A stretch of 64,000 nt of DNA from Pseudomonas mendocina (GTDB lineage Bacteria > Pseudomonadota > Gammaproteobacteria > Pseudomonadales > Pseudomonadaceae), in contig NZ_LR134290.1 in assembly GCF_900636545.1 (NCBI RefSeq), forward strand, positions 992,001-1,056,000. Reading direction: 5' to 3'. Below are positions 1 through 64,000 of the stretch, piece after piece; position 1 is the first letter of the stretch; the number at the start of each line of letters is the position of its first letter. The notes beneath the pieces are model-generated. The model was not told the DNA's origin. It worked only from the letters and a program-made list of their open reading frames with translations, and did no database searches. The translations under genes were made by a program, and so were the position numbers.

Positions 1-153
1 CAATACTTCACGCGCTTGGCTTTGCCAGTCGCGTTGCAGCATCAGTGGTAGGCGGTAGACCACGACGTTGAGGAAGCTGCCGATTAGCAGACCAAAAACT
101 ACACAGATAAAAACAAAGGCCGACAGATTGTCGGCCATAATTTCGAGCGCCAT
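1..153 (-). CDS. pilD: Prepilin peptidase/N-methyltransferase PilD, N-terminal part only
   Basis: The first 51 codons are present; the gene runs off the left edge. PilD cleaves the leader of type IV prepilins and pseudopilins at the inner membrane and methylates the new N-terminal residue. The fragment is one hydrophobic segment ending in GSFLNVVVYRLP, the typical start of bacterial prepilin peptidases; the four-cysteine and aspartate motifs lie outside the window. The start codon is 3 bp beyond the pilC stop, so it is the third gene of a pilB-pilC-pilD operon. It would process the short pilin at 3356. Confidence 0.93.
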   Translation of the reverse strand, partial: MALEIMADNLSAFVFICVVFGLLIGSFLNVVVYRLPLMLQRDWQSQAREVL

Positions 154-156
154 GTT

Positions 157-1377
157 TTAGCCGACCACCGCACCCAGCTGGAAGATAGGCAGATACATCG
201 CCACGATAAGGCCACCAACCAGTACCCCAAGCACAGCCATGATCATTGGTTCCATCAGGGTAGTGAGGTTGTCTACGGCGTTGTCTACTTCTTCTTCGTA
301 GTAACTGGCGGTCTTGTCAAGCATTTCGTCCAGCGAGCCGGCTTCTTCGCCGATAGCTGTCATTTGCACGGCCATAGTGGGGAAGATGCCGGTGCTGCGC
401 ATGGCGAAGTTCAGTTGAGTACCCGAAGACACGTCCACTTTGATCTTGTGTACGGCGTTGCGGAAAACCACGTTGCCGGTGGCGCCGGCTACCGAGTCGA
501 GTGCGTCGACCAGTGGCACGCCAGCGGCAAAAGTCGTGGCGAGGGTGCGGGCAAAGCGTGCAACCACGGCCTTGTACAGAATGTCGCCAATGATTGGAGC
601 CTTGAGCAGTGCCCTATCCAGAGCGTCGCGAAATTTTTCCGAACGCTTGTATGTGTTGGAAAAAATGAATGCGGCGGCGAATATCCCGCCCAGCACCACG
701 AACCACCAATTTTGCAGGCCGCGTGATAGATCTACGACCACTTGGGTGAAGGCTGGTAACTCCGCACCAAAACCCTGGAATACCGATTCGAACTGAGGTA
801 CTACCTTGATCAGTAGAATGGCTGTCACGATGAGCGCGACCACGATCACAGCAATCGGGTAGGTCATTGCCTTCTTGATCTTTGCTTTCAGGGATTCGGT
901 TTTTTCCTTGTAGGTGGCAATACGATCCAGCAAGGTCTCCAGCGCGCCGGACTGTTCGCCGGAGTCGACCAGGTTGCAATATAGGTCGTCGAAATACAGC
1001 GGTTTTTTGCGTAGTGCGGAAGCGAAGCTGTTACCGGCCGCAACTTCCTGCTTAACCTCATCGATCAGCTTGCGCATATTGGGGTTGTCGAAACCCTCAG
1101 CGATGATGTCGAAGGACTGCAACAACGGTACGCCGGCCTTCATCATAGTTGCCATTTGCCGGGTGAACAGGGCAATGTCCATCGGCTTGATTTTCTTGCC
1201 CGCGCCAAACAATGAAACCGCTTTCTTGCGCACTTTGATCGGGTTGATACCCTGCTTGCGCAGTTGAGCCTTGACTAGGGCCGGCGATTGCCCACTGAGC
1301 TCGCCCTTTACCTTGCCACCCTTTCTATCGGTGCCTTCCCAGGCGAACACGCTGGTTTTCAGTGCTTTTTCCGCCAT
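157..1377 (-). CDS. pilC: Type IV pilus inner-membrane platform protein PilC
   Basis: At 406 residues it has the normal PilC length. It carries two T2SSF domains (about residues 70-195 and 275-400), each followed by hydrophobic membrane segments, with the recurring 'G..L..AL' and 'GE.aG.L...L' signatures (GEQSGALETLL and GEEAGSLDEML). PilC is the platform that couples the PilB/PilT ATPases to pilin insertion. It sits 3 bp after pilB and 3 bp before pilD, so the three are one transcription unit. Nothing is broken, which matters because the neighbouring pilin is atypical. Confidence 0.97.
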   Translation of the reverse strand: MAEKALKTSVFAWEGTDRKGGKVKGELSGQSPALVKAQLRKQGINPIKVRKKAVSLFGAGKKIKPMDIALFTRQMATMMKAGVPLLQSFDIIAEGFDNPNMRKLIDEVKQEVAAGNSFASALRKKPLYFDDLYCNLVDSGEQSGALETLLDRIATYKEKTESLKAKIKKAMTYPIAVIVVALIVTAILLIKVVPQFESVFQGFGAELPAFTQVVVDLSRGLQNWWFVVLGGIFAAAFIFSNTYKRSEKFRDALDRALLKAPIIGDILYKAVVARFARTLATTFAAGVPLVDALDSVAGATGNVVFRNAVHKIKVDVSSGTQLNFAMRSTGIFPTMAVQMTAIGEEAGSLDEMLDKTASYYEEEVDNAVDNLTTLMEPMIMAVLGVLVGGLIVAMYLPIFQLGAVVG

Positions 1378-1380
1378 GGA

Positions 1381-3081
1381 TTAATCCTTGGTCACGCGGT
1401 TGACTTCTTCCAGGCTGGTGATGCCCTGCATCGCCTTGAGCAGCCCTGAAGTACGGAGGTCGTTGAAACCATCGGCTCGCGCCTGCTTGGCGATTTCGAT
1501 GGAGTTGCCTTCCTCCATGATAATGCGTTGCAGCGAGGGCGTGATTTTAACTACTTCATAAATCCCCACCCTTCCTTTATAGCCGCCTTTGCAATTATCG
1601 CAGCCGTTGGGGGCGTAAAGCTTGAAGGTGCCAATCTGGCTCTCGGGGAAGCCTTCCTTTAGTAAAGCCTCGCGCGGCAGTTCTACTTCTTTCTTGCAGC
1701 TACAGAGTTTGCGCGCCAGGCGCTGAGCGATGATCAGGTTGACCGAGGTGGCGATATTGAATGCTGGTACGCCCATATTGCGTAGACGTGTCAGGGTTTC
1801 CGCCGCGCTGTTGGTGTGCAGGGTGGACATCACCATATGCCCGGTTTGCGCGGCCTTTACCGCGATTTCGGCGGTTTCCAGGTCGCGAATCTCACCGACC
1901 ATGATCACGTCTGGATCCTGACGCAGGAACGCTCGCAGAGCCTGCGAGAAGTCCATGCCATGCTTGGGGTTGACGTTGACCTGGTTGATGCCTTCCAGGT
2001 TGATCTCCACCGGGTCTTCTGCGGTGGAGATATTGATATCCGGCGTATTGAGAATATTCAGCCCGGTATAGAGTGATACGGTTTTGCCCGAACCTGTGGG
2101 GCCGGTTACCAGAATCATTCCCTGCGGCTGCTTTAGAGCTGTCATATACAGCTCTTTCTGACCCTCTTCGTAACCCAGGGCATCGATACCCATCTGGGCG
2201 CTGGTGGGGTCGAGAATCCGCATCACGATCTTTTCGCCCCACAGGGTAGGCAGGGTGTTGACGCGAAAATCGATGGCCTTGTTCTTCGATACTTTCATCT
2301 TGATCCGGCCATCCTGCGGCTTGCGTCGCTCGGAGATGTCCAATTGCGCCATGACCTTTAGGCGAGCAGACAGGCGACTGGCCAGTTGGATTGGCGGGCG
2401 TGCCACCTCGTGCAACATACCGTCGGTACGAAAGCGCACGCGATAGGTTTTCTCGTAGGGTTCGAAGTGCAGGTCGGATGAGCCGCCCTTGATCGCATCC
2501 AGCAGCATTTTGTTGATAAAGCGCACCACTGGCGCATCATCGGCATCGCCGCCCGAGCCAGCATCGTCCTTGTCGTCGGTGACGGCCTCTACATCCAGTC
2601 CATCCAGGTCAACATCGGCCAAATCCTCCATGCCGGTATTGCCAGTATCGAAAAAACGCTCCAAGGCATCGCCCAGCTTGTCGTCCTCGACCAGTAGCGC
2701 CTCGGTGCTAAGCCCGGCACTGAATTGAACATCGGTCAGCGCCTGGTGATTGGTCGGGTCGGAGAGGGCGATAAACAGCTTGTTGCCTCGGCGGTAGAGC
2801 GGTAGTACCCGATGTTGCCGACAGAGTTTTTCGCTTAGCACCTCGCGAGGCTGGCTTTCCTTGTCGATGGCAGTCAGGTCGAAGTAGGGCATGCCAAATT
2901 GCTCGGCTGCCACCTCCGCCAGCGCGCGACTGCTTATCAGCTTGTTCTGTACCAAATAAGACACCAGCGGAATCTTGTTACGGGCAGCCTGTGCCTGAGC
3001 GTTGCTGGCTGTACGTTCGTCGAGCAGTTCGGCATTGACAAGTTGTCGGGCCAAGCCAGTTGCGATCACGGTGTCGTTCAT
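1381..3081 (-). CDS. pilB: Type IV pilus assembly ATPase PilB
   Basis: PilB is the hexameric motor that powers pilus extension. Seen: an N-terminal T2SSE_N domain, Walker A GPTGSGKT near residue 327, a Walker B region VIMVGEIRD near 395, and a zinc-binding tetracysteine region (CSCK ... CDNC) near 462-495. The frame stays open to 3144, but I place the start at 3081 (MNDTVIATGL) because this gives 566 residues and the usual family N-terminus; the upstream Shine-Dalgarno is weak. It starts the pilBCD operon and is divergent from the pilin block across 274 bp. Confidence 0.95.
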   Translation of the reverse strand: MNDTVIATGLARQLVNAELLDERTASNAQAQAARNKIPLVSYLVQNKLISSRALAEVAAEQFGMPYFDLTAIDKESQPREVLSEKLCRQHRVLPLYRRGNKLFIALSDPTNHQALTDVQFSAGLSTEALLVEDDKLGDALERFFDTGNTGMEDLADVDLDGLDVEAVTDDKDDAGSGGDADDAPVVRFINKMLLDAIKGGSSDLHFEPYEKTYRVRFRTDGMLHEVARPPIQLASRLSARLKVMAQLDISERRKPQDGRIKMKVSKNKAIDFRVNTLPTLWGEKIVMRILDPTSAQMGIDALGYEEGQKELYMTALKQPQGMILVTGPTGSGKTVSLYTGLNILNTPDINISTAEDPVEINLEGINQVNVNPKHGMDFSQALRAFLRQDPDVIMVGEIRDLETAEIAVKAAQTGHMVMSTLHTNSAAETLTRLRNMGVPAFNIATSVNLIIAQRLARKLCSCKKEVELPREALLKEGFPESQIGTFKLYAPNGCDNCKGGYKGRVGIYEVVKITPSLQRIIMEEGNSIEIAKQARADGFNDLRTSGLLKAMQGITSLEEVNRVTKD

Positions 3082-3292
3082 TGCATTAGGTATCGAGCTG
3101 ATGGCTAAGGCATCTTTATAGCCTAAAGCCATGCTGCCGCCCAAGCAGGTTCTATAGGGGTGACCAAAAGTGTCAGTTGGTGACTCTTGCAGGGATGGCT
3201 CTGCCAGCAGTCGGCCCGCTTAAGGGCTCGCTAGAAGCTGGTTTGCACTGGGCTAGCGGCGTGGCCGAGCTTCGCGATAGGGACCAACTTTC

Positions 3293-3310
3293 TTGGCACG
3301 CTATCTGCTT
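3293..3310 (+). promoter_or_regulatory. Sigma-54 (RpoN) promoter of the pilin operon
   Basis: TTGGCACG followed by CTATCTGCTT places GG (3295-3296) and GC (3307-3308) exactly 10 nt apart, as in -24/-12 promoters. Pseudomonas pilA genes are normally RpoN-dependent and activated by PilS/PilR. The upstream 3150-3260 stretch contains a TGTC tract (AAAGTGTCAGTTGGTGAC) that could be a PilR site. Transcription would start near 3320, about 35 nt before the pilin. Confidence 0.85.
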
Positions 3311-3355
3311 TGGGTGTTCTAGGTCGTTGACCTTAACCACAATAGGAGTTCGTCC

Positions 3356-3541
3356 ATGAAGTCTCTTAAGAAGCAAAAGGGTTTTACCCTGATCGAGCTG
3401 ATGATCGTGATCGCGATCATCGGTATTCTGGCTGCTATCGCCATTCCTCAGTTTAATGATTATCGTCAAAAAGCGAACGATACTTCGGCGGTTGCTGATG
3501 TGAAGAACGGTGTTACATCTATTATTTCTTCTCTGCGCTAA
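3356..3541 (+). CDS. pilA: Short type IV pilin (PilA-N-like, 61 residues)
   Basis: The start has a clear AGGAG (3344-3348). The protein has a 9-residue basic leader ending in G, then FTLIE with Phe at +1 and Glu at +5, the PilD recognition site, followed by the hydrophobic helix and the family-typical [11 protein letters not shown]. It then stops, giving a mature protein of only 52 residues with no beta-sheet head and no C-terminal disulfide loop; Pseudomonas major pilins are about 140-150 residues mature. Its only mature aromatics are Phe1, Phe24 and Tyr27. The sequence stays helix-like to the last codon ([16 protein letters not shown]), and the next gene opens with its own signal peptide in another frame, so this looks like a genuine short pilin, not a frameshifted long one. 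It occupies the normal pilA site between pilB and nadC. Confidence 0.9.
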
Positions 3542-4011
3542 TGGTCTGGGTGATGAATATGAAAAAGATTACTCTTGTTCTCGCGGGGCTGATGGTGTCC
3601 GGTATGGCCTCTGCTGTTCAGTTGACCCAGTCAGGCAGTGTTAGCATGGATGATTGTGCTCCGCTGAATGAAAACGTACGTATTAACTTGAGCAATAATG
3701 TTCATGCTGGCGTTACGTGTAATGCCAATGCGGTTGCTCTATCTGCGTGCCATACTGGTGGCAAGGTGACTACTCGCTCTGTGCCGGTTAAGACTGTTGC
3801 TGCCGTCCCGGCTGATGGTATTCCAGAGCATATAGTGTCGTGCACTGTGGGTGCGGCAGATCCAGACTGTGCTCTAGAAGATGTGGTAGGTCCTGCTATG
3901 CCTTCTGCAACTACTATCTTGGGTACTGTTAATACTCAGTATCCTGGTGGTAATACTTGCACTGCAGCGGGCGCCGAAACTAACTCTACTGTTATGCTGC
4001 TTAACCCGTAA
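3541..4011 (+). CDS. Secreted six-cysteine partner of the short pilin (PilA-C/Spc-like)
   Basis: It overlaps the pilin stop (TAATG at 3539-3543), implying translational coupling; in-frame ATGs at 3553 and 3559 are alternative starts, and 3559 has a GGGTGA 7 nt upstream. From 3559 it begins with a classical Sec signal peptide (MKKITLVLAGLMVSGMASA), leaving about 130 mature residues with six cysteines and little charge. The segment LSNNVHAGV...SACHTGGKV resembles, from memory, the conserved region of proteins encoded next to short pilins in Geobacter-like bacteria; this was not searched. By position it is the missing globular part, delivered as a separate subunit or chaperone. It carries no pilin leader. 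AT-rich relative to the chromosome. Confidence 0.72.
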   Translation: MVWVMNMKKITLVLAGLMVSGMASAVQLTQSGSVSMDDCAPLNENVRINLSNNVHAGVTCNANAVALSACHTGGKVTTRSVPVKTVAAVPADGIPEHIVSCTVGAADPDCALEDVVGPAMPSATTILGTVNTQYPGGNTCTAAGAETNSTVMLLNP

Positions 4012-4017
4012 TGTATT

Positions 4018-4047
4018 GGCGGGCGAGATTTATGTGTCTCGCCTGCC
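4018..4047 (+). terminator. Hairpin between the pilin pair and the ABC genes
   Basis: GGCGGGCGAGA (4018-4028) pairs with TCTCGCCTGCC (4037-4047), 11 pairs with one G-U, and an 8 nt loop, 7 nt after the stop of the secreted partner. No strong T-run follows. It is therefore more likely an attenuator or mRNA-stabilising end, giving much pilin message and less ABC message, than a full terminator. No separate promoter is evident before 4094. Confidence 0.6.
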
Positions 4048-4093
4048 AGCTTTAAGTTTGGTGTGGAGAGTGTTGGGTGGATTGTAGTTTGTT

Positions 4094-4903
4094 ATGAAGT
4101 TTCCTGCCATTTTTTTTGTGACCATTCGTTTGTCTTTTCGAGCTCGTTATATTGGGCTTGTTTTGTTTTCGGTTGTTTTCTTGTCATTAGCAGTGCTGTT
4201 GGGGGCTCAGTTTGCCGGGCGGCAGCCAGCAACTGTTGCTCTGGATGTGGGTATCTCGATCATTCGTTTGTTGTTGCCTTTTGTTGTCGTGATGTTGACT
4301 CAAGAGCTGCTTTCTAATGAGTTTGAGCGACGTTATTTTCTTAGTTCTCTTTCATATCCTTATACAAGACTATCTTGGTTGTGGGGGCGTTTTTTTGCTG
4401 TCACAGTTTTAATATTTGGTCTCCTGTGTCTTTTGGCGATTTTGCTGAGTGTTTTGGTTAGGTTGGCTGGGGAGGGGTACGTGCAGTCTACTCCAGTAGA
4501 CCTTGTGGGCGGGTATCTTATTACGATGGGTTTCATCGCTTTAGATCTCCTGGTGTTAACTGCTCTGTCTAGCTTTCTGGCGTTGACCGCTTCGACATCG
4601 AGTTTTGTATTAGTAGGCACTTTTGGGTTTATGTTGGTGGCACGTTCCTTTGCGGCTATTATTGAATTGCTGGCTCGGGATTCTAGTGTGGTGTCTAACG
4701 CTGAAAGTTATGGTTCGGGTGTTGGGTTACTCGCTTACCTTCTTCCTGATTTGGGAGCGCTAGATGTTAGGGGGGTTTCATTGTATGGGCAGATGGAATT
4801 TCTGCCTGTAGATTGGCCGTGGTTGTTGATGTCCTGTCTGATTTATGCTTTTGCTTTGATGGCGCTTGCTGTCTGGGCTTTCAATCGTAAGCGTTTTGTT
4901 TGA
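4094..4903 (+). CDS. ABC-2-type permease of the pilin-linked transporter
   Basis: It has 269 residues with about six hydrophobic segments (roughly 15-40, 50-72, 97-125, 140-165, 170-195, 240-262) and a central cytoplasmic stretch QELLSNEFERRYFLSSLSYPYTR, as in ABC-2 permeases. No strong Shine-Dalgarno is visible. The base composition is strikingly low in GC for this chromosome (23 of 60 bases at 4141-4200), suggesting horizontal origin. It is followed after 1 bp by the next gene and then by an ATPase gene, so the three form a transporter unit. The substrate is unknown; the context suggests a role in assembling or exporting the short-pilin system. Confidence 0.75.
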   Translation: MKFPAIFFVTIRLSFRARYIGLVLFSVVFLSLAVLLGAQFAGRQPATVALDVGISIIRLLLPFVVVMLTQELLSNEFERRYFLSSLSYPYTRLSWLWGRFFAVTVLIFGLLCLLAILLSVLVRLAGEGYVQSTPVDLVGGYLITMGFIALDLLVLTALSSFLALTASTSSFVLVGTFGFMLVARSFAAIIELLARDSSVVSNAESYGSGVGLLAYLLPDLGALDVRGVSLYGQMEFLPVDWPWLLMSCLIYAFALMALAVWAFNRKRFV

Positions 4904-4904
4904 T

Positions 4905-5744
4905 ATGCGGCGCTACTATATTTCTCTGTTTTTGACGATATTGGGTTTTGCTCTATTCGCTACTTTGGTCTTCTGGCGCTCTCAGCAACTGCCTGAGCCG
5001 AATTACGGTGTGGCGTCAGATCGGGTTGTGGTTAGTGCTCCAATCCTTTTAGCTCTTTATGGTGGGGATCGATTTCTTGCTGCCAATTTAGAGGTTATGC
5101 GTCTGTCTGCAACTGGAATGGATTACGGTCAGTTTAACTCGCATTACTTGATTCGTGCTCAGCGTGTTGTTTCCGAGCTTAACCCCTGTCATGAGGATAA
5201 CTATTACCTCGCTAACGGTCTTCTTACATGGGGCGGAGCTGTGGTAGAAGGGAATGATATTCTGCGTCGAGCCATTGACTGCCGTTTCTGGGATGGCATG
5301 CCCGGGTTTTTCTATGGCATAAATCTTTCTTTCTTCAATCGAAATGCCGATGAAGCTGCTCGGGTGTTGGAGGAGTCGGCGACTCGATGGCCAGAGAATG
5401 CTGCTGCTTTGCGCAAGTTGGCCGTAATGCTGAGGGTTGAGAAGTTCTCCGATGAGCGTCTGGCTTTAGAGTATCTGACTCTACAGCGCGATGTAGCTGA
5501 TGACCTCCAACTACGTGAGATGTTGGATCGACGGGTTGTTCGCCTGCAGGGCTTGGTAGATTTGCGTGCCGCACAGCATCGTTATGAGGTTCTGCATGGC
5601 CCCCTGGGGGATCTAACCCAATTGGTAAGCTCCGGTGAGTTATTAGCATTTCCAGATGATCCTCTGGGGCTGGGCTATGAGTTGCGTGAAGGGCGTATCG
5701 AACTACGTAAATTGAAAATTGCAGGTTTGGAGGAGCAGCCTTGA
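4905..5744 (+). CDS. Membrane-anchored helical-repeat protein between permease and ATPase genes
   Basis: The start ATG lies 1 bp after the permease stop. The 279-residue product has one N-terminal membrane segment (about residues 5-24) and then an extracytoplasmic helical domain with TPR-like spacing: paired helices with YYLANGLL, FFYGINLSFF and AARVLEESATRWPENAAALRKLA. It ends with PDDPLGLGYELREGRIEL, similar to the 'P.DPFG.GY' tail seen in pilus-associated repeat proteins. I do not recognise a named family. Placed between permease and ATPase, it could be the periplasmic adaptor of the transporter that touches the pilin or its secreted partner. Confidence 0.7.
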   Translation: MRRYYISLFLTILGFALFATLVFWRSQQLPEPNYGVASDRVVVSAPILLALYGGDRFLAANLEVMRLSATGMDYGQFNSHYLIRAQRVVSELNPCHEDNYYLANGLLTWGGAVVEGNDILRRAIDCRFWDGMPGFFYGINLSFFNRNADEAARVLEESATRWPENAAALRKLAVMLRVEKFSDERLALEYLTLQRDVADDLQLREMLDRRVVRLQGLVDLRAAQHRYEVLHGPLGDLTQLVSSGELLAFPDDPLGLGYELREGRIELRKLKIAGLEEQP

Positions 5745-6652
5745 GCGCTGTACTGGAGTTCAAAGGCGTCAGTCATACCTTTCGCGCCAAAGGTAAGGAA
5801 CTTCGCGCACTGAATAACGTGAATTTCGCTCTCACCGAAGGCGAAGTCTTCGGTTTCGTTGGCCCTAATGGTGCCGGTAAGTCCACCACCATCAAAGTGA
5901 TGCTGGATATCATCAACGACTATCAGGGCAAGGTAAGCATCTACGGTGTCGATGCTCATCGTGCCGAGGCACGTCAGCCTTTGGCGTTTGTGCCCGAGTC
6001 GCCAGCGCTCTATGAGCAGTTCACCCCGCTGGAAATACTGCGCATGGGCCTGTCCATGTATGGCATCAAGCGTAAGGACGCCGATGTCTGGTGCATGTAC
6101 TGGCTGGAGCGCTTCTCCGTCGATATGAATGCCAAGCGGCGTATCCGTGAGTTATCCAAGGGCAATGTGCAGCGCGTGGCGCTGGCGCATGCCATGGCGG
6201 TGCAGCCCAAGTTGCTGGTGCTCGACGAGCCGCTGTCCGGCCTCGATCCGGTCGGGCGTAAGGATGTGGTGGATATCCTTACCGAGTTCAAGCAGCAGGG
6301 GGGGGCAATTTTCTTCACTTCTCACGTTTTGCACGATGTTGAACGTATCGCCGACCGCTTTGGTTTTATCAATAAAGGTGAGCTGCTGACCGTGCGCTCC
6401 CCGCGTGAGCTGGCGGCTGAGCGGGCTGACGATATGTTGGTGCGCTATCACGCGTCGCAGCCGATTGGTGAGCCGCTGCGTGTACTGCGTGAAGGTGAGT
6501 TTGAATGCGAGGTTTTGCAAGCGGATCTGCCAGCGTTCATTGCACAGTTGAATCAGCTTGGCGGCCATTTGCTGACGATCAAACCGGCTGTTTCGCTGGA
6601 GACGGTGTTTTTCAATATTCTCGACAGCGCCAGCAACAAAACCCCAGCCTGA
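5741..6652 (+). CDS. ABC transporter ATP-binding protein of the pilin-linked transporter
   Basis: It uses a TTG start inside a TTGA overlap with the preceding stop, supported by a strong GGAGGAG 5 nt upstream. The 303 residues contain Walker A GPNGAGKST (about 40-48), a signature LSKGN (about 139-143), Walker B LLVLDEP with D-loop SGLDP (about 159-171), and the switch His in FFTSHVLHDVERIADR. This is the ABC-2 ATPase type (CcmA/NatA-like), matching the permease at 4094. Its GC content is closer to the chromosomal average than the permease. A hairpin-forming repeat follows the stop. Confidence 0.9.
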   Translation: MSAVLEFKGVSHTFRAKGKELRALNNVNFALTEGEVFGFVGPNGAGKSTTIKVMLDIINDYQGKVSIYGVDAHRAEARQPLAFVPESPALYEQFTPLEILRMGLSMYGIKRKDADVWCMYWLERFSVDMNAKRRIRELSKGNVQRVALAHAMAVQPKLLVLDEPLSGLDPVGRKDVVDILTEFKQQGGAIFFTSHVLHDVERIADRFGFINKGELLTVRSPRELAAERADDMLVRYHASQPIGEPLRVLREGEFECEVLQADLPAFIAQLNQLGGHLLTIKPAVSLETVFFNILDSASNKTPA

Positions 6653-6661
6653 GCATGGCTC

Positions 6662-6743
6662 TGTAGGAAGCCCCGCCCTGGGGCGAAGCTGTGGGTTCTG
6701 CGGTGCTCTGGCGAACGCTTCGCGGCGGGGCGCCGCTCCTACG
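6662..6743. repeat. Palindromic intergenic repeat (GTAGGAGC type)
   Basis: TGTAGGAAGCCCCGCC at the left is answered by GGCGGGGCGCCGCTCCTACG at the right, forming a long imperfect stem. This is the common Pseudomonas extragenic palindrome. It lies between two converging genes (ABC ATPase and nadC) and can serve as the end of both transcripts. Confidence 0.75.
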
Positions 6744-6760
6744 GTAAGCCAGCCCGTGCC

Positions 6761-7654
<894 letters not shown>

Positions 7655-7656
7655 TC

Positions 7657-7794
7657 AGACCGTGTGAAAACGTAGCGAGCGAAGGTCAGGCAAGGCAAAA
7701 AACGGCGAGAAAGCGCAGTTTACGAGCTGTAAATGAGCATTTTGAGCCGTTTTTTAACGCAGCATGGCCGAGCGCAGTAGTTTTCACACAGTCT
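7657..7794. mobile_element. MITE-like element with 15 bp terminal inverted repeats
   Basis: The ends AGACCGTGTGAAAAC (7657-7671) and GTTTTCACACAGTCT (7780-7794) are inverted copies with one mismatch. Inside, AAAAAACGGC pairs with GCCGTTTTTT around a TTTAC-GAGCT-GTAAA hairpin, so the whole 138 bp can fold on itself. It encodes nothing. This is the form of a non-autonomous miniature element. No target duplication was established. Confidence 0.75.
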
Positions 7795-8026
7795 GGAGTG
7801 CGGGGCAATGGTCGAGCGCCGTGATGTGTCGTTCGGTTTTCGATGATTGACCGGGCACTTTCACCAGGGCGTGCAGCTCTTATCGGTTAGTGCTCCGACC
7901 ACTGGTGCCGCATCACGTGGCTGCCAGCGTTAGGCTGGAAGAAGTTCGACGGTGCTGTATGGGCTACCGCCTGTAGATGGCGTGTGGCTATCTGTGATCT
8001 GGATCATGTCTGTAGGAAAAATTGGC

Positions 8027-8054
8027 TTGGTATGGCGCGCAGCCTCCCTATAAT
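8027..8054 (+). promoter_or_regulatory. Sigma-70 promoter for the DUF1631 gene
   Basis: TTGGTA (8027-8032), a 16 bp spacer and a perfect TATAAT (8049-8054) lie 110 bp before the ATG at 8165. The rest of the 7610-8164 gap holds the MITE-like element and otherwise nothing I recognise. Confidence 0.6.
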
Positions 8055-8164
8055 GCCTTTACTTTTTACATTATTGACGCCAGGCCTTTGACGTTAAGGA
8101 CGACGCTCGGTTGACGCTGTGCAGACCAGGAAGCCCGGGTTCGGGCAGTCTGCGGGAGACTAGA

Positions 8165-10465
8165 ATGAAGACCGACGCGAATGTGGTGCCGCTGACCAAG
8201 GCCACCGCTGAGCAATCGCCAACTTCGCCGGTAGGAAGACTGCCCGTGGCGCTGATTCAGGTGCGTGACAAAGCCGCGCAACAGCTCAAGCAGAACCTGC
8301 AGAGCCTGTTCGACAACGCCGACGATACCCTCTTCGAGATGGCGGATCGGGCGACCAGCAATGCCGAACAGAACGCCTTCTTCGAGGCTATGCGCGACCT
8401 GCGCCTGAAGCGCAAGAACATCGAGCGGGGTTTCCTGCAGAAGGTGTTCGAGTCCTTCGCCAATCTCAATCAATACGAAATCGGCAAGCCGCAGCCTGCT
8501 CTGGACGCTGTGTCTTTCGACAGCCTGAGCTTGGTGCAAAACGACGAGCTGGAAGAAACCGTGGCGCTGGATGCCATGGTAGCCAAGGTCATGAGTCGTG
8601 ATGTCATGGCGCTGGGCCACCTCACCACGCGTCTCAATGCCGTTATCAGCAAGAAGCTCGATGACAAGAGCAATCCGCTTGGCCCAACCCTGCTCAGTGA
8701 GTACTTCCTCGATGCCTGCAGCGGGCTAGGTGTGGAGATCAAGGTCAAGCTGATCATCCTCAAGCTGTTCGAAAAATACGTGCTGGGGAACTGCGACGTT
8801 CTTTATGCCGAGGCCAATCAGGCGTTGGTCAATGCGGGTGTGCTGCCAGAGTTGAAGTCCGCTCCGCCGCGTCGCCAGCAGCGCCCTGTGGCTTCTGCAT
8901 ATAGCCATTCCTCGGGCGAGGAGGGCATGCCCTTGCTCGAAGGTGCCGATCATGGTGTTCAGGAAGTGTTCGGTGCGTTGCAGGATCTGCTCTTGCAGGT
9001 ACGCGGCACCGCCATGCCGCGTCGCGCCCAGGTGGCCGACGCACTACCGATTACCAGCAATGACCTGATGCGCCTGCTGTCGCACATGCAGCAGCGCGCC
9101 CCTGCGCAGGTCAACGTCGAGGACTTCGATCTGCGTGATCAGCTCGAGCGCCTGCTCGAGCGTGCCAGTGCCAAGAGTGGCAAGGCACGGGTAGTCGGCG
9201 AAGTCGACGAGGACGTGATCAACCTAGTGTCGATGTTGTTCGAGTTCATTCTCGATGATCGCACCCTACCAGATTCGTTAAAGGCACTGATCGGCCGCCT
9301 GCAGATCCCCATGCTCAAGGTCGCTGTGCTGGACAAGACCTTCTTCAGTCGCGGCAGTCATCCGGCACGCCGTCTGCTCAATGAAATCGCCTCCGCGGCG
9401 CTGGGTTGGGTCGACCAGGATGATGCGCAGCGCGACAGCCTGTATCAGAAGATCGAGCAGGTGGTGCAGCGTCTGCTCAATGACTTCGTCGACGATCCGG
9501 CTATTTTCTCCGAGCTGCTCGCTGAGTTCATGGCGTTCACGGGAGACGAGCGTCGTCGCAGCGAGCTGCTCGAACAGCGTACCCGTGATGCCGAGGAGGG
9601 CAGTGCCAAGGCCGAACTGGCGCGCCGTCAGGTCGAACAGGCGCTGAATGAGCGGCTGCTGGGCAAGACCCTGCCGGAAGTGGTGGTGCGCCTGCTGCAG
9701 GAAGCCTGGAGCAAGGTGCTGATGCTCACGTGCCTCAAGCACGGGGTGGACTCGGAAGAGTGGCAGGCTGCGCTGCAGACCATGGATGATCTGGTCTGGA
9801 GCGTCGCCCCGCATGAAGACCCCGAGGCGCGTCTGCGCCTGCTGGAACTGGTGCCTGGTCTGCTCAAGGCATTGCGTGAAGGGATGGCCAGCGCAGCCTT
9901 CGACCCCTTCTCCACCAGCGAATTCTTCAGTCAGCTGGAGGCCCTGCATGTGCAGGCTTTCCAGCGCTTCAAGCGTGCCACGAGCGAGCCAGAGGTTGCG
10001 CCGAACGAGCCCGAATCCACCACCAACGTGACCCAGGCAGGCATCGAACTGCCGCTGTTGGAGTTGCCGGCAGCGGAAGAGGTCGAGGATGCGCCGGCCA
10101 TGGTCGAAGTGGTCGAGGAAATCGTCCTGCTGGCGCCGGGCCAGACTCATCCGCAGGAGCCGGATGTAGTACTACCGGACGATGACGAGGCGTTGCTGCA
10201 GGTCGATAGTCTGCGAGTGGGCAGCTGGGTCGAGTTTCAGGAAGATGAAGAACACAAGCTGCGCTGCAAGCTGGCGGCGATCATCAAACCCACTGGCAAG
10301 TACGTATTCGTCAACCGTACCGGCATGAAAGTGCTGGAAAAGAGCCGCAATGCGCTGGCCGTGGAGTTCCGTCGCAACTCCATTCGCCTGCTCGACGATG
10401 CATTGCTGTTCGATCGCGCGCTGGAGTCGGTGATCGGCAATCTGCGCAAGCTGAAGAACGCCTGA
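8165..10465 (+). CDS. DUF1631 family protein
   Basis: It has 766 residues. The start is ATG 8165 with GGAG upstream; an in-frame ATG at 8111 lacks a good ribosome site and would add an unlike N-terminus. The protein is largely helical and acidic, with no signal peptide or membrane segment, and ends in a small beta-rich domain (about 685-766: LRVGSWVEFQED ... KYVFVNRTGMKVLEKS) resembling a PilZ-like barrel, though I see no clear RxxxR...DxSxxG c-di-GMP motif. Members are sometimes mislabelled thymidine phosphorylase; nothing here supports that. It corresponds by position to the P. aeruginosa gene between nadC and ampD. Function unknown. Confidence 0.85.
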   Translation: MKTDANVVPLTKATAEQSPTSPVGRLPVALIQVRDKAAQQLKQNLQSLFDNADDTLFEMADRATSNAEQNAFFEAMRDLRLKRKNIERGFLQKVFESFANLNQYEIGKPQPALDAVSFDSLSLVQNDELEETVALDAMVAKVMSRDVMALGHLTTRLNAVISKKLDDKSNPLGPTLLSEYFLDACSGLGVEIKVKLIILKLFEKYVLGNCDVLYAEANQALVNAGVLPELKSAPPRRQQRPVASAYSHSSGEEGMPLLEGADHGVQEVFGALQDLLLQVRGTAMPRRAQVADALPITSNDLMRLLSHMQQRAPAQVNVEDFDLRDQLERLLERASAKSGKARVVGEVDEDVINLVSMLFEFILDDRTLPDSLKALIGRLQIPMLKVAVLDKTFFSRGSHPARRLLNEIASAALGWVDQDDAQRDSLYQKIEQVVQRLLNDFVDDPAIFSELLAEFMAFTGDERRRSELLEQRTRDAEEGSAKAELARRQVEQALNERLLGKTLPEVVVRLLQEAWSKVLMLTCLKHGVDSEEWQAALQTMDDLVWSVAPHEDPEARLRLLELVPGLLKALREGMASAAFDPFSTSEFFSQLEALHVQAFQRFKRATSEPEVAPNEPESTTNVTQAGIELPLLELPAAEEVEDAPAMVEVVEEIVLLAPGQTHPQEPDVVLPDDDEALLQVDSLRVGSWVEFQEDEEHKLRCKLAAIIKPTGKYVFVNRTGMKVLEKSRNALAVEFRRNSIRLLDDALLFDRALESVIGNLRKLKNA

Positions 10466-10474
10466 TCCTCGCCT

Positions 10475-10491
10475 GGGAGCGTTTTGCTCCC
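10475..10491 (+). terminator. Hairpin after the DUF1631 gene
   Basis: GGGAGC-GTTTT-GCTCCC begins 9 bp after the stop. There is no T-run after the stem, so it may be a weak terminator or an mRNA 3' stabiliser. Confidence 0.5.
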
Positions 10492-10505
10492 GGTCCGACC
10501 GGATT

Positions 10506-10579
10506 TGTAGGCGCCTGCCCAAGGCCACTCCGTTAGCTTCCGTTTCGGGGGCAGTTCGCCTCGAGGCGCTGCTCCTACG
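10506..10579. repeat. Palindromic intergenic repeat (GTAGGAGC type)
   Basis: TGTAGGCGCCTGCCC at the left and GGCGCTGCTCCTACGA at the right bracket an imperfect palindrome of the same family as the one at 6662. It lies between the DUF1631 gene and ampD. Confidence 0.6.
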
Positions 10580-10683
10580 AATCTCGCTCCTCGATTTTCG
10601 CCTCTTCGCACATCCTGTTGCTGTCTCGCTCTTGGCCGTGCGGGTTGGCTGCTCTAGAGTGGTGGCACGTTCAGGAGTGCCAC

Positions 10684-11235
10684 ATGCAGCTCGACCCCTC
10701 AACCGGCTGGTTTCAGGGTATTCATCACTGCCCATCGCCGAATTTCAACGCTCGCCCCTGTGGCGAAATCTCCCTGCTGGTGGTGCATAACATCAGCCTG
10801 CCGCCTGGACAGTTCGGGACAGGCAAGGTGCTGGAGTTCTTCCAGAACCGGTTGCCCACGCACGAGCATCCTTTCTTCGCCGAAATCGCCTCACTGCAGG
10901 TTTCCGCGCATTTCTTCATCGAGCGTGATGGCAGGCTGACGCAGTTCGTCTCCTGTCTGGACCGTGCCTGGCACGCCGGTGTTTCCTGGTTCGAAGGACG
11001 TGACAACTGCAACGATTTTTCATTGGGTGTGGAGCTGGAAGGGACCGATGATCTGCCCTACAGCGACGCTCAGTACGCCAGCTTGGCGGAGCTGACGCGG
11101 CAGTTGCTGGATGCCTACCCGGCGCTGTCGGCCCAGCGTATCCGTGGCCACTGCGACATCGCCCCCGGACGCAAGACCGACCCAGGGCCGGCGTTCGACT
11201 GGTCGCGCCTGCATGCCGAATTGAAGGAGAGGTAG
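10684..11235 (+). CDS. ampD: 1,6-anhydro-N-acetylmuramyl-L-alanine amidase AmpD
   Basis: AmpD is a cytoplasmic zinc amidase that cuts the peptide from anhydromuropeptides during wall recycling; its loss raises AmpC beta-lactamase through AmpR. The 183 residues hold the zinc ligands His in LLVVHNIS, His in RGHCDIAPGRKTDPG, and the Asp of the same motif, plus the family SAHFFIERDG and SLGVELEG segments. The start at 10684 has AGGAG 7 nt upstream and gives the normal family N-terminus; an earlier in-frame ATG at 10618 is unlikely. ampE follows after 2 bp. Confidence 0.96.
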   Translation: MQLDPSTGWFQGIHHCPSPNFNARPCGEISLLVVHNISLPPGQFGTGKVLEFFQNRLPTHEHPFFAEIASLQVSAHFFIERDGRLTQFVSCLDRAWHAGVSWFEGRDNCNDFSLGVELEGTDDLPYSDAQYASLAELTRQLLDAYPALSAQRIRGHCDIAPGRKTDPGPAFDWSRLHAELKER

Positions 11236-11237
11236 CA

Positions 11238-12071
11238 ATGAGTTTTCTGGTGATTCTGCTGGTGCTGTGGGTCGAGAAATTTTCCGCATGGCGCCTGCGC
11301 ATCCAGCAGGACGGTCCCTGGCTGGCTCAACTGCAGCGCTTGCAGCAAGGCGGGCTGCAACAGGCCCCGTGGCTGTGCCTGGCTATTCTGGTGCTATTGC
11401 CGGTATTGGCACTGGGGCTGGTGCTATTGATCCTCAAGCCGCTGGCCTACGGCTGGCTGGCCCTGCCGGTGCATTTGCTGGTGCTGATCTACAGCCTGGG
11501 TCGTGGTGATCTGCTCGCGGCTCTGGGCCCTTTCCGTGACGCCTGGCGGCGTGGCGACGGTCAGGCGGCTTACCATGTGGCCGAGCGTGACCTGGCATTG
11601 CAGCCGGAGGAGGGCACGGAGCTGCTCCAGCAAGTTCAGGGACATCTGCTCTGGCAGGCGTATCAGAGCTTCTTCGCGGTGATCTTCTGGTATCTGCTGC
11701 TGGGACCCATGGCGGCGCTGACTTATCGATTGCTGGCGCTAAGTGCCGAGTACGCCGAGCAGCCGGCCCTGCGTGAACGTGCGGTGCAACTGCGGTATGC
11801 CTTCGATTGGCTGCCGGCGCGGGTGCTGGCTTCCAGTTTCGCGCTGGTCGGCAACTTCGTCGCCGTCAGCCGCGCCCTGTTGCATGAGCTGTTGAGCTGG
11901 GACATTTCCGCTGCGCAGCTGGTGATCAAGGCCGGGTGTGCCGCGGGTGAAATGCCGCCGCCAGTGATGGGCGAGGAGGGCGTCGATACGCTGGACCAAC
12001 TGTGGCAGCTACTGATCCGTGCTGCGGTGGTCTGGTACGCCGGTTATGCAGCCTGGGTGTTGTTCTTCTAG
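11238..12071 (+). CDS. ampE: Inner-membrane protein AmpE
   Basis: It has 277 residues with several hydrophobic segments (about 1-12, 45-85, 135-170 and the C-terminal 255-277) and the family motif WVEKFSAWRLRIQQ at the N-terminus. AmpE is the membrane partner always found with AmpD; its role in beta-lactamase induction is unsettled. It starts 2 bp after ampD, so the two are cotranscribed. Confidence 0.93.
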   Translation: MSFLVILLVLWVEKFSAWRLRIQQDGPWLAQLQRLQQGGLQQAPWLCLAILVLLPVLALGLVLLILKPLAYGWLALPVHLLVLIYSLGRGDLLAALGPFRDAWRRGDGQAAYHVAERDLALQPEEGTELLQQVQGHLLWQAYQSFFAVIFWYLLLGPMAALTYRLLALSAEYAEQPALRERAVQLRYAFDWLPARVLASSFALVGNFVAVSRALLHELLSWDISAAQLVIKAGCAAGEMPPPVMGEEGVDTLDQLWQLLIRAAVVWYAGYAAWVLFF

Positions 12072-12102
12072 CTCAGCGGTGCAGCTTGGCAACTTCTGCG
12101 TG

Positions 12103-12120
12103 GGGCGGCGTGAGCCGCCC
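12103..12120 (+). terminator. Hairpin after ampE
   Basis: GGGCGGC-GTGA-GCCGCCC, a perfect 7 bp stem with a tetraloop, begins 32 bp after the ampE stop. No T-run follows. Confidence 0.5.
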
Positions 12121-12185
12121 TGCGCATTTCTGAGAGGCTTTTCGTGGCGCCAGCCCGACGGGGTAAGTACGGCGCGCGTTTAACC

Positions 12186-12212
12186 TTAAGTTACAGAGAA
12201 GCGTGTCGATAA
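12186..12212 (+). promoter_or_regulatory. Sigma-28 (FliA) promoter of the chemoreceptor gene
   Basis: TTAAGTTA, an 11 bp spacer and GTCGATAA match the flagellar consensus TAAAGTTT-N11-GCCGATAA at 13 of 16 positions with correct spacing. It would place the chemoreceptor in the late flagellar regulon, with a leader of about 175 nt. Apart from this and the ampE hairpin I see nothing else in the 323 bp gap. Confidence 0.75.
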
Positions 12213-12394
12213 GGGGTATAAGGAGGCGGTAGTCGACCCAGTTTGGTGATTTTCGTCACATTTATCTGCCTGTATTCGTCGCATGGATCAGCGCGTCGCA
12301 GGTCGGTCGATACAGGACACCGTGATCGGCCCGTGAGAGGCTCGGCGGCGGTCCAAGCGATACCTATAACAATAATGGCAACTGGAGACGTCTA

Positions 12395-14425
12395 GTGAAG
12401 ACCGTGTTGTATCCGGCCATCGCGCTGATGAATCGCCTCAGCTTCGGCATGAAGTTCAGCCTGATCAGCGTCCTATTCTTCCTGCCCATGCTCGTCACCA
12501 ACTTCTATCTGGTGCGAGACTCCTATCGTCAGTTCGTCGGCACCCAGACAGCCCTGGAAAGCCTAGAACTGCTCGGCAGTACCCTGCAGCTGCGCCGCGA
12601 TCTGGAGAGCCTCAACGATCTGGTACAGATCAACTCGATGATCGGCCAATCCGGTCAGGCAGGTGATCTGGAGGGGCGAATCAGCCAACTGGAGCAATCG
12701 CTCAGTGCCGGTCTGCAAGGGCTGGAGCCAGTGACCAGCGAGGCTGAGCAGGCGGCGGAATTCATCGCCAAGCGTGACGAATTGCTGGCCGAGCTGAAAA
12801 GCGCAGAGGCCGAGACCTCGTTGCAGAGCAAGACGGTCATCGTCGAGAAGCTGCTGGGGTCGTCCCAGGTCTTCATCAAGCTGGTGGCCAGTCAGGCCGG
12901 CCTGAGCCAGGACCCGCAACGCCAGGTGCGGCAGATCACCGAGTTGATCACCAATGTCACGCCGCAAATTACCGATGTGCTAAGCCAGGGGCGCGCGATT
13001 GGCGCCTATTCCCTGGGCCAGGGCTTTCTCAACTCTGCAGCCAGCACCAAGTTCGACGATCTGTTGTTGCAGTTGGAGAAACTGCACGCCGAGTATGGGT
13101 TGAATCTGCAGGATGCCCTGGCCGGCAACGTCGCCGCGCAGAACGGCCTTGGCAGCCTGGCCGAGGCGAGCCGCCAGAGCCTGAAGGACAGTGGTGTGCT
13201 GTTCGAGGATCAGGTCATCATCGCCGATAGCCTGGATACACCCTGGACGCAGTTCTATGACCAGATCAGCCAGCAGATGGCCAAGACCTATGCCTTCAAT
13301 GATGGCCTGTTGGCGTTCCTCGACAATCAGCTGAGTGAGCGACTGAGCGAAAACCGTGCGCAGATGGTGCTGCTGGCTGTGGCGCTGATCGTGGTGTTCC
13401 TGCTGATCGTCTACCTCTACAGCGGTTTCTACGTTTCCACGCGGGCGACCCTGAAGAATCTGGGCCGGGTAATGGACAAGGTGGCCGCTGGTGACATGAC
13501 GGTCAACTTCCAGGCGCAGAGTCGTGATGAGCTCGGCGAGCTGGGCCAGGTTTTCAACCAGACCGTGCAGCGTATTCATGATCTTATCGAGCGTGTTGGC
13601 CAAACCGTGGGCGAGGTCGGCGGGCAGGCCGACCGGGTCGAACTGGTCTCGGGCGAGAGCAACCAGGCGGTGGCCAGCCAGCGTGCGCAAATCGAACAGG
13701 TGGCCACGGCGATGAACCAGATGTCCGCCACTGCCCAGGAAGTTGCGCGCAGCGCCGCGGCTGCGGTGGGCAGTGCGCAGAGCGTGAATCAGGAGACGGT
13801 CAGTGGCCGCGCCCTGGTCGAACGGCAGGTGGGGGCGATCCAGCGGCTGGCCGGTGAGATCGACCAATCGGTGTTGGTGATCAACCAGTTGGCCAGCGAC
13901 AGTGCCGCGATCAGCCAGGTACTGGACGTGATCAAGGGCATTGCCGAGCAGACCAACCTGTTGGCGCTCAACGCCGCGATCGAGGCGGCGCGAGCCGGCG
14001 AGCAGGGCCGCGGTTTCGCTGTGGTGGCCGATGAAGTACGTAACCTGGCCAAGCGTACCCAACAGTCCACCGAGGAAATCGAGGCGATGATCGCCAAGCT
14101 GCAGGGCGGCGTCGGTGCGGCGGTGAAGGCGATGAATGCCAGTCACCAGATGGCTGACGGCACCGTGAGCGAGTCGGCCAAGGTGCAACTGGCGCTGGAA
14201 AATATTCTCGGCGCCGTGGGCATGATCGTCGACCAGAACCAACAGATCGCCGCAGCGGCCGAGCAGCAGACGGCCGTCGCACACGACATCGATCAGAACA
14301 TCGTCGAGATCAACCATGCCGGAGAGCGTACAGCCGCCGGCGCCAGCCAGACCGAGCAGGCCAGTCGCGAGTTGAGCGAGCTGGTGGCGCGGCTCAAGCA
14401 GCTGATCAGCGCGTTTCGTGTGTGA
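12395..14425 (+). CDS. Methyl-accepting chemotaxis protein
   Basis: It uses a GTG start with GGAG 10 nt upstream and has 676 residues. A first membrane segment (about 20-42) is followed by a large helical periplasmic sensor region (about 45-320), a second membrane segment (about 323-346), a HAMP domain (about 347-400) and a cytoplasmic signalling domain whose hairpin tip has the invariant [20 protein letters not shown]. It is the positional counterpart of a P. aeruginosa chemoreceptor next to ampE. The ligand cannot be read from sequence; the long helical sensor is not a plain PAS or Cache domain. Confidence 0.95.
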
Positions 14426-14435
14426 GTGGCGACTC

Positions 14436-14492
14436 GTGGGAGGTGCTTCAGCGGCGATGTTTTTTAAGAGTCGCGGCTAAAGCCCCTCCCAC
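14436..14492. repeat. Palindromic intergenic repeat
   Basis: GTGGGAGGTGCTTCAGCGGCGA is answered by TCGCGGCTAAAGCCCCTCCCAC, a 22-base arm with few mismatches around a T-rich loop. It sits between two converging genes and can end both transcripts. Confidence 0.75.
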
Positions 14493-14507
14493 AGAGGCGA
14501 GCTTAGC

Positions 14508-15287
14508 CTAGTTCCAGCCGAACACCTCATCCGCATTGCGGCTGCTGGCCGCCGCCAGCGCCTCGGCGGTCATATCGCGCAGCGCGGCCAGTTCGGCACA
14601 GATATCCGCCAGGTGCTCGGGGCTGTTGCGCTGGTTTGGGTGCATGGCGGGTGCCATGTCCGGGGCGTCGGTTTCCAGCACGATGGATTCCAGCGGAAGC
14701 TGTGCCACGACCTTGCGCAGGCGGTTGGCCTGCGGCCAGGTGGCGGCGCCGCCGAGGCCGAGGCGAAAGCCCAGCTTGATGTACTCGCGTGCTTCTTCGT
14801 GGCTGCCGGCGAAAGCGTGGATGATGCCGCCGCGTGCCGGGCGAAAGCGCTTGAGCGTGGCGATGGTGGCAGCATGGGCGCGGCGCACGTGCAGCAGTGC
14901 CGGTAATTCGAACTCCACCGCCAGCTCAAGCTGCGCTTCGAACAGTTTCTGCTGACGGTCGCGATCCAGCTCTGCCAGGTAATAATCCAGACCGAACTCG
15001 CCAACGGCGCAGAGCTTGCGGTGCCCGGCCAGTTTGCCCAGCCAGTTGCGCAGTTCGGCAAGATGCTGCGGTCTATGATCCTCCAGGTAGACCGGATGCA
15101 GGCCGAACGCAGCATGCAAGTCCTCGTTCGCCTCGACCAGTTGCCACAGACGCTGCCAGTTGGCCTGGTACACCCCGAGCACCACCATACGCTGCACGCC
15201 CAGCGCCCGGCTGCGCGCGAGCACCTCATCGCGGTCGGCGTCGAAGTCCGGAAAATCCAGGTGGGTGTGGGTGTCGGTCAGGCGCAT
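14508..15287 (-). CDS. TatD-family metal-dependent deoxyribonuclease/hydrolase
   Basis: The start is placed at 15287 (MRLTDTHTHLDF), giving 259 residues; the frame extends upstream to 15395 but the extra 36 residues are unlike the family. Metal-binding residues are visible in order: HTH (about 6-8), the Glu of GEFGLDYY, LHVRRA, IHAFAG and ETDAPD. TatD enzymes are TIM-barrel nucleases acting on DNA ends or misincorporated nucleotides; this one is closest in style to the YjjV branch. It is divergent from the AsmA gene, and the two starts are 136 bp apart. Confidence 0.9.
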   Translation of the reverse strand: MRLTDTHTHLDFPDFDADRDEVLARSRALGVQRMVVLGVYQANWQRLWQLVEANEDLHAAFGLHPVYLEDHRPQHLAELRNWLGKLAGHRKLCAVGEFGLDYYLAELDRDRQQKLFEAQLELAVEFELPALLHVRRAHAATIATLKRFRPARGGIIHAFAGSHEEAREYIKLGFRLGLGGAATWPQANRLRKVVAQLPLESIVLETDAPDMAPAMHPNQRNSPEHLADICAELAALRDMTAEALAAASSRNADEVFGWN

Positions 15288-15423
15288 CGGTCGGCTCGCG
15301 AACGGGCTTTCAGGGTCGACTATTTTCGCCATTGCCGCCAGTGCCGGGGAGCGTTGGCTAATCTTTTCAGTCGTATGGGTATGGACGAGTTTCACTCGGA
15401 ACTTGAATGAAGGAGGTCGCCGG

Positions 15424-17481
15424 GTGCGTCAGGTACGCAAGCTGATGGGCGCGTTGTTCGCCATTTTCCTGCTGTTGGTTGCGGCGCTGATGCTGTTTCT
15501 GGTGCTGTTCGACTGGAATCGTGCGCGGCCGTTGATCAATGAGCAGGTTTCCGCGGCGCTGAATCGACCGTTCGCCATCGAGGGCGATCTTCGCGTGACC
15601 TGGCAGCGAGAGCCTGGCCAGCAAGGGCTGAGCGCCTGGGTGCCCTGGCCGCATTTCGCTGCCGAGCACTTGCGTCTGGGCAATCCTGACTGGGCGCAGG
15701 GCGATACCTTCGTCAGTCTCGATCGCGTGCGTTTGCGCCTGTCGCCCCTGCCGCTGCTGTGGAAGACGGTGAGCATCCCGAGCATCGAGCTCGGTGCGCC
15801 GACGGCCGACCTGCAGCGTCTGGCCGATGGTCGCGCCAACTGGGTGTTCGACCTTGGCAGGGAGCAGGCGGATGACGACAGGCAGCCCAACCCCTGGACG
15901 CTGGATATCGGCACCATCGCCTTCGACAAGGGGCAGGTGAAGCTCGATGACAAAGTCAGCAACACACGGCAGGATGTGGTCATCCAGCCGCTTGGCGAGC
16001 CGATACCCTTCGCCGAGATCGTCGGCAAGAATGCCGCCGAACGCCTGGCTGAAAGCAATACCAGTGCTCAGGACTACGCCTTCGCCTGGCAGGCCAAGGG
16101 CAGTTTTCGTGGCCAGCCGCTTGCCGGTGACGGCAAGGTCGGCGGTCTGCTCGCCCTGCATGATGCCTCGCAGCCCTTCCCGCTGCAGGCGGATGTGCGT
16201 ATCGGCACCACCCGTATTCGTGTCGCTGGCAGCCTGACCGATCCGCAGAATCTCGGCGCGCTGGATCTGCGCCTGCAACTGTCCGGGGTAAGTCTGGGCC
16301 ACCTCTATCCGCTGACCGGCGTTACCCTGCCGGATACCCCGCCCTACAGCACCGACGGTCGTCTGCAGGCCGACCTGCGTGATGCTGACGGGGCGACCTT
16401 TCGCTACCTAGGTTTCAACGGGCGTATCGGCGACAGCGATATCCATGGCGACCTGACCTTCGTCGCGCGCCAGCCGCGACCGAAGCTGTCTGGCCGCCTG
16501 ACCTCCAATCAGTTGCTGTTCAGCGATCTGGCGCCCCTGATCGGCGCCGACTCCAGCGCCGACAAGCGTGAGCGGGGCGAACGCGATACGCAGCCGGCGA
16601 ACAAGGCCTTGCCGATTTCGGAGTTTCGTACTGACCGTTGGCGTGCGATGGACGCCGATGTGCGCTTCGTCGGCAAGCGCATCGTGCACAGCGAGCAACT
16701 ACCGATCAGTGACCTGGACACCCATGTGGTGCTCAACGACGGCATGCTGAGCCTGGAGCCGCTGCGTTTCGGCATGGCCGGCGGCGCGCTTGATGCGCAG
16801 ATTCGCCTCAATGGTGCGACTACGCCTTTGCAGGGGCAGATGCGTCTGCGTGCGCGAGATCTCAAGCTCAAGCAGTTGTTCCCCACCTTTGCGCCGATGC
16901 AGACCAGCCTGGGGGCTCTGAACGGTGATGCGCGCGTCAGCGGCCGCGGCAACTCTGTGGCGGCACTTTTGGGTGGTGCCGATGGCGAGTTGAAGATGCT
17001 GATCAACGACGGCGCAGTCAGCCGCGGGCTGATGGAGATCGCCGGGCTGAACGTCGGCAATTACCTGGTCGGGCGGCTGTTCGGCGACGAGGAGGTGAAG
17101 ATTCACTGCGCAGCGGCCGATCTTGGCATCAAACAGGGGCTGATGAGCACGCGGCTGTTCGTCATCGATACCGACAACGCGGTGATCAAGGTCGACGGCA
17201 GCGCCAACTTCGCCAGCGAGCGCTTGGATTTCACTATCACGCCTGCCACCAAGGGTTTTCGCATCTTTTCCCTGCGCTCGCCGCTGTATGTGCGCGGCAC
17301 CTTCAAGCAGCCGACGCCAGGGGTGCAGGCCACGCCTCTGGCGCTGCGAGGTGTCGGCCTGGTGGCGTTGGGCGTTGCGGTGGCGCCGGCTGCAGGCCTG
17401 TTGGCGCTGGTGGCGCCTAGCGCTGGTGACGAGCCCAGCCAATGCGAGCCGCTGCTGCAGAAGATTCAGAGTGGTCAGTGA
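15424..17481 (+). CDS. AsmA-family envelope protein
   Basis: A GTG start at 15424 with GGAGG 7 nt upstream gives 685 residues; open frame exists upstream but reads through the divergent TatD gene. One N-terminal membrane anchor (about 6-28, LMGALFAIFLLLVAALMLFLVLF) is followed by a long periplasmic beta-strand repeat region and the C-terminal AsmA_2-type domain (MEIAGLNVGNYLVGRLFGDEE ... LDFTITPATKGFRIFSLRSPLYVRGTF). AsmA-like proteins resemble VPS13-type lipid bridges and are thought to help move phospholipid to the outer membrane. Confidence 0.88.
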   Translation: MRQVRKLMGALFAIFLLLVAALMLFLVLFDWNRARPLINEQVSAALNRPFAIEGDLRVTWQREPGQQGLSAWVPWPHFAAEHLRLGNPDWAQGDTFVSLDRVRLRLSPLPLLWKTVSIPSIELGAPTADLQRLADGRANWVFDLGREQADDDRQPNPWTLDIGTIAFDKGQVKLDDKVSNTRQDVVIQPLGEPIPFAEIVGKNAAERLAESNTSAQDYAFAWQAKGSFRGQPLAGDGKVGGLLALHDASQPFPLQADVRIGTTRIRVAGSLTDPQNLGALDLRLQLSGVSLGHLYPLTGVTLPDTPPYSTDGRLQADLRDADGATFRYLGFNGRIGDSDIHGDLTFVARQPRPKLSGRLTSNQLLFSDLAPLIGADSSADKRERGERDTQPANKALPISEFRTDRWRAMDADVRFVGKRIVHSEQLPISDLDTHVVLNDGMLSLEPLRFGMAGGALDAQIRLNGATTPLQGQMRLRARDLKLKQLFPTFAPMQTSLGALNGDARVSGRGNSVAALLGGADGELKMLINDGAVSRGLMEIAGLNVGNYLVGRLFGDEEVKIHCAAADLGIKQGLMSTRLFVIDTDNAVIKVDGSANFASERLDFTITPATKGFRIFSLRSPLYVRGTFKQPTPGVQATPLALRGVGLVALGVAVAPAAGLLALVAPSAGDEPSQCEPLLQKIQSGQ

Positions 17482-17497
17482 TTCACTCGGCGTGTAG

Positions 17498-17514
17498 GGC
17501 GGGAGCAACCCGCC
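17498..17514. terminator. Bidirectional hairpin between converging genes
   Basis: GGCGGG-AGCAA-CCCGCC lies in the 51 bp between the AsmA stop and the fruR stop. It belongs to the family of short GTAGGGCGGG palindromes and is placed to end both transcripts. Confidence 0.55.
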
Positions 17515-17532
17515 TTAGTATGAAGAGGGTAC

Positions 17533-18519
17533 TCAGTTTCGTGCCTTGAAGCTGCGGTCGATGGCTTCGATGCCTGGCTGATAGTCACCGTGCTCCACCG
17601 CCCGTAATGTCCAGGCCAGCACGCGCTCGGCGATGCGCTCGTGCTGTTGGCTCATGGCGTTGACCCGCAGCGGCAGGAAGTCCAGCAACTGGGTGTCGCC
17701 GAAGGTGGCCAGACGCACGGTAGGCCACTGCTTGCCGCCCAGCTCGCGCAGGGCATCGAGCACGCCCTCGAGCAGGACATAGGCGGTGGTAAGCAGTGCA
17801 TCCGGTGGGCCGAATTCCTCCAGTAGCGTCTTCATCTGCCGGTAGCCACAGGCGCGGCTGAACAGCTCGCCGTGATAAACGCTGACGCGCCCCTCGAAGC
17901 CGGCCAGCGCGGCACGAAAACCGCGCTCGCGTGCCTGGCTGATGACCAGCTCCTCCCGCGCACCGAGCAGGGCGATATGCCGGGGGGCGAGGGCCAGCAG
18001 GCTTTCGGTCAGGGTGCGCCCGGCTTGCTCGTCGTCGCTGACTACCGAGCGGATATGCACGGGCGACAGCGCGCGATCCACCGCTATCACCGGCAAGCCA
18101 GCGGCGACGATGGTGGGATACAGCGGGTCGTCTGCCGGCAGGCAACTGGCGACGATCAGCGCCTCGCAGCGGCGCGAGCGAAACAGTTCGAGCAACTGCC
18201 GCTCGGTGTCGGGATCGTCGTCGGAACTGGCGATCAGTAACTGGTAGCCCGCAGCGCGGGCTTTCTGTTCCAGCAGCTTGGCCAGGCGTGCATAACTGGG
18301 GTTTTCCAGGTCCGGCAGGATGAAGCCCAGGCAGCGGCTTTGCCCGCGGCGCAAGCTGGCGGCCTGCTGGTCGGGGCGATAACCGTGTTCTTCCACCACC
18401 GCGAGCACGCGTGCCACGGTCGCCGGGCTGATGCGCCGACGTTCGGCCTGACCGTTGACCACGTAGCTGGCGGTGGTCACCGAGACTTTGGCCAGACGGG
18501 CGATGTCGCTGAGTTTCAC
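17533..18519 (-). CDS. fruR: Fructose repressor FruR/Cra (LacI family)
   Basis: It starts with GTG and has 328 residues. The N-terminal helix-turn-helix LSDIARLAKVSVTTASYVVNG and hinge are of the Cra type (Tyr-Val-Val-Asn), followed by a periplasmic-binding-like effector domain (about 60-325). In pseudomonads FruR represses fruBKA and is relieved by fructose-1-phosphate. It is divergent from fruB, and a Cra-type operator lies in the shared region. The start has no good Shine-Dalgarno, but no better in-frame start is visible upstream. Confidence 0.95.
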   Translation of the reverse strand: MKLSDIARLAKVSVTTASYVVNGQAERRRISPATVARVLAVVEEHGYRPDQQAASLRRGQSRCLGFILPDLENPSYARLAKLLEQKARAAGYQLLIASSDDDPDTERQLLELFRSRRCEALIVASCLPADDPLYPTIVAAGLPVIAVDRALSPVHIRSVVSDDEQAGRTLTESLLALAPRHIALLGAREELVISQARERGFRAALAGFEGRVSVYHGELFSRACGYRQMKTLLEEFGPPDALLTTAYVLLEGVLDALRELGGKQWPTVRLATFGDTQLLDFLPLRVNAMSQQHERIAERVLAWTLRAVEHGDYQPGIEAIDRSFKARN

Positions 18520-18637
18520 AGGGGCAGCACCATGTAGAGAAGAGGTTTCGAGCGTGCGAGCGCGGCGAGTCTACACCGCCGTGGCGACGACCGGGCTTCA
18601 AGGATTACCCATTATCGGATAAGGTGCCAGCGCATGA

Positions 18638-18649
18638 TGAATCGTTTCA
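18638..18649. promoter_or_regulatory. FruR/Cra operator
   Basis: TGAATCGTTTCA differs at one base from the palindromic enterobacterial Cra consensus TGAAACGTTTCA and lies 53 bp before the fruB start, in the fruR-fruB divergent region. Confidence 0.75.
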
Positions 18650-18701
18650 GCATTTCGGTTCATCAGCTAGTCTTAGCGAAAATAATAAGTCGGAGATCAC
18701 C

Positions 18702-21563
18702 ATGCTCGAACTCGATGCCAGCCAAATCCAGATGGGCCGGGTTGTGGCAAACAAGGGCGAAGCCCTGGCCATGCTTGGTGATGCGTTGGCCGGTGCCGGC
18801 CTGGCCACTCCGGCTTATCTCGAAGGCCTGCAGGCGCGTGAAGCCCAGGGTTCGACCTTTCTTGGCCAAGGCATTGCGATTCCTCACGGTACGCCGCAGA
18901 CCCGCGATCAGGTGCTGCGCACCGGCGTCAGCCTGATCCAGTTCCCTGATGGGGTGGACTGGGGCAACGGGCAACAGGTCTATCTGGCCATCGCCATCGC
19001 CGCGCAGTCCGACGAACACTTGCATCTCCTGCAACTGCTGACCCGCGCCCTCGGCGAGGGTGATCTGAGCCAGGCCCTACGCGAAGCCACCGAGCCCGAG
19101 CAGATACTCGAGCTGCTGCAGGGCGCGCCGCAGGCGCTGGCGCTGGATGGCCAGCTAGTGGCGCTGGCACAGCCGGCCGAAGACTTCGACGAACTGCTCT
19201 GGCAGGGCGCGCGCCTGTTGCGCCAGGCCGGCTGTGCCCGCAGCGGCTTCGCCCTCGGATTGGCGCGTGGCGAGCCGCTGCCGCTAGGTGATGGTTTGTG
19301 GTGGTTGCACAGCGAGGCCAGCGTCGAGCGGCCTGGCCTGGCCTTCGTCACCCCGGCGCAGCCACTGAGTTTTCGTGGTGAGGCGCTGCGTGGTCTGTTC
19401 TGCCTGGCCAGCCAGGGCGAGGCGCATCGCCAGGCGCTGGAGCGTTTGTGTGATGTGCTGATCGGTGGCCGCGCTGCGGCATTCAGCGAAGCCAGCGATA
19501 GCCGCCAGGTAATTGAAGCATTGGGAGGCGAGGTGGCGCCGGACTGGCCCAGCCTCAGCGTGCCGCTGCTCAATGCCCATGGTTTGCATGCTCGCCCGGC
19601 CAAGGCGCTGAGCGAGCTGGTGCAGGGTTTCGCGGGTGAAGTTCGTGTACGACTGTTGGGCGATAGCGCTGCCGGCGTGTCGGCCAAGAGCCTCAGCCGG
19701 CTGCTGGCCCTGGGCGCGCGTCGCGGGCAGATGCTCGAATTCAGTGCCGAACCGGCCATCGCCGATGCCGCGTTGCCGTGCATTCGCGCCGCCCTGGAAA
19801 GCGGCCTGGGCGAGGCGGTCGAGCCGCTGAGCGAAGCGCTGCCCGAGGTGGCGGCGCAACTGCAGCCGGTCGCTCCCGTCGCGCCTGTTGCCGGTAGCCG
19901 CTTGCTGGCGGTCGGCGCCTCGCCGGGCATCGCCATCGGCCCGGCGTTGGTGCGAGTAGCGCCGGAGTTCAATTTTGCCGAGCAAGGCAAGGGCGTCGAG
20001 CTGGAGCGCGCGCGCCTGGAAGCGGCGCTTGTCGCTGTTTCCGCGCAGGTTCAGCGTCTGGTCGACGGCGCTGGTGTGGCGAGCATTCGCGAGATATTCA
20101 GCGCCCACCTGGCCATGCTCGCTGATCCGGCGCTGCGCGAAGACGTCGACGTTCGTCTGGTCAAGGGCGCCAGCGCCGAAGCAGCCTGGCAGGTCGAAGT
20201 CGAGGCGGCCGCCAAGCGTCAGGAGTCTCTGCACGACCCGCTGCTGGCCGAACGGGCGGCTGACCTGCGCGACATCGGCAATCGCGTATTGGCGCATCTG
20301 TGTGATGTGGAACTGCCCAGCGAGCCGAACGAGCCCTACATCCTAGTGATGGCCGAAGTGGTGCCCTCGGATGTCGCCAGCCTCGACCGTCAGCGCGTGG
20401 CGGGGATTCTGACCGCCCGTGGTGGCGCCACCGCACACAGCGCGATCATTGCCCGGGCTCTGGGTATCCCCGCGGTGGTCGGTGCCGGCCACGGTGTGCT
20501 GGCATTGGCCCAGGGCACGCCGCTGTTGCTCGATGGCGAAAGCGGCGTGCTGCATGTTGCCCCGGATGCAGCCCAGCGTGACCAGGCGCGGCATGAGCGC
20601 GAGGCCGCGCAGCGACGCCAGGAACAGGCGCATGCTCGGCGTTTCGATACGGCGAAGACACGCGATGGTGTGTGCGTGGAAGTGGCGGCCAATATCGGCA
20701 CCAGTGGCGAGACCGCCGATGCGGTGGCGCTGGGGGCCGATGCCGTTGGCCTACTGCGCACCGAACTGCTGTTCATGGAGCACGCCCAGGCGCCGGATCT
20801 GGCTGCTCAGGAACGTGAGTATCGGCGTGTGCTGGAGGCGTTGGATGGCCGCCCGCTGGTGGTGCGCACCCTGGATGTCGGCGGCGACAAACCCTTGCCG
20901 TACTGGCCGATGCCGGCCGAAGAGAATCCTTTCCTCGGCGTGCGTGGTATTCGCTTGAGTCTGCAGCGTCCGGAGATTCTGGAAACCCAGTTGCGCGCCT
21001 TGCTCGCCTCGGCCGATGGCCGGCCGCTGCGCATCATGTTCCCCATGGTCGGTTCGGTGGAGGAATGGCGCGCTGCGCGTGACCTGGTGCAGCGCCTGCG
21101 CGAAGAGATCGAAGTACGCGACCTGCAGATCGGCATCATGATCGAGGTGCCTTCGGCAGCGCTGCTGGCACCTGTGCTGGCACGTGAAGTGGACTTTTTC
21201 AGCATCGGCACCAATGACCTGACCCAGTACTGCCTGGCCATCGACCGTGGCCATCCGCAGCTCTCGGCTCAGGCCGACGGCCTGCATCCGGCGGTATTGC
21301 GCCTGATCGAGATGACCGTGACCGCAGCCCATGCCCAGGGCAAGTGGGTCGGTGTTTGCGGTGAGCTGGCCAGTGACCGCCTGGCCGTGCCGCTGCTGGT
21401 CGGCCTCGGCGTGGACGAATTGAGTGTGACGCCGCGTTCGATGGCGTTGGTCAAGGCGCGCGTGCGCGAGCTGGACAGTCGCCAGGCGCGAACCCTGGCC
21501 GACCGCGCCCTGACCCTGGACAGTGCCAGCGCCGTGCGTGCGCTGGTGGCGGAGATGCACTGA
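18702..21563 (+). CDS. fruB: Fructose PTS multiphosphoryl transfer protein (EIIA-HPr-EI fusion)
   Basis: It has 953 residues, from an ATG with GGAG 8 nt upstream. Domains in order: EIIA-Fru (about 1-145, active His62 in IAIPHGTP), a linker domain, HPr (about 285-370, active His296 in HGLHARPAK) and Enzyme I (about 395-953, active His579 in GGATAHSAIIA, with the PEP-binding FSIGTNDLTQY and GVCGELASD segments). One polypeptide thus passes phosphate from PEP to the fructose permease FruA. This fusion is normal for Pseudomonas, which uses the PTS mainly for fructose. It overlaps fruK by one base (TGATG). Confidence 0.97.
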   Translation: MLELDASQIQMGRVVANKGEALAMLGDALAGAGLATPAYLEGLQAREAQGSTFLGQGIAIPHGTPQTRDQVLRTGVSLIQFPDGVDWGNGQQVYLAIAIAAQSDEHLHLLQLLTRALGEGDLSQALREATEPEQILELLQGAPQALALDGQLVALAQPAEDFDELLWQGARLLRQAGCARSGFALGLARGEPLPLGDGLWWLHSEASVERPGLAFVTPAQPLSFRGEALRGLFCLASQGEAHRQALERLCDVLIGGRAAAFSEASDSRQVIEALGGEVAPDWPSLSVPLLNAHGLHARPAKALSELVQGFAGEVRVRLLGDSAAGVSAKSLSRLLALGARRGQMLEFSAEPAIADAALPCIRAALESGLGEAVEPLSEALPEVAAQLQPVAPVAPVAGSRLLAVGASPGIAIGPALVRVAPEFNFAEQGKGVELERARLEAALVAVSAQVQRLVDGAGVASIREIFSAHLAMLADPALREDVDVRLVKGASAEAAWQVEVEAAAKRQESLHDPLLAERAADLRDIGNRVLAHLCDVELPSEPNEPYILVMAEVVPSDVASLDRQRVAGILTARGGATAHSAIIARALGIPAVVGAGHGVLALAQGTPLLLDGESGVLHVAPDAAQRDQARHEREAAQRRQEQAHARRFDTAKTRDGVCVEVAANIGTSGETADAVALGADAVGLLRTELLFMEHAQAPDLAAQEREYRRVLEALDGRPLVVRTLDVGGDKPLPYWPMPAEENPFLGVRGIRLSLQRPEILETQLRALLASADGRPLRIMFPMVGSVEEWRAARDLVQRLREEIEVRDLQIGIMIEVPSAALLAPVLAREVDFFSIGTNDLTQYCLAIDRGHPQLSAQADGLHPAVLRLIEMTVTAAHAQGKWVGVCGELASDRLAVPLLVGLGVDELSVTPRSMALVKARVRELDSRQARTLADRALTLDSASAVRALVAEMH

Positions 21564-22483
21564 TGGCCCGAATCCTGACCCTGACCCTTAACCCGGCGCT
21601 GGATCTGACCCTGCGTCTCGACCGCCTACAGCCCGGCGCGATCAACCGCTGCCATGAGCTGCGCAGTCACGCCGCCGGCAAGGGGCTGAACGTCGCCCAG
21701 GTGCTGGCTGATCTTGGCCACAACCTGAGCGTCGGCGGTTTTCTTGGCCGCGCCAATGCCGCGCCGTTCGAGAGCCTGATGCACAAGCGTGGCTTCCGCG
21801 ATCTGTTCGTCCGGGTGCCGGGCGAGACGCGCAGCAACATCAAGTTGGCCGAGGCCGACGGCTGCATCACCGATCTCAACGGCCCCGGCCCGCAGGTCGA
21901 GGCCGAACACCTGCAACGCCTGCAGGATGAGCTGGAGCCGTTGCTGGTCGGGCATGATGCCGTGGTAGTGGCCGGCAGCCTGCCGCGTGGCGTGACGCCT
22001 GAATGGTTCGCCGGCCTGCTGCGGCGGATCAAGGCCAGTGGCGTACCGCTGGCGGTCGACAGCAGTGGCGCGGCGTTGCAGGCGGCCCTGGGCGTCGCTC
22101 CCTGGCTGATCAAACCCAACGAAGAAGAACTGGCCGAGGTCTGGGGCAGTGACCTGCCCACTGCCGTGCGGGCGTTGCGTGCGCAGGGCATCGAGCACGT
22201 GCTGCTGTCGCGGGGCGCGCAAGGCGTCGACTGGCATGGCCCGAATATCGCTCTGCGCGCCATACCGCCGCGTGTTGATGTCGCCAGCACGGTCGGTGCC
22301 GGGGACTCGCTGTTGGCTGCCAGCCTGCACGGCCTGCTCGAGGGTTGGCCTGCCGAGCGCACCCTGCGCCTGGCCACGGCGGTGGCGGCGCAGGCGGTCA
22401 CCCAGATCGGCTTCGGTATCCATGATCGCGAGCAACTGGCCCGTCTCGAGGCGGCCGTGCAGTTGCACCCAATAGAACAATAA
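21563..22483 (+). CDS. fruK: 1-phosphofructokinase
   Basis: FruK converts fructose-1-phosphate, delivered by the PTS, to fructose-1,6-bisphosphate. The 306 residues show the PfkB-family N-terminal motif (GKGLNVAQVLADLG) and the C-terminal ATP/anion-hole motif VASTVGAGDSLLAA with its catalytic Asp. The start overlaps the fruB stop, so translation is coupled; fruA follows after 11 bp. Confidence 0.97.
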   Translation: MARILTLTLNPALDLTLRLDRLQPGAINRCHELRSHAAGKGLNVAQVLADLGHNLSVGGFLGRANAAPFESLMHKRGFRDLFVRVPGETRSNIKLAEADGCITDLNGPGPQVEAEHLQRLQDELEPLLVGHDAVVVAGSLPRGVTPEWFAGLLRRIKASGVPLAVDSSGAALQAALGVAPWLIKPNEEELAEVWGSDLPTAVRALRAQGIEHVLLSRGAQGVDWHGPNIALRAIPPRVDVASTVGAGDSLLAASLHGLLEGWPAERTLRLATAVAAQAVTQIGFGIHDREQLARLEAAVQLHPIEQ

Positions 22484-22494
22484 GAGGCTCCACC

Positions 22495-24216
22495 ATGAAT
22501 CTGCTGATCGTCACTGCCTGCCCCAATGGACAGGTCACCAGCGTATTGTGTTCGCGCCTCCTGCAAGCTGCTGCCGAGCGCCTGGGTTGGCAAACCCGTG
22601 TCGAGGTGCATGACGCCCGTGCGATAGGTGCACCGCTCAGCGAAGCCGAGATTGCCGCTGCCGATTGGGTACTGGTGGTCAAGACCGGTGAGCTGTCGCT
22701 GAGCCGCTTCGTCGGCAAGCGCTTGCTGCAGGCCACACCGGCCGAGGCGCTGGCCGACCCGCAGCGTTTTCTGCGGGACGCTGCCGAGCGCGCCCAGCCC
22801 CATGCTGAAAGCACCGAGGCGGTGCCCAGTGGTCGTCGCCGCCTGGTCGCGGTCACCGCTTGCCCGACCGGGGTGGCGCATACTTTCATGGCCGCCGAAG
22901 CCCTGCAGCAGGCTGCGGCGCGCATGGGCATCGACCTGCAGGTGGAAACCCGCGGTTCGGTCGGTGCGCGCAACCTGCTCGACGATGCTGCCATCGCGGC
23001 TGCCGATGCCGTGCTGCTGGCCACTGATATCGAGGTGGACACCAGCCGCTTTGCCGGCAAAAAGGTTTATCGCTGTGGCACCGGGGTGGCGCTAAAGCAG
23101 CCGCAGCAGACGCTGGAAAAGGCCTTGAGCGATGCGCGTCCGCTGAGCGAAGCCGCGCCTGCCGAAGGCAATTCTGCCAGTGGTGACAAATCTGGCCCTT
23201 ACAAACATTTGCTCACCGGTGTTTCCTACATGCTGCCGATGGTGGTGGCGGGCGGCCTGCTGATCGCCCTGTCGTTCGTATTCGGGATCAAGGCGTATGA
23301 GCAGGAGGGCACATTCGCCGCTGCGCTGATGCAGATCGGTGGCGATGCCGCTTTCAAGCTGATGGTGCCGGTGCTGGCCGGCTACATCGCCTATTCCATC
23401 GCCGACCGTCCGGGTCTGGCTCCGGGGATGATTGGCGGCCTGCTGGCCAGCTCGCTGGGCGCCGGTTTTATCGGCGGTATCGTCGCTGGCTTTATCGCCG
23501 GCTATTCAGCCAAGGCCATTGCCCGCTGGGTGCGCTTGCCGGACAGCCTGGAGGCGCTCAAGCCGATCCTGATCATCCCGTTGCTGGCCAGCCTGATCAC
23601 CGGCCTGGCGATGATCTATATCGTCGGCAGTCCTGTGGCTGATGTGTTGCAGTCGCTCACCCAGTTCCTCGACAGCATGGGCAGCACCAATGCCATCCTG
23701 CTTGGCGCATTGCTCGGCGGCATGATGTGTGTGGATCTCGGCGGGCCGATCAACAAGGCGGCCTATGCTTTCTCGGTCGGTCTGTTGGCGTCGAGCAGCT
23801 ATGCGCCGATGGCTGCGACCATGGCCGGCGGCATGGTGCCGCCGATCGCCATGGCCATCGCCACTGTGCTGGCACGGCGCAAGTTCGCTCAGAGCGAGCG
23901 CCAGGCTGGCAAGGCGGCAGGGGTGCTGGGGTTGTGCTTCATCTCCGAGGGAGCGATTCCATTCGCCGCCAAGGACCCGCTAAGGGTGATCCCGGCCAGC
24001 ATTGCCGGTGGTGCGCTGACCGGTGCGCTGTCGATGTATTTCGGCTGCAAACTGATGGCGCCGCACGGCGGCCTGTTCGTGCTGCTGATCCCTAACGCCA
24101 TCAATCATGCGTTGCTGTACCTGCTGGCCATCGTCGCCGGCAGTCTGCTCACCGGCGTGCTTTACGCGTTGATCAAGCAGGGCGAAGCTCAGCCGCTGGC
24201 GGTCGAGGCGCGGTAG
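22495..24216 (+). CDS. fruA: PTS fructose transporter subunit IIBC
   Basis: It has 573 residues. Two EIIB-type domains stand at the N-terminus (about 1-95 with CPNGQVTS; about 115-210 with the catalytic CPTGVAHTF), followed by a linker and a membrane EIIC domain (about 235-565, with HLLTGVSYMLPMVVAGGLLIAL and the substrate-site region GGPINKAAYAF). In FruA proteins the first EIIB copy usually serves docking rather than catalysis, yet here it keeps a cysteine in its loop. An AGAGG precedes the ATG. Last gene of fruBKA. Confidence 0.97.
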   Translation: MNLLIVTACPNGQVTSVLCSRLLQAAAERLGWQTRVEVHDARAIGAPLSEAEIAAADWVLVVKTGELSLSRFVGKRLLQATPAEALADPQRFLRDAAERAQPHAESTEAVPSGRRRLVAVTACPTGVAHTFMAAEALQQAAARMGIDLQVETRGSVGARNLLDDAAIAAADAVLLATDIEVDTSRFAGKKVYRCGTGVALKQPQQTLEKALSDARPLSEAAPAEGNSASGDKSGPYKHLLTGVSYMLPMVVAGGLLIALSFVFGIKAYEQEGTFAAALMQIGGDAAFKLMVPVLAGYIAYSIADRPGLAPGMIGGLLASSLGAGFIGGIVAGFIAGYSAKAIARWVRLPDSLEALKPILIIPLLASLITGLAMIYIVGSPVADVLQSLTQFLDSMGSTNAILLGALLGGMMCVDLGGPINKAAYAFSVGLLASSSYAPMAATMAGGMVPPIAMAIATVLARRKFAQSERQAGKAAGVLGLCFISEGAIPFAAKDPLRVIPASIAGGALTGALSMYFGCKLMAPHGGLFVLLIPNAINHALLYLLAIVAGSLLTGVLYALIKQGEAQPLAVEAR

Positions 24217-24361
24217 GCGCACACCGGCGTAGCTCGGTTACACTGGGTTGAACAGCGCCTGGGAAGTAGCAGTCTGTTGCATGAATCATGCGTCGATGTG
24301 CATGTTGATCATGACCGGTTCCCTGGCGCAGTCGCCCTCACAAAGAAAGGATCTTTTGTAG

Positions 24362-26542
24362 ATGACTCAAGCTCTCGCCCATCGCTGGCGCTTCTTCCGT
24401 GCCGGCGGCTTCGATCAGGTGCAGTTGGAAACTCCCGCCGACCTCGCTGCGTTGCGCAGCCTGGACCAGAAGCTATGGGCCAGCCTGGCCTGCCCAGTGA
24501 ACAACCTGGAATTGGACCGGCGCATGCTGCAGTACATCGACCTGAACAATGACGGCCGTATCCGTGCGCCGGAGGTTCTCGATGTTGTGGACTGGACGCT
24601 GGCGCGACTGACTGATCCTGCGGTCCTGTTCCAGAACGGCCCGCTGCAGCTGTCCTCGCTCACCGACGATGCAGTGGGTGTGCGTCTGCGTTTGGCGGCG
24701 CAGCGCTTGCTGGGTGTGCTCGGGCGACCCGATGGCGACAGTCTGACACCGGCCGATACAGCTGATCTGGCGCAACTGTTCCCGCCACACCAGCCCAACG
24801 GCGACGGCCTGGTGCCGGCGACCCTGACCGACGACGCCGATCTCAAAGCCGCTATCGCCGATATCATCGCCAGCCTGGGTGCGCAGACGGACCGCAGCGG
24901 CGAGCCGGCCATCGGTGTCGAGCAGATCACTGCCTTCTTCGATCAGGCGCGTCAGCTGCATGCCTGGCATGCCCGCGCTGCCGAGCAGGGGCTGGACGCC
25001 TTCGGTGAGGGTACGGTGGCGGCGGTCGAAGCATTGAGCGCGGTGCGTGGCAAGATCGACGACTATTTCACCCGCGTGGCCATGGCCGAGTTCGATCCGC
25101 GCGCGGCTGCGCTGATGAACGCCCAGGAAGAAGAGCTGGTGCGACTGGGCTCGTTGTCGCTGGCCGATGCCAGCGAGGTGGCCGGGCTGCCTCTGGCCGT
25201 GGTGCAGCATGGTGATGAGCTACCGCTGACCAAGGGACTCAACCCCGCCTGGCAGCAAGCCGTCGACGCGTTCCGCCAGCGTGTGGTGGTGCCGGTCTAC
25301 GGTGAGCAGGACAGCCTGTCGCGCGAGCAGTGGCAGCACTTGGTCGCGCTGTGCAGCAACTACCTGGCCTGGCGCGCCGAGACGCCGAAGGTGGCGATTG
25401 CCGAGGTGCTGGAGCGCGGGCGTATCCTCGAACTGGTGGAGCAGGGCGCCGAGGCACGCCTGCTGGCGCTGGTGGAAGAAGACAAGACCGTGGCAGAGGC
25501 GGCGGATGGCCTGGTCGAGCTGGACAAGCTGATTCGCCTGCGCTATGGCCTGGTCACATTGCTGCGTAACTTCGTGTCCTTCCAGGCCTTCTATTCGCGA
25601 CACGAGAAAGCCGTTTTCCAGGCCGGTGTGCTGTATATCGACGGCAAGAGTTGCGAGCTTGCGGTGGAAGTGGGCGACGTTGAGGCTCATGCCAAGATTG
25701 CAGCGGCCAGCGACTGCTTCCTGCTCTACTGCACCTGTACGCGCCGCGGCGAACCGGTGCGCGGCAAGGAAACGCTGAATATCGTGGTGGCAGTGACCGC
25801 TGGTAGCGAGGGCGACCTGCAGGCGGGGCGTCATGGCCTGTTCTATGACCGCGACGGCAACGACTGGGATGCCACTGTGGTCAAGGTGGTACAGAACGCC
25901 ATCAGCATTCGCGAAGCGTTCTGGTCGCCATATCGTCGGATTTCCAAGCTGGTTTCCGACCAGGTACAGAAGCTGGCTGCCAGCCGCGATGCCGACATGG
26001 TCAACAAGACCGCGGCCAAGGTTGGCGAGACCGGCGCTGCGCCCGCGGCGACGCCTGCTCCAGCGTTCGATATCGCCAAGTTCGCCGGTATCTTCGCCGC
26101 CATTGGCCTGGCTGTCGGTGCTTTGGGCACTGCGCTGGCAGCGGTGGTCACCGGCATTTTGTCGCTGGCCTGGTGGCAGGTTCCGCTGTTATTTCTCTGC
26201 GTGCTGTTGGCCATCTCCGGGCCGGCCATGCTGCTGGCCTGGTTCAAGCTGCGGCGCCGCAGCCTGGGGCCGATCCTCGATGGCAACGGCTGGGCAGTGA
26301 ATGCCCAGGCGCGCATCAGCATTCCCTTTGGCACCGCGCTGACGCAGATGGCTGAGCTACCCAAGGGAAGCGACCGTGCATTACGCGACCCTTATGCCAA
26401 CAAGCCGGTGTTGTGGCCCTGGCTGCTGGCGTTGCTGCTGGCCGTTGGCCTTGGCTACTACGCCTGGAGCAACGGCGTGTTCAGCCCGGAGGCGGAGGTG
26501 CCGGCCGAAGCGGCTGCGCCTGTTCAGGACGCCGCCGGCTAG
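24362..26542 (+). CDS. Conserved EF-hand-containing membrane protein of unknown function
   Basis: It has 726 residues. I do not recognise a named family. Near the N-terminus is a textbook 12-residue EF-hand loop, DLNNDGRIRAPE (residues 60-71, with D1, N3, D5, G6, I8, E12 in place), and a weaker second one near 140 (PNGDGLVPA). A long helical cytoplasmic-looking region follows, including LYIDGKSCELAVEV and LFYDRDGNDWDATVVKVV. Three hydrophobic segments lie near the C-terminus (about 570-600, 602-627, 680-700) with an acidic, Ala/Pro-rich tail. There is no signal peptide. It stands alone downstream of fruA; AAAGGATC ahead of the start is a weak ribosome site. Confidence 0.75.
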   Translation: MTQALAHRWRFFRAGGFDQVQLETPADLAALRSLDQKLWASLACPVNNLELDRRMLQYIDLNNDGRIRAPEVLDVVDWTLARLTDPAVLFQNGPLQLSSLTDDAVGVRLRLAAQRLLGVLGRPDGDSLTPADTADLAQLFPPHQPNGDGLVPATLTDDADLKAAIADIIASLGAQTDRSGEPAIGVEQITAFFDQARQLHAWHARAAEQGLDAFGEGTVAAVEALSAVRGKIDDYFTRVAMAEFDPRAAALMNAQEEELVRLGSLSLADASEVAGLPLAVVQHGDELPLTKGLNPAWQQAVDAFRQRVVVPVYGEQDSLSREQWQHLVALCSNYLAWRAETPKVAIAEVLERGRILELVEQGAEARLLALVEEDKTVAEAADGLVELDKLIRLRYGLVTLLRNFVSFQAFYSRHEKAVFQAGVLYIDGKSCELAVEVGDVEAHAKIAAASDCFLLYCTCTRRGEPVRGKETLNIVVAVTAGSEGDLQAGRHGLFYDRDGNDWDATVVKVVQNAISIREAFWSPYRRISKLVSDQVQKLAASRDADMVNKTAAKVGETGAAPAATPAPAFDIAKFAGIFAAIGLAVGALGTALAAVVTGILSLAWWQVPLLFLCVLLAISGPAMLLAWFKLRRRSLGPILDGNGWAVNAQARISIPFGTALTQMAELPKGSDRALRDPYANKPVLWPWLLALLLAVGLGYYAWSNGVFSPEAEVPAEAAAPVQDAAG

Positions 26543-26569
26543 AGGGTAATGCCGGGCGTTGAGCCCTTT

Positions 26570-26616
26570 GTAGGAGTGGCTTCAGCCACGAAAGCTGTTC
26601 GCGGCTGAGGCTGCAG
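26570..26616. repeat. Partial palindromic repeat (GTAGGAGTGGCTTCAGCC type)
   Basis: TGTAGGAGTGGCTTCAGCCACGAAAGC starts one arm and GCGGCTGAGGC is the imperfect counterpart. It is another copy of the common extragenic palindrome, truncated on the right. Confidence 0.5.
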
Positions 26617-26652
26617 GGTTGGAATGTTTAGTCGGCCAGCCATTTGCGTATT

Positions 26653-26669
26653 GGCGGGTTTCACCCGCC
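26653..26669. terminator. Hairpin at the 3' end of cobB
   Basis: GGCGGGT-TTC-ACCCGCC is a perfect 7 bp stem 13 bp beyond the cobB stop and can serve either of the two converging genes. Confidence 0.5.
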
Positions 26670-26681
26670 CTACGTTCTCTC

Positions 26682-27389
26682 TCAGCCAGCCAACAGCTCC
26701 GCCACCCAGCGCGGCAATTGCTCGGTGGCCGGGCCATAGCGTGTCTCGGCGAACAGCGAATGGCCCTGGCTCGGTTCCAGGTTGATCTCCAGCGTATGCG
26801 CGCCAGCCTGGCGCGCCTGTTCGACGAAGCCCGCCGCCGGGTATACATGGCCCGAGGTGCCGATGCTGACGAACAGCTCGCACTGCTCCAGCGCATCGTA
26901 GATGCGCTCCATGTGATAGGGCATCTCGCCGAACCAGACGATATCCGGGCGCAAGGTGCCGAACAGCCCGCAGCAGGGGCATGGCTGGGTGACAGGCATG
27001 TCATCCAGTAGCGGAAAACGCTGCTGGCTATTGCTGCACAGCATCGACTGCAACTCACCGTGCATATGCAGCAAGCGTTTGGAACCGGCGCGTTCGTGCA
27101 GGTTGTCGACGTTCTGCGTGATCAGCAGAAACTCGCCCTGCCAGGCAGCCTCCAGCTCCGCCAGGGCCAGGTGTCCGGCATTCGGTGCGATGGCCGGATC
27201 GCGCAACTGTGCGCGGCGCATGTCATAGAAGCGCTGTACCAGTGCCGGATCGCGAGCAAAGCCTTCGGGTGTCGCCACCTCTTCGATGCGATGGTTTTCC
27301 CAGAGGCCGTCAGCGGCGCGGAATGTGCGGATGCCGCTCTCGGCGGAGATACCGGCGCCGGTGAGAATGACGATATTGGGGTGGGCCAT
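26682..27389 (-). CDS. cobB: NAD-dependent protein deacylase, sirtuin CobB type
   Basis: It has 235 residues from ATG 27389, preceded by GGAG. It has the sirtuin NAD-binding GAGISAESGIRTFR, the catalytic TQNVDNLHERAG ... HMHGEL and the IVWFGEMPY loop. The YDMRR segment supplies the Tyr-x-x-Arg pair of class III sirtuins, which favours removal of succinyl and malonyl groups as well as acetyl. A zinc-ribbon remnant is visible (MLCSN ... PCPCC). It is divergent from gcd. Confidence 0.93.
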   Translation of the reverse strand: MAHPNIVILTGAGISAESGIRTFRAADGLWENHRIEEVATPEGFARDPALVQRFYDMRRAQLRDPAIAPNAGHLALAELEAAWQGEFLLITQNVDNLHERAGSKRLLHMHGELQSMLCSNSQQRFPLLDDMPVTQPCPCCGLFGTLRPDIVWFGEMPYHMERIYDALEQCELFVSIGTSGHVYPAAGFVEQARQAGAHTLEINLEPSQGHSLFAETRYGPATEQLPRWVAELLAG

Positions 27390-27568
27390 CGGTGCTCCAG
27401 TTTGAATTGGTTCAGATGTCACTTTATGCCAACACTGGGGTGTGGGGGAGAGCGTGGTCGAGCTGCCTTTCGATCACACCGTCGCCCAAATCGCTGAACT
27501 CTCTCCCTCACTTCGCATCCACAGATCACGGCCCCGATCTCCAGGGGCAGCGTTTTTGGGAGCGAGCA

Positions 27569-29986
27569 ATGACTGACAACAACAAGGCGCAGCTCCTGCG
27601 CATCACGCTTACGGTCTGGGTGGCTATCGTTCTGGGTGCGCTGCTTGCGCTCGGTGGCGCTTATCTGCTGTGGCTGGGCGGTTCCTGGTACTACCTGCTG
27701 GCCGGCCTCGGCCTGCTGTTGGTGGGCGTGCTGATTCATCGCCGTCAGCGCGCGGCGCTGTGGCTGTATGCCCTGCTGTTGCTGGCGAGCCTGGCCTGGA
27801 CAGTCTACGAGGTGCGTTTCGACTGGTGGCAGATGGCGCCGCGCATCGACCTGTGGTGCGTGCTCGGCCTTTGGCTACTGCTGCCCTGGATCAATCGGCA
27901 TATCGCGCCGGGGCGACCCTGGCGTGACGGTGCCAGCGTGATGCTGGGTATAGGCCTGCTGCTTGGAGCCGGCATGGCGGTCTATTCGTTGACGCAGGAC
28001 TATCATCGCCTGCCCGGCCGCTTCGACGAGCCGCGCATGGCCACAGCCGGTGTGGCGACAGCCAGTCGTTCGGCCAGCGAATGGACTGCCTACGGCGGCT
28101 CGTCGCGTGGCGAGCGCTATGCCAGTGCCGAGCAGATCACCACGGCCAACGTCGGGCGGCTGAAGAAAGCCTGGGAGTTTCACACGGGGGATCTGCCCGG
28201 TGAGGGCGACCCCGGCGAGATTACCAATCAGGTGACGCCGCTCAAGGTCGGTGACAACCTGTTCATCTGCACGCCGCACAGCATCGTCATCGCGGTGGAT
28301 GCCGACACCGGTGAGGAGCGCTGGCGCTTCGACCCGGCGATCAACCGTCAGGCCGAGTATTACCAGCACATGACCTGCCGTGGCCTGGCTTACCACGATG
28401 CGACAGCCAATCGCGGCCCACTGATTGCCGCCCTAGATGGCGCGGCGCCGGAGCCTTCACCAGCGGCAACGGCGCGCTGCACCCAGCGACTGTTCCTGCC
28501 GACCAACGATGCCACGCTGTACGCGCTCGATGTGCATGACGGCAAGCCGTGCGAGGACTTTGGCAAGGCCGGCATGGTCGACCTCAAGGTGGGCCTGGGC
28601 GATGACGCGCTGGGCGTCTACCTGCCCACCTCGCCGCCGGTGGTCACCGAGAAACTGGTGATAGTCGGTGGTTCGGTGACCGACAACGGCTCGGTGGATT
28701 CGCCGGGTGGGGTGATCCGTGCCTACGACGTACGCACCGGTGCGCTGGTGTGGAACTTCGACCCCGGGCGCCCCGATGCAACCGAGCCGCTGCCAGTCGG
28801 CGAGACTTACGTGCGCAGCACGCCAAATTCCTGGACCATCGCCACGGCGGACGAGGCACTGGGCTTGGTGTACATCCCCATGGGCAATCAGACGCCTGAC
28901 CAGTGGGGCGTGCAACGCAGCGCCGAGGCCGAACGCTTCACCGCGGCGCTGGTGGCGCTGGACTTGGAAACCGGCAAGGTGCGTTGGGAGTTCCGCACTG
29001 TGCATCATGACCTCTGGGACCGCGACCTGCCGTCTCAGCCCACGCTGGTGGATATCGAAGGTCCCGACGGGCCGGTGTCGGCAATCATCCAAGCAACCAA
29101 GCGCGGCGACCTCTACGTGCTCGACCGGCGCAGCGGTGAACCCATCGTGCCAGTCAGCGAGCATCCAGTGCCGCAGGGCACGGTGGAGGGCGACTTCACC
29201 GCGCCGACCCAGCCAGCATCAGCGCTCAGCTACGCCCCGCAGGAGCCGCTGCGCGAGCGAGACATGTGGGGCGGCACGCCATTCGATCAGCTGGTCTGCC
29301 GCATCCAGTTCCACCGCCTGCGTTATGAGGGCGACTTCACTCCGCCCTCGGAGCAGGGTTCGCTGATCTATCCGGGTAACGTCGGCGTGTTCAACTGGCC
29401 ATCGGTGGCAGTCGATCCGCAGCGACAGATTCTCTTCGGCGCGCCGAACTATCTGGCGTTCGTCTCGCGCCTGGTCAAACGCGAGGGTGGCGAGCAGGCA
29501 GGTACCGGCGGCAGCGAGCGCGGTCTGCAACCCAACCTCGGCGCACCTTACATGGTCAGCCTGGAGCCTTTCCTGTCACCGCTGGGGCTGCCGTGCCAGG
29601 CGCCGCCATGGGGCTACGTCACGGCGGTGGATCTGCGCAGCATGGACAAGGTCTGGCAGCGCAAGAACGGCACCAGCCGCGATAGTGCGCCGCTGGGTAT
29701 TCCCCTGACCGTCGGTGTGCCGAACCTCGGCGGCCCGTTGATCACCGCCAGTGGTCTGGGCTTTCTCAGCGGCACCCTGGACTACTACCTGCGCGCCTAC
29801 GACATGCGCACCGGCGAAGAGCTGTGGAAGGACAGGTTGCCGGCCGGCGGGCAGGCCACGCCTATCAGCTACGTTTCGGAGAAGACCGGCAAACAGTATG
29901 TGGTGGTAATGGCCGGAGGGCACGGCTCGTTCGGTACGCGCCTGGGCGACTCGCTGGTGGCCTGGACGTTGGAGGACGATGAGTAG
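27569..29986 (+). CDS. gcd: Membrane-bound PQQ-dependent glucose dehydrogenase
   Basis: Gcd oxidises glucose to gluconate in the periplasm and passes electrons to ubiquinone. The start at 27569 with GGGAG gives 805 residues, the family length. Five N-terminal membrane helices (about 10-140) are followed by an eight-bladed PQQ propeller (about 165-800), with family segments such as EWTAYGGSSRGERYASAEQI, HHDLWDRDLPSQPTL and GTSRDSAPLGIPL. No PQQ biosynthesis genes are in the window. Its stop lies just before a bidirectional terminator shared with prfC. Confidence 0.97.
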   Translation: MTDNNKAQLLRITLTVWVAIVLGALLALGGAYLLWLGGSWYYLLAGLGLLLVGVLIHRRQRAALWLYALLLLASLAWTVYEVRFDWWQMAPRIDLWCVLGLWLLLPWINRHIAPGRPWRDGASVMLGIGLLLGAGMAVYSLTQDYHRLPGRFDEPRMATAGVATASRSASEWTAYGGSSRGERYASAEQITTANVGRLKKAWEFHTGDLPGEGDPGEITNQVTPLKVGDNLFICTPHSIVIAVDADTGEERWRFDPAINRQAEYYQHMTCRGLAYHDATANRGPLIAALDGAAPEPSPAATARCTQRLFLPTNDATLYALDVHDGKPCEDFGKAGMVDLKVGLGDDALGVYLPTSPPVVTEKLVIVGGSVTDNGSVDSPGGVIRAYDVRTGALVWNFDPGRPDATEPLPVGETYVRSTPNSWTIATADEALGLVYIPMGNQTPDQWGVQRSAEAERFTAALVALDLETGKVRWEFRTVHHDLWDRDLPSQPTLVDIEGPDGPVSAIIQATKRGDLYVLDRRSGEPIVPVSEHPVPQGTVEGDFTAPTQPASALSYAPQEPLRERDMWGGTPFDQLVCRIQFHRLRYEGDFTPPSEQGSLIYPGNVGVFNWPSVAVDPQRQILFGAPNYLAFVSRLVKREGGEQAGTGGSERGLQPNLGAPYMVSLEPFLSPLGLPCQAPPWGYVTAVDLRSMDKVWQRKNGTSRDSAPLGIPLTVGVPNLGGPLITASGLGFLSGTLDYYLRAYDMRTGEELWKDRLPAGGQATPISYVSEKTGKQYVVVMAGGHGSFGTRLGDSLVAWTLEDDE

Positions 29987-29992
29987 ATAGCA

Positions 29993-30015
29993 CAAGGCCC
30001 GCAGAGCGGGCCTTG
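29993..30015. terminator. Bidirectional terminator between gcd and prfC
   Basis: CAAGGCCCGC-AGA-GCGGGCCTTG is a perfect 10 bp stem with a 3 nt loop, placed between the converging stops of gcd and prfC. Confidence 0.85.
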
Positions 30016-30024
30016 TTCGATGGA

Positions 30025-31608
<1,584 letters not shown>

Positions 31609-31819
31609 GGATACGTGCCTGGCTGGAATCGGTTGAGGGGGCTGCGGCGCCCGGAAAACTGCCGATTATACCGATAACTGCAAGCGCTGGCCGAGATGCG
31701 CAAAGTGGCTATCCGTCGCCTGTTGAAGCGGCCTCGACCATGGCGAGCCGATCGTCTCGGAGCGCTTTGTGGCGCTGGTCGGTAGGTTGTTGGACGGATG
31801 CGTAAATATCACGTAAAAG

Positions 31820-31838
31820 AATGGTTATGAAAATTATT
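31820..31838. promoter_or_regulatory. Possible Fur box before the PepSY reductase gene
   Basis: AATGGTTATGAAAATTATT matches 11 of 19 positions of the Fur consensus GATAATGATAATCATTATC. It lies in the AT-rich part of the prfC-reductase divergent region. The match is modest, but iron control fits the gene's recognised relatives. Confidence 0.4.
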
Positions 31839-31891
31839 CCCATATAGAGTAGCCGCCCGTCGCAGTGGGTCAGGGTAAGGGTGGCTCCGTC

Positions 31892-34420
31892 GTGTTCAAG
31901 AAAATCATCTTCCAGTTGCACTGGTTCTTTGGCATCAGTGCCGGTCTGGTGCTGGCTATCATGGGCATCACTGGCGCCCTCTATAGCTTCGAGGGCGAGA
32001 TCGTCCGAGCGCTGAACGCAGAGCGCTGGCAGATCCAGCCCAGCGAGCAGGGGCACCTGACGCCGGCCGAGCTGGCTTCGCGCATCGAGACGGCCACCGC
32101 TGACCGTGTCACCGGGTTGTGGGTCGATGGTCGGCACGATGGGCCAGGCATGGCATTTCTTTCCCCCCCACCGGGTGAGCGGCGCGGGCCGCGCATCGTG
32201 TTCGATCCTTACACAGGTGAGGTGCTGGCCAAGCCGATCGGCCAGGACTTTTTTCAGTTGATGCTGATGCTGCATCGCTTCCTGTCCATGGGCGAGGTGG
32301 GCAAGCAGATCACGGCTGCCAGTACCCTGGCACTGATCTTCTTCTGCGTGTCGGGCCTTTATCTGCGGTGGCCGCGCAAGGCGCTGAACTGGCGCACCTG
32401 GCTGACCATGGACTGGAAGAAGAAAGGCCGCGGTTTCAACTGGGACCTGCATGCCGTTGCGGGGACCTGGGCGCTGCTGTTCTATCTTTGTGCCGGGCTC
32501 ACCGGCCTGTATTGGTCTTATGACTGGTACCGCGAAGGGCTGACGCGCATGCTCTCCGATACACCGGCGGAAAAGCGCGGTGAAGGCCGCGGTCGCGGCC
32601 GCGAGATGCCCGATGGCAGCATTCCCGAAGTCGACTACGACGCCATTTGGCAAAGCATCCAGCAGACCGCCGGCCCCAAGCTGATCGCCTGGAATCTGCG
32701 CCTGCCGCCCGTTGCCGGGCAGCCGGCGACCGTCTTCTACATGCTCGATGACACCGACCACGTACGTGCCTTCAACCAGTTCCAGATCGATACGAAAAGC
32801 GGCGAAATCAGCAACCACGAGCGCTACGCCGACAAGAGCTTCAAGGCGCAGTTGCTGGCAAGTGTCTATGCGCTGCACGTCGGTGAGTACTTCGGCATGC
32901 CGGGACGCATCCTGATGATGCTGGCCACGGGCGCATTGCCACTGTTTTTCGTAACCGGCTGGATGTTGTACCTGGATCGCCGGCGCAAGAAGCGTGCTGC
33001 ACTGGCCGTACGTGCTTCGATCAAAGGGGATGATTCGGCTGGCGGTTGGTTGGTCGGCTTTGCCAGCCAGAGTGGTTTTGCCGAGCAATTGGCCTGGCAG
33101 AGCGCCGGGCAACTGCAGGCCGCCGGTATCCCGGTGCGGGTCGAGCCGCTCTCGCGGGTCAATGCCGACAGTCTGCGGCAGACGCGCAAGGCGCTCTTCG
33201 TGGTCAGCACCTTTGGTGATGGCGAGGCGCCGGATGCTGCGCAGGGCTTCGAGCGCAAGGTGCTCGGCGGTTCGGTGCCGCTCGATCAACTGAGCTACGC
33301 CGTACTGGCGCTGGGTGACCGGCAGTACCAGCACTTCTGTGGCTTCGCTCGACGCATCAACGACTGGTTGGGGTTACAGGGGGCGAATCGGCTATTTGAT
33401 AGCGTTGAGGTGGATGGGGCCGATCAGGTTGCTCTGCAGCGCTGGCAACAACATTTGAGCGACCTGACTGGCGCCGCGCCGATTCGTTTCGAAGACGCGC
33501 CCTGGCAGAGCTGGACGCTGGCCGAACGGCGCCTGCTCAATCCCGGCAGCCAGGGCGCGCCGGTTTACTTCCTCGGCCTGACGCCACCTGCGCAGGTCAC
33601 CTGGCAGGCCGGCGACATCCTGGAGATTCGCCTGCGTCATGCGCCGAGTGTGGTGGAGTCCTGGTTGCATCACTCCGGCTTCGAGGGCTTCGAGCCTGTG
33701 ACGCTCGCGGGACAAGCGACCAGCTTGCGCGAAGCGTTGGCTGAGCGGCAACTGCCAGACAGCTTCGCCCATCTGGTCGGCCTGCATGCTCAGGCGCTGG
33801 TCGATGCGCTGGTGCCGCTGGGAACGCGTGAATATTCCATCGCCTCGGTTGTAGCCGATGGTGTGCTGCAACTGATCGTACGTCAGGCGTTGCAAGCCGA
33901 TGGGCGGTTGGGGCTGGGTTCCGGCTGGCTGACCGAGCACCTGCCGGACGGTGGCCAGTTGTTGGCGCGGGTGCGGCGCAACAGCGGCTTCCATCTACCG
34001 GAGGATGACCGCCCGCTGATTCTGGTCGGCAACGGTACCGGCCTGGCCGGCCTGCGTTCGTTGCTACGGGCACGTGCCCTCGCAGGGCAGGGACGCAACT
34101 GGCTGCTGTTCGGCGAGCGCAACCGTGCCTGCGACTTGTTCTGTGGCGACGAGCTGCAGGCGGCGCTGGCTGCGGGCGAGCTGCAGCATCTGGATCTGGT
34201 GTTCTCCCGCGACCAGGCCGAAAAATGCTACGTGCAGGATTTGCTGCGTGAACAGCGGGAACGTCTGCACGCCTGGCTGGCCGATGGTGCGGCGATCTAC
34301 GTCTGCGGCAGCCTGCAGGGCATGGCCGGTGGCGTCGATGCGGTGCTGCGCGAACTGCTCGGCGACGAGGCGGTCCAGGATCTGGTCGAGGAAGGGCGTT
34401 ACCGCCGCGACGTTTACTGA
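31892..34420 (+). CDS. PepSY / flavodoxin / FAD-NADPH reductase fusion (PiuB-like)
   Basis: It starts with GTG, with AAGGGTGG upstream (an earlier in-frame GTG at 31865 is possible), and has about 842 residues. The N-terminal third is a PepSY-TM module with four membrane helices (about 8-30, 135-160, 190-215, 340-365) and conserved His residues likely to bind heme. It is followed by a flavodoxin-like domain (about 388-520, [19 protein letters not shown]) and a sulfite-reductase-type FAD/NADPH domain (about 555-842, ending [14 protein letters not shown] and RRDVY). The P. aeruginosa counterpart lies by piuA, and the family is linked to reduction of imported ferric siderophores. Here no TonB receptor is adjacent. 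Confidence 0.85.
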
Positions 34421-34574
34421 GTGTCTGAGTGAATGGTGTATGCCGCTCGCGTCGAGGCGCTGCAATGGCACTGAAACACGGCTGCGCCAAACTGGCTGAA
34501 AGCCCCGCCTGTTCAGCATTTCAGGGCGTTTTGTGTGATATCCGGAACGAGATGAAATTAGCAAGAATTTCCGG

Positions 34575-34603
34575 TTGATCTGAGGGGCGCATGGTCTTAA
34601 AGT
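34575..34603 (+). promoter_or_regulatory. Candidate sigma-70 promoter of speC
   Basis: TTGATC (34575-34580), a 17 bp spacer and TAAAGT (34598-34603), each matching 4 of 6 consensus bases. Transcription would start near 34610 and leave a leader of about 245 nt. Confidence 0.4.
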
Positions 34604-34609
34604 CCGCGC

Positions 34610-34856
34610 CCGAACGTCCATGCTGGAAACGATCCATCCGGCTCAAGTACTGACGACGAGAGGTTGCCGGCCGGCTGATGGTCGGTACCGGTGATGCTCG
34701 GCGACATGCCTTGGGAAGTAGGCGAACCAAAGTGGGGAAACTGTCAGACGTTCAGGACCGCGCGATGCGCGGCCAGCCCCGACACGTGGCGGAACCTGTA
34801 AGCGGTTCTGCTGCCCGAATCAATGTGTTCCCGGTTTTGCCATTGGAGTCCCCAGC
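34610..34856 (+). promoter_or_regulatory. Long, possibly structured 5' leader of speC
   Basis: The 436 bp between the reductase gene and speC has no convincing gene. Its right half contains several short stems: CCGCGC-GAT-GCGCGG (34759-34773), a GAACC/GGTTC hairpin (about 34792-34808), and a GC-rich tract GCCGGCCGGC near 34666. A long leader before a polyamine biosynthesis gene invites a regulatory RNA role, but I recognise no known riboswitch. Confidence 0.35.
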
Positions 34857-36020
34857 ATGTCGATCAAGGTCGAAGACTACTACGCACCCGCCACTTTCCA
34901 ACGCATGAAGGCGTTCGCCGATCAGCACGAAACCCCATTCGTGGTGATCGACCGGCAGATCATCGCCGATGCCTATGATCAACTGGGCAATTGCTTCCCG
35001 TTCGCCAAGGTCTATTACGCGGTCAAGGCCAACCCGGCCACCGAGATCATCGAGCTGCTGCGTGACAAGGGTTCGAGCTTCGATATCGCCTCGATCTACG
35101 AGCTGGACAAGGTCATGGCCACCGGCGTTGGCCCCGAGCGCATCAGCTACGGCAACACCATCAAGAAGTCCCGTGATATCCGTTACTTCTTCGACAAGGG
35201 TGTGCGCCTGTTCGCCACCGACTCCGAGGCCGACCTGCGCAACATCGCCAAAGCCGCGCCGGGTTCGAAGATCTATGTACGCATCCTCACCGAAGGCTCT
35301 AACAGCGCTGACTGGCCGCTGAGCCGCAAGTTCGGCTGCCAGCCTGACATGGCCCTGGACCTGCTGATCCTGGCCAAGCAACTGGGTCTGGTGCCTTACG
35401 GCATTTCCTTCCATGTCGGTTCGCAGCAGCGCGACATCGACGTGTGGGACGCGGCCATCGCCAAGGTCAAGGTGATCTTCGAGCGTCTCAAGGAAGAAGA
35501 CGGCATCACCCTGCAGATGATCAACATGGGCGGCGGCTTCCCGGCCAATTACATCCAGCGCACCAACGACCTGGAAACCTACGCCGAGGAAATCACCCGC
35601 TTCCTCAAGGAAGACTTCGGTGATGAACTGCCGGAAATCATCCTCGAGCCGGGCCGCTCGCTGATCGCCAACGCCGGCGTACTGGTATCGGAAGTGGTAC
35701 TGGTGGCACGCAAGTCGCGTACCGCCGTCGAGCGCTGGGTGTATGCCGATGTGGGTAAGTTCAGCGGCCTGATCGAAACCATGGACGAAGCCATCAAGTT
35801 CCCGATCTGGACCGAGAAGAAGGGCGAGATGGAAGAGGTGGTGATCGCCGGTCCGACTTGCGACAGCGCCGACATCATGTACGAGAACTACAAGTACGGC
35901 CTGCCGTTGAACCTGGCCAGCGGTGACCGCCTGTACTGGCTGTCCACCGGTGCCTACACCACCAGCTACAGTGCGGTTGAGTTCAATGGCTTCCCGCCGC
36001 TGAAGTCCTACTACCTGTAA
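34857..36020 (+). CDS. speC: Ornithine decarboxylase (group IV, PLP-dependent)
   Basis: SpeC converts ornithine to putrescine, the first step of polyamine synthesis. It has 387 residues with the PLP lysine Lys57 in YYAVKANP, the His in SFHVGSQQRD, the phosphate-binding GGGFP, the LEPGRSL motif and the catalytic Cys in GPTCDSADIM. This is the short alanine-racemase-fold ODC typical of Pseudomonas, not the large biodegradative enzyme. GGAG precedes the ATG. A strong terminator follows. Confidence 0.96.
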   Translation: MSIKVEDYYAPATFQRMKAFADQHETPFVVIDRQIIADAYDQLGNCFPFAKVYYAVKANPATEIIELLRDKGSSFDIASIYELDKVMATGVGPERISYGNTIKKSRDIRYFFDKGVRLFATDSEADLRNIAKAAPGSKIYVRILTEGSNSADWPLSRKFGCQPDMALDLLILAKQLGLVPYGISFHVGSQQRDIDVWDAAIAKVKVIFERLKEEDGITLQMINMGGGFPANYIQRTNDLETYAEEITRFLKEDFGDELPEIILEPGRSLIANAGVLVSEVVLVARKSRTAVERWVYADVGKFSGLIETMDEAIKFPIWTEKKGEMEEVVIAGPTCDSADIMYENYKYGLPLNLASGDRLYWLSTGAYTTSYSAVEFNGFPPLKSYYL

Positions 36021-36076
36021 TTCGCCGTGCTCTCCGGGCTCAGGCCCGGGGTACGCATCTCGTGCAGATTCATGAC

Positions 36077-36103
36077 AAATCGCCCACCTCGTGTGGGCGA
36101 TTT
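36077..36103 (+). terminator. Rho-independent terminator of speC
   Basis: AAATCGCCCAC-CTCGT-GTGGGCGATTT, an 11 bp perfect stem followed by TTTCATTTCT. Confidence 0.85.
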
Positions 36104-36246
36104 CATTTCTGCAGGTCAGTTTCCTATATTCGGCGCAATTGATGACGTGAAGGTGCCGCCAGCTCATGGCTGACTTACTCGATCATCTGTCGCATATGCG
36201 TGCAGTGATGCGGTGCCCTAGCAGTAAGGTAGACGGACGCGAGAAT

Positions 36247-36277
36247 GCAAAACGCCAGCGCGAGGCTGGCGTTTTGC
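36247..36277 (-). terminator. Terminator of the TonB-dependent receptor gene
   Basis: GCAAAACGCCAGC-GCGAG-GCTGGCGTTTTGC, a 13 bp perfect stem 17 bp beyond the receptor stop; the T-tract is built into the stem on the transcribed side. Confidence 0.8.
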
Positions 36278-36293
36278 ATTGGCTATATCGGGG

Positions 36294-38519
36294 TCAGAAT
36301 TCGATGACTGCCGACAGCCACAGACGGCGACCTTCTTCCATCACCCCGGTGGTGGACTGGGTGCTCTGGATATAGTCCGTACCGTATGCCGTACCGTTGG
36401 CTGCACCACTGTTTGCGTAGGTGGTGTAGGCCTTGCCTTTGACGAAGTCCTTGTCGAGCAGGTTGTAGATCGCGGCGTTGAGCGTCACGTTTTCTGAGGC
36501 CTTGAACGAGCCCCCAAGGTGGAACAGGGTATAGGCCTTGGTGTTCTTGCCGAGGGTGTCGTAGATCGACTGGTTTGTGGAGTAGCTGCCGTTGGTGTTG
36601 GCCAGGTTTTCGTATTTCGAGGTAAAGCGAGCACGTTCGCCACGGTACTCGGTCTTCAGCCAGAGGTTGAGGCGATCAGTGGTCTGCCAGGCCAGCTTCG
36701 CATTGGCCAGGTGCTCTGGCGTATTGGTCAGCGGCTCACCCTTGTTGTCGCCGCTCTTCTGCTCGCTGTTGGTGTAGGTGTAGTTCGCGCTCAGCGTCCA
36801 GGCCGGAGCGAAGTTCCAACTGGCGGCCAGCTCAAGGCCTTGGGTCACTGCTTCGTCGATGTTGATCTGTTGCGAGCAGGTACCGGCTGGAAGCCCGCCA
36901 CTTGCCGGATTGCCGCTGCACAGGGGATCAGTAACCGGATCCCCGGTGGCGATCTTGTCCTTGAACTTGTTATGGAACAGAGTGGCGTTGGCATTGAAGC
37001 CGGAGAGGCTGTCGAAATAGACACCAAACTCGGTGCTGGTAGTTGTCTCCGGTTTCAGGTCAGGGTTGCCGATGGTGATGACCTGTCCCTGGCTGGTGAC
37101 ACCATTGATGCCGCTATGCAAGTCATTCAGATCCGGAGTCTTGTAGCCACGGCTGATACCACCTTTGAGTGTCCAGCTGTCCGTGGTATTCCATACCAGA
37201 TAGGCTCGCGGGCTGACATGGCCGCCGAAGGCTTCATGGTCGTCGTAACGTGCGCCCAACGTCAGGGCCAGATCATCACGCAAGCGCCATTCATCTTCGG
37301 CGAAGACTGCCCACGTTTTCTGTTCGAAATCATCTAGGGCGATGCCGTCGGTCATTTCGGCTTTCCACCACTGACCGCCGAGCGTCGCAACGTGTGAGTC
37401 GCCAATTGGCGCTACGAGTTTCGTATCGAGAACCAGGTTGGTGGTTTCCAGATCGCGATCATCACCAATGAGGGTGCCTGGAATACCGGAGCTATTGCCA
37501 ATCACGTTACCTGGAATCGTGCGCCCAATCGTTTCGGTGCGGTTGTGCATCAGGCTGGAGTCCAGGGTCCCGAAACCCAGGCGCGCAGTGTGAGTCAAGG
37601 CGATCTGCTCGCGCTCGAATCGTAGCTCGTCGGCATAACCATTGGCGGTGGTAGCGCTGGCAGTACAGTCGCGGTTCTGGCCGTCGAGGCTGCCGAGCTG
37701 GCACTCGTCGTTGTTGTATTTCTGGCGGCTGCGCTCGATATCCAGGCCGAAATCGTGGTCCTCGTGAGGAGTAAGCGTCAGGCGTGCCCCCACGTTGTTG
37801 GTGCCACCGTCGACAGGGGAGGGACCACGCTTGCTAACTTCCGCGCCGTTGCCGTAACTCAGATCTGACTCTTCTCGATTGAACAGGCTGCCCCGTACCT
37901 GTAGGCCGAGCAGGTTGTCGATCAGCGGGCCGCTGGCATAGATGCTGGTGCTGCGGGTATCACCGAAATCACGATTTTCCTGATAGGTGTAGTCTTGGGT
38001 CAGAGAGCCCGCCCATTCCCTGCCAACTTTGCGGGTGATGATGTTGATCACACCGCCCATGGCGTCGGAGCCATAGAGAGTCGACATTGGGCCGCGAATC
38101 ACCTCGATCCGCTCGATGGCCGACATTGGCGGCATGAAGCTGGTGGAGGTTTCGTTGAAGCCGTTTGGGGTGACGTTGCCGGCCGCATTCTGGCGTCGGC
38201 CATCGATGAGGATCAGGGTGTACTGGCTGGGCATGCCGCGGATGCTGATGTTCAGGCCGCCGGTCTTGCCGGTGCCCTGGCCGATGTCGATGCCTTCCAC
38301 ATCCCCCAGCGCTTGTGCCAGGTTGTTGTAGCGCTTCTGCTGCAGTTCCTCACGGCTGATTACGCTGATGCTAGCGGGGGCTTCGGTGATCTTCTGCTCG
38401 AAGCCGGAAGCACTGACAACCACGTCGCCCAGGGCGATGGGCTCGTTGGCCTGGGCGCCGAAACTGGCGGCCAGAGCAATGGCGCTAGCCAAGGCGGTAC
38501 GGGAATTGAGGGCGGACAT
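36294..38519 (-). CDS. TonB-dependent ferric-siderophore receptor (PirA/FepA-like)
   Basis: It has 741 residues. A signal peptide (about 1-24, ending AQA) is followed by a TonB-box-like DVVVSASGFEQ (about 32-42), a plug domain (about 45-165: GGLNISIRGMPSQYTLILIDGRR and RGPMSTLYGSDAMGGVINIIT) and a 22-strand barrel ending in the required C-terminal Phe (RLWLSAVIEF). The plug and overall length match the enterobactin-receptor group; the actual siderophore cannot be read from sequence. A cysteine pair (C...DGQNRDC) sits in an extracellular loop. A possible Fur box lies upstream and a strong terminator downstream. Confidence 0.9.
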   Translation of the reverse strand: MSALNSRTALASAIALAASFGAQANEPIALGDVVVSASGFEQKITEAPASISVISREELQQKRYNNLAQALGDVEGIDIGQGTGKTGGLNISIRGMPSQYTLILIDGRRQNAAGNVTPNGFNETSTSFMPPMSAIERIEVIRGPMSTLYGSDAMGGVINIITRKVGREWAGSLTQDYTYQENRDFGDTRSTSIYASGPLIDNLLGLQVRGSLFNREESDLSYGNGAEVSKRGPSPVDGGTNNVGARLTLTPHEDHDFGLDIERSRQKYNNDECQLGSLDGQNRDCTASATTANGYADELRFEREQIALTHTARLGFGTLDSSLMHNRTETIGRTIPGNVIGNSSGIPGTLIGDDRDLETTNLVLDTKLVAPIGDSHVATLGGQWWKAEMTDGIALDDFEQKTWAVFAEDEWRLRDDLALTLGARYDDHEAFGGHVSPRAYLVWNTTDSWTLKGGISRGYKTPDLNDLHSGINGVTSQGQVITIGNPDLKPETTTSTEFGVYFDSLSGFNANATLFHNKFKDKIATGDPVTDPLCSGNPASGGLPAGTCSQQINIDEAVTQGLELAASWNFAPAWTLSANYTYTNSEQKSGDNKGEPLTNTPEHLANAKLAWQTTDRLNLWLKTEYRGERARFTSKYENLANTNGSYSTNQSIYDTLGKNTKAYTLFHLGGSFKASENVTLNAAIYNLLDKDFVKGKAYTTYANSGAANGTAYGTDYIQSTQSTTGVMEEGRRLWLSAVIEF

Positions 38520-38575
38520 CGATCTACTCCTGGCAGTATGAGTGTGCAGGCGGAACGTTTGTGAACGGCCGGGAT

Positions 38576-38594
38576 GATAGTGATTTGCATATAA
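38576..38594. promoter_or_regulatory. Possible Fur box before the TonB receptor gene
   Basis: GATAGTGATTTGCATATAA matches 11 of 19 Fur consensus positions, 57 bp upstream of the receptor start. A siderophore receptor is expected to be Fur-controlled. Confidence 0.5.
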
Positions 38595-38748
38595 GGTTCA
38601 ATCGCGGGTGATATCGCTGAATGTTGCAGCGGGCTGGAAAGGCCGTAGCGCCTGGGCTGCGGGCAGGTGTAAATTTTGTAAATGCGATTTGTTCTTGAAT
38701 GCATTCGTGGACTTTGCACATGCATTTCAGGCGCTCTAAGCTGCCGAC

Positions 38749-39492
38749 ATGAATCGTATTCTTCTCAACTGCGACATGGGCGAAGGCTTCGGAGCCTGGC
38801 GCATGGGCGATGATCAAATGGCCATGCCGCTGATCGATCAGGCCAACCTGGCGTGCGGTTTCCATGCCGGTGATCCGTTGATCATGGGGCGCAGCGTCGA
38901 GTTGGCTGTAGCGCACGGTGTGAGCATCGGCGCGCATCCGTCCTATCCCGACCTGCAAGGCTTTGGGCGACGTCATCTTCAGTGCTCGCCAGAAGAGGTG
39001 CGCGCACTGGTGCTTTATCAGATCGGGGCCCTGGACGCGTTCTGCCGAGCGGCTGGTTGCCAACTGGCTTACGTCAAGCCACATGGCGCGCTCTACAACG
39101 ATCTGGTTCGTGATGATGCGTTGCTGATGGCGGTGCTCGATGCCTGCGCGAGCTATCGCAAGGGGTTACCGCTTATGGTGTTGGCGCTGGCTGACAACGG
39201 TCGTGAGCTGCGTCTTGCCGACGAGGCCGACGTCCCACTGATGTTCGAGGCGTTTGCCGACCGCGCCTATCTCTCGGATGGGCAGCTTGCGCCGCGCCGG
39301 CTCAGCGACGCAGTACACCAGGACCCCGAACGAATCCTGGCCCAGGCTCTGGCCATCGCCCGTGGCGAGCCTTTTGCCGATATCGATGGCAAGCCTCTCC
39401 ACCTGCGGGCTGACAGCCTGTGCGTGCATGGCGACAACCCCGATTCGCTGGCGGTATTGCGTCGTTTGCGCGCGCGCCTGGATGCGCTCTGA
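38749..39492 (+). CDS. pxpA: 5-oxoprolinase subunit A (LamB/YcsF family)
   Basis: It has 247 residues with the family signature [13 protein letters not shown] at the N-terminus, then [30 protein letters not shown] and the C-terminal CVHGDNPDS. PxpA works with PxpB and PxpC to hydrolyse 5-oxoproline to glutamate. The partners are usually adjacent, but no pxpB or pxpC lies next to it here; they may be elsewhere in the genome. It is divergent from the TonB receptor. Confidence 0.92.
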
Positions 39493-39496
39493 GGGA

Positions 39497-39787
39497 TCAG
39501 TCCGGTTGCCAGTCCAGGGTCAGCGCTTCCTGCCAGGCAAAGCGCTCGAAGTGGCTGGCAACGACATCCTGGAGGCGTTTCAAGTCATCACTGCTGGCGC
39601 TTTCCACCTGCAGGCGCAGGCTCTGATCTTCCGCCTTCAAGGTGGCCAGGCCTGCGTTGAACTCGATACGTCCCTGCTGCTCGTCGAAACTGACGGGAAT
39701 CTTGTGTGCGAAGTGCTTGCACAGCCGGCTGATATAGCGCGCCGGGGTATCTGTGAGCACCACGGCGCTGCTGCTGAATGTATTCAT
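39497..39787 (-). CDS. DUF2218 family protein
   Basis: A 96-residue protein from ATG 39787 (MNTFSSSAVVL), with the family pattern of RYISRLCKHFAHKIPVSFDEQQGRIEF and a C-terminal SHFERFAWQEALTLDW. No signal peptide or membrane segment. Members are small cytoplasmic proteins of unknown role, often beside iron or redox genes. It lies downstream of the oxidoreductase at 39841 on the same strand. Confidence 0.8.
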   Translation of the reverse strand: MNTFSSSAVVLTDTPARYISRLCKHFAHKIPVSFDEQQGRIEFNAGLATLKAEDQSLRLQVESASSDDLKRLQDVVASHFERFAWQEALTLDWQPD

Positions 39788-39840
39788 GACAATTCCTCTG
39801 GGTCTTGCGTTCGCATTGGTCATTTGAGCGGCCGTGCGGT

Positions 39841-40482
39841 TCAGTACGCCAGGGTGAAGCGCTGGCGGATATGCTGCGGTCGTTCGGCTTCATCGATCAG
39901 CGCCACGGCCAGGTCGGCGACCGAAATGCTGCCAGGCTCGTCACAGTTCATCAGCAGTTCGTCCTGGCCCAGGCGAAATTTGCCGGTGCGCGGCCCAGGG
40001 ACGAGTTGGGCGGCAGGCGAGAGAAAGCTCCACTCCAGATCCTGTTCGTCACGCAGCATGTTCAGCGCCTGTCGTGCGCCTTCGGCGCCTTCCTTGTATT
40101 CGGCGGGAAAGTCCGGCGTGTCGATTAGTTGCACGCCCGGAGCGACGTAGAGACTGCCGGCACCACCGACCATCAGCAGGCGTTTGATTCCGGCCTGCTT
40201 GCTCGCGGAGATGATCGAGCGGCTGCCGGCGATGAACTGCTCACGAATGTCCGCAACGCTCCAGCCCGGATTGAACGCGCTGATCACTGCGTCATGCCCA
40301 CGCAACTGCTCGGCCAGCGCCACGCTGTCATGAACGTCTGCCTGAATGGCGGTGAGTTGCGGATGTGCGCCAAGTTTCTGCGGATGGCGTACCAGGGCCG
40401 TGACCTGATGGCCACGATTCAGGGCTTCCTGCAGCAGGGCTGCGCCGACATAACCGGTGGCGCCAATCAGAGCGATCTTCAT
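39841..40482 (-). CDS. NAD(P)-binding oxidoreductase (NmrA/atypical SDR type)
   Basis: It has 213 residues from ATG 40482. The Rossmann motif GATGYVGAALLQEAL (about 7-21) and the following ALVRHPQKL place it with NAD(P)H-binding epimerase-like proteins; HDAVISAFNPGW and the RLLMVGGAGSLYV strand are family-typical. The longer in-frame extension upstream overlaps the regulatory region and lysR and is rejected. It is divergent from lysR at 40580, which probably controls it. Confidence 0.85.
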   Translation of the reverse strand: MKIALIGATGYVGAALLQEALNRGHQVTALVRHPQKLGAHPQLTAIQADVHDSVALAEQLRGHDAVISAFNPGWSVADIREQFIAGSRSIISASKQAGIKRLLMVGGAGSLYVAPGVQLIDTPDFPAEYKEGAEGARQALNMLRDEQDLEWSFLSPAAQLVPGPRTGKFRLGQDELLMNCDEPGSISVADLAVALIDEAERPQHIRQRFTLAY

Positions 40483-40579
40483 GACATGATCCTTGAAGGG
40501 AGAGGGTTCATACATGATCGCTGCTGGATAAAGCCGGTAAAAAGTGGCTTTATGAACTTGAATAATTAAGTAGGGCTTC

Positions 40580-41470
40580 ATGATGGAGCAGCTCAAACGC
40601 ATGGCGCTATTCGCCACTGTCGTGGAAAAGGGCTCGATGGTGGCAGCGGCCGAAGCGATGGGCATGACGGCTTCGGCAGTCAGTCAGCAGATACGTCGCC
40701 TGGAGGAAGCCACTGGGGTCACGCTGCTGCATCGCACCACGCGCAAGTTGACCCTGACCGAAGCGGGCGCCGCCTTCTACGAGAGCTGCCGGCAGATCGT
40801 CGAACTGGCGCAGCAGGCCGAGCAGCGTCTGGCCGAACAGCGCGACGCACCTGTTGGTGAACTGCGCGTCGCTGCGCCGGTGGGGTTTTCTGGCCCCTTG
40901 CTGTGTGAGGCATTGGCTCCCTTGCTCGGCGCTCATCCGGGGTTGAGCCTGAGTCTGTTTTTTCAGGATGAGCAGATCGACCTGGTCGAGTCGCGTATCG
41001 ACCTGGCTATCCGCGTCGGCCACCAGGAGAACTCCAGCCTGGTGGCCCGCCACGTGACTGACTGGCGCATGCTGCTATGCGCGGCGCCGGCTTACCTGGC
41101 CCGCGCCGGTGTGCCGGTCGAACCGCAGCAATTACTCGGGCTCGACTGGATCGGCCTGCATCTGGAACGCAGCCAGCACCTCACGTTGCATGGTCCGAGT
41201 GGGGCACAGCAGCGCCTGCGGCTGGAGACGCGGATCAGCTGCAACAACATCCTGGCTGCGCGGCAGTTCACCCTGGCGGGTATGGGCGTGTCATTGCAGC
41301 CCGAGCCGGAAATCCGCGAGTTGCTGGCGCGCGGCGAGCTCTTGCCGCTACTGCCGGATTGGCAGCTCGAGGCCATCGGCCTGCATATCGTCACGCCTCG
41401 GCGCGATGCGCAACCGGCCAAGGTGCGCTATGCCATCGAGGCGCTCATGCACCATCTGGTAAAAGCATGA
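40580..41470 (+). CDS. LysR-family transcriptional regulator
   Basis: It has 296 residues: an N-terminal winged helix (MALFATVVEKGSMVAAAEAMGMTASAVSQQIRRLEEATG, about 8-46) and a C-terminal substrate-binding domain (about 92-290). It belongs to the large CrgA/YhjC-like group with LLHRTTRKLTLTEAG. It is divergent from the oxidoreductase gene with a 97 bp AT-rich gap, the classic arrangement for LysR control of the neighbour. Confidence 0.92.
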   Translation: MMEQLKRMALFATVVEKGSMVAAAEAMGMTASAVSQQIRRLEEATGVTLLHRTTRKLTLTEAGAAFYESCRQIVELAQQAEQRLAEQRDAPVGELRVAAPVGFSGPLLCEALAPLLGAHPGLSLSLFFQDEQIDLVESRIDLAIRVGHQENSSLVARHVTDWRMLLCAAPAYLARAGVPVEPQQLLGLDWIGLHLERSQHLTLHGPSGAQQRLRLETRISCNNILAARQFTLAGMGVSLQPEPEIRELLARGELLPLLPDWQLEAIGLHIVTPRRDAQPAKVRYAIEALMHHLVKA

Positions 41471-41692
41471 TGATCATCGTTGGCCTACCTCGGGGCCTGT
41501 TCAAGGTCGGCTGCGCGTCGGTCATGCTGCGTTGATATGGGGCTCAGATGCCCAGTACAAGCCGTAAACTGCGTCTGTTCAGCCTCTTCGTCCTGCCCGG
41601 CGCTAGCTCGCGAGCCTTTGAACAGGTTCCTGGCTGTGCGAGGATGGTCGGCAATCAATCTTTCCGTCAGAAAGGACCCGTGATCCACACCG

Positions 41693-42580
41693 ATGAAGAC
41701 GCCCAAACGTATTGAACCCCTGGTCGAGGATGGCCTGGTGGACGAGGTGCTGCGACCGCTGATGAGCGGCAAGGAAGCAGCGGTATATGTGGTGCGGTGT
41801 GGCGATGAGCTGCGTTGCGCCAAGGTCTACAAGGAAGCCAATAAACGCAGCTTCCGCCAGGCGTCCGAATACCAGGAGGGTCGCAAGGTGCGTGGCAGCC
41901 GGCAGGCGCGGGCCATGGCCAAGGGCAGCAAGTACGGGCGCAAGGAGCAGGAGCAAGCCTGGCAGAACGCCGAAGTGGCAGCCCTGTTCCGCCTCGCCAG
42001 TGCCGGCGTGCGGGTGCCCAAGCCCTATGACTTTCTCGATGGCGTGTTGCTGATGGAACTGGTCGGCGACGGTGAAGGCGATGTGGCACCGCGCCTCAAC
42101 GATGTCGAGCTGCACCCGGACGATGCGCGTGAATTCCATGCCTTCATGATCCAGGAGATCGTCAAGATGCTCTGCGCCGGCCTGGTGCATGGCGATCTGT
42201 CGGAATTCAACGTGCTGCTCGGCCCTGAAGGCCCGGTGATCATCGACCTGCCGCAGGCGGTGGATGCAGCCGCCAACAACCACGCCTTCAGCATGCTCGA
42301 ACGGGACGTGCGCAACATGGCCGAATACTTCGGCCAGTTCGCTCCCGAGCTTAAATACACCAAGTACGCCAAGGAAATGTGGGCGCTCTACGAGGCCGGC
42401 AAGCTGCAGCCCGATACGCCACTGACCGGCGAATTCGCCGAGCCCGAGGACGCCGCCGATATCGACGCGGTGATGCGCGAGATCAAGGCCGCCCTGGCCG
42501 AAGAGGCGAAGAAGCAGGCGCTGCGCAATGCCGAAGACGAGCCCAAGGACGCCGAGCCGACACCGCCCTGGATGCGCTGA
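41693..42580 (+). CDS. RIO1-family serine protein kinase
   Basis: It has 295 residues. The RIO kinase fold is visible: a nucleotide-binding strand MSGKEAAVYVVRCGDELRCAKVYK (catalytic Lys), the catalytic loop LVHGDLSEFNVLL and the metal-binding IIDLPQAVD. The C-terminus is acidic and Lys-rich. RIO1 proteins mature the small ribosomal subunit in archaea and eukaryotes; the bacterial role is not settled. The 222 bp upstream (41471-41692) hold nothing I recognise; AAAGGA precedes the ATG. Confidence 0.9.
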   Translation: MKTPKRIEPLVEDGLVDEVLRPLMSGKEAAVYVVRCGDELRCAKVYKEANKRSFRQASEYQEGRKVRGSRQARAMAKGSKYGRKEQEQAWQNAEVAALFRLASAGVRVPKPYDFLDGVLLMELVGDGEGDVAPRLNDVELHPDDAREFHAFMIQEIVKMLCAGLVHGDLSEFNVLLGPEGPVIIDLPQAVDAAANNHAFSMLERDVRNMAEYFGQFAPELKYTKYAKEMWALYEAGKLQPDTPLTGEFAEPEDAADIDAVMREIKAALAEEAKKQALRNAEDEPKDAEPTPPWMR

Positions 42581-42610
42581 ATAGCGGTTGTCGGGGGGCT
42601 GCGCCTTGCC

Positions 42611-42670
42611 GTAGCCCGGATGAAATCCGGGGCGGTTTTCGCAGCCTCCCCCGGATTGCATCCGGGCTAC
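42611..42670. repeat. Palindromic repeat (GTAGCCCGGATG type)
   Basis: GTAGCCCGGATGAAATCCGGGG and CCCCGGATTGCATCCGGGCTAC are near-perfect inverted arms around a 16 bp centre. This is a well-known Pseudomonas extragenic palindrome. Its right arm overlaps the cueR stop codon (42667-42669). Confidence 0.85.
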
Positions 42671-43098
42671 AAGGTGTCTCCGTGTGCGCAACTCGATGTG
42701 CCGCAGCCCACGCCCTGCTCGATGCCCTTCAAAATCGGGCAGTCCGGCCGGTCGTTACCCTGACAGCTGTTTGCCAGCTCTACCAGCGTATCGCGCAAGG
42801 CACTCATCTCGGCGATCTTGCGTGACAGCGTGGCGATATGTCCCTCGGCCAGCGCCTTCACATCGGCACTGGCGCGTTGCTTGTCCTGCCACAGGGCAAG
42901 CAGCTTGCCGACTTCTTCCAGCGAAAAACCCAGATCCCGTGCGCGTTTGATGAACGCCAGGCGATGCAGGTCGCTGCTGCTGTACTGTCGATAGCCACTC
43001 TCCGAGCGCCCCGCATGGGGCAGCAGGTCGATGGACTCGTAGTAGCGAATCATCTTGGCACTCAGGCCGGTGTGCTTGGCAGCTTGGCCGATGTTCAT
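42667..43098 (-). CDS. cueR: Cu(I)-responsive MerR-family regulator CueR
   Basis: It has 143 residues: a MerR helix-turn-helix ([27 protein letters not shown]), a dimerisation helix, and the metal loop [11 protein letters not shown] whose two cysteines bind a single Cu(I). The longer Cys-containing tail ([12 protein letters not shown]) is usual in pseudomonads. The start overlaps the copA stop (ATGA), so cueR is translated with copA and copper induces its own sensor. The likely targets are the two operator-like sites at 45569 and 46035. Confidence 0.95.
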
Positions 43099-45464
43099 GC
43101 TCGCGGTCTCCAGCGATTGAGCAGCAATGCGTTGCTCACCACGCTGACGCTGGACAGCGCCATGGCGGCGCCAGCGAACATCGGGTTGAGCAGGCCGGCG
43201 GCGGCCAGTGGGATGCCAATTAGGTTGTAGATGAAGGCCCAGAACAGGTTCTGGCGAATCTTGGCGTAGGTGCGCCGGCTGATGTCCAGGGCGGCCGCCA
43301 CCAGGCGCGGGTCGCCGCGCATCAGGGTGATACCGGCGGCATGCATCGCCGCGTCGGTGCCGCCGCCCATGGCGATACCGACGTCCGCAGCCGCTAGGGC
43401 CGGTGCGTCGTTGATGCCGTCGCCGACCATGGCCACGGTGCCCTGCTTGCGCAGTTCGCCAACCAGGCGGGCCTTGTCGGCCGGCAGTACCTGCGCGTGA
43501 GGTTCGTCGATACCCAGCACACTGGCGACCGCAGCCACGCTGCCCTGGTTGTCGCCGCTGATCAGATGGCTGGTGATGCCCTGTGCACGCAGTTCGGTGA
43601 TGGCGTCGGCCGCACCTTCCTTGAGCTGATCACCGAAGGCCAGCAGGCCGAGCAGGCGAGGGGCGTCACCGGTTTCGATCAGCCAGGACAGGGTACGGCC
43701 CTCGGCCTCCCAGGTGTGGGCGGATTCGGCCAGCTCCCCCACCTGCAATTGGTTTTCCTCCAATAGGCGGCTGCTGCCCAGTTGCAGGCTGCGACCCTCG
43801 ACACTGCCAGCTATCCCACGACCGGCCAGTGCGCGGCTATCGCTGAGTGCCGGCAGGGCGATGTGCTGGTCTGCGCAGCGCTGCAATACGGCCTTGGCCA
43901 GCGGGTGTTCGCTGCCCTGTTGCAGGCTACCGGCCAGGCGCAGCAGTTCTGTTTCGCTGGATTCGCCCAGGCCGATATGGACGATGCGCGGTTTACCTTC
44001 GGTGAGGGTACCGGTCTTGTCGAAGGCGATGTGCTGCACCGCATGCGCCACTTCCAGCGCTTCGGCGTCCTTGATCAGGATGCCATGACGTGCGGCGACG
44101 CCAGTGCCGGCCATGATCGCGGTCGGTGTGGCTAGGCCAAGGGCGCAGGGGCAGGCAATCACCAGTACGGCGACGGCGTTGAGCAATGCGTTTTCCAAGG
44201 ATGCGCCGAGCGCCAGCCAGCCCAGCAGTGTGGCCAGTGCGATGAGCAGTACTGCGGGGACGAACACCTGGCTGACCTTGTCTACCAGCTTCTGGATCGG
44301 CGCCTTGGCTGCCTGGGCAGCCTCGACCAGACGGATGATGCGTGACAGTACGGTCTCTGCACCCAGGGCGGTGGTCTCGACCAGCAGGCGGCCTTCGCCG
44401 TTGATGGCGCCAGCGGTGACCTTGTCGCCCGGCTGCTTGGCGACCGGCAGGCTCTCGCCGCTGATCAGCGCCTCGTCCGCATGGCTGTGGCCCTCCAGTA
44501 CCTGGCCGTCGACCGGGAAGCGCTCGCCCGGCTTGACCAGGATGCGGTCGCCCAGCGCCAGGGCGTCGATGCCGACGCGCTCCTCGCGGCCGTCGACGAG
44601 GCGCGCCGCGTGGTCCGGGCGCAGAGCCTGCAGCGCGTGGATGGCGCTGGCGGTCTGGCGCTTGGCGCGGCTTTCCAGGTATTTGCCGAGCAGGATCAGG
44701 CTGATGATTACCGCCGAGGCTTCGAAGTACAGATGCGGCATGTGCCCGGTGGGCGTCACGGCCCACTGGTACAGACTCAGGCCGTAGCCGGCGCTGGTGC
44801 CGATGGCGACCAGTTGATCCATGTTGCCAGCACGGGCCTTCAGCGCCTGCCAGGCCGCGCGATAGAAGCGCGCGCCGAAGATGAACTGCACCGGTGTTGC
44901 CAGCAGGAACTGCGCCCAGGCCGGCAGCATCCAGTGCAGGCCGAAAGGCTCGACCAGCATCGGCAGCACCAGCGGCAGGGTCAGGGCGATGGCGGCCAGC
45001 AAGGTCAGGCGCTCACGCCGTAAACGGCGCTGAGCCAGATCGGTGGCCGGGCGTTCTCCGAGCAGTTGTGCTTTGTAGCCGGCGGCAACGACAGCCTTCA
45101 CCGCCAACTGTGGGTCGAAACCGGCAAGTACCTGCAGGCGCGCCTTCTCATCGGCAAGATTGACGGCGACCTGGCTGACACTCGGCAGCTTGCCCAGTGC
45201 GCGCTCTATACGACCGACGCAGCTGGCGCAGGTCATGCCCTCGATACCCAACTCCAGCGGCTGGCTGGGCACGTTGTAACCGGCGCCCTCGATGGCGCTG
45301 ATCAACTGCGGCAGGCTGCCGGCGGGCGCTTCGATACGCGCCTGCTCATTGGCCAGGTTGACGCTGGCGCTGCTCACCTCCGGTAATTTGCGCAGCGCGC
45401 GCTCGACACGACCGGCACAACTGGCGCAGGTCATGCCCTGAATCGGCAGATCAAAGGTGGTCAT
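43095..45464 (-). CDS. copA: Cu(I)-exporting P1B-type ATPase CopA
   Basis: It has 789 residues. Two N-terminal heavy-metal-associated domains (GMTCASC at about 10-16 and 76-82) are followed by eight membrane helices, an actuator loop (ISGES), the transport site CPC in [12 protein letters not shown], the phosphorylation motif DKTGTLTEG, the SEHPLAKA motif and the [10 protein letters not shown] hinge. It exports cytoplasmic Cu(I) to the periplasm. A CueR-type promoter lies upstream on the same strand. Confidence 0.97.
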
Positions 45465-45568
45465 GGTTGTTCGGCTCCCTGTAGCAGGCCGTTGAAAAAC
45501 GTAGGCCAGGCAGTTTTGCCAAGGCAGGTGGCTTTCAATGGTCTGGTAACGACTTGACTACAGGATCA

Positions 45569-45593
45569 ACCTTGACCCCATGGCAAGGTCAAG
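45569..45593 (-). promoter_or_regulatory. CueR-type operator/promoter of copA
   Basis: Read on the minus strand it is CTTGACCTTGCCATGGGGTCAAGGT, with a -35 TTGACC and the 19 bp spacer dyad typical of MerR-family promoters, then a -10-like TTGATCCT. The site starts 3 bp beyond the stop of the upstream periplasmic gene and about 105 bp before copA. Confidence 0.8.
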
Positions 45594-45596
45594 CCC

Positions 45597-45989
45597 TCAG
45601 TTCAGTGTCGGCGCGGCATGCAGTCGCAGGCCATCGCTGCCCATGGCAATACGGTAGCGGCGCACTTCGCCGGCCTGCAGTTCCAGCGACTGACCGGCGA
45701 GCTGGTTGATACCGTCCTGGCAGGGACCGGTGCCGGTCAGGCCGAGGCGCAGCGAGACCTTGCCCGGCGGCAGATTGAAGGACACTGACTGACCCTGGTG
45801 CAGGCGTGCGGCCATCTGGTCATGCAGGTACAGCGCGACCTCGCAGGTGGTCGCTACTTCCAGGCGTTCGCGCGAGACGATCAGCACCGCATAACCTTCG
45901 CCCTGGCTTGTCGACGGCAACGGGGCCAGTGGTTCGGCCTGGGCCAGAGGCGCCAGCAGCAGGACAAGGGCAGAGCAGAGCAGGCGCAT
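45597..45989 (-). CDS. Small periplasmic protein between the two CueR operators
   Basis: A 130-residue protein with a clear signal peptide (MRLLCSALVLLLAPLAQA, cleaved before EPLAPL). The mature part is a small beta-rich domain with two cysteines (TTCEVALYL and GPCQDGIN) that may form a disulfide, and the pattern VSFNLPPGKVSLRLGL seen in small envelope proteins. I do not recognise a named family. It lies inside the copper cluster, reading toward the copA promoter, with its start facing copZ, so a role in envelope copper stress is an inference from position only. Confidence 0.75.
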   Translation of the reverse strand: MRLLCSALVLLLAPLAQAEPLAPLPSTSQGEGYAVLIVSRERLEVATTCEVALYLHDQMAARLHQGQSVSFNLPPGKVSLRLGLTGTGPCQDGINQLAGQSLELQAGEVRRYRIAMGSDGLRLHAAPTLN

Positions 45990-46034
45990 GGTGATGATCC
46001 TCGCAGGGGAATGCTAATGGCATGACGCAAGGGC

Positions 46035-46065
46035 TTGACCTTGCCATCGTGGCAAGGTTGAGACT
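46035..46065 (+). promoter_or_regulatory. CueR-type operator/promoter of copZ
   Basis: TTGACC (46035-46040), a 19 bp spacer containing the dyad CCTTGCCATCGTGGCAAGG, then a -10-like GAGACT. The dyad is almost the same as at copA. It lies about 35 bp before the copZ start. Confidence 0.8.
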
Positions 46066-46099
46066 ACTCCCATCGACCACTGATCCAAGGAGTCAGCAC

Positions 46100-46297
46100 A
46101 TGCAACAGTTCAAGGTTAGCGGAATGTCGTGCGGTCATTGCGTGCGCGCCATCACCCAGGCAATCCAGGCACAGGATCAGGCGGCCAGGGTCGAAGTCGA
46201 TCTGGCCGCGGGGCTTGTGCGCGTGCAGGGCGAGCTGGATGCAGCGCGGATACAGGCCGCCATTCGTGAAGAGGGTTACGAGGTCACGCCTGCCTAG
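46100..46297 (+). CDS. copZ: Copper chaperone CopZ
   Basis: A 65-residue single heavy-metal-associated domain with the copper site GMSCGHC (about residues 9-15) and the ferredoxin-like fold pattern through EEGYEVTPA. The start at 46100 has AAGGAG 7 nt upstream; an upstream in-frame ATG at 46022 would read across the CueR promoter. CopZ carries Cu(I) to CopA and CueR. Confidence 0.95.
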   Translation: MQQFKVSGMSCGHCVRAITQAIQAQDQAARVEVDLAAGLVRVQGELDAARIQAAIREEGYEVTPA

Positions 46298-46309
46298 GCC
46301 CCTGATTGG

Positions 46310-46930
46310 CTAAGGCCACTGCCGCAGCAGGCCGCGAAAGCAGCTGTCGATCATGGCCGGGGTGTCGGTCTGCGCATCGAACAGATTGGGATCGCGCAGC
46401 CAGTCGCTGAACAGGCCGACGATCAGGGCGTGCAACGTGCGCGAGGCCAGGCGCGGGGTGATGCCCGGCTGCAGATGCGGCTGCACGGCCGGCAGGGCGA
46501 ACTGTTGTTCGCACAGGGCGATGAACTGGTTGACGAAGGTCTCGTGGCGCTCCTCGGCCTCACGCAGGTCTTCGGTGAACTCGCAGCGGCGCAGCAGCAC
46601 GGTGAGGATGCGCCGCCGCTGTTCATCCAGCACCAGATTGGCCATCGCCTCGATGCACAGGTCGCGCAGCAGCTGCAGCGATGACAGGCCATCGACTGCC
46701 GCCAGCTGTTCGGCCAGTGGCTCTAACGGCAGGCGTACCTGATTGAGCATCTCGTGGAACAGATGCGCCTTGTTCTGGAAGTGCCAGTAGACCGCCCCGC
46801 GCGTCACACCAGCATGCCGGGCGATGTGCTCCAGGCTGGTGTGGGCGACCCCGCGTTCGAGAAACAGCTGTTCTGCGGCGGCGAGGATGGCGCCGCGGGT
46901 CTTCTCCGCGTCTTCTTTGGTTCTACGCAT
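46310..46930 (-). CDS. TetR-family repressor of the adjacent RND pump
   Basis: It has 206 residues. The N-terminal helix-turn-helix (TSLEHIARHAGVTRGAVYWHFQNKAHLFHEML) and KTRGAILAAAEQLFLERG match the TtgR/AcrR/NalC-like pump repressors; the C-terminal ligand domain is helical. It is divergent from the membrane-fusion gene across 124 bp, the usual layout of a local pump repressor. Confidence 0.92.
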   Translation of the reverse strand: MRRTKEDAEKTRGAILAAAEQLFLERGVAHTSLEHIARHAGVTRGAVYWHFQNKAHLFHEMLNQVRLPLEPLAEQLAAVDGLSSLQLLRDLCIEAMANLVLDEQRRRILTVLLRRCEFTEDLREAEERHETFVNQFIALCEQQFALPAVQPHLQPGITPRLASRTLHALIVGLFSDWLRDPNLFDAQTDTPAMIDSCFRGLLRQWP

Positions 46931-47054
46931 GGCGATCCGGGTAATTGGGACTAGGCTCAGGAGGTATCGAGTTTACCGATTTTGCCCCGTCTGCTGGTGG
47001 TGCGCTTCGCTGTGTCGCTTCTGCCCCGCGGCTAGCCATGGAGAGGAATGCCTC

Positions 47055-48209
47055 ATGTCGTTCGTTCGCCTGAACCGTTTCTACCTATCCGCAACTGCAA
47101 CGCTCCTCCTCGCGCTCGGTGCGCAGGCCGCCGACGCGCCACCTACGGCGGTGACGGTGGAGCGGATCAAGGTTGGTGAACTGCCCATCGTGCTGGAGTA
47201 CCCGGCTCGCACGACCGGTTATCGCGAGGTGCAGGTCAGGGCCCAGGTCGGCGGCATTCTGCAGGAGCGGACCTATCTGGAAGGGAGCCGGGTGCAGAAG
47301 GACCAGGTGCTGTTTCGCATCGACGCGCGTCCCTACGAGGCCGCCCTGGCACGCGCCAAGGGCGCGCTGGCGCAGGAGCAGGCGCGCTTCCGGCAGACCG
47401 ATCGTGATCTCAAGCGCATCCGTGAATTGCAGAAGAAGGGTTTCGCCAGCGAGAGCGAGCTGGACAACGCCATTTCCAATTTCGAGCAAAGCAAGGCCAA
47501 TATCGAGGCGGCCCAGGCCGAGGTGCAGTCGCGTCAGATCGACCTCGACTACACCACGGTGAAGGCGCCGATCACCGGCATGACTAGCAAGGAGAGCGTT
47601 TCCGAGGGCAGCCTGATCGTTGCCGGCGACCCCAGTGCCAGCCTGCTGACGCAGATCACCCAGCTCGATCCGATTTTCGTCAACTTCGCCTATCCGGACG
47701 CCGAGGCCGAGCGCCTGCGGCGTGAGCTGTCCGAAGGCAGCCTGGTACCGCCAAGTAGCGGCAAGCTCAGTATCGAAGTCTATTTCGGTGACGGCTCGGC
47801 CTATCCGACGGCGGGCGAGGTGGACTTCACCGACAGCCTGATCGACCGCGGCACCGGCACCGTCAGCGCTCGTGGCGTGGTACCCAATCCGGAGCAGGAA
47901 CTGCTGCCGGGGCAGTTCGTACGGGTGAAGGTCAAGGGCCTGACTCGTCCCAATGCCATCACCGTGCCGGAGCGTGCCGTCGCTCAGGGACCGCGCGGCA
48001 CCTTTGTCTATGTAGTGGACGAGCAGAATGTCGCGCGGATGCGTCAGGTCAACACGGGCGACACGGCGGGCGGACGCTGGTTGATCCTCTCCGGCGTCAG
48101 TGATGGTGAACGGGTGATCGTCGATGGTCTGGCCAAGGTGCGGCCGGACAGCCCGGTCAAGGTCGAGGAGGCGAAGGCAGCCACGCCCGCCAGTCCGGCG
48201 CAGGAGTAA
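47055..48209 (+). CDS. RND efflux periplasmic adaptor (membrane-fusion protein)
   Basis: It has 384 residues from ATG 47055, with GAGAGGA upstream. A Sec signal peptide (about 1-25, ending AQA) is present, but there is no lipobox cysteine, so unlike MexA it would not be lipid-anchored. It contains the barrel-sandwich lipoyl halves ([32 protein letters not shown] and [22 protein letters not shown]), an alpha-hairpin (about 90-150) that docks to an outer-membrane channel, and a beta-barrel (about 170-260). It forms an operon with the transporter 5 bp downstream. Confidence 0.93.
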
Positions 48210-48214
48210 AGGCC

Positions 48215-51200
48215 ATGATCTCGCGCTTTTTCATCGACCGTCCGGTATTCGCCACCGTCATCTCCATCGTCATCGTGCTCGCCGGCCTGGCGGCGATGCG
48301 CGCACTGCCCATCGCCCAGTACCCGGAAATCCTGCCGCCGCAGGTGTCGGTCAGCGCCGCCTATCCCGGGGCCAGCTCGCAGGTGATCGCCGAAACCGTG
48401 GCAGCGCCGCTGGAGCAGGAGATCAACGGCGTCGAGAACATGATCTACCAGCTGTCCAACTCTTCCAGCAGCGGGGCGATGAGCCTGACGGTATACTTCG
48501 CGGTCGGCACCGACCCGGACCAGGCCACCATCAACGTCAACAACAAGGTCCAGGCAGCATTGGCCAAGCTACCGGAAGAGGTGCGCCGCCAGGGTGTGAA
48601 GGTCGAGAAAAAATCATCCGACATTCTCCAGGTGATCACCCTCTATTCGCCGGATGGTTCGCGTGATCCGATCTTCATCAGCAACTATGCGTTGATCAAC
48701 GTCATTGATGAGCTCAAGCGCCTCAAGGGCGTGGGCGATGCCAGCCAGTTCGGCTCCAAGGACTATTCCATGCGTATCTGGCTGCGCCCGGACAAACTGG
48801 CGCAGTACAACCTCACGCCCACCGACGTGGTCAATGCCATCCGCGAGCAGAACTCGCAGTTCGCCGCTGGTAGCTTCGGCCAGCAGCCGCTCAAGGAGCC
48901 GCAGGATTTCACCTACACGGTCACCACCCAGGGCCGCTTCACCGACCCCAAGGAGTTCGAAAGCGTCATCCTGCGCACCGACGACACCGGCGCCAGCCTG
49001 TTGCTCAAGGACGTGGCGCGGGTCGAGCTGGGGGCACAGGACTACTCGCTGGTCACCACCCTCAATGGCCAGCAGAACGCCGCCTTCGGTATCTACCTGC
49101 AGCCCGGCGCCAATGCCCTGGATACCGCCGAGGCGGTCGAGCGCACCATGCAGCGTCTGGCCAAGCGCTTCCCCGAGGGCATCGCCTACAAAATCCCCTA
49201 CGACACCACCAAGTTCGTCCAGGTCTCCATCGAGGAGGTGATCCATACCTTCTTCGAAGCGCTGGTGCTGGTGGTGCTGGTGGTCTTCGTGTTCCTGCAG
49301 AACTGGCGCGCCACCCTGATTCCGGTGCTGGCGATTCCGGTATCGCTGGTCGGTACCTTCGCCGGCATGTACCTGCTGGGGTTCTCCATCAACCTGCTGA
49401 CCCTGTTCGGCATGGTGCTGGCCATCGGCATCGTGGTGGATGACGCCATCGTGGTGATCGAGAACGTCGAACGGGTAATGCGCACCGAAAACCTCAATGC
49501 GCGCGACGCCGCGATCAAGGCGATGGAGGAGGTCACCGGGCCGATCATCGCCATCGTTCTGGTGCTCTGTGCCGTGTTCGTGCCGGTTGGCTTTCTCGGC
49601 GGCCTGGCGGGGCAGATGTACAAGCAGTTCGCGATCACCATCGCCGTATCGGTGGTGATCTCCGGCATCGTCGCCCTGACCCTTTCGCCCGCGCTCTGCG
49701 CCTTGCTGCTCAAGCCCGGTCACCACGAGCCGGCAGCGCCGTTTCGCGCCTTCAACCGCTTCTTTGAAAAAGCCACAGAGGGTTACGGCGCGGGCGTGCG
49801 TTTCTTTCTGAAGCGTTCGCTGATCGGCGTGCTGCTGTTCGGCGGCATGATTGCGCTGATCCTGCTGCTGTTCGCGCGCGTCCCCGGATCCTTGGTGCCC
49901 GATGAGGACCAGGGCTACGTGATCAACGCCTACTACCTGCCACCGGCTGCCTCGCTCAATCGCACCGAGGCATTGACTGGTGCGGTGAGCCAGCAACTGA
50001 TGGAGCATCCGGCAGTGCAGGACGTGGTGACCTTCGCCGGTTTCGACGTGCTCACCTTCGGTGTGCGCAGCAACGCCGGGGTGTCCTTCGTGCCACTCAA
50101 GGACTGGAGCGAGCGCACCACGGATGAACTCGATGCGCGTAACCTGACGCGCGAGTTCATGGGCATGGGGGCGGCGCAGAAGGACGGCCTGGTGATGTCC
50201 TTCAACCCGCCACCGATTACCGGTATGAGTACCACCGGTGGATTCGAGTCCTACATCCAGGACCGCTCCGGTAGCAGCGTCGAGCAGCTTGGCGAGAAGG
50301 TCCAGGCCTTCGTCGAGGCGGCCAGCAAGCGACCGGAACTGGCCGGCGTGCAGAGCACCTTCAGCGCCAATGTACCGCAGTACTACATCGACCTGGACCG
50401 CACCAAGACGCGTGCGTTGGGCGTCAGCGTCAGCGACGTGTTCACCGCCATGCAGGCGACCTTCGGCAGTTATTACGTCAACGATTTCACCCTCTATGGA
50501 CGCACCTGGCAGGTCAGTTTGCAGTCCGAATCGCAGTTCCGTCGCAAGCCGGAGGATCTCGGCCAGGTCTACGTGCGTTCCAGCAGCGGCGATCTGGTGC
50601 CATTGTCTACGTTGCTGCGGGTGCGGCGCATCCTCGGGCCGGACTCCTACGACCGTTTCAACGTCTACCCGTCGGCCAAGGTGCTCGGTGGTCCGGCACC
50701 GGGCTACAGCTCCGGGCAGGCGCTGGCAGCAATGCAGGAGGTGGCCGATGAGGTGCTCGGCGAGGATTACAGCCTGGGTTGGATCGGCTCGGCCTATCAG
50801 GAGCTGGCCACGCAGGGCTCAGGCGCACAGGCCTTCGTCTTCGGCCTGATTCTGGTATTTCTGATCCTGGCGGCGCAGTACGAGCGCTGGACGTTGCCGC
50901 TGGCGGTGGTCACCGCCGTGCCCTTCGCGGTGTTCGGGGCGATCCTCGCGGTATGGCTGCGCGGTATTCAGAACGACGTGTACTTCCAGGTCGGGCTGGT
51001 CACTCTGATCGGCCTGGCGGCGAAGAACGCCATCCTCATCGTCGAGTTCGCCGTGCTGCTGCGTGCCGAGGGCAAGGGTATCTTCGAGGCGGCGCTGGAG
51101 GCGGCCAAGCTGCGTTTCCGCCCCATCGTGATGACCTCGCTGGCCTTCATCCTCGGCTGCGTGCCGCTGGCCATCAGTTCCGGCGCCGGTTCGGCCAGCC

Positions 51201-51349
51201 GCCATTCCATCGGCACCGGGGTGATCGGTGGCATGCTCGCCGCCACGCTGCTGGCCACCTTCCTCATCCCGATGTTCTACCTCCTGGTGGAGTCGGTAGC
51301 GCAACGCATGAGCCGAGGTGGCAAGGCCAGGCAGACAGAATCGCATTGA
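48215..51349 (+). CDS. RND efflux transporter, HAE1 (AcrB/MexB-type) family
   Basis: It has 1044 residues and starts [20 protein letters not shown], the typical first helix. It has twelve membrane helices, two large periplasmic loops, and the proton-relay pair Asp-Asp in [15 protein letters not shown] (helix 4) with the conserved Lys of [12 protein letters not shown] (helix 10). The layout TetR | adaptor-pump without an outer-membrane gene resembles MexL-MexJK, so it probably borrows an OprM-type channel; I do not assign a gene name. Substrate range is unknown. Confidence 0.95.
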
Positions 51350-51352
51350 GTT

Positions 51353-51380
51353 GCGCGGGCCGTCGTTCGGCGGCCCGCGC
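51353..51380 (+). terminator. Terminator of the RND operon
   Basis: GCGCGGGCCG and CGGCCCGCGC form a 10 bp perfect stem around an 8 nt loop, followed by TTT. Confidence 0.7.
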
Positions 51381-51409
51381 TTTCGCAAGGCATCTGGTCG
51401 GTGAGATGA

Positions 51410-51421
51410 TTAGCCGGCTAA
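51410..51421. promoter_or_regulatory. Perfect palindrome TTAGCCGGCTAA before the Bcr/CflA gene
   Basis: A 12 bp perfect inverted repeat 18 bp upstream of the start, continuing into ACAATGG. A near copy, TTAGCCAGCTAA followed by CATAGG, lies 29 bp before the carrier gene at 63309. The size and placement suit a repressor operator overlapping the -10 region, possibly of MarR type. Confidence 0.45.
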
Positions 51422-51439
51422 CAATGGTCCGGACTATTC

Positions 51440-52609
51440 ATGAACCTGCGAACCCTCCTGATTCTGGGCGCGCTCAGCGCTTTCGGCCCTCTGGCCATCG
51501 ATTTTTACCTGCCGAGTTTCCCCACCCTGGCCCAGCAGTTCGGCACCGATGTCGAGCATATCCAGCTATCACTGGCGGCTTATTTTGTCGGCATTGCCAT
51601 CGGTCAATTGTTCTATGGGCCACTGGCGGATCGTTTCGGACGCCGCGTGCCGCTGCTGGTCGGGGTGACCCTGTTCTCCCTGGCATCGCTGGCCTGCGCC
51701 CTGGCTCCCAGCCTGGAATGGCTGGTGGCCGCGCGCTTCGTGCAGGCCCTCGGCGGTTGCGCCGGCATGGTCATCACCCGCGCCGTGGTACGCGATCTGT
51801 GCGATCCACTGGCCTCGGCCAAGGTGTTCTCGCAACTGGTGCTGGTGATGGGGCTGGCGCCGATTCTCGCGCCCCTGGGCGGCGGACTGTTGCTCAATAC
51901 CCTGGGCTGGCCGTCGATCTTCCATAGCCTGGCGATCTTTGCCGGTTTGTGCCTGCTGGCCGTGCTGCTGTGGCTGCCGGAAACGCGCCCGCAGTACCTG
52001 CAACCTGCGCCGCTGCGTGGTGCGTTCGGCCAGTACCGAGCGTTGCTGGGGAATGCCCCGTTCATGGGCTACAGCCTGGCCGGGGGTGTCGCCATGGCTG
52101 GCATGTTCGCCTACATCGCCGGCTCGCCCTTCGTTTTCATTGAGCTGTATGGCGTGCCGGTCGAGCACTATGGCTGGCTGTTCGGCAGCAATGCCGCTGG
52201 CTTCGTGATCATGGCGCAGATCAATGCGCGTCTGGTGCGCAGTGGCGGCCCGGCGCTGTGGCTGCGGCGCATGGTGCTGGTGTACCTGGCCAGTGGCCTG
52301 TGCCTGCTGGCACTGGCGTTGTGGCGACCGGCGCAGCTGTGGCCGCTGATGGTTCCGCTGTTCATCTGCGTGGCCAGCCTCGGCTGCGTGCTGCCCAATG
52401 CCACGGCTTGCGCCATGGCCGGTCAGGGCCGTCATGCTGGCAGCGCGTCGGGCTTGCTGGGTAGCATGCAGTTCAGCGTGGCGGCCAGTGCTTCGGCTTT
52501 GGTGGCCTTCCTGCATGATGGTTCGGCCATGCCCATGGCGCTGGTGATTGCCCTCTGTGGTGCGGCAGCAGCCGGTTTCGCCTGGTGGAGCAGGCGTTTC
52601 GCGATCTGA
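51440..52609 (+). CDS. Bcr/CflA family multidrug efflux MFS transporter
   Basis: It has 389 residues with twelve predicted membrane segments. The Bcr/CflA signatures are present: AIDFYLPSFPTLAQQFG in helix 1, GQLFYGPLADRFGRRVPLLVG (MFS motif A), and RFVQALGGCAGMVITRAVVRD (motif C region). These proteins export drugs such as bicyclomycin or chloramphenicol, and sometimes dipeptides or cysteine. It is a single gene behind the palindrome at 51410. Confidence 0.93.
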   Translation: MNLRTLLILGALSAFGPLAIDFYLPSFPTLAQQFGTDVEHIQLSLAAYFVGIAIGQLFYGPLADRFGRRVPLLVGVTLFSLASLACALAPSLEWLVAARFVQALGGCAGMVITRAVVRDLCDPLASAKVFSQLVLVMGLAPILAPLGGGLLLNTLGWPSIFHSLAIFAGLCLLAVLLWLPETRPQYLQPAPLRGAFGQYRALLGNAPFMGYSLAGGVAMAGMFAYIAGSPFVFIELYGVPVEHYGWLFGSNAAGFVIMAQINARLVRSGGPALWLRRMVLVYLASGLCLLALALWRPAQLWPLMVPLFICVASLGCVLPNATACAMAGQGRHAGSASGLLGSMQFSVAASASALVAFLHDGSAMPMALVIALCGAAAAGFAWWSRRFAI

Positions 52610-52618
52610 CCCGGCGCG

Positions 52619-53479
52619 TTACAGGCGGGCCGCCTTGAACGTGTCACAACGCCCCGGCTGGCCGCTGTCGAAACCGGTGCTGAACCAGCGCACGCGCTGC
52701 TGCGAGGTGCCATGGGTGAAGGCGTCCGGCACGACCTGGCCACGTGCCTGCTTTTGCAGACGGTCATCACCGATGGCGCTGGCGGCATTCAGCGCCTCTT
52801 CCAGGTCGCCGGCTTCCAGCCAGTCATGCCGGCGTTGCGCGTGATGCGCCCAGACCCCGGCCAGGCAGTCGGCCTGCAGTTCCTGGCGCACCAGCAGGCC
52901 GCCATCACCCTCTACGCGTTCGCCGCGCTGGCGCGCTGCATTGACCTTGGCCGACACGCCCAGCAGCGTCTGCACGTGGTGGCCGACCTCGTGGGCGATC
53001 ACGTAGGCCTGCGCGAAGTCACCGGCAGCGGAGAAACGCTGCTCCATCTCGCGGAAGAACGCCATGTCCAGGTACACGCGCTGATCGCCAGGGCAATAGA
53101 AGGGGCCGACTGCCGAGCTGGCGAAGCCGCAGGCCGAATTGACGCCGCCGGAGAACAGCACCAGTTGCGGATCGCGATACTGCTGGCCGGCCTGCTGGAA
53201 CAGCTCGCGCCAGGTGTCTTCTGTGTCGCCGAGAATGGCGCGGACGAACTCACTCTGTTGGTCATCGGCTGGCGGTGCGCTTTGTGTCTGCGCGACCTGT
53301 GGCTGGGTGGCCTGGCCGGCTATCTGGCCGAGAATCTGCAGCGGGTCCTGCCCGGTCAGTAGGCCGAAGATGACGATCAGCGCCACGCCGCCCAGGCTCA
53401 GGCCGCCACCGAGGCGCCGGCCGGAGCGGCCGCGCGCGTCCACCACGTTGTCACTGCGTCTACCGCGTTGCCAGCGCAT
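52619..53479 (-). CDS. YpfJ-type neutral zinc metallopeptidase
   Basis: It has 286 residues from ATG 53479 with GGAGAG upstream; open frame continues upstream through the DUF411 gene and is not real. It has a basic N-terminus, one membrane anchor (about 26-45, LSLGGVALIVIFGLLTG), then the zinc site HEVGHH in YVIAHEVGHHVQ with the downstream LQADCLAGVWA glutamate/aspartate region and CGFASSAVGPFYCPGDQRVYLD. The catalytic domain would face the periplasm. Substrates are unknown. Confidence 0.92.
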   Translation of the reverse strand: MRWQRGRRSDNVVDARGRSGRRLGGGLSLGGVALIVIFGLLTGQDPLQILGQIAGQATQPQVAQTQSAPPADDQQSEFVRAILGDTEDTWRELFQQAGQQYRDPQLVLFSGGVNSACGFASSAVGPFYCPGDQRVYLDMAFFREMEQRFSAAGDFAQAYVIAHEVGHHVQTLLGVSAKVNAARQRGERVEGDGGLLVRQELQADCLAGVWAHHAQRRHDWLEAGDLEEALNAASAIGDDRLQKQARGQVVPDAFTHGTSQQRVRWFSTGFDSGQPGRCDTFKAARL

Positions 53480-53529
53480 GGTTGCTCTCCCGGGTTGCTG
53501 ATCGCTGCAGTGTAGCCGTCGATGCAGGC

Positions 53530-53964
53530 TCAGTTGGCTGGGTAGTCGCTGAGCAACTGATCCTTGCGATCCTGATCCAGGCCGATGACCTGATAGGCAT
53601 CGACACGGTCGCCATATTCCATGCCCGGCGACCCCATGGGCATACCGGGTACGGCAGCGCCGATCAGGTCCGCGCGTTCGCGCAGCTTGAGAATGTCCGC
53701 TGCCGGCACATGCCCTTCGACGAACTTGCCGTCGATCACGCCGGTGTGACAGGACGCCAGGCGTGGCGGCACCCCAAGCTTCTGTTTCACGGCGCTCATG
53801 TCGGCCTCGACATGGTCGTTGACGGTGAAGCCGTTGTCTTGCAGATGGCTGATCCAGGCCTTGCAGCAGCCGCAATTGGCGTCGCGGTGAACATCGATGG
53901 TCAAAGGCTCGCTGGCATGAGCCAGGCCGGAGACGAGGAAGAGGGCGAGCAGGGAACGACGCAT
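53530..53964 (-). CDS. DUF411 metal-binding periplasmic protein
   Basis: It has 144 residues with a signal peptide (about 1-17, ending AHA). The mature domain starts with a thioredoxin-like strand and CGCCKAW (about residues 31-37), then LASCHTGVIDGKFVEGHVPAADI and a Gly/Met-rich PGMPMGSPGMEYG that may bind copper. Family members are often found in copper or silver resistance clusters; here the copA group is about 8 kb away. It lies upstream of the metallopeptidase gene on the same strand. Confidence 0.88.
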   Translation of the reverse strand: MRRSLLALFLVSGLAHASEPLTIDVHRDANCGCCKAWISHLQDNGFTVNDHVEADMSAVKQKLGVPPRLASCHTGVIDGKFVEGHVPAADILKLRERADLIGAAVPGMPMGSPGMEYGDRVDAYQVIGLDQDRKDQLLSDYPAN

Positions 53965-54090
53965 GGCAAGGCTCCAGATGAACGAGCGCCCAGCATAGCG
54001 CCGCGGCAGGCACGGCCCAAGTGATTGCGACTATGCGTCGCGACAGGCGGCGCCTATGCTGCGGGAGTGGTCAATGTCCGGGAGCCGCTG

Positions 54091-54480
54091 ATGCTGTTCG
54101 CTCGAATCGTTCTGCTGATCCAGATCGCAGCCCTTGCTCTGCTGGGGCTGGCCTACTTCATCCGACCTGAAGAAATGGCCAGTTTCAGCGGCGCCCTGCT
54201 GATGGGCAACGCCGCAGTGACCGAGGTGCGCGCCTACTACGGTGGTCTGCAGTTGGGGCTGGCTACCTATCTGGCGATGGCGCTGCTGCGCCTTGACCTG
54301 CTGCGGCCGGCGTTGATCCTGCTGGTGTTGCCTTACAGCGTGCTGGCGTTGGCACGCCTCGCCGGGCTGTGGCTGGACGGTGGTACGCAACAGACCTTCA
54401 ATCTCTACGCGCTGTTGCTCGAAGCCGTTTCGGCCGCGCTGGCCTGGTGGGCGTTGCGCGTTATTCAGCGCGAGACGTAG
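54091..54480 (+). CDS. DUF4345-like small membrane protein
   Basis: A 129-residue protein from ATG 54091 with GGGAG upstream. Four hydrophobic segments (about 3-22, 48-68, 72-92, 104-122) and the motif TEVRAYYGGLQLGL between helices 1 and 2 match the DUF4345 pattern. No catalytic residues are evident. It converges on trmA, 5 bp away. Confidence 0.8.
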   Translation: MLFARIVLLIQIAALALLGLAYFIRPEEMASFSGALLMGNAAVTEVRAYYGGLQLGLATYLAMALLRLDLLRPALILLVLPYSVLALARLAGLWLDGGTQQTFNLYALLLEAVSAALAWWALRVIQRET

Positions 54481-54485
54481 CCGGC

Positions 54486-55574
54486 TCAGCGCCGCTCCAG
54501 CAGCACACCCGCTTCCATATGGTGGGTATAGGGGAACTGGTCGAACAGTGCGCTGCGCGTCACCTTGTGGGTGTCGTTGAGCTGGGCGATGTTGGCGGCC
54601 AGGGTTTCCGGATTGCAGGAGATGTACAGGATGCGCTGGAAACGTCGGGTCAACTCGCAGGTGTCTGGGTCCATGCCTGCGCGTGGCGGGTCGACGAAGA
54701 CACTGCCGAAATCGTAGCTTTTCAGGTCGATGCCGGCCAGGCGGCGGAACGGGCGCACCTCGTTCAGCGCCTGGGTCAGCTCCTCGGCGGACAGACGCAC
54801 CAGCTCGACGTTGTTCACGCCGTTGCCTTCCAGGTTGGCCAGGGCGGCGCCCACCGAAGTCTTGCTGATCTCGGTGGCCAGAACGCGGCGCACGCGGGTG
54901 GCCAGCGGCAGGGTGAAGTTGCCGTTGCCGCAGTACAGCTCCAGCAGATCGTCGTCGCGCTCGCCGAGTACGTCATGGGCCCAGCCCAGCATCTTCTCGC
55001 AGACCCGGCCGTTGGGCTGGGTGAAGGCGCCTTCCGGCTGGCGATAGCGGAACGTGCGTCCGGCTACGCTCAGTGCCTCTTCCACGTAGTCACGACCGAT
55101 CACCAGGCGCTGACCGCGAGAGCGTCCCACCAGGCTGACGTTCAGTTCGGCGGCCAGTTTCTCCGCCTCGGCCTGCCAGGCTTCGTCCAGCGGGCGGTGG
55201 TAGGCCAGGGTGATCAACGCATCGCCGGCCAGGGTGGTGAGAAACTCCACTTGGAACAGCTTGAACGACAGCGCCTCGCTGGCCTGCCAGGCGGCGCGTA
55301 GTCGCGGCATCAGTTCGATGATGCGTAGGCTGGCGATGGGGAAGTCATCGAGCAGGATCGGCGTGTGCTTGTCGCCCGGGGCGAACATCGCATAGTGACG
55401 CTGGCCCTCTTCACGCCACAGGCGGAACTCGGCGCGCATGCGGTAGTGCTCGGGTGGCGAGTCGAACACCTCGGGCTCGGGCGCGGCGAAGGGGGCCAGC
55501 AGCTCGACCAGACGGGCCTTCTTCTCGGCGAGTTGGGCGTCGTAGGCGGCGGGGTCGAATGCGGGGCGGCTCAT
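54486..55574 (-). CDS. trmA: tRNA (uracil-5-)-methyltransferase TrmA
   Basis: TrmA makes ribothymidine at position 54 of nearly all tRNAs. The 362 residues are the family length. Visible are the SAM-binding [24 protein letters not shown], and the catalytic nucleophile Cys in [12 protein letters not shown], plus the C-terminal EAGVLLERR. The start has no strong Shine-Dalgarno, but the N-terminus is standard. Confidence 0.97.
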
Positions 55575-55659
55575 CGGTCACTCATGGGGCAGGAAAACGG
55601 GGCGCCATTGTAGCGATTCCGTTGCTGGCGTGCCGTGGTCATCGATCATTGGTGGTGCA

Positions 55660-55705
55660 GGACGCGGAGCGTCCTGGGAGGCGTTCCCACGCGGAGCGTG
55701 GGAAC
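55660..55705. repeat. Twin-hairpin intergenic repeat
   Basis: GGACGCGGAGCGTCC (55660-55674) and GTTCCCACGCGGAGCGTGGGAAC (55683-55705) are two adjacent palindromes sharing the GCGGAGC core. This compound repeat is common between Pseudomonas genes. Here it lies between trmA and the purine permease stop. Confidence 0.8.
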
Positions 55706-55718
55706 GATCCGGGGGGGA

Positions 55719-57011
55719 TCAGGCGAAGTAAGCCAGCTTGACGATGAACAGGGCAGACAGCACCCACATCGCAGCATTCAGTTCGCGAGCACGGCCGGAC
55801 AGCAGCTTGATGCCGGTCCAGGCGATGAAGCCGAAGGCGATGCCATTGGCGATGGAGAAGGTCAGTGGCATGGCCAGGGCGGCGACCACTACGGGGGCGG
55901 CGACGGTCAGATCGTCCCAATCGATTTGCGCCAGGCTGCTCATCATCAGTACGGCAACGAACAGCAGCGCAGGAGCCGTGGCGTAAGCCGGCACCGAGCC
56001 GGCCAGCGGGGCGAAGAACAGGCTGAGCAAAAACAGCGCGGCGACCACGCAGGCGGTCAGGCCGGTACGTCCACCGGCACTGATGCCGGCGGCGGATTCG
56101 ATGTAGCTGGTGGTGGTGCTGGTGCCCAGCGCAGCGCCGGCCATGGTCGCGGTGCTGTCGGCCAGCAGGGCTTGGCCCAGGCGCGGCATCTTGCCGTCCT
56201 TGTCCAGCAGGTCGGCTTTCTGCGCCACGCCCACCAGGGTGCCGGAGGTGTCGAACAGGTCGACGAAGAGGAAGGCGAAGATCACGCTGATCAGGCCGAT
56301 ATCCAGCGCGCCGGCAATATCCAGTTGCAGCAGGGTCGGCATCAGCGACGGCGGCATGGAGATCACGCCCGGCAGTTCGGACAGGCCGAGCGCGATGGAC
56401 AGGCCGGTGACCAGCAGGATGCCGATCATCACCGCGCCGGTGACCTTGCGATAGGCCAGGGCGGCGATGACGAAGAAGCCCAGGCAGGCCAGCAGTGCGC
56501 CGCCCTTGCTCAGGTCGCCCAGGCCGACGAGAGTGGCCGGGTGATCGACCACGATGCCGGCGTTCTTCAGCGCGATGATCGCCAGGAACAGGCCGATGCC
56601 GGCGGCGATGCCGGCGCGCAGGGCCAGGGGGATGCTGTTGATGATCCACTCGCGGATCTTGAAGATCGACAGCAGGAAGAAGATCGCGCCGGAGAGGAAC
56701 ACCGCGCCCAGGGCGGTCTGCCAGCTGTAGCCCATGGTCATGACCACGGTATAGGTGAAGAAGGCGTTGAGGCCCATGCCCGGTGCCAGGGCGATTGGGT
56801 AGTTGGCCAACAGGCCCATCACCAGCGAGCCGATGGCGGCGGCCAGGCAGGTCGCGACGAATACCGCGCCGTGGTCCATGCCGGTCTCGGCCAGCATGTT
56901 GGGGTTGACGAAGAGGATGTAGGCCATGGTCAGGAAGGTGGTGACCCCGGCCAGGATCTCGGTGCGCACCGTGGTGTTGTGGGCTTTGAGTTGGAACAGT
57001 CTTTCCAGCAT
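55719..57011 (-). CDS. NCS2-family purine permease (AzgA type)
   Basis: It has 430 residues from ATG 57011; the frame extends to 57104 but those 31 residues are not family-like. Twelve to fourteen membrane segments are predicted. The AzgA signatures are present: TEILAGVTTFLTMAYILFVNP, APGMGLNAFFTY, FLFVDLFDTSGTLVG and LGTSTTTSYIESAAGI. It imports adenine, guanine or hypoxanthine with protons. GGAG precedes the start. The divergent DJ-1 gene begins 201 bp away; I see no purine riboswitch in between. Confidence 0.93.
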   Translation of the reverse strand: MLERLFQLKAHNTTVRTEILAGVTTFLTMAYILFVNPNMLAETGMDHGAVFVATCLAAAIGSLVMGLLANYPIALAPGMGLNAFFTYTVVMTMGYSWQTALGAVFLSGAIFFLLSIFKIREWIINSIPLALRAGIAAGIGLFLAIIALKNAGIVVDHPATLVGLGDLSKGGALLACLGFFVIAALAYRKVTGAVMIGILLVTGLSIALGLSELPGVISMPPSLMPTLLQLDIAGALDIGLISVIFAFLFVDLFDTSGTLVGVAQKADLLDKDGKMPRLGQALLADSTATMAGAALGTSTTTSYIESAAGISAGGRTGLTACVVAALFLLSLFFAPLAGSVPAYATAPALLFVAVLMMSSLAQIDWDDLTVAAPVVVAALAMPLTFSIANGIAFGFIAWTGIKLLSGRARELNAAMWVLSALFIVKLAYFA

Positions 57012-57211
57012 GGTGGCTCCCCGAGGCGCGAACGCGCCGAAATTGGTCTGCAGACAGCAAAGCACATTCGTCCGAACGGGCCGGAAAATTGCTCGATCTT
57101 GCAAAAGCCGCGCATCATACCAGCAAGGTTTTACCGGGTGAATTTATGGTCTTTTCGGCCTTTTCATGACCGGCCGGACAGTTTCGTTTTGTGCCTGGAG
57201 GAGTTGAAAAC

Positions 57212-57763
57212 ATGAGCAAGCGAGCGTTGATTGCCGTCGCCGATGGCGTCGAGGATCTGGAGTGCGTGACCCTGATCGACGTGCTGCGCCGCGCCGATGT
57301 GGAGGTGCTGGTGGCGAGCATCGAGGAGCGGCGGATGATCACCTGCGCCCGTGGCACGCGTTTGACGGCCGACGCCATGCTGGTCGACGTACTGGCGCAG
57401 GACTTCGACCTGATCGTGCTGCCTGGCGGTATGCCTGGTGCTCAGCGTCTGGCTGACTTCGAGCCGCTGGCCGAACGGGTGCGCAGGCAGGCCAAGGCCG
57501 GGGAACTGTTCGCCGCCATCTGCGCTGCACCTGCGTTGGTGTTGCAGAATTACGGCGTGCTCAGGCAGCGACGGATGACCTGCTACCCGGCGTTCAGTGA
57601 TCGGCTGAGTGGTTGCACTTTCGTCGACGAGGCGGTGGTGGTCGATGGCAACTGCATTACCAGCCAGGGCCCGGGAACGGCGTTGGCCTTTGCCCTGACT
57701 CTGGTGGAGCAGTTGGTCGGGCGCGGCACGCGCAGCGAGGTGGCCAAGGCGATGCTGGTCTAG
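57212..57763 (+). CDS. DJ-1/PfpI family protein
   Basis: It has 183 residues with a strong GGAGGAG before ATG 57212. The DJ-1 fold is clear: a conserved Glu in VADGVEDLE (about residue 15), LIVLPGGMPGA, and the nucleophile Cys in FAAICAAPALVL (about 106). It is close to YajL, a protein linked to oxidative and carbonyl stress in which the cysteine is redox-active. It appears monocistronic. Confidence 0.93.
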   Translation: MSKRALIAVADGVEDLECVTLIDVLRRADVEVLVASIEERRMITCARGTRLTADAMLVDVLAQDFDLIVLPGGMPGAQRLADFEPLAERVRRQAKAGELFAAICAAPALVLQNYGVLRQRRMTCYPAFSDRLSGCTFVDEAVVVDGNCITSQGPGTALAFALTLVEQLVGRGTRSEVAKAMLV

Positions 57764-57780
57764 CAACCGGTGAGAGGGCT

Positions 57781-57850
57781 GGTGCACATAGCGCACTCTA
57801 CGGCTGTCAGCGCGCAGCGCAGCAAAGTGTAGGGTGCGCCGTGCGCACCG
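57781..57850. repeat. Palindromic intergenic repeat (GTAGGGTGCGC type)
   Basis: GGTGCACATAGCGCACTCTAC at the left is the imperfect inverse of GTAGGGTGCGCCGTGCGCACC at the right, which also contains its own GGTGCGC/GCGCACC hairpin. It sits between the converging DJ-1 and ada genes. Confidence 0.65.
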
Positions 57851-57856
57851 ACAGTG

Positions 57857-58879
57857 TTACGACTGCTCCTGCTCCAGTAACCGCCGCTTGCGCTGCAGCC
57901 CCCAGCGATAGCCACTGAGGCTGCCATCACTGGCCACCACACGGTGGCATGGCAGCAGCAGACCGATGGAGTTACTGGCGCAGGCGCGGGCAACTGCCCG
58001 CGGATGACTGTCCAGTTGTGCAGCCAGTTGGGCATAGCTGCGGGTTTCACCGCTGGGGATACGCTGCAGCGCCTGCCAGACGCGCTGCTGGAAAGCGCTG
58101 CCGCGAATGTCCAGCGGCAGGTGAGCGGCGCGTTCGGGTTCCTCGAGTTGCGCCAGCACCTGTTGCAGCCAACTGCGCAGGCCTGCTTCATCCTCTTCCA
58201 GTTGCGCCGCAGCAAAGCGTTGCTGAAGCTCCTCGCGCAGGGCTGCCGGTTCGTCGCCGAACAGCAGCGCGCAGACACCCCTGTCGCTGGTTGCCAGCAG
58301 CACCTGGCCGAGCGGGCAGGGCGCGATGCTGTAACGCAGGCACTCGCCGGCCGCGCGTTGGCGGCGTTGAGCAGGCGTCAGGGCCTGGGGCTTTTCATAC
58401 AGGGCGCGGGTGCCGGAGTAGCCGGCGGCCAGGGCCGCGTCGAGCACGCTATCGGCCTCTGGTAGATGAGCCTCGAGGCGCTGGCGCCGTTGCGCCGCGG
58501 CCCAGGCATTGGGCGTCATCCCGGTGCGCGCCCTGAACGCTCGGGCCAGATGCGATGACGACAAACCGATGCGTGCGGCCAGTTGTGCCAGCGTCAGCCG
58601 TTGTTCGCCACGCAGTAACTCACAAGCGGCCGCGACCAGTGCGTCGAGCTGTTGCGCCGGGCTCTGGCCTTGCGGCGAGCAGCGCTTGCAGGGGCGAAAT
58701 CCAGCTGCTTCTGCACTTTGTGCATCGCTATGGAAACTGACGTTGTCGCGTCGCGGCCGTCGAGCCGGACAGTTCGGCCGACAATAGATGCCGGTGCTGC
58801 GTACGGCGAAGACGAAGCGTCCGTCGAACGCCTCGTCACGCTCACAGACTGCTTGCCAGTAACGTTCCTGGTCGAGCAT
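57857..58879 (-). CDS. ada: Ada: bifunctional DNA repair methyltransferase and transcriptional activator
   Basis: It has 340 residues. The N-terminal zinc domain with four cysteines (GIYCRPNCPARRP ... FRPCKRC), which accepts methyl from phosphotriesters, is followed by an AraC helix-turn-helix domain (about 85-165) and the C-terminal O6-alkylguanine methyltransferase (about 185-335) with the acceptor Cys in LLPCHRVV. The full three-domain Ada layout of E. coli is present, so methylated Ada probably activates its own gene. Confidence 0.96.
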   Translation of the reverse strand: MLDQERYWQAVCERDEAFDGRFVFAVRSTGIYCRPNCPARRPRRDNVSFHSDAQSAEAAGFRPCKRCSPQGQSPAQQLDALVAAACELLRGEQRLTLAQLAARIGLSSSHLARAFRARTGMTPNAWAAAQRRQRLEAHLPEADSVLDAALAAGYSGTRALYEKPQALTPAQRRQRAAGECLRYSIAPCPLGQVLLATSDRGVCALLFGDEPAALREELQQRFAAAQLEEDEAGLRSWLQQVLAQLEEPERAAHLPLDIRGSAFQQRVWQALQRIPSGETRSYAQLAAQLDSHPRAVARACASNSIGLLLPCHRVVASDGSLSGYRWGLQRKRRLLEQEQS

Positions 58880-59048
58880 TGGATGCCCTTGCGCTAAGGA
58901 TTCTGGCGACGATTGTCGGCTGGCACTGCCGCGCTGCCAATCCGAATTGCACTTTCAAACCCCAGGCAAGGTCATTTGTATGACGGCCTGAGCGCAAATG
59001 CAGCCCAGCGCCTTTAATGAGGATAGGCGGGTGCCAACGGAGGTCGCC

Positions 59049-60221
59049 ATGCGCGGGATGCTCGATAGGCCGGAGCAGGAATTGATTCTGGTAGTGGATG
59101 ATTCGGTAGATGCGCGCCAGCGGCTTGGTGCCTTGTTGGTCGACCGCTATCAGGTGCGACTGGTCGGGAATGAGGAAGCCCTGCATGCCGCCAGGGCCCG
59201 CCCGCAGCCAGATTTGATTCTGCTCAGTTGGCAGGATGACTACGCATTGTGCCGCGAGCTGAAGAATGATCCGCAAACCCGCTACATTCCGTTGATTCTG
59301 GTGACGGCCAGAAGCGATGCCGCCGACGAGCAGTTGGGCTTCGACCTCGGCGCTGCCGACTACATCACCAAGCCGGTCAGCCCGCCCATCGTTCTTGCCC
59401 GCGTGCGGGCGCAACTGCAGCTCAAGGCTGCCACCGACTACCTGCGCGACAAGAGCGAATATCTGGAGCTCGAGGTCAAACGCCGTACACGCGATATCCA
59501 GCGCTTGCAGGACGTCACCATCGAGGCCATGGCCAGTGTCGCGGTGATGCGTGACAACCCGCGCAGCCGCCGCCTGGAGCGGATCGAACGCTACATGATC
59601 GGCCTGGCCACTGCCCTGGCGCGGCAGCAGCCGGCCCTGTGGGAAACATTGAGCGAGGAGCGCATCGCCCAGTTGGGCAAGTCGGCCATGCTGCACGTGA
59701 TCGATCGTCTGACCTTGCCCGATCGCGTACTGCTCAGCCATGGCGAGCCGGACGAGAGCGACCTGCGCCTGCTGAGCGAGGGCGTGATTGCCGGACGTGA
59801 AGCCCTGGAACGGGCCGAGCGCAAGCTGGGTAGCATCACCGACTTCCTGTCCGACGCCAAGGATATCGTTTACGGCCAGCACGAGCGCTGGGATGGCAAA
59901 GGCTATCCGCAGGGCCTGTTCGGTGAGCAGATACCGCTATCGGCTCGATTGATGGCGCTGGTGGGGCACTTCGAAGAACTGACCTGCCAGCATGCCTACC
60001 TGCCGGCCGTCAGCCCGGAGCAGGCGGTGACGCAGATCTGCGCGGCCAGCGGCACGCGCTTCGATCCCCTGGTGGTACTGGCGTTCGTCGAAGCGACGCC
60101 GGAGTTCCTGCATATCGCCAAAACCATGGCCGACGACGCCGCAGCGGTCGGTGTCGAGTTGCAGCGTCTCGAGGATTCGCTGGCGGAGAACATCGAGCTG
60201 ACGCTACCGCCGGTGCCTTGA
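59049..60221 (+). CDS. Response-regulator-like protein with degenerate receiver and HD-GYP domains
   Basis: The start at 59049 has GGAGG 7 nt upstream and gives 390 residues. The receiver fold (about 10-130) keeps the acidic VVDDS, the Thr of LILVTARSD and the Lys of DYITKPVSP, but the phospho-acceptor position reads LILLSWQDD, with Ser where Asp is expected. A coiled linker (about 135-170) leads to an HD-GYP-like domain in which the second half is intact (QHERWDGKGYPQGLFGEQIP) while the first-half His-Asp metal motif is replaced (LGKSAMLHVIDRLTLPD). Catalysis of c-di-GMP breakdown is therefore doubtful; a binding or scaffold role is more likely. Confidence 0.82.
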   Translation: MRGMLDRPEQELILVVDDSVDARQRLGALLVDRYQVRLVGNEEALHAARARPQPDLILLSWQDDYALCRELKNDPQTRYIPLILVTARSDAADEQLGFDLGAADYITKPVSPPIVLARVRAQLQLKAATDYLRDKSEYLELEVKRRTRDIQRLQDVTIEAMASVAVMRDNPRSRRLERIERYMIGLATALARQQPALWETLSEERIAQLGKSAMLHVIDRLTLPDRVLLSHGEPDESDLRLLSEGVIAGREALERAERKLGSITDFLSDAKDIVYGQHERWDGKGYPQGLFGEQIPLSARLMALVGHFEELTCQHAYLPAVSPEQAVTQICAASGTRFDPLVVLAFVEATPEFLHIAKTMADDAAAVGVELQRLEDSLAENIELTLPPVP

Positions 60222-60285
60222 GGCGAGCGCAGGCATGCTGCTACGCGGCCTCTTGTCCGCGCGGAGCGAGCATCACGCAGACAGT

Positions 60286-60317
60286 GAAACGCCGTTATCC
60301 GTCGATAACGGCGTTTC
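60286..60317 (+). terminator. Terminator between two converging genes
   Basis: GAAACGCCGTTATC-CGTC-GATAACGGCGTTTC is a perfect 14 bp stem followed by TCGTTTCC on the plus strand; the symmetrical AAAC/GTTT ends let it work both ways. Confidence 0.9.
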
Positions 60318-60334
60318 TCGTTTCCGCTCGGGAA

Positions 60335-61048
60335 TCAGGGCATCTGCACTTCGATGACGCCATCGGCGCTGACCGTGACCTGGCTAGTGCCGGCTTCGAT
60401 CTGCGGCGTGGGCGCTGCGTCCATCATCGCCATGCCCTTGGCCTCGAAGTTGCGCATGGCCATTTGCGGCTGGAAGCCTCCGGTGTTGAGGCTCAGACTG
60501 ACCAGCTTGTAGCCCTTGCCGCCCAGCGCTTCGGTGGCCAGTTGGGCGCGTGCCTTGAAGGCATTGACGGCGTCCTTGAGCATGGCGTCCTCACGCGTCT
60601 TGCGCGTGTCGGTGGCGATGCTGAAGTCCATGCCGGCCATCTTCATCGATTGCAGCAGCTCTCCGGTGAGGGTGGACAGGCGGGCGAAGTCGGCACTTTC
60701 CAGGCGCACCTCGGCGCGCTCGCGCCAGGCGGTGATCTTCTGGCCCTTGTCGTCGTACACCGGGTAGCTGTTGCGGCTGCCCAGTTTGACCGTCACGCCC
60801 TTGACCTGGCGCGCCTGCTCCAGGGTCTTGTTGAGGGCCGTGGTGATCTCGGCTGCCAGCTTGGCCGGGTCGGCATTCTGCGACTCGGTGTAGAGGGCGA
60901 CGTGCATCAGGTCGTGGGCGACCTCCTGGTTCACCTCGGCGCGCAGGGAAATCTGGTTGTAGCGCGCCTCATCGGCCAGCAGGCCGGTGCTGGCCAGGCT
61001 GGCGGCGGTCAGGGCGAGGATGGAGGCGATACGGGGCATGGTGCGCAT
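60335..61048 (-). CDS. SIMPL-domain (DUF541) periplasmic protein
   Basis: It has 237 residues from ATG 61048 with AAGGA upstream. The signal peptide (about 1-25, ending LLA) is followed by a SIMPL domain with the usual VNQEVAHDLMHVALYTESQ, the RNSYPVYDDKGQKITAWRERAEVRLES core and a Met-rich segment (about 195-215, AMRNFEAKGMAMMDA). Members include E. coli YggE, tied to oxidative stress; the biochemical function is not known. Confidence 0.88.
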   Translation of the reverse strand: MRTMPRIASILALTAASLASTGLLADEARYNQISLRAEVNQEVAHDLMHVALYTESQNADPAKLAAEITTALNKTLEQARQVKGVTVKLGSRNSYPVYDDKGQKITAWRERAEVRLESADFARLSTLTGELLQSMKMAGMDFSIATDTRKTREDAMLKDAVNAFKARAQLATEALGGKGYKLVSLSLNTGGFQPQMAMRNFEAKGMAMMDAAPTPQIEAGTSQVTVSADGVIEVQMP

Positions 61049-61242
61049 GTGCAGTTCCTTTTTCAGTGGCCTTGATGGCCGTTTCCCGAGGGTAGACGAA
61101 GACGGGTGACGATTCGGGTTAAACCCGCTTGAGTTTTTTTGCCGGGCGTCGAAACAGGGGCACAAAGGTGTGCGTCCGGTTGCCGCAGCGGCGCAAGGCC
61201 GCAGCAGGCTTGGTTATACTCGCGCCATCAATTGGAGTCGCC

Positions 61243-62496
61243 ATGCTCGAACCCGTGCAGTTACTCTCCGCCAGTCGCCAGAATCTATGGCGCCTGACCC
61301 TCATTCGAATTCTGGTGCTGGCCGCTCAGGCAGGTTCGGTCGGGCTTGCCTACAAGTCGGGCATGATACCGCTGCCCTGGTTGCAGTTATCGGTCACCCT
61401 TGGCGTTTCTCTGCTGTTGTGTCTGGGCACGGCGCTGCGCCTGCGCGGTCCCTGGCCGGTGACCGAGGTCGAGTACGCGGTACAGCTCGGCTGTGACCTG
61501 ATCATTCATAGCGTGCTGCTGTATTACTCGGGTGGTTCGACCAATCCCTTCGTCTCCTACTACCTGGTGCCGCTGACCATCGCCGCGGCGACGCTGCCCT
61601 GGCTGTTCACCATCGTGCTATCCGGCCTGGCGTTGGCGGGATATACCCTGCTGCTGGTGTGGACGCACCCACTCGAATTGCCTGCCGCCCGCGAGAGCCT
61701 GCTGGTCTACGGCATGTGGCTGAGCTTCGCCCTGGCTGCATCGTTGATCACCTTCTTCGTGGCCAAGATGGCCGAGGAACTGCGCCGCCAGGATGAGCTG
61801 CGCGCCGAGCGCCGTGAGGAAAGCCTGCGTGATCAACAGCTGCTGGCCGTGGCCACGCAGGCTGCCGGCGCCGCCCATGAGCTGGGTACGCCGCTGGGTA
61901 CCATGAGCGTGCTGCTCAAGGAGCTGCGCCAGGAATATCGCGACACGCCTGCGCTGCAGGATGACCTGGCGCTGCTGCAGGAGCAGGTCAGGCTGTGCAA
62001 GTTCACCTTGCAGCAGTTGGTGCGCGCTGCCGAGAACGATCGGCGCCAGGCGGTGATCGAACAGTCCAGCGTGGAGTGGCTGGAAACCACCCTCAATCGC
62101 TGGCACCTGATGCGCCCCGAGGCCAGCTACCGCTACCAATGCCTCGGCCGTGGCACGCCACCGCGCATCATGCCGCCGGCAGACCTGACCCAGGCGCTGC
62201 TCAATCTGCTCAACAACGCCGCCGATGCCTGCCCGGACAAACTCGATATCCGTCTGGACTGGGATCATCAGTGGCTGCGCCTGAGCATCCGTGACCACGG
62301 CGTCGGCGTACCGCTGGCCATTGCCGAACAGCTCGGTCGACCCTTCTTCACCACCAAGGGCAAGGGCTTCGGGTTGGGGCTGTTCCTCAGCCAGGCCAGC
62401 GTGACCCGTGCCGGTGGTACGGTTAAGTTGTATAACCACGAGGAAGGCGGCACCCTCACCGAATTGAAGTTGCCGCGTGCCTACGGCGTGGCCTGA
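61243..62496 (+). CDS. roxS: Redox-sensing histidine kinase RoxS (RegB/PrrB family)
   Basis: It has 417 residues from ATG 61243 with TTGGAG upstream; a TATACT -10-like box lies at 61215. Six membrane helices (about 20-185) contain the RegB 'redox box' GGSTNPFVSYYLVPLTIAA thought to sense the quinone pool. The kinase part has the H-box AAHELGTPLGTM, the conserved Cys in VRLCKFTL, and N, G1 and G2 boxes (LLNNAADAC, RDHGVGVP, GKGFGLGLFL). It pairs with RoxR 15 bp downstream to control terminal oxidases and cyanide-insensitive respiration. Confidence 0.94.
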   Translation: MLEPVQLLSASRQNLWRLTLIRILVLAAQAGSVGLAYKSGMIPLPWLQLSVTLGVSLLLCLGTALRLRGPWPVTEVEYAVQLGCDLIIHSVLLYYSGGSTNPFVSYYLVPLTIAAATLPWLFTIVLSGLALAGYTLLLVWTHPLELPAARESLLVYGMWLSFALAASLITFFVAKMAEELRRQDELRAERREESLRDQQLLAVATQAAGAAHELGTPLGTMSVLLKELRQEYRDTPALQDDLALLQEQVRLCKFTLQQLVRAAENDRRQAVIEQSSVEWLETTLNRWHLMRPEASYRYQCLGRGTPPRIMPPADLTQALLNLLNNAADACPDKLDIRLDWDHQWLRLSIRDHGVGVPLAIAEQLGRPFFTTKGKGFGLGLFLSQASVTRAGGTVKLYNHEEGGTLTELKLPRAYGVA

Positions 62497-62511
62497 TTAG
62501 GAAAACCAAGC

Positions 62512-63072
62512 ATGAGCGAAGAATCCCTGTTCGAAGGCGAAGAGCATCCGCATCTGCTGCTGGTGGATGACGATCCCACCTTCACCCGCGTGATGGCGCG
62601 TGCCATGAGTCGCCGCGGCCTGCGCGTCTCCACCGCATCCAGCGCCGAAGAGGGCCTGGCCCTGGCCAAGGACGATCTGCCGGATTACGCCGTGGTCGAT
62701 CTGAAGATGGAAGGCGACTCTGGCCTGGTGCTATTGCCCAAGCTGCTGGAGCTGGACGCCGAGATGCGTGTGGTGATCCTCACCGGCTATTCCAGCATCG
62801 CCACCGCGGTGGAGGCCATCAAGCGCGGTGCGGCCAACTACCTGTGCAAGCCGGCCGATGCTGACGATGTGCTCACTGCGCTGCTCTCCGAGCACGCCGA
62901 CCTGGACAGCCTGGTGCCGGAAAACCCGATGTCGGTGGACCGCCTGCAATGGGAGCACATCCAGCGCGTGCTGGCCGAGCACGAGGGCAACATCTCCGCC
63001 ACCGCACGCGCCCTGGGCATGCACCGCCGCACGTTGCAGCGCAAATTGCAGAAGCGCCCGGTTCGCCGCTGA
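62512..63072 (+). CDS. roxR: Redox response regulator RoxR (RegA/PrrA family)
   Basis: It has 186 residues. The receiver domain (about 14-125) has the acidic pair in LLVDDDPTF, the phospho-acceptor Asp in YAVVDLKMEG, Thr in VILTGYSS and Lys in CKPADADD. A Pro-rich linker leads to a Fis-like helix-turn-helix (about 145-183, EHEGNISATARALGMHRRTLQRKLQK), nearly invariant in RegA-type regulators. It forms an operon with roxS. Confidence 0.96.
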   Translation: MSEESLFEGEEHPHLLLVDDDPTFTRVMARAMSRRGLRVSTASSAEEGLALAKDDLPDYAVVDLKMEGDSGLVLLPKLLELDAEMRVVILTGYSSIATAVEAIKRGAANYLCKPADADDVLTALLSEHADLDSLVPENPMSVDRLQWEHIQRVLAEHEGNISATARALGMHRRTLQRKLQKRPVRR

Positions 63073-63108
63073 TTCTTAGCATGCCTGTATAGCCCGGGCT
63101 TCAACCCT

Positions 63109-63235
63109 GTAGGGTGGGCCGGGCGGCGATCCGCTTTAGCCCGTAGGGTGGGCTTCAGCCCACCAGGGGGCTCAGGCCGTAGGATGGGCTGAGCTCATCA
63201 ACGCGGGTTCACGTGGGCTAAAGCCCACTCTACAA
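63109..63235. repeat. Cluster of GTAGGGTGGGC-type palindromes
   Basis: GTAGGGTGGGCC, GTAGGGTGGGCTTCAGCCCACC and GTAGGATGGGCTGAGC are followed by GTGGGCTAAAGCCCACTCTAC: several partial and inverted copies of one palindrome packed into about 125 bp after roxR. Each copy can form a short hairpin. Confidence 0.75.
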
Positions 63236-63267
63236 CGACGCGTTTTTTGCCCATGGCCGATAAATGC

Positions 63268-63279
63268 TTAGCCAGCTAA
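63268..63279. promoter_or_regulatory. TTAGCCAGCTAA palindrome before the AEC carrier gene
   Basis: A near-perfect 12 bp palindrome differing at one base from TTAGCCGGCTAA at 51410, and at a similar distance before a transporter gene. Confidence 0.4.
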
Positions 63280-63308
63280 CATAGGTCGTCAGACAACTCT
63301 GGTGCCCT

Positions 63309-64000
63309 ATGTTCGCCGTCGCAGCACAAACCCTCGCCATCACTGCGCCCGTGTTCGCCATGCTGTTTCTCGGCGTGATACTCAAGCGTGTACGCTGGAT
63401 CGATACCCCCTTCATCGATACGGCCTCGAGCCTGGTGTTTCGCGGCACCATGCCGACCCTGCTGTTTCTTGGTGTGGTCAAGGCCGACCTGGATGCGGCC
63501 ATGCAGCCGCAACTGCTGACCTACTTCTTCCTGGCTACCGTGGCCTCGTTCTTCGTTGCCTGGGCCTGGGCTATCTGGCGGGTGCCGTTCGAGGACCGCG
63601 GTATCTACACCCAGGGTGCCTTCCGCGGTAACAACGGCATTGTCGGTCTGGCGCTGGCCACCAGCATGTATGGCGACTACGGTCTGTCGGTCGGCTCACT
63701 GCTCGCGGCGCTGGTGATCCTCTGCTACAACGCGCTGTCGGCCGTCGTGCTGGCCATCTACAGCCCAGGCGTGAAACCTGGTGCCAAGGCCATAGTGCGC
63801 AGCATCGTGACCAATCCGATGATCATCGGCGTGCTGTTGGCCGTACCGATCGCCTACTGGAAGATCCCGCTACCGCAGTGGTTTCTGACCTCGGCCGAGT
63901 ACTTCGCGCAGATGACCTTGCCGCTGGCGCTGATCTGTATCGGCGGCACGCTGAGCCTGGCGTCGCTGCATCGCAGCAGCGGCACCGCGATCGGCTCGGG
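63309..64000 (+). CDS. AEC-family carrier (auxin efflux carrier type), 5' part
   Basis: The 230 codons present run in frame from ATG 63309 off the right edge. Hydrophobic segments alternate from residue 5 on (TLAITAPVFAMLFLGVILK, TMPTLLFLGVV, LLTYFFLATVASFFVAWAWAIW), with the family-typical GAFRGNNGIVGLALA and TNPMIIGVLLAVPIAY motifs and MTLPLALICIGGTLSL. AEC proteins export or import small carboxylates such as malate or malonate; the substrate here is unknown. There is no strong Shine-Dalgarno before the start. Confidence 0.85.
   Translation, partial: MFAVAAQTLAITAPVFAMLFLGVILKRVRWIDTPFIDTASSLVFRGTMPTLLFLGVVKADLDAAMQPQLLTYFFLATVASFFVAWAWAIWRVPFEDRGIYTQGAFRGNNGIVGLALATSMYGDYGLSVGSLLAALVILCYNALSAVVLAIYSPGVKPGAKAIVRSIVTNPMIIGVLLAVPIAYWKIPLPQWFLTSAEYFAQMTLPLALICIGGTLSLASLHRSSGTAIGS

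Follow-up and report, generated by a model that had tools for sequence, protein, structure and literature searches.

Split pilins are best known from Geobacter. In the pilin island of Pseudomonas aeruginosa, which lies between pilB and nadC, alleles are exchanged and the unit of exchange is a full-length pilin. In Geobacter, a helix-only pilin is followed by a secreted, beta-rich protein (PilA-N/PilA-C, the latter also called Spc; GSU1496/GSU1497), and this is also the arrangement that we describe here. A 2016 paper argues that the Geobacter split pilins stem from a pilin gene that underwent fission, and its survey of 80 pilins lists Pseudomonas among the taxa with truncated pilins (PMC5174107); a 2018 review considers it unlikely that PilA-C shares an ancestor with pilins (PMC6201914).

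Azoarcus BH72 is reported to make pili from a short prepilin; its pilA and pilB are co-transcribed and both are called crucial for type IV pili, and the start of transcription agrees with a sigma-54 promoter (PMC3262810). In other words, the occurrence of short pilins in Azoarcus and in Pseudomonas is already published. In Myxococcus, the pilA-pilGHI locus is described as a pilin cluster with proteins likened to ABC transporters, a comparison given in that text without supporting experiments (PMC6060248). In the full-text literature open without subscription, we found no description of the partner protein, the transporter link or the exchange of pilin heads in Pseudomonas. Here, we analysed a stretch of 64,000 nucleotides of Pseudomonas mendocina (the window; positions are those of this stretch), for which a first-pass annotation made from the sequence alone had proposed a split pilin of the Geobacter type.

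Results

A helix-only pilin at the ordinary Pseudomonas pilin site

Five plus-strand genes for a prepilin, a partner protein, a permease, a TPR-like protein and an ABC ATPase lie in operon-like order between pilB and nadC. pilB (1381..3081, minus strand), which encodes the extension ATPase, matches TIGR02538 with 847 bits (cut-off 675.65), and pilC (157..1377, minus strand), which encodes the inner-membrane platform protein, matches T2SSF in Pfam and the PilC/GspF families, while nadC (6761..7609, minus strand; TIGR00078, 321.8 bits, cut-off 198.4) forms the right border of the pilin site. We looked at four named Pseudomonas loci whose pilins are full-length: the pilin gene has pilB as its neighbour in three (L048, L070 and L077), and nadC is nearby in the fourth (L120). 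Because the same neighbours are found at these loci, we take the pilin site to be the ordinary Pseudomonas one, as the first-pass annotation had it. The pil genes that it had described as intact are so: pilB and pilC are whole in the window by their family matches, and pilD (288 aa, Peptidase_A24) is intact just beyond the window edge. On the far side of nadC, an intergenic stretch (7660-7800) has two inverted repeat-like ends (gtgtgaaaac ... gttttcacac) and the appearance of a dispersed palindromic element.

The prepilin gene pilA-N (3356..3541, plus strand), identified from its ORF and its family and PDB matches, encodes a 61-aa prepilin with a mature form of 52 aa. All traits of a type IVa major pilin helix are present, i.e. 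a class III leader (MKSLKKQKG^FTLIE...), the GFTLIE motif, Glu5 and a hydrophobic helix, and the protein matches N_methyl with 46.4 bits (cut-off 21.2) and TIGR02532 with 42.2 bits. The TAA stop comes after mature residue 52, so that the same chain has no C-terminal globular head; the ORF together with the N_methyl match confirms the helix-only pilin of 61 codons with Glu5 that had been read from the sequence. The best PDB matches are Geobacter chains named 'Geopilin domain 1', i.e. 9egp_A (E 1.1e-17), 7tgg_A and 2m7g_A; the mature Geobacter short pilin is given as 61 aa (PMC11046646), compared with 52 aa here.

Around 50 nt 5' of the pilA-N ATG, we identified a candidate sigma-54-like -24/-12 site, TTGGCACGCTATCTGCTT (3293..3310, plus strand), which has one mismatch to TGGCACN5TTGC. 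Of 43 split loci, 41 have a counterpart with at most two mismatches 5' of pilA and 34 have one with at most one mismatch, while among random 220-bp stretches of the window 13.6% come within two mismatches and 1.2% within one; the two remaining loci have three (L191) and four (L196) mismatches. The distance from site to ATG is 49-65 nt across the split loci, with the exception of L200 (80 nt). Thus, the sigma-54 promoter that had been noted at this gene is borne out as a -24/-12-like site.

The partner gene encodes a secreted, predicted beta-rich protein

Next to pilA-N lies the partner gene (3559..4011, plus strand), which we delimited from its ORF, the starts of its homologues, an AlphaFold2 (AF2) model and profile comparisons. 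Formally, its ORF opens at 3541 (3541-4011, 156 aa) in a TAATG overlap with pilA-N and contains further in-frame ATGs at 3553 and 3559. A database copy that is identical over its length (P0001, 152 aa) begins with MNMKK, relatives begin at MKK or nearby, and the homologues start 12-18 nt after 3541. Since the homologues start later, the true start is probably the ATG at 3553 or 3559, in which case the two genes would be 11-17 nt apart without overlap; the product has 150-156 aa whichever start is used. The TAATG overlap described in the first-pass annotation is therefore correct for the formal ORF but probably not for the real start, whereas its description of a Sec-exported, six-cysteine second protein agrees with the typical Sec signal (MKKITLVLAGLMVSGMASA) and the six Cys residues in the sequence.

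Searches of Pfam and NCBIfam up to E 1 gave no family match for the partner. An iterated search gave 96 related proteins of 113-157 aa, of which the named ones are labelled as hypothetical, uncharacterised or secreted proteins; none of the 96 has a precomputed Pfam domain and, consequently, no fused form was found by that route. The AF2 model (pLDDT 87.9, pTM 0.72) is beta-rich with ten strands and a C-terminal helix, and a fold search with this model returned no convincing match.

An ABC cassette accompanies the split pilin

The three genes downstream of the partner gene encode an ABC-2-type permease-like membrane protein (4094..4903, plus strand; weak ABC2_membrane_2 match, E 0.018), a TPR-like protein with an N-terminal hydrophobic segment (4905..5744, plus strand, ATG at 4905; weak TPR matches, E 0.0044) and an ABC ATPase (5741..6652, plus strand; ABC_tran, 94.3 bits), and each has a homologue in all of the 41 Pseudomonadaceae loci described below. 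From these sequence comparisons, we conclude that the three-gene ABC cassette, which was absent from the first-pass annotation, belongs to the split-pilin system. A transporter linked to the pilin gene, the feature of the PilGHI type, is present in 41/41 of these loci; the Myxococcus pilin, unlike the one described here, is full-length, and we liken PilGHI to the cassette by its published description alone (PMC6060248).

Split pilins are not confined to one strain

Short pilins were detected at genus level in 10 of 149 genomes (E<=1e-20), at family level in 35 of 298 (E<=1e-17) and at class level in 10 of 369 (E<=1e-16), with the own genome counted each time and with two of the last group (G689 and G500) having long pilins. 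These thresholds gave a set of 50 places outside the own genome, with second pilins of one locus set aside. In all 41 Pseudomonadaceae loci (L159-L199), a secreted partner ORF lies beside the pilin together with homologues of the permease, the TPR protein, the ATPase and pilB; the search for the pair in other Pseudomonas genomes, proposed in the first-pass annotation, therefore gave 41 of 41 loci. Among the matches listed, a pattern test on pilin-motif loci gave short pilins in 2 of 80.

The 41 Pseudomonadaceae partners have six or seven Cys in 31 cases, four in two and two in eight. In the loci with two-Cys partners (L191-L195 and L197-L199), the ABC genes are more diverged (31-43% identity to the window), and in trees the cassettes of this type that were placed group with L044 (Brachymonas) and apart from the six-Cys cassettes. 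By the pattern test, a second short pilin follows the partner in 8 of the 41 loci, and a further search suggests three more. The extra pilins of L163, L164, L166, L167, L180, L181, L182 and L186 lie in the gap between partner and permease and have diverged further than the first ones; yet another short pilin, of 59 aa, lies 3' of the ATPase gene in L189 (7284-7463 in the orientation of the pilin). These second pilins suggest that mixed filaments may be formed.

Outside the Pseudomonadaceae, the ABC genes also follow the pilin in L200, L203, L205 and L208, and the named Brachymonas record L044 has a short pilin with the cassette. In L202, the permease and the TPR protein are about 4.5 kb downstream at the end of the fetched stretch; the stretches of L201 and L204 are too short for the ABC genes to be judged. 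The partners of L202, L203, L204, L205 and L208 are compact, four of the five have a GGSV/GGSI motif that is common to both other partner types, and they bridge the six-Cys type, the two-Cys type and the heads of full-length pilins.

pilA-N is the only major-pilin candidate found in the genome

We searched the own genome, a single contig of 5,192,837 bases, with N_methyl and obtained matches at 12 places, of which 10, including pilA-N, are over the cut-off. Five places, all of which we scanned, are clustered at 1.165-1.174 Mb and encode a ComP_DUS minor-type pilin, two GspH-type pilins that are FimU/FimT-like, PilV and PilW. The ComP_DUS pilin (151 aa; 166-aa frame) is the best other pilin in the genome and is PilE-like, and its gene adjoins the one for PilY1. 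Four places, plus a fifth under the cut-off, lie at 1.894-1.897 Mb, where a secretin and a GspE-type ATPase adjoin and which we therefore take to be a type II secretion cluster; the last, weak match is a DUF4845 protein. Thus, the search for a full-length pilA elsewhere, called for in the first-pass annotation, found none with N_methyl in the one-contig genome. In 40 other split genomes, matches to pilins that are not short are weak as well (E 3.8e-12 or worse among the matches listed), and in five of these genomes the next-best pilin is PilE-like in 5/5 and beside a PilY1 relative in 4/5.

Searches for PilQ, the PilT family and PilY1 found each of them in the own genome, with one PilQ and four ATPases of the PilT family scoring over their cut-offs and a single PilY1. 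The PilT-family ATPases comprise an adjacent PilT/PilU-like pair at 4.67 Mb and two extra ones at 2859263 and 4999604. A further GspE/PilB-like ATPase in a 638-aa frame is below the PilT cut-off (G000:C1:4815003-4815803).

Both genes are under purifying selection and the cassette is exchanged

We calculated dN/dS by the method of Nei and Gojobori for 13 hand-picked pairs of loci, many of which have a high or saturated dS. The ratio is 0 to 0.10 for pilA-N (estimable in 11 of the 13 pairs) and 0.05-0.21 for the partner (estimable in 7 of 13). Since these values are well under 1, both ORFs are maintained as proteins. Together, purifying selection and the complete apparatus support the earlier reading that the system is probably live.

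No other gene of the locus varies as much as the partner. Among 32 loci, the median identity to the window is 33% for the partner, 60% for the permease, 64% for the TPR protein, 75% for pilA-N, 77% for the ATPase and 81% for pilB; for pilC (31 loci) it is 86%. Moreover, the cassette is exchanged between strains and species. A block of 2,935 bp (3138..6072, no strand assigned), which extends from the pilB-pilA intergenic region to inside the ATPase gene, has only 2 differences to another species (L159), while its flanks are about 85% identical. Compared with L176 in 250-bp bins, the window is 77-93% identical before 3000 and 88-92% identical at 5751-6500 but 37-64% identical at 3501-5750. Similarly, L163 and L180 are 58% identical in the partner, with 100% in pilB, 97% in pilA-N, 96% in the permease, 99% in the TPR protein and 98% in the ATPase, and L177 and L179 are 56% identical in the partner and 77% in the permease, with 99% in pilB, 94% in the TPR protein and 99% in the ATPase. 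The site and the occurrence of exchange are those of the P. aeruginosa island, whereas the exchanged unit here is a split pilin with its partner and transporter. Such fast evolution and swapping would be expected of a surface component that is exposed and under selection, which the partner may be.

Two further readings of these data were weakened. If permease and TPR protein were always transferred together with the partner, L163 and L180, where they are 96% and 99% identical beside a partner of 58%, would not be expected. A low GC content, taken as a mark of transfer, would fit the window, in which pilA, partner, permease and TPR have 43-50% GC compared with 55-56% in pilB, pilC and the ATPase and 62.5% overall; permease and TPR have less GC than pilB in L176 as well, whereas 6 of 7 other loci do not show this difference.

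The partner resembles the heads of full-length zetaproteobacterial pilins

A search for short pilins in the phylum gave 60 of 398 genomes (E<=1e-15) and led to a family, f207, which contains split pilins (L213-L215) as well as full-length ones whose heads often have NLS.GV and KH..G. We refer to f207 as zetaproteobacterial, its member G845 (L252) being the same contig as the zetaproteobacterial record L043; there, the head core of the unsplit pilins shows NLS..V and (K)H..G, and homologues of the ATPase, the permease and the TPR protein are encoded downstream.

We compared partners and pilin heads using hhalign after removal of the helices and signal peptides, with a crude cutting rule that often took some mature residues as well. 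The head profile was made from 20 full-length pilin heads of f207, some of which are perhaps from minor pilins. Against this profile, 136 mostly six-Cys partners gave E 3e-4, these partners plus seven further ones gave E 5.4e-5, the seven alone gave E 9e-5 and the two-Cys partners alone gave E 0.012. The scores of the partner comparisons are 27.5-31.4, compared with 9.3-10.8 for the best of 60 column shuffles, and the match is carried by a short core of 33-49 columns. As controls, 22 canonical pilin heads gave E 0.66-0.83, 90 other heads E 0.36 and four minor pilins of the own genome E 0.09. In total, these profile comparisons support that the partner is a relative of the head of full-length zetaproteobacterial pilins.

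Three Geobacter-type PilA-C sequences matched the zetaproteobacterial heads with E 9.8e-6. The direct comparison of PilA-C with the partners gave E 0.0023-0.061 depending on query and target, with scores of 15-19 and shuffles of up to 14.8 (0/60 reach the score), and E 0.0042 when the bridging partner L205 was trimmed at its proper place. Moreover, 9egp_B (Geopilin domain 2) was the top PDB match of partner profiles, with E 0.071 for 52 partners and E 5.7e-4 for 26 broad partners; because a HMMER profile of 22 partners without signal peptides found nothing in PDB at E<=10, much of that match is due to the signal peptide. We count as a difference from Geobacter PilA-C that the partners mostly have six or seven Cys and some have two, and we found no match to the cassette in the 8.7-kb Geobacteraceae locus L049. 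A chain from PilA-C over the full-length heads to the Pseudomonas partner is consistent with these observations, with a marginal direct end-to-end link. Thus, the Geobacter PilA-N/PilA-C architecture proposed in the first-pass annotation stands with respect to gene order, signal peptide and beta-rich model, while homology of the partner to PilA-C is suggestive only and the zetaproteobacterial heads are the better evidence.

The link between pilin and cassette extends to unsplit pilins. We built HMMs from split-locus cassettes (44, 44 and 40) and found that all 14 unsplit f207 pilins with sufficient downstream sequence are followed by ATPase and permease (16 genomes were fetched, two of which had too short contigs) and 10 of them by a TPR protein (E<=1e-3); ATPase and permease also follow 2 of 2 split f207 pilins, with far stronger scores than in the unsplit loci. 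In 77 other pilin loci, 49 of which are at least 11 kb long, ATPase and permease were present in one (L110) and permease and TPR in none among the matches listed. The zetaproteobacterial pilins are in one piece, and their gene order is mostly ATPase-permease-TPR. In midpoint-rooted ATPase and permease trees (41 sequences each; L043 and L252 count as one contig), the split cassettes form a clan apart from the unsplit ones with a support of 94 and 99, which places the split f207 cassettes closer to split cassettes from elsewhere than to the unsplit ones of f207. This fits a fission within a pilin-ABC operon with horizontal spread afterwards; owing to the midpoint rooting, we only infer the direction of the fission.

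Discussion

We consider it likely that the locus encodes a live split major pilin, in which PilA-N would provide the helix core and a separate partner the head, the two being joined as heterodimers in a retractable pilus with the help of the ABC/TPR proteins. PilA-N would be inserted into the membrane and processed by PilD, and its N-terminal helix would form the assembly core. The partner would be exported by Sec, oxidised in the periplasm and probably disulfide-bonded, and could dock on the C-terminal, periplasmic half of the PilA-N helix before or during assembly. PilB and PilC would then build the heterodimers into a retractable pilus coated by the partner, and the permease/TPR/ATPase complex would probably aid the maturation or loading of such pilins, split or not. 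While gene order, the export signal, selection, the completeness of the apparatus and exchange are observed, we infer the heterodimer in the filament, the disulfides and the role of the ABC complex; helix/partner heterodimers are likelier than bare-helix pili, which are possible.

The nearest functional support comes by analogy from Azoarcus BH72. The short prepilin of the window is 89% identical over 93% of its length to an Azoarcus olearius protein (P0090), and BH72 pilAB has a sigma-54 promoter and a co-transcribed second gene, comparable to the candidate -24/-12 site and the partner gene here, with PilB likened to the partner by its published description alone (PMC3262810).

An alternative that we regard as unlikely is that the partner serves the short pilin from outside the filament, as a periplasmic chaperone or an assembly factor, so that the filament is a bare bundle of helices. 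The gene order is the same in Geobacter, where PilA is reported to disappear when GSU1497 is lost (PMC5174107), an effect that a chaperone would explain too, and the term 'short pilin chaperone' (Spc) is already in print. However, a chaperone with a conserved client is not expected to be the most variable protein of its locus or to be replaceable beside neighbours that are 96-100% identical, as is the 58% identical partner in L163 and L180; moreover, the partner resembles the head of full-length pilins. The same resemblance, in the form of unsplit pilins that bear a partner-like head beside a homologous cassette, makes it quite improbable that a helix-only pseudopilus expels or displays the partner as a cargo or adhesin. 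In Geobacter, PilA-N-C filaments have been suggested to act in secretion (Gu 2021, by its title as cited in PMC11046646), but the genome analysed here has a type IV pilus apparatus with PilT-family ATPases, PilQ and PilY1.

Still less probable are conductive helix-only pili (e-pili). A high density of aromatic residues in the helix is the criterion for a conductive e-pilin; although the best PDB match of PilA-N is the Geobacter short pilin, the only aromatic residues among the 52 of mature PilA-N are F1, F24 and Y27, which is not a high density. Finally, a broken or mis-sequenced full-length pilin, in which a base error separates the frames of one ordinary pilin, would look alike, with a stop after the helix and then an ORF in another frame, but is dismissed, conservation being decisive: the second ORF has its own signal peptide, the pair is present in 41/41 loci and dN/dS is far below 1.

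Returning to the split major pilin, we tentatively propose a wider model, which may well be wrong in parts. The pilus would be modular, with a near-invariant helix scaffold and a separately exported, disulfide-stabilised, hypervariable and transferable coat that is loaded by the ABC/TPR complex; some strains, with a second short pilin, would form mixed filaments. The system would have arisen by fission of a transporter-tied full-length pilin, and the operon would have spread afterwards between Zetaproteobacteria, other Gammaproteobacteria (in the sense of GTDB) and Pseudomonadaceae.

Loci with a homologous cassette allow split and unsplit versions to be set side by side, and pseudomonads are among the carriers of the split form; thus, tests of the fission and of what the partner and the ABC proteins do become feasible. 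The exchange of heads would provide a natural route to an altered pilus surface, possibly with consequences for adhesion and phage reception, while assembly is left unchanged. In total, these observations suggest that the coat of the Pseudomonas pilus can be replaced between strains and that this pilus is modular.
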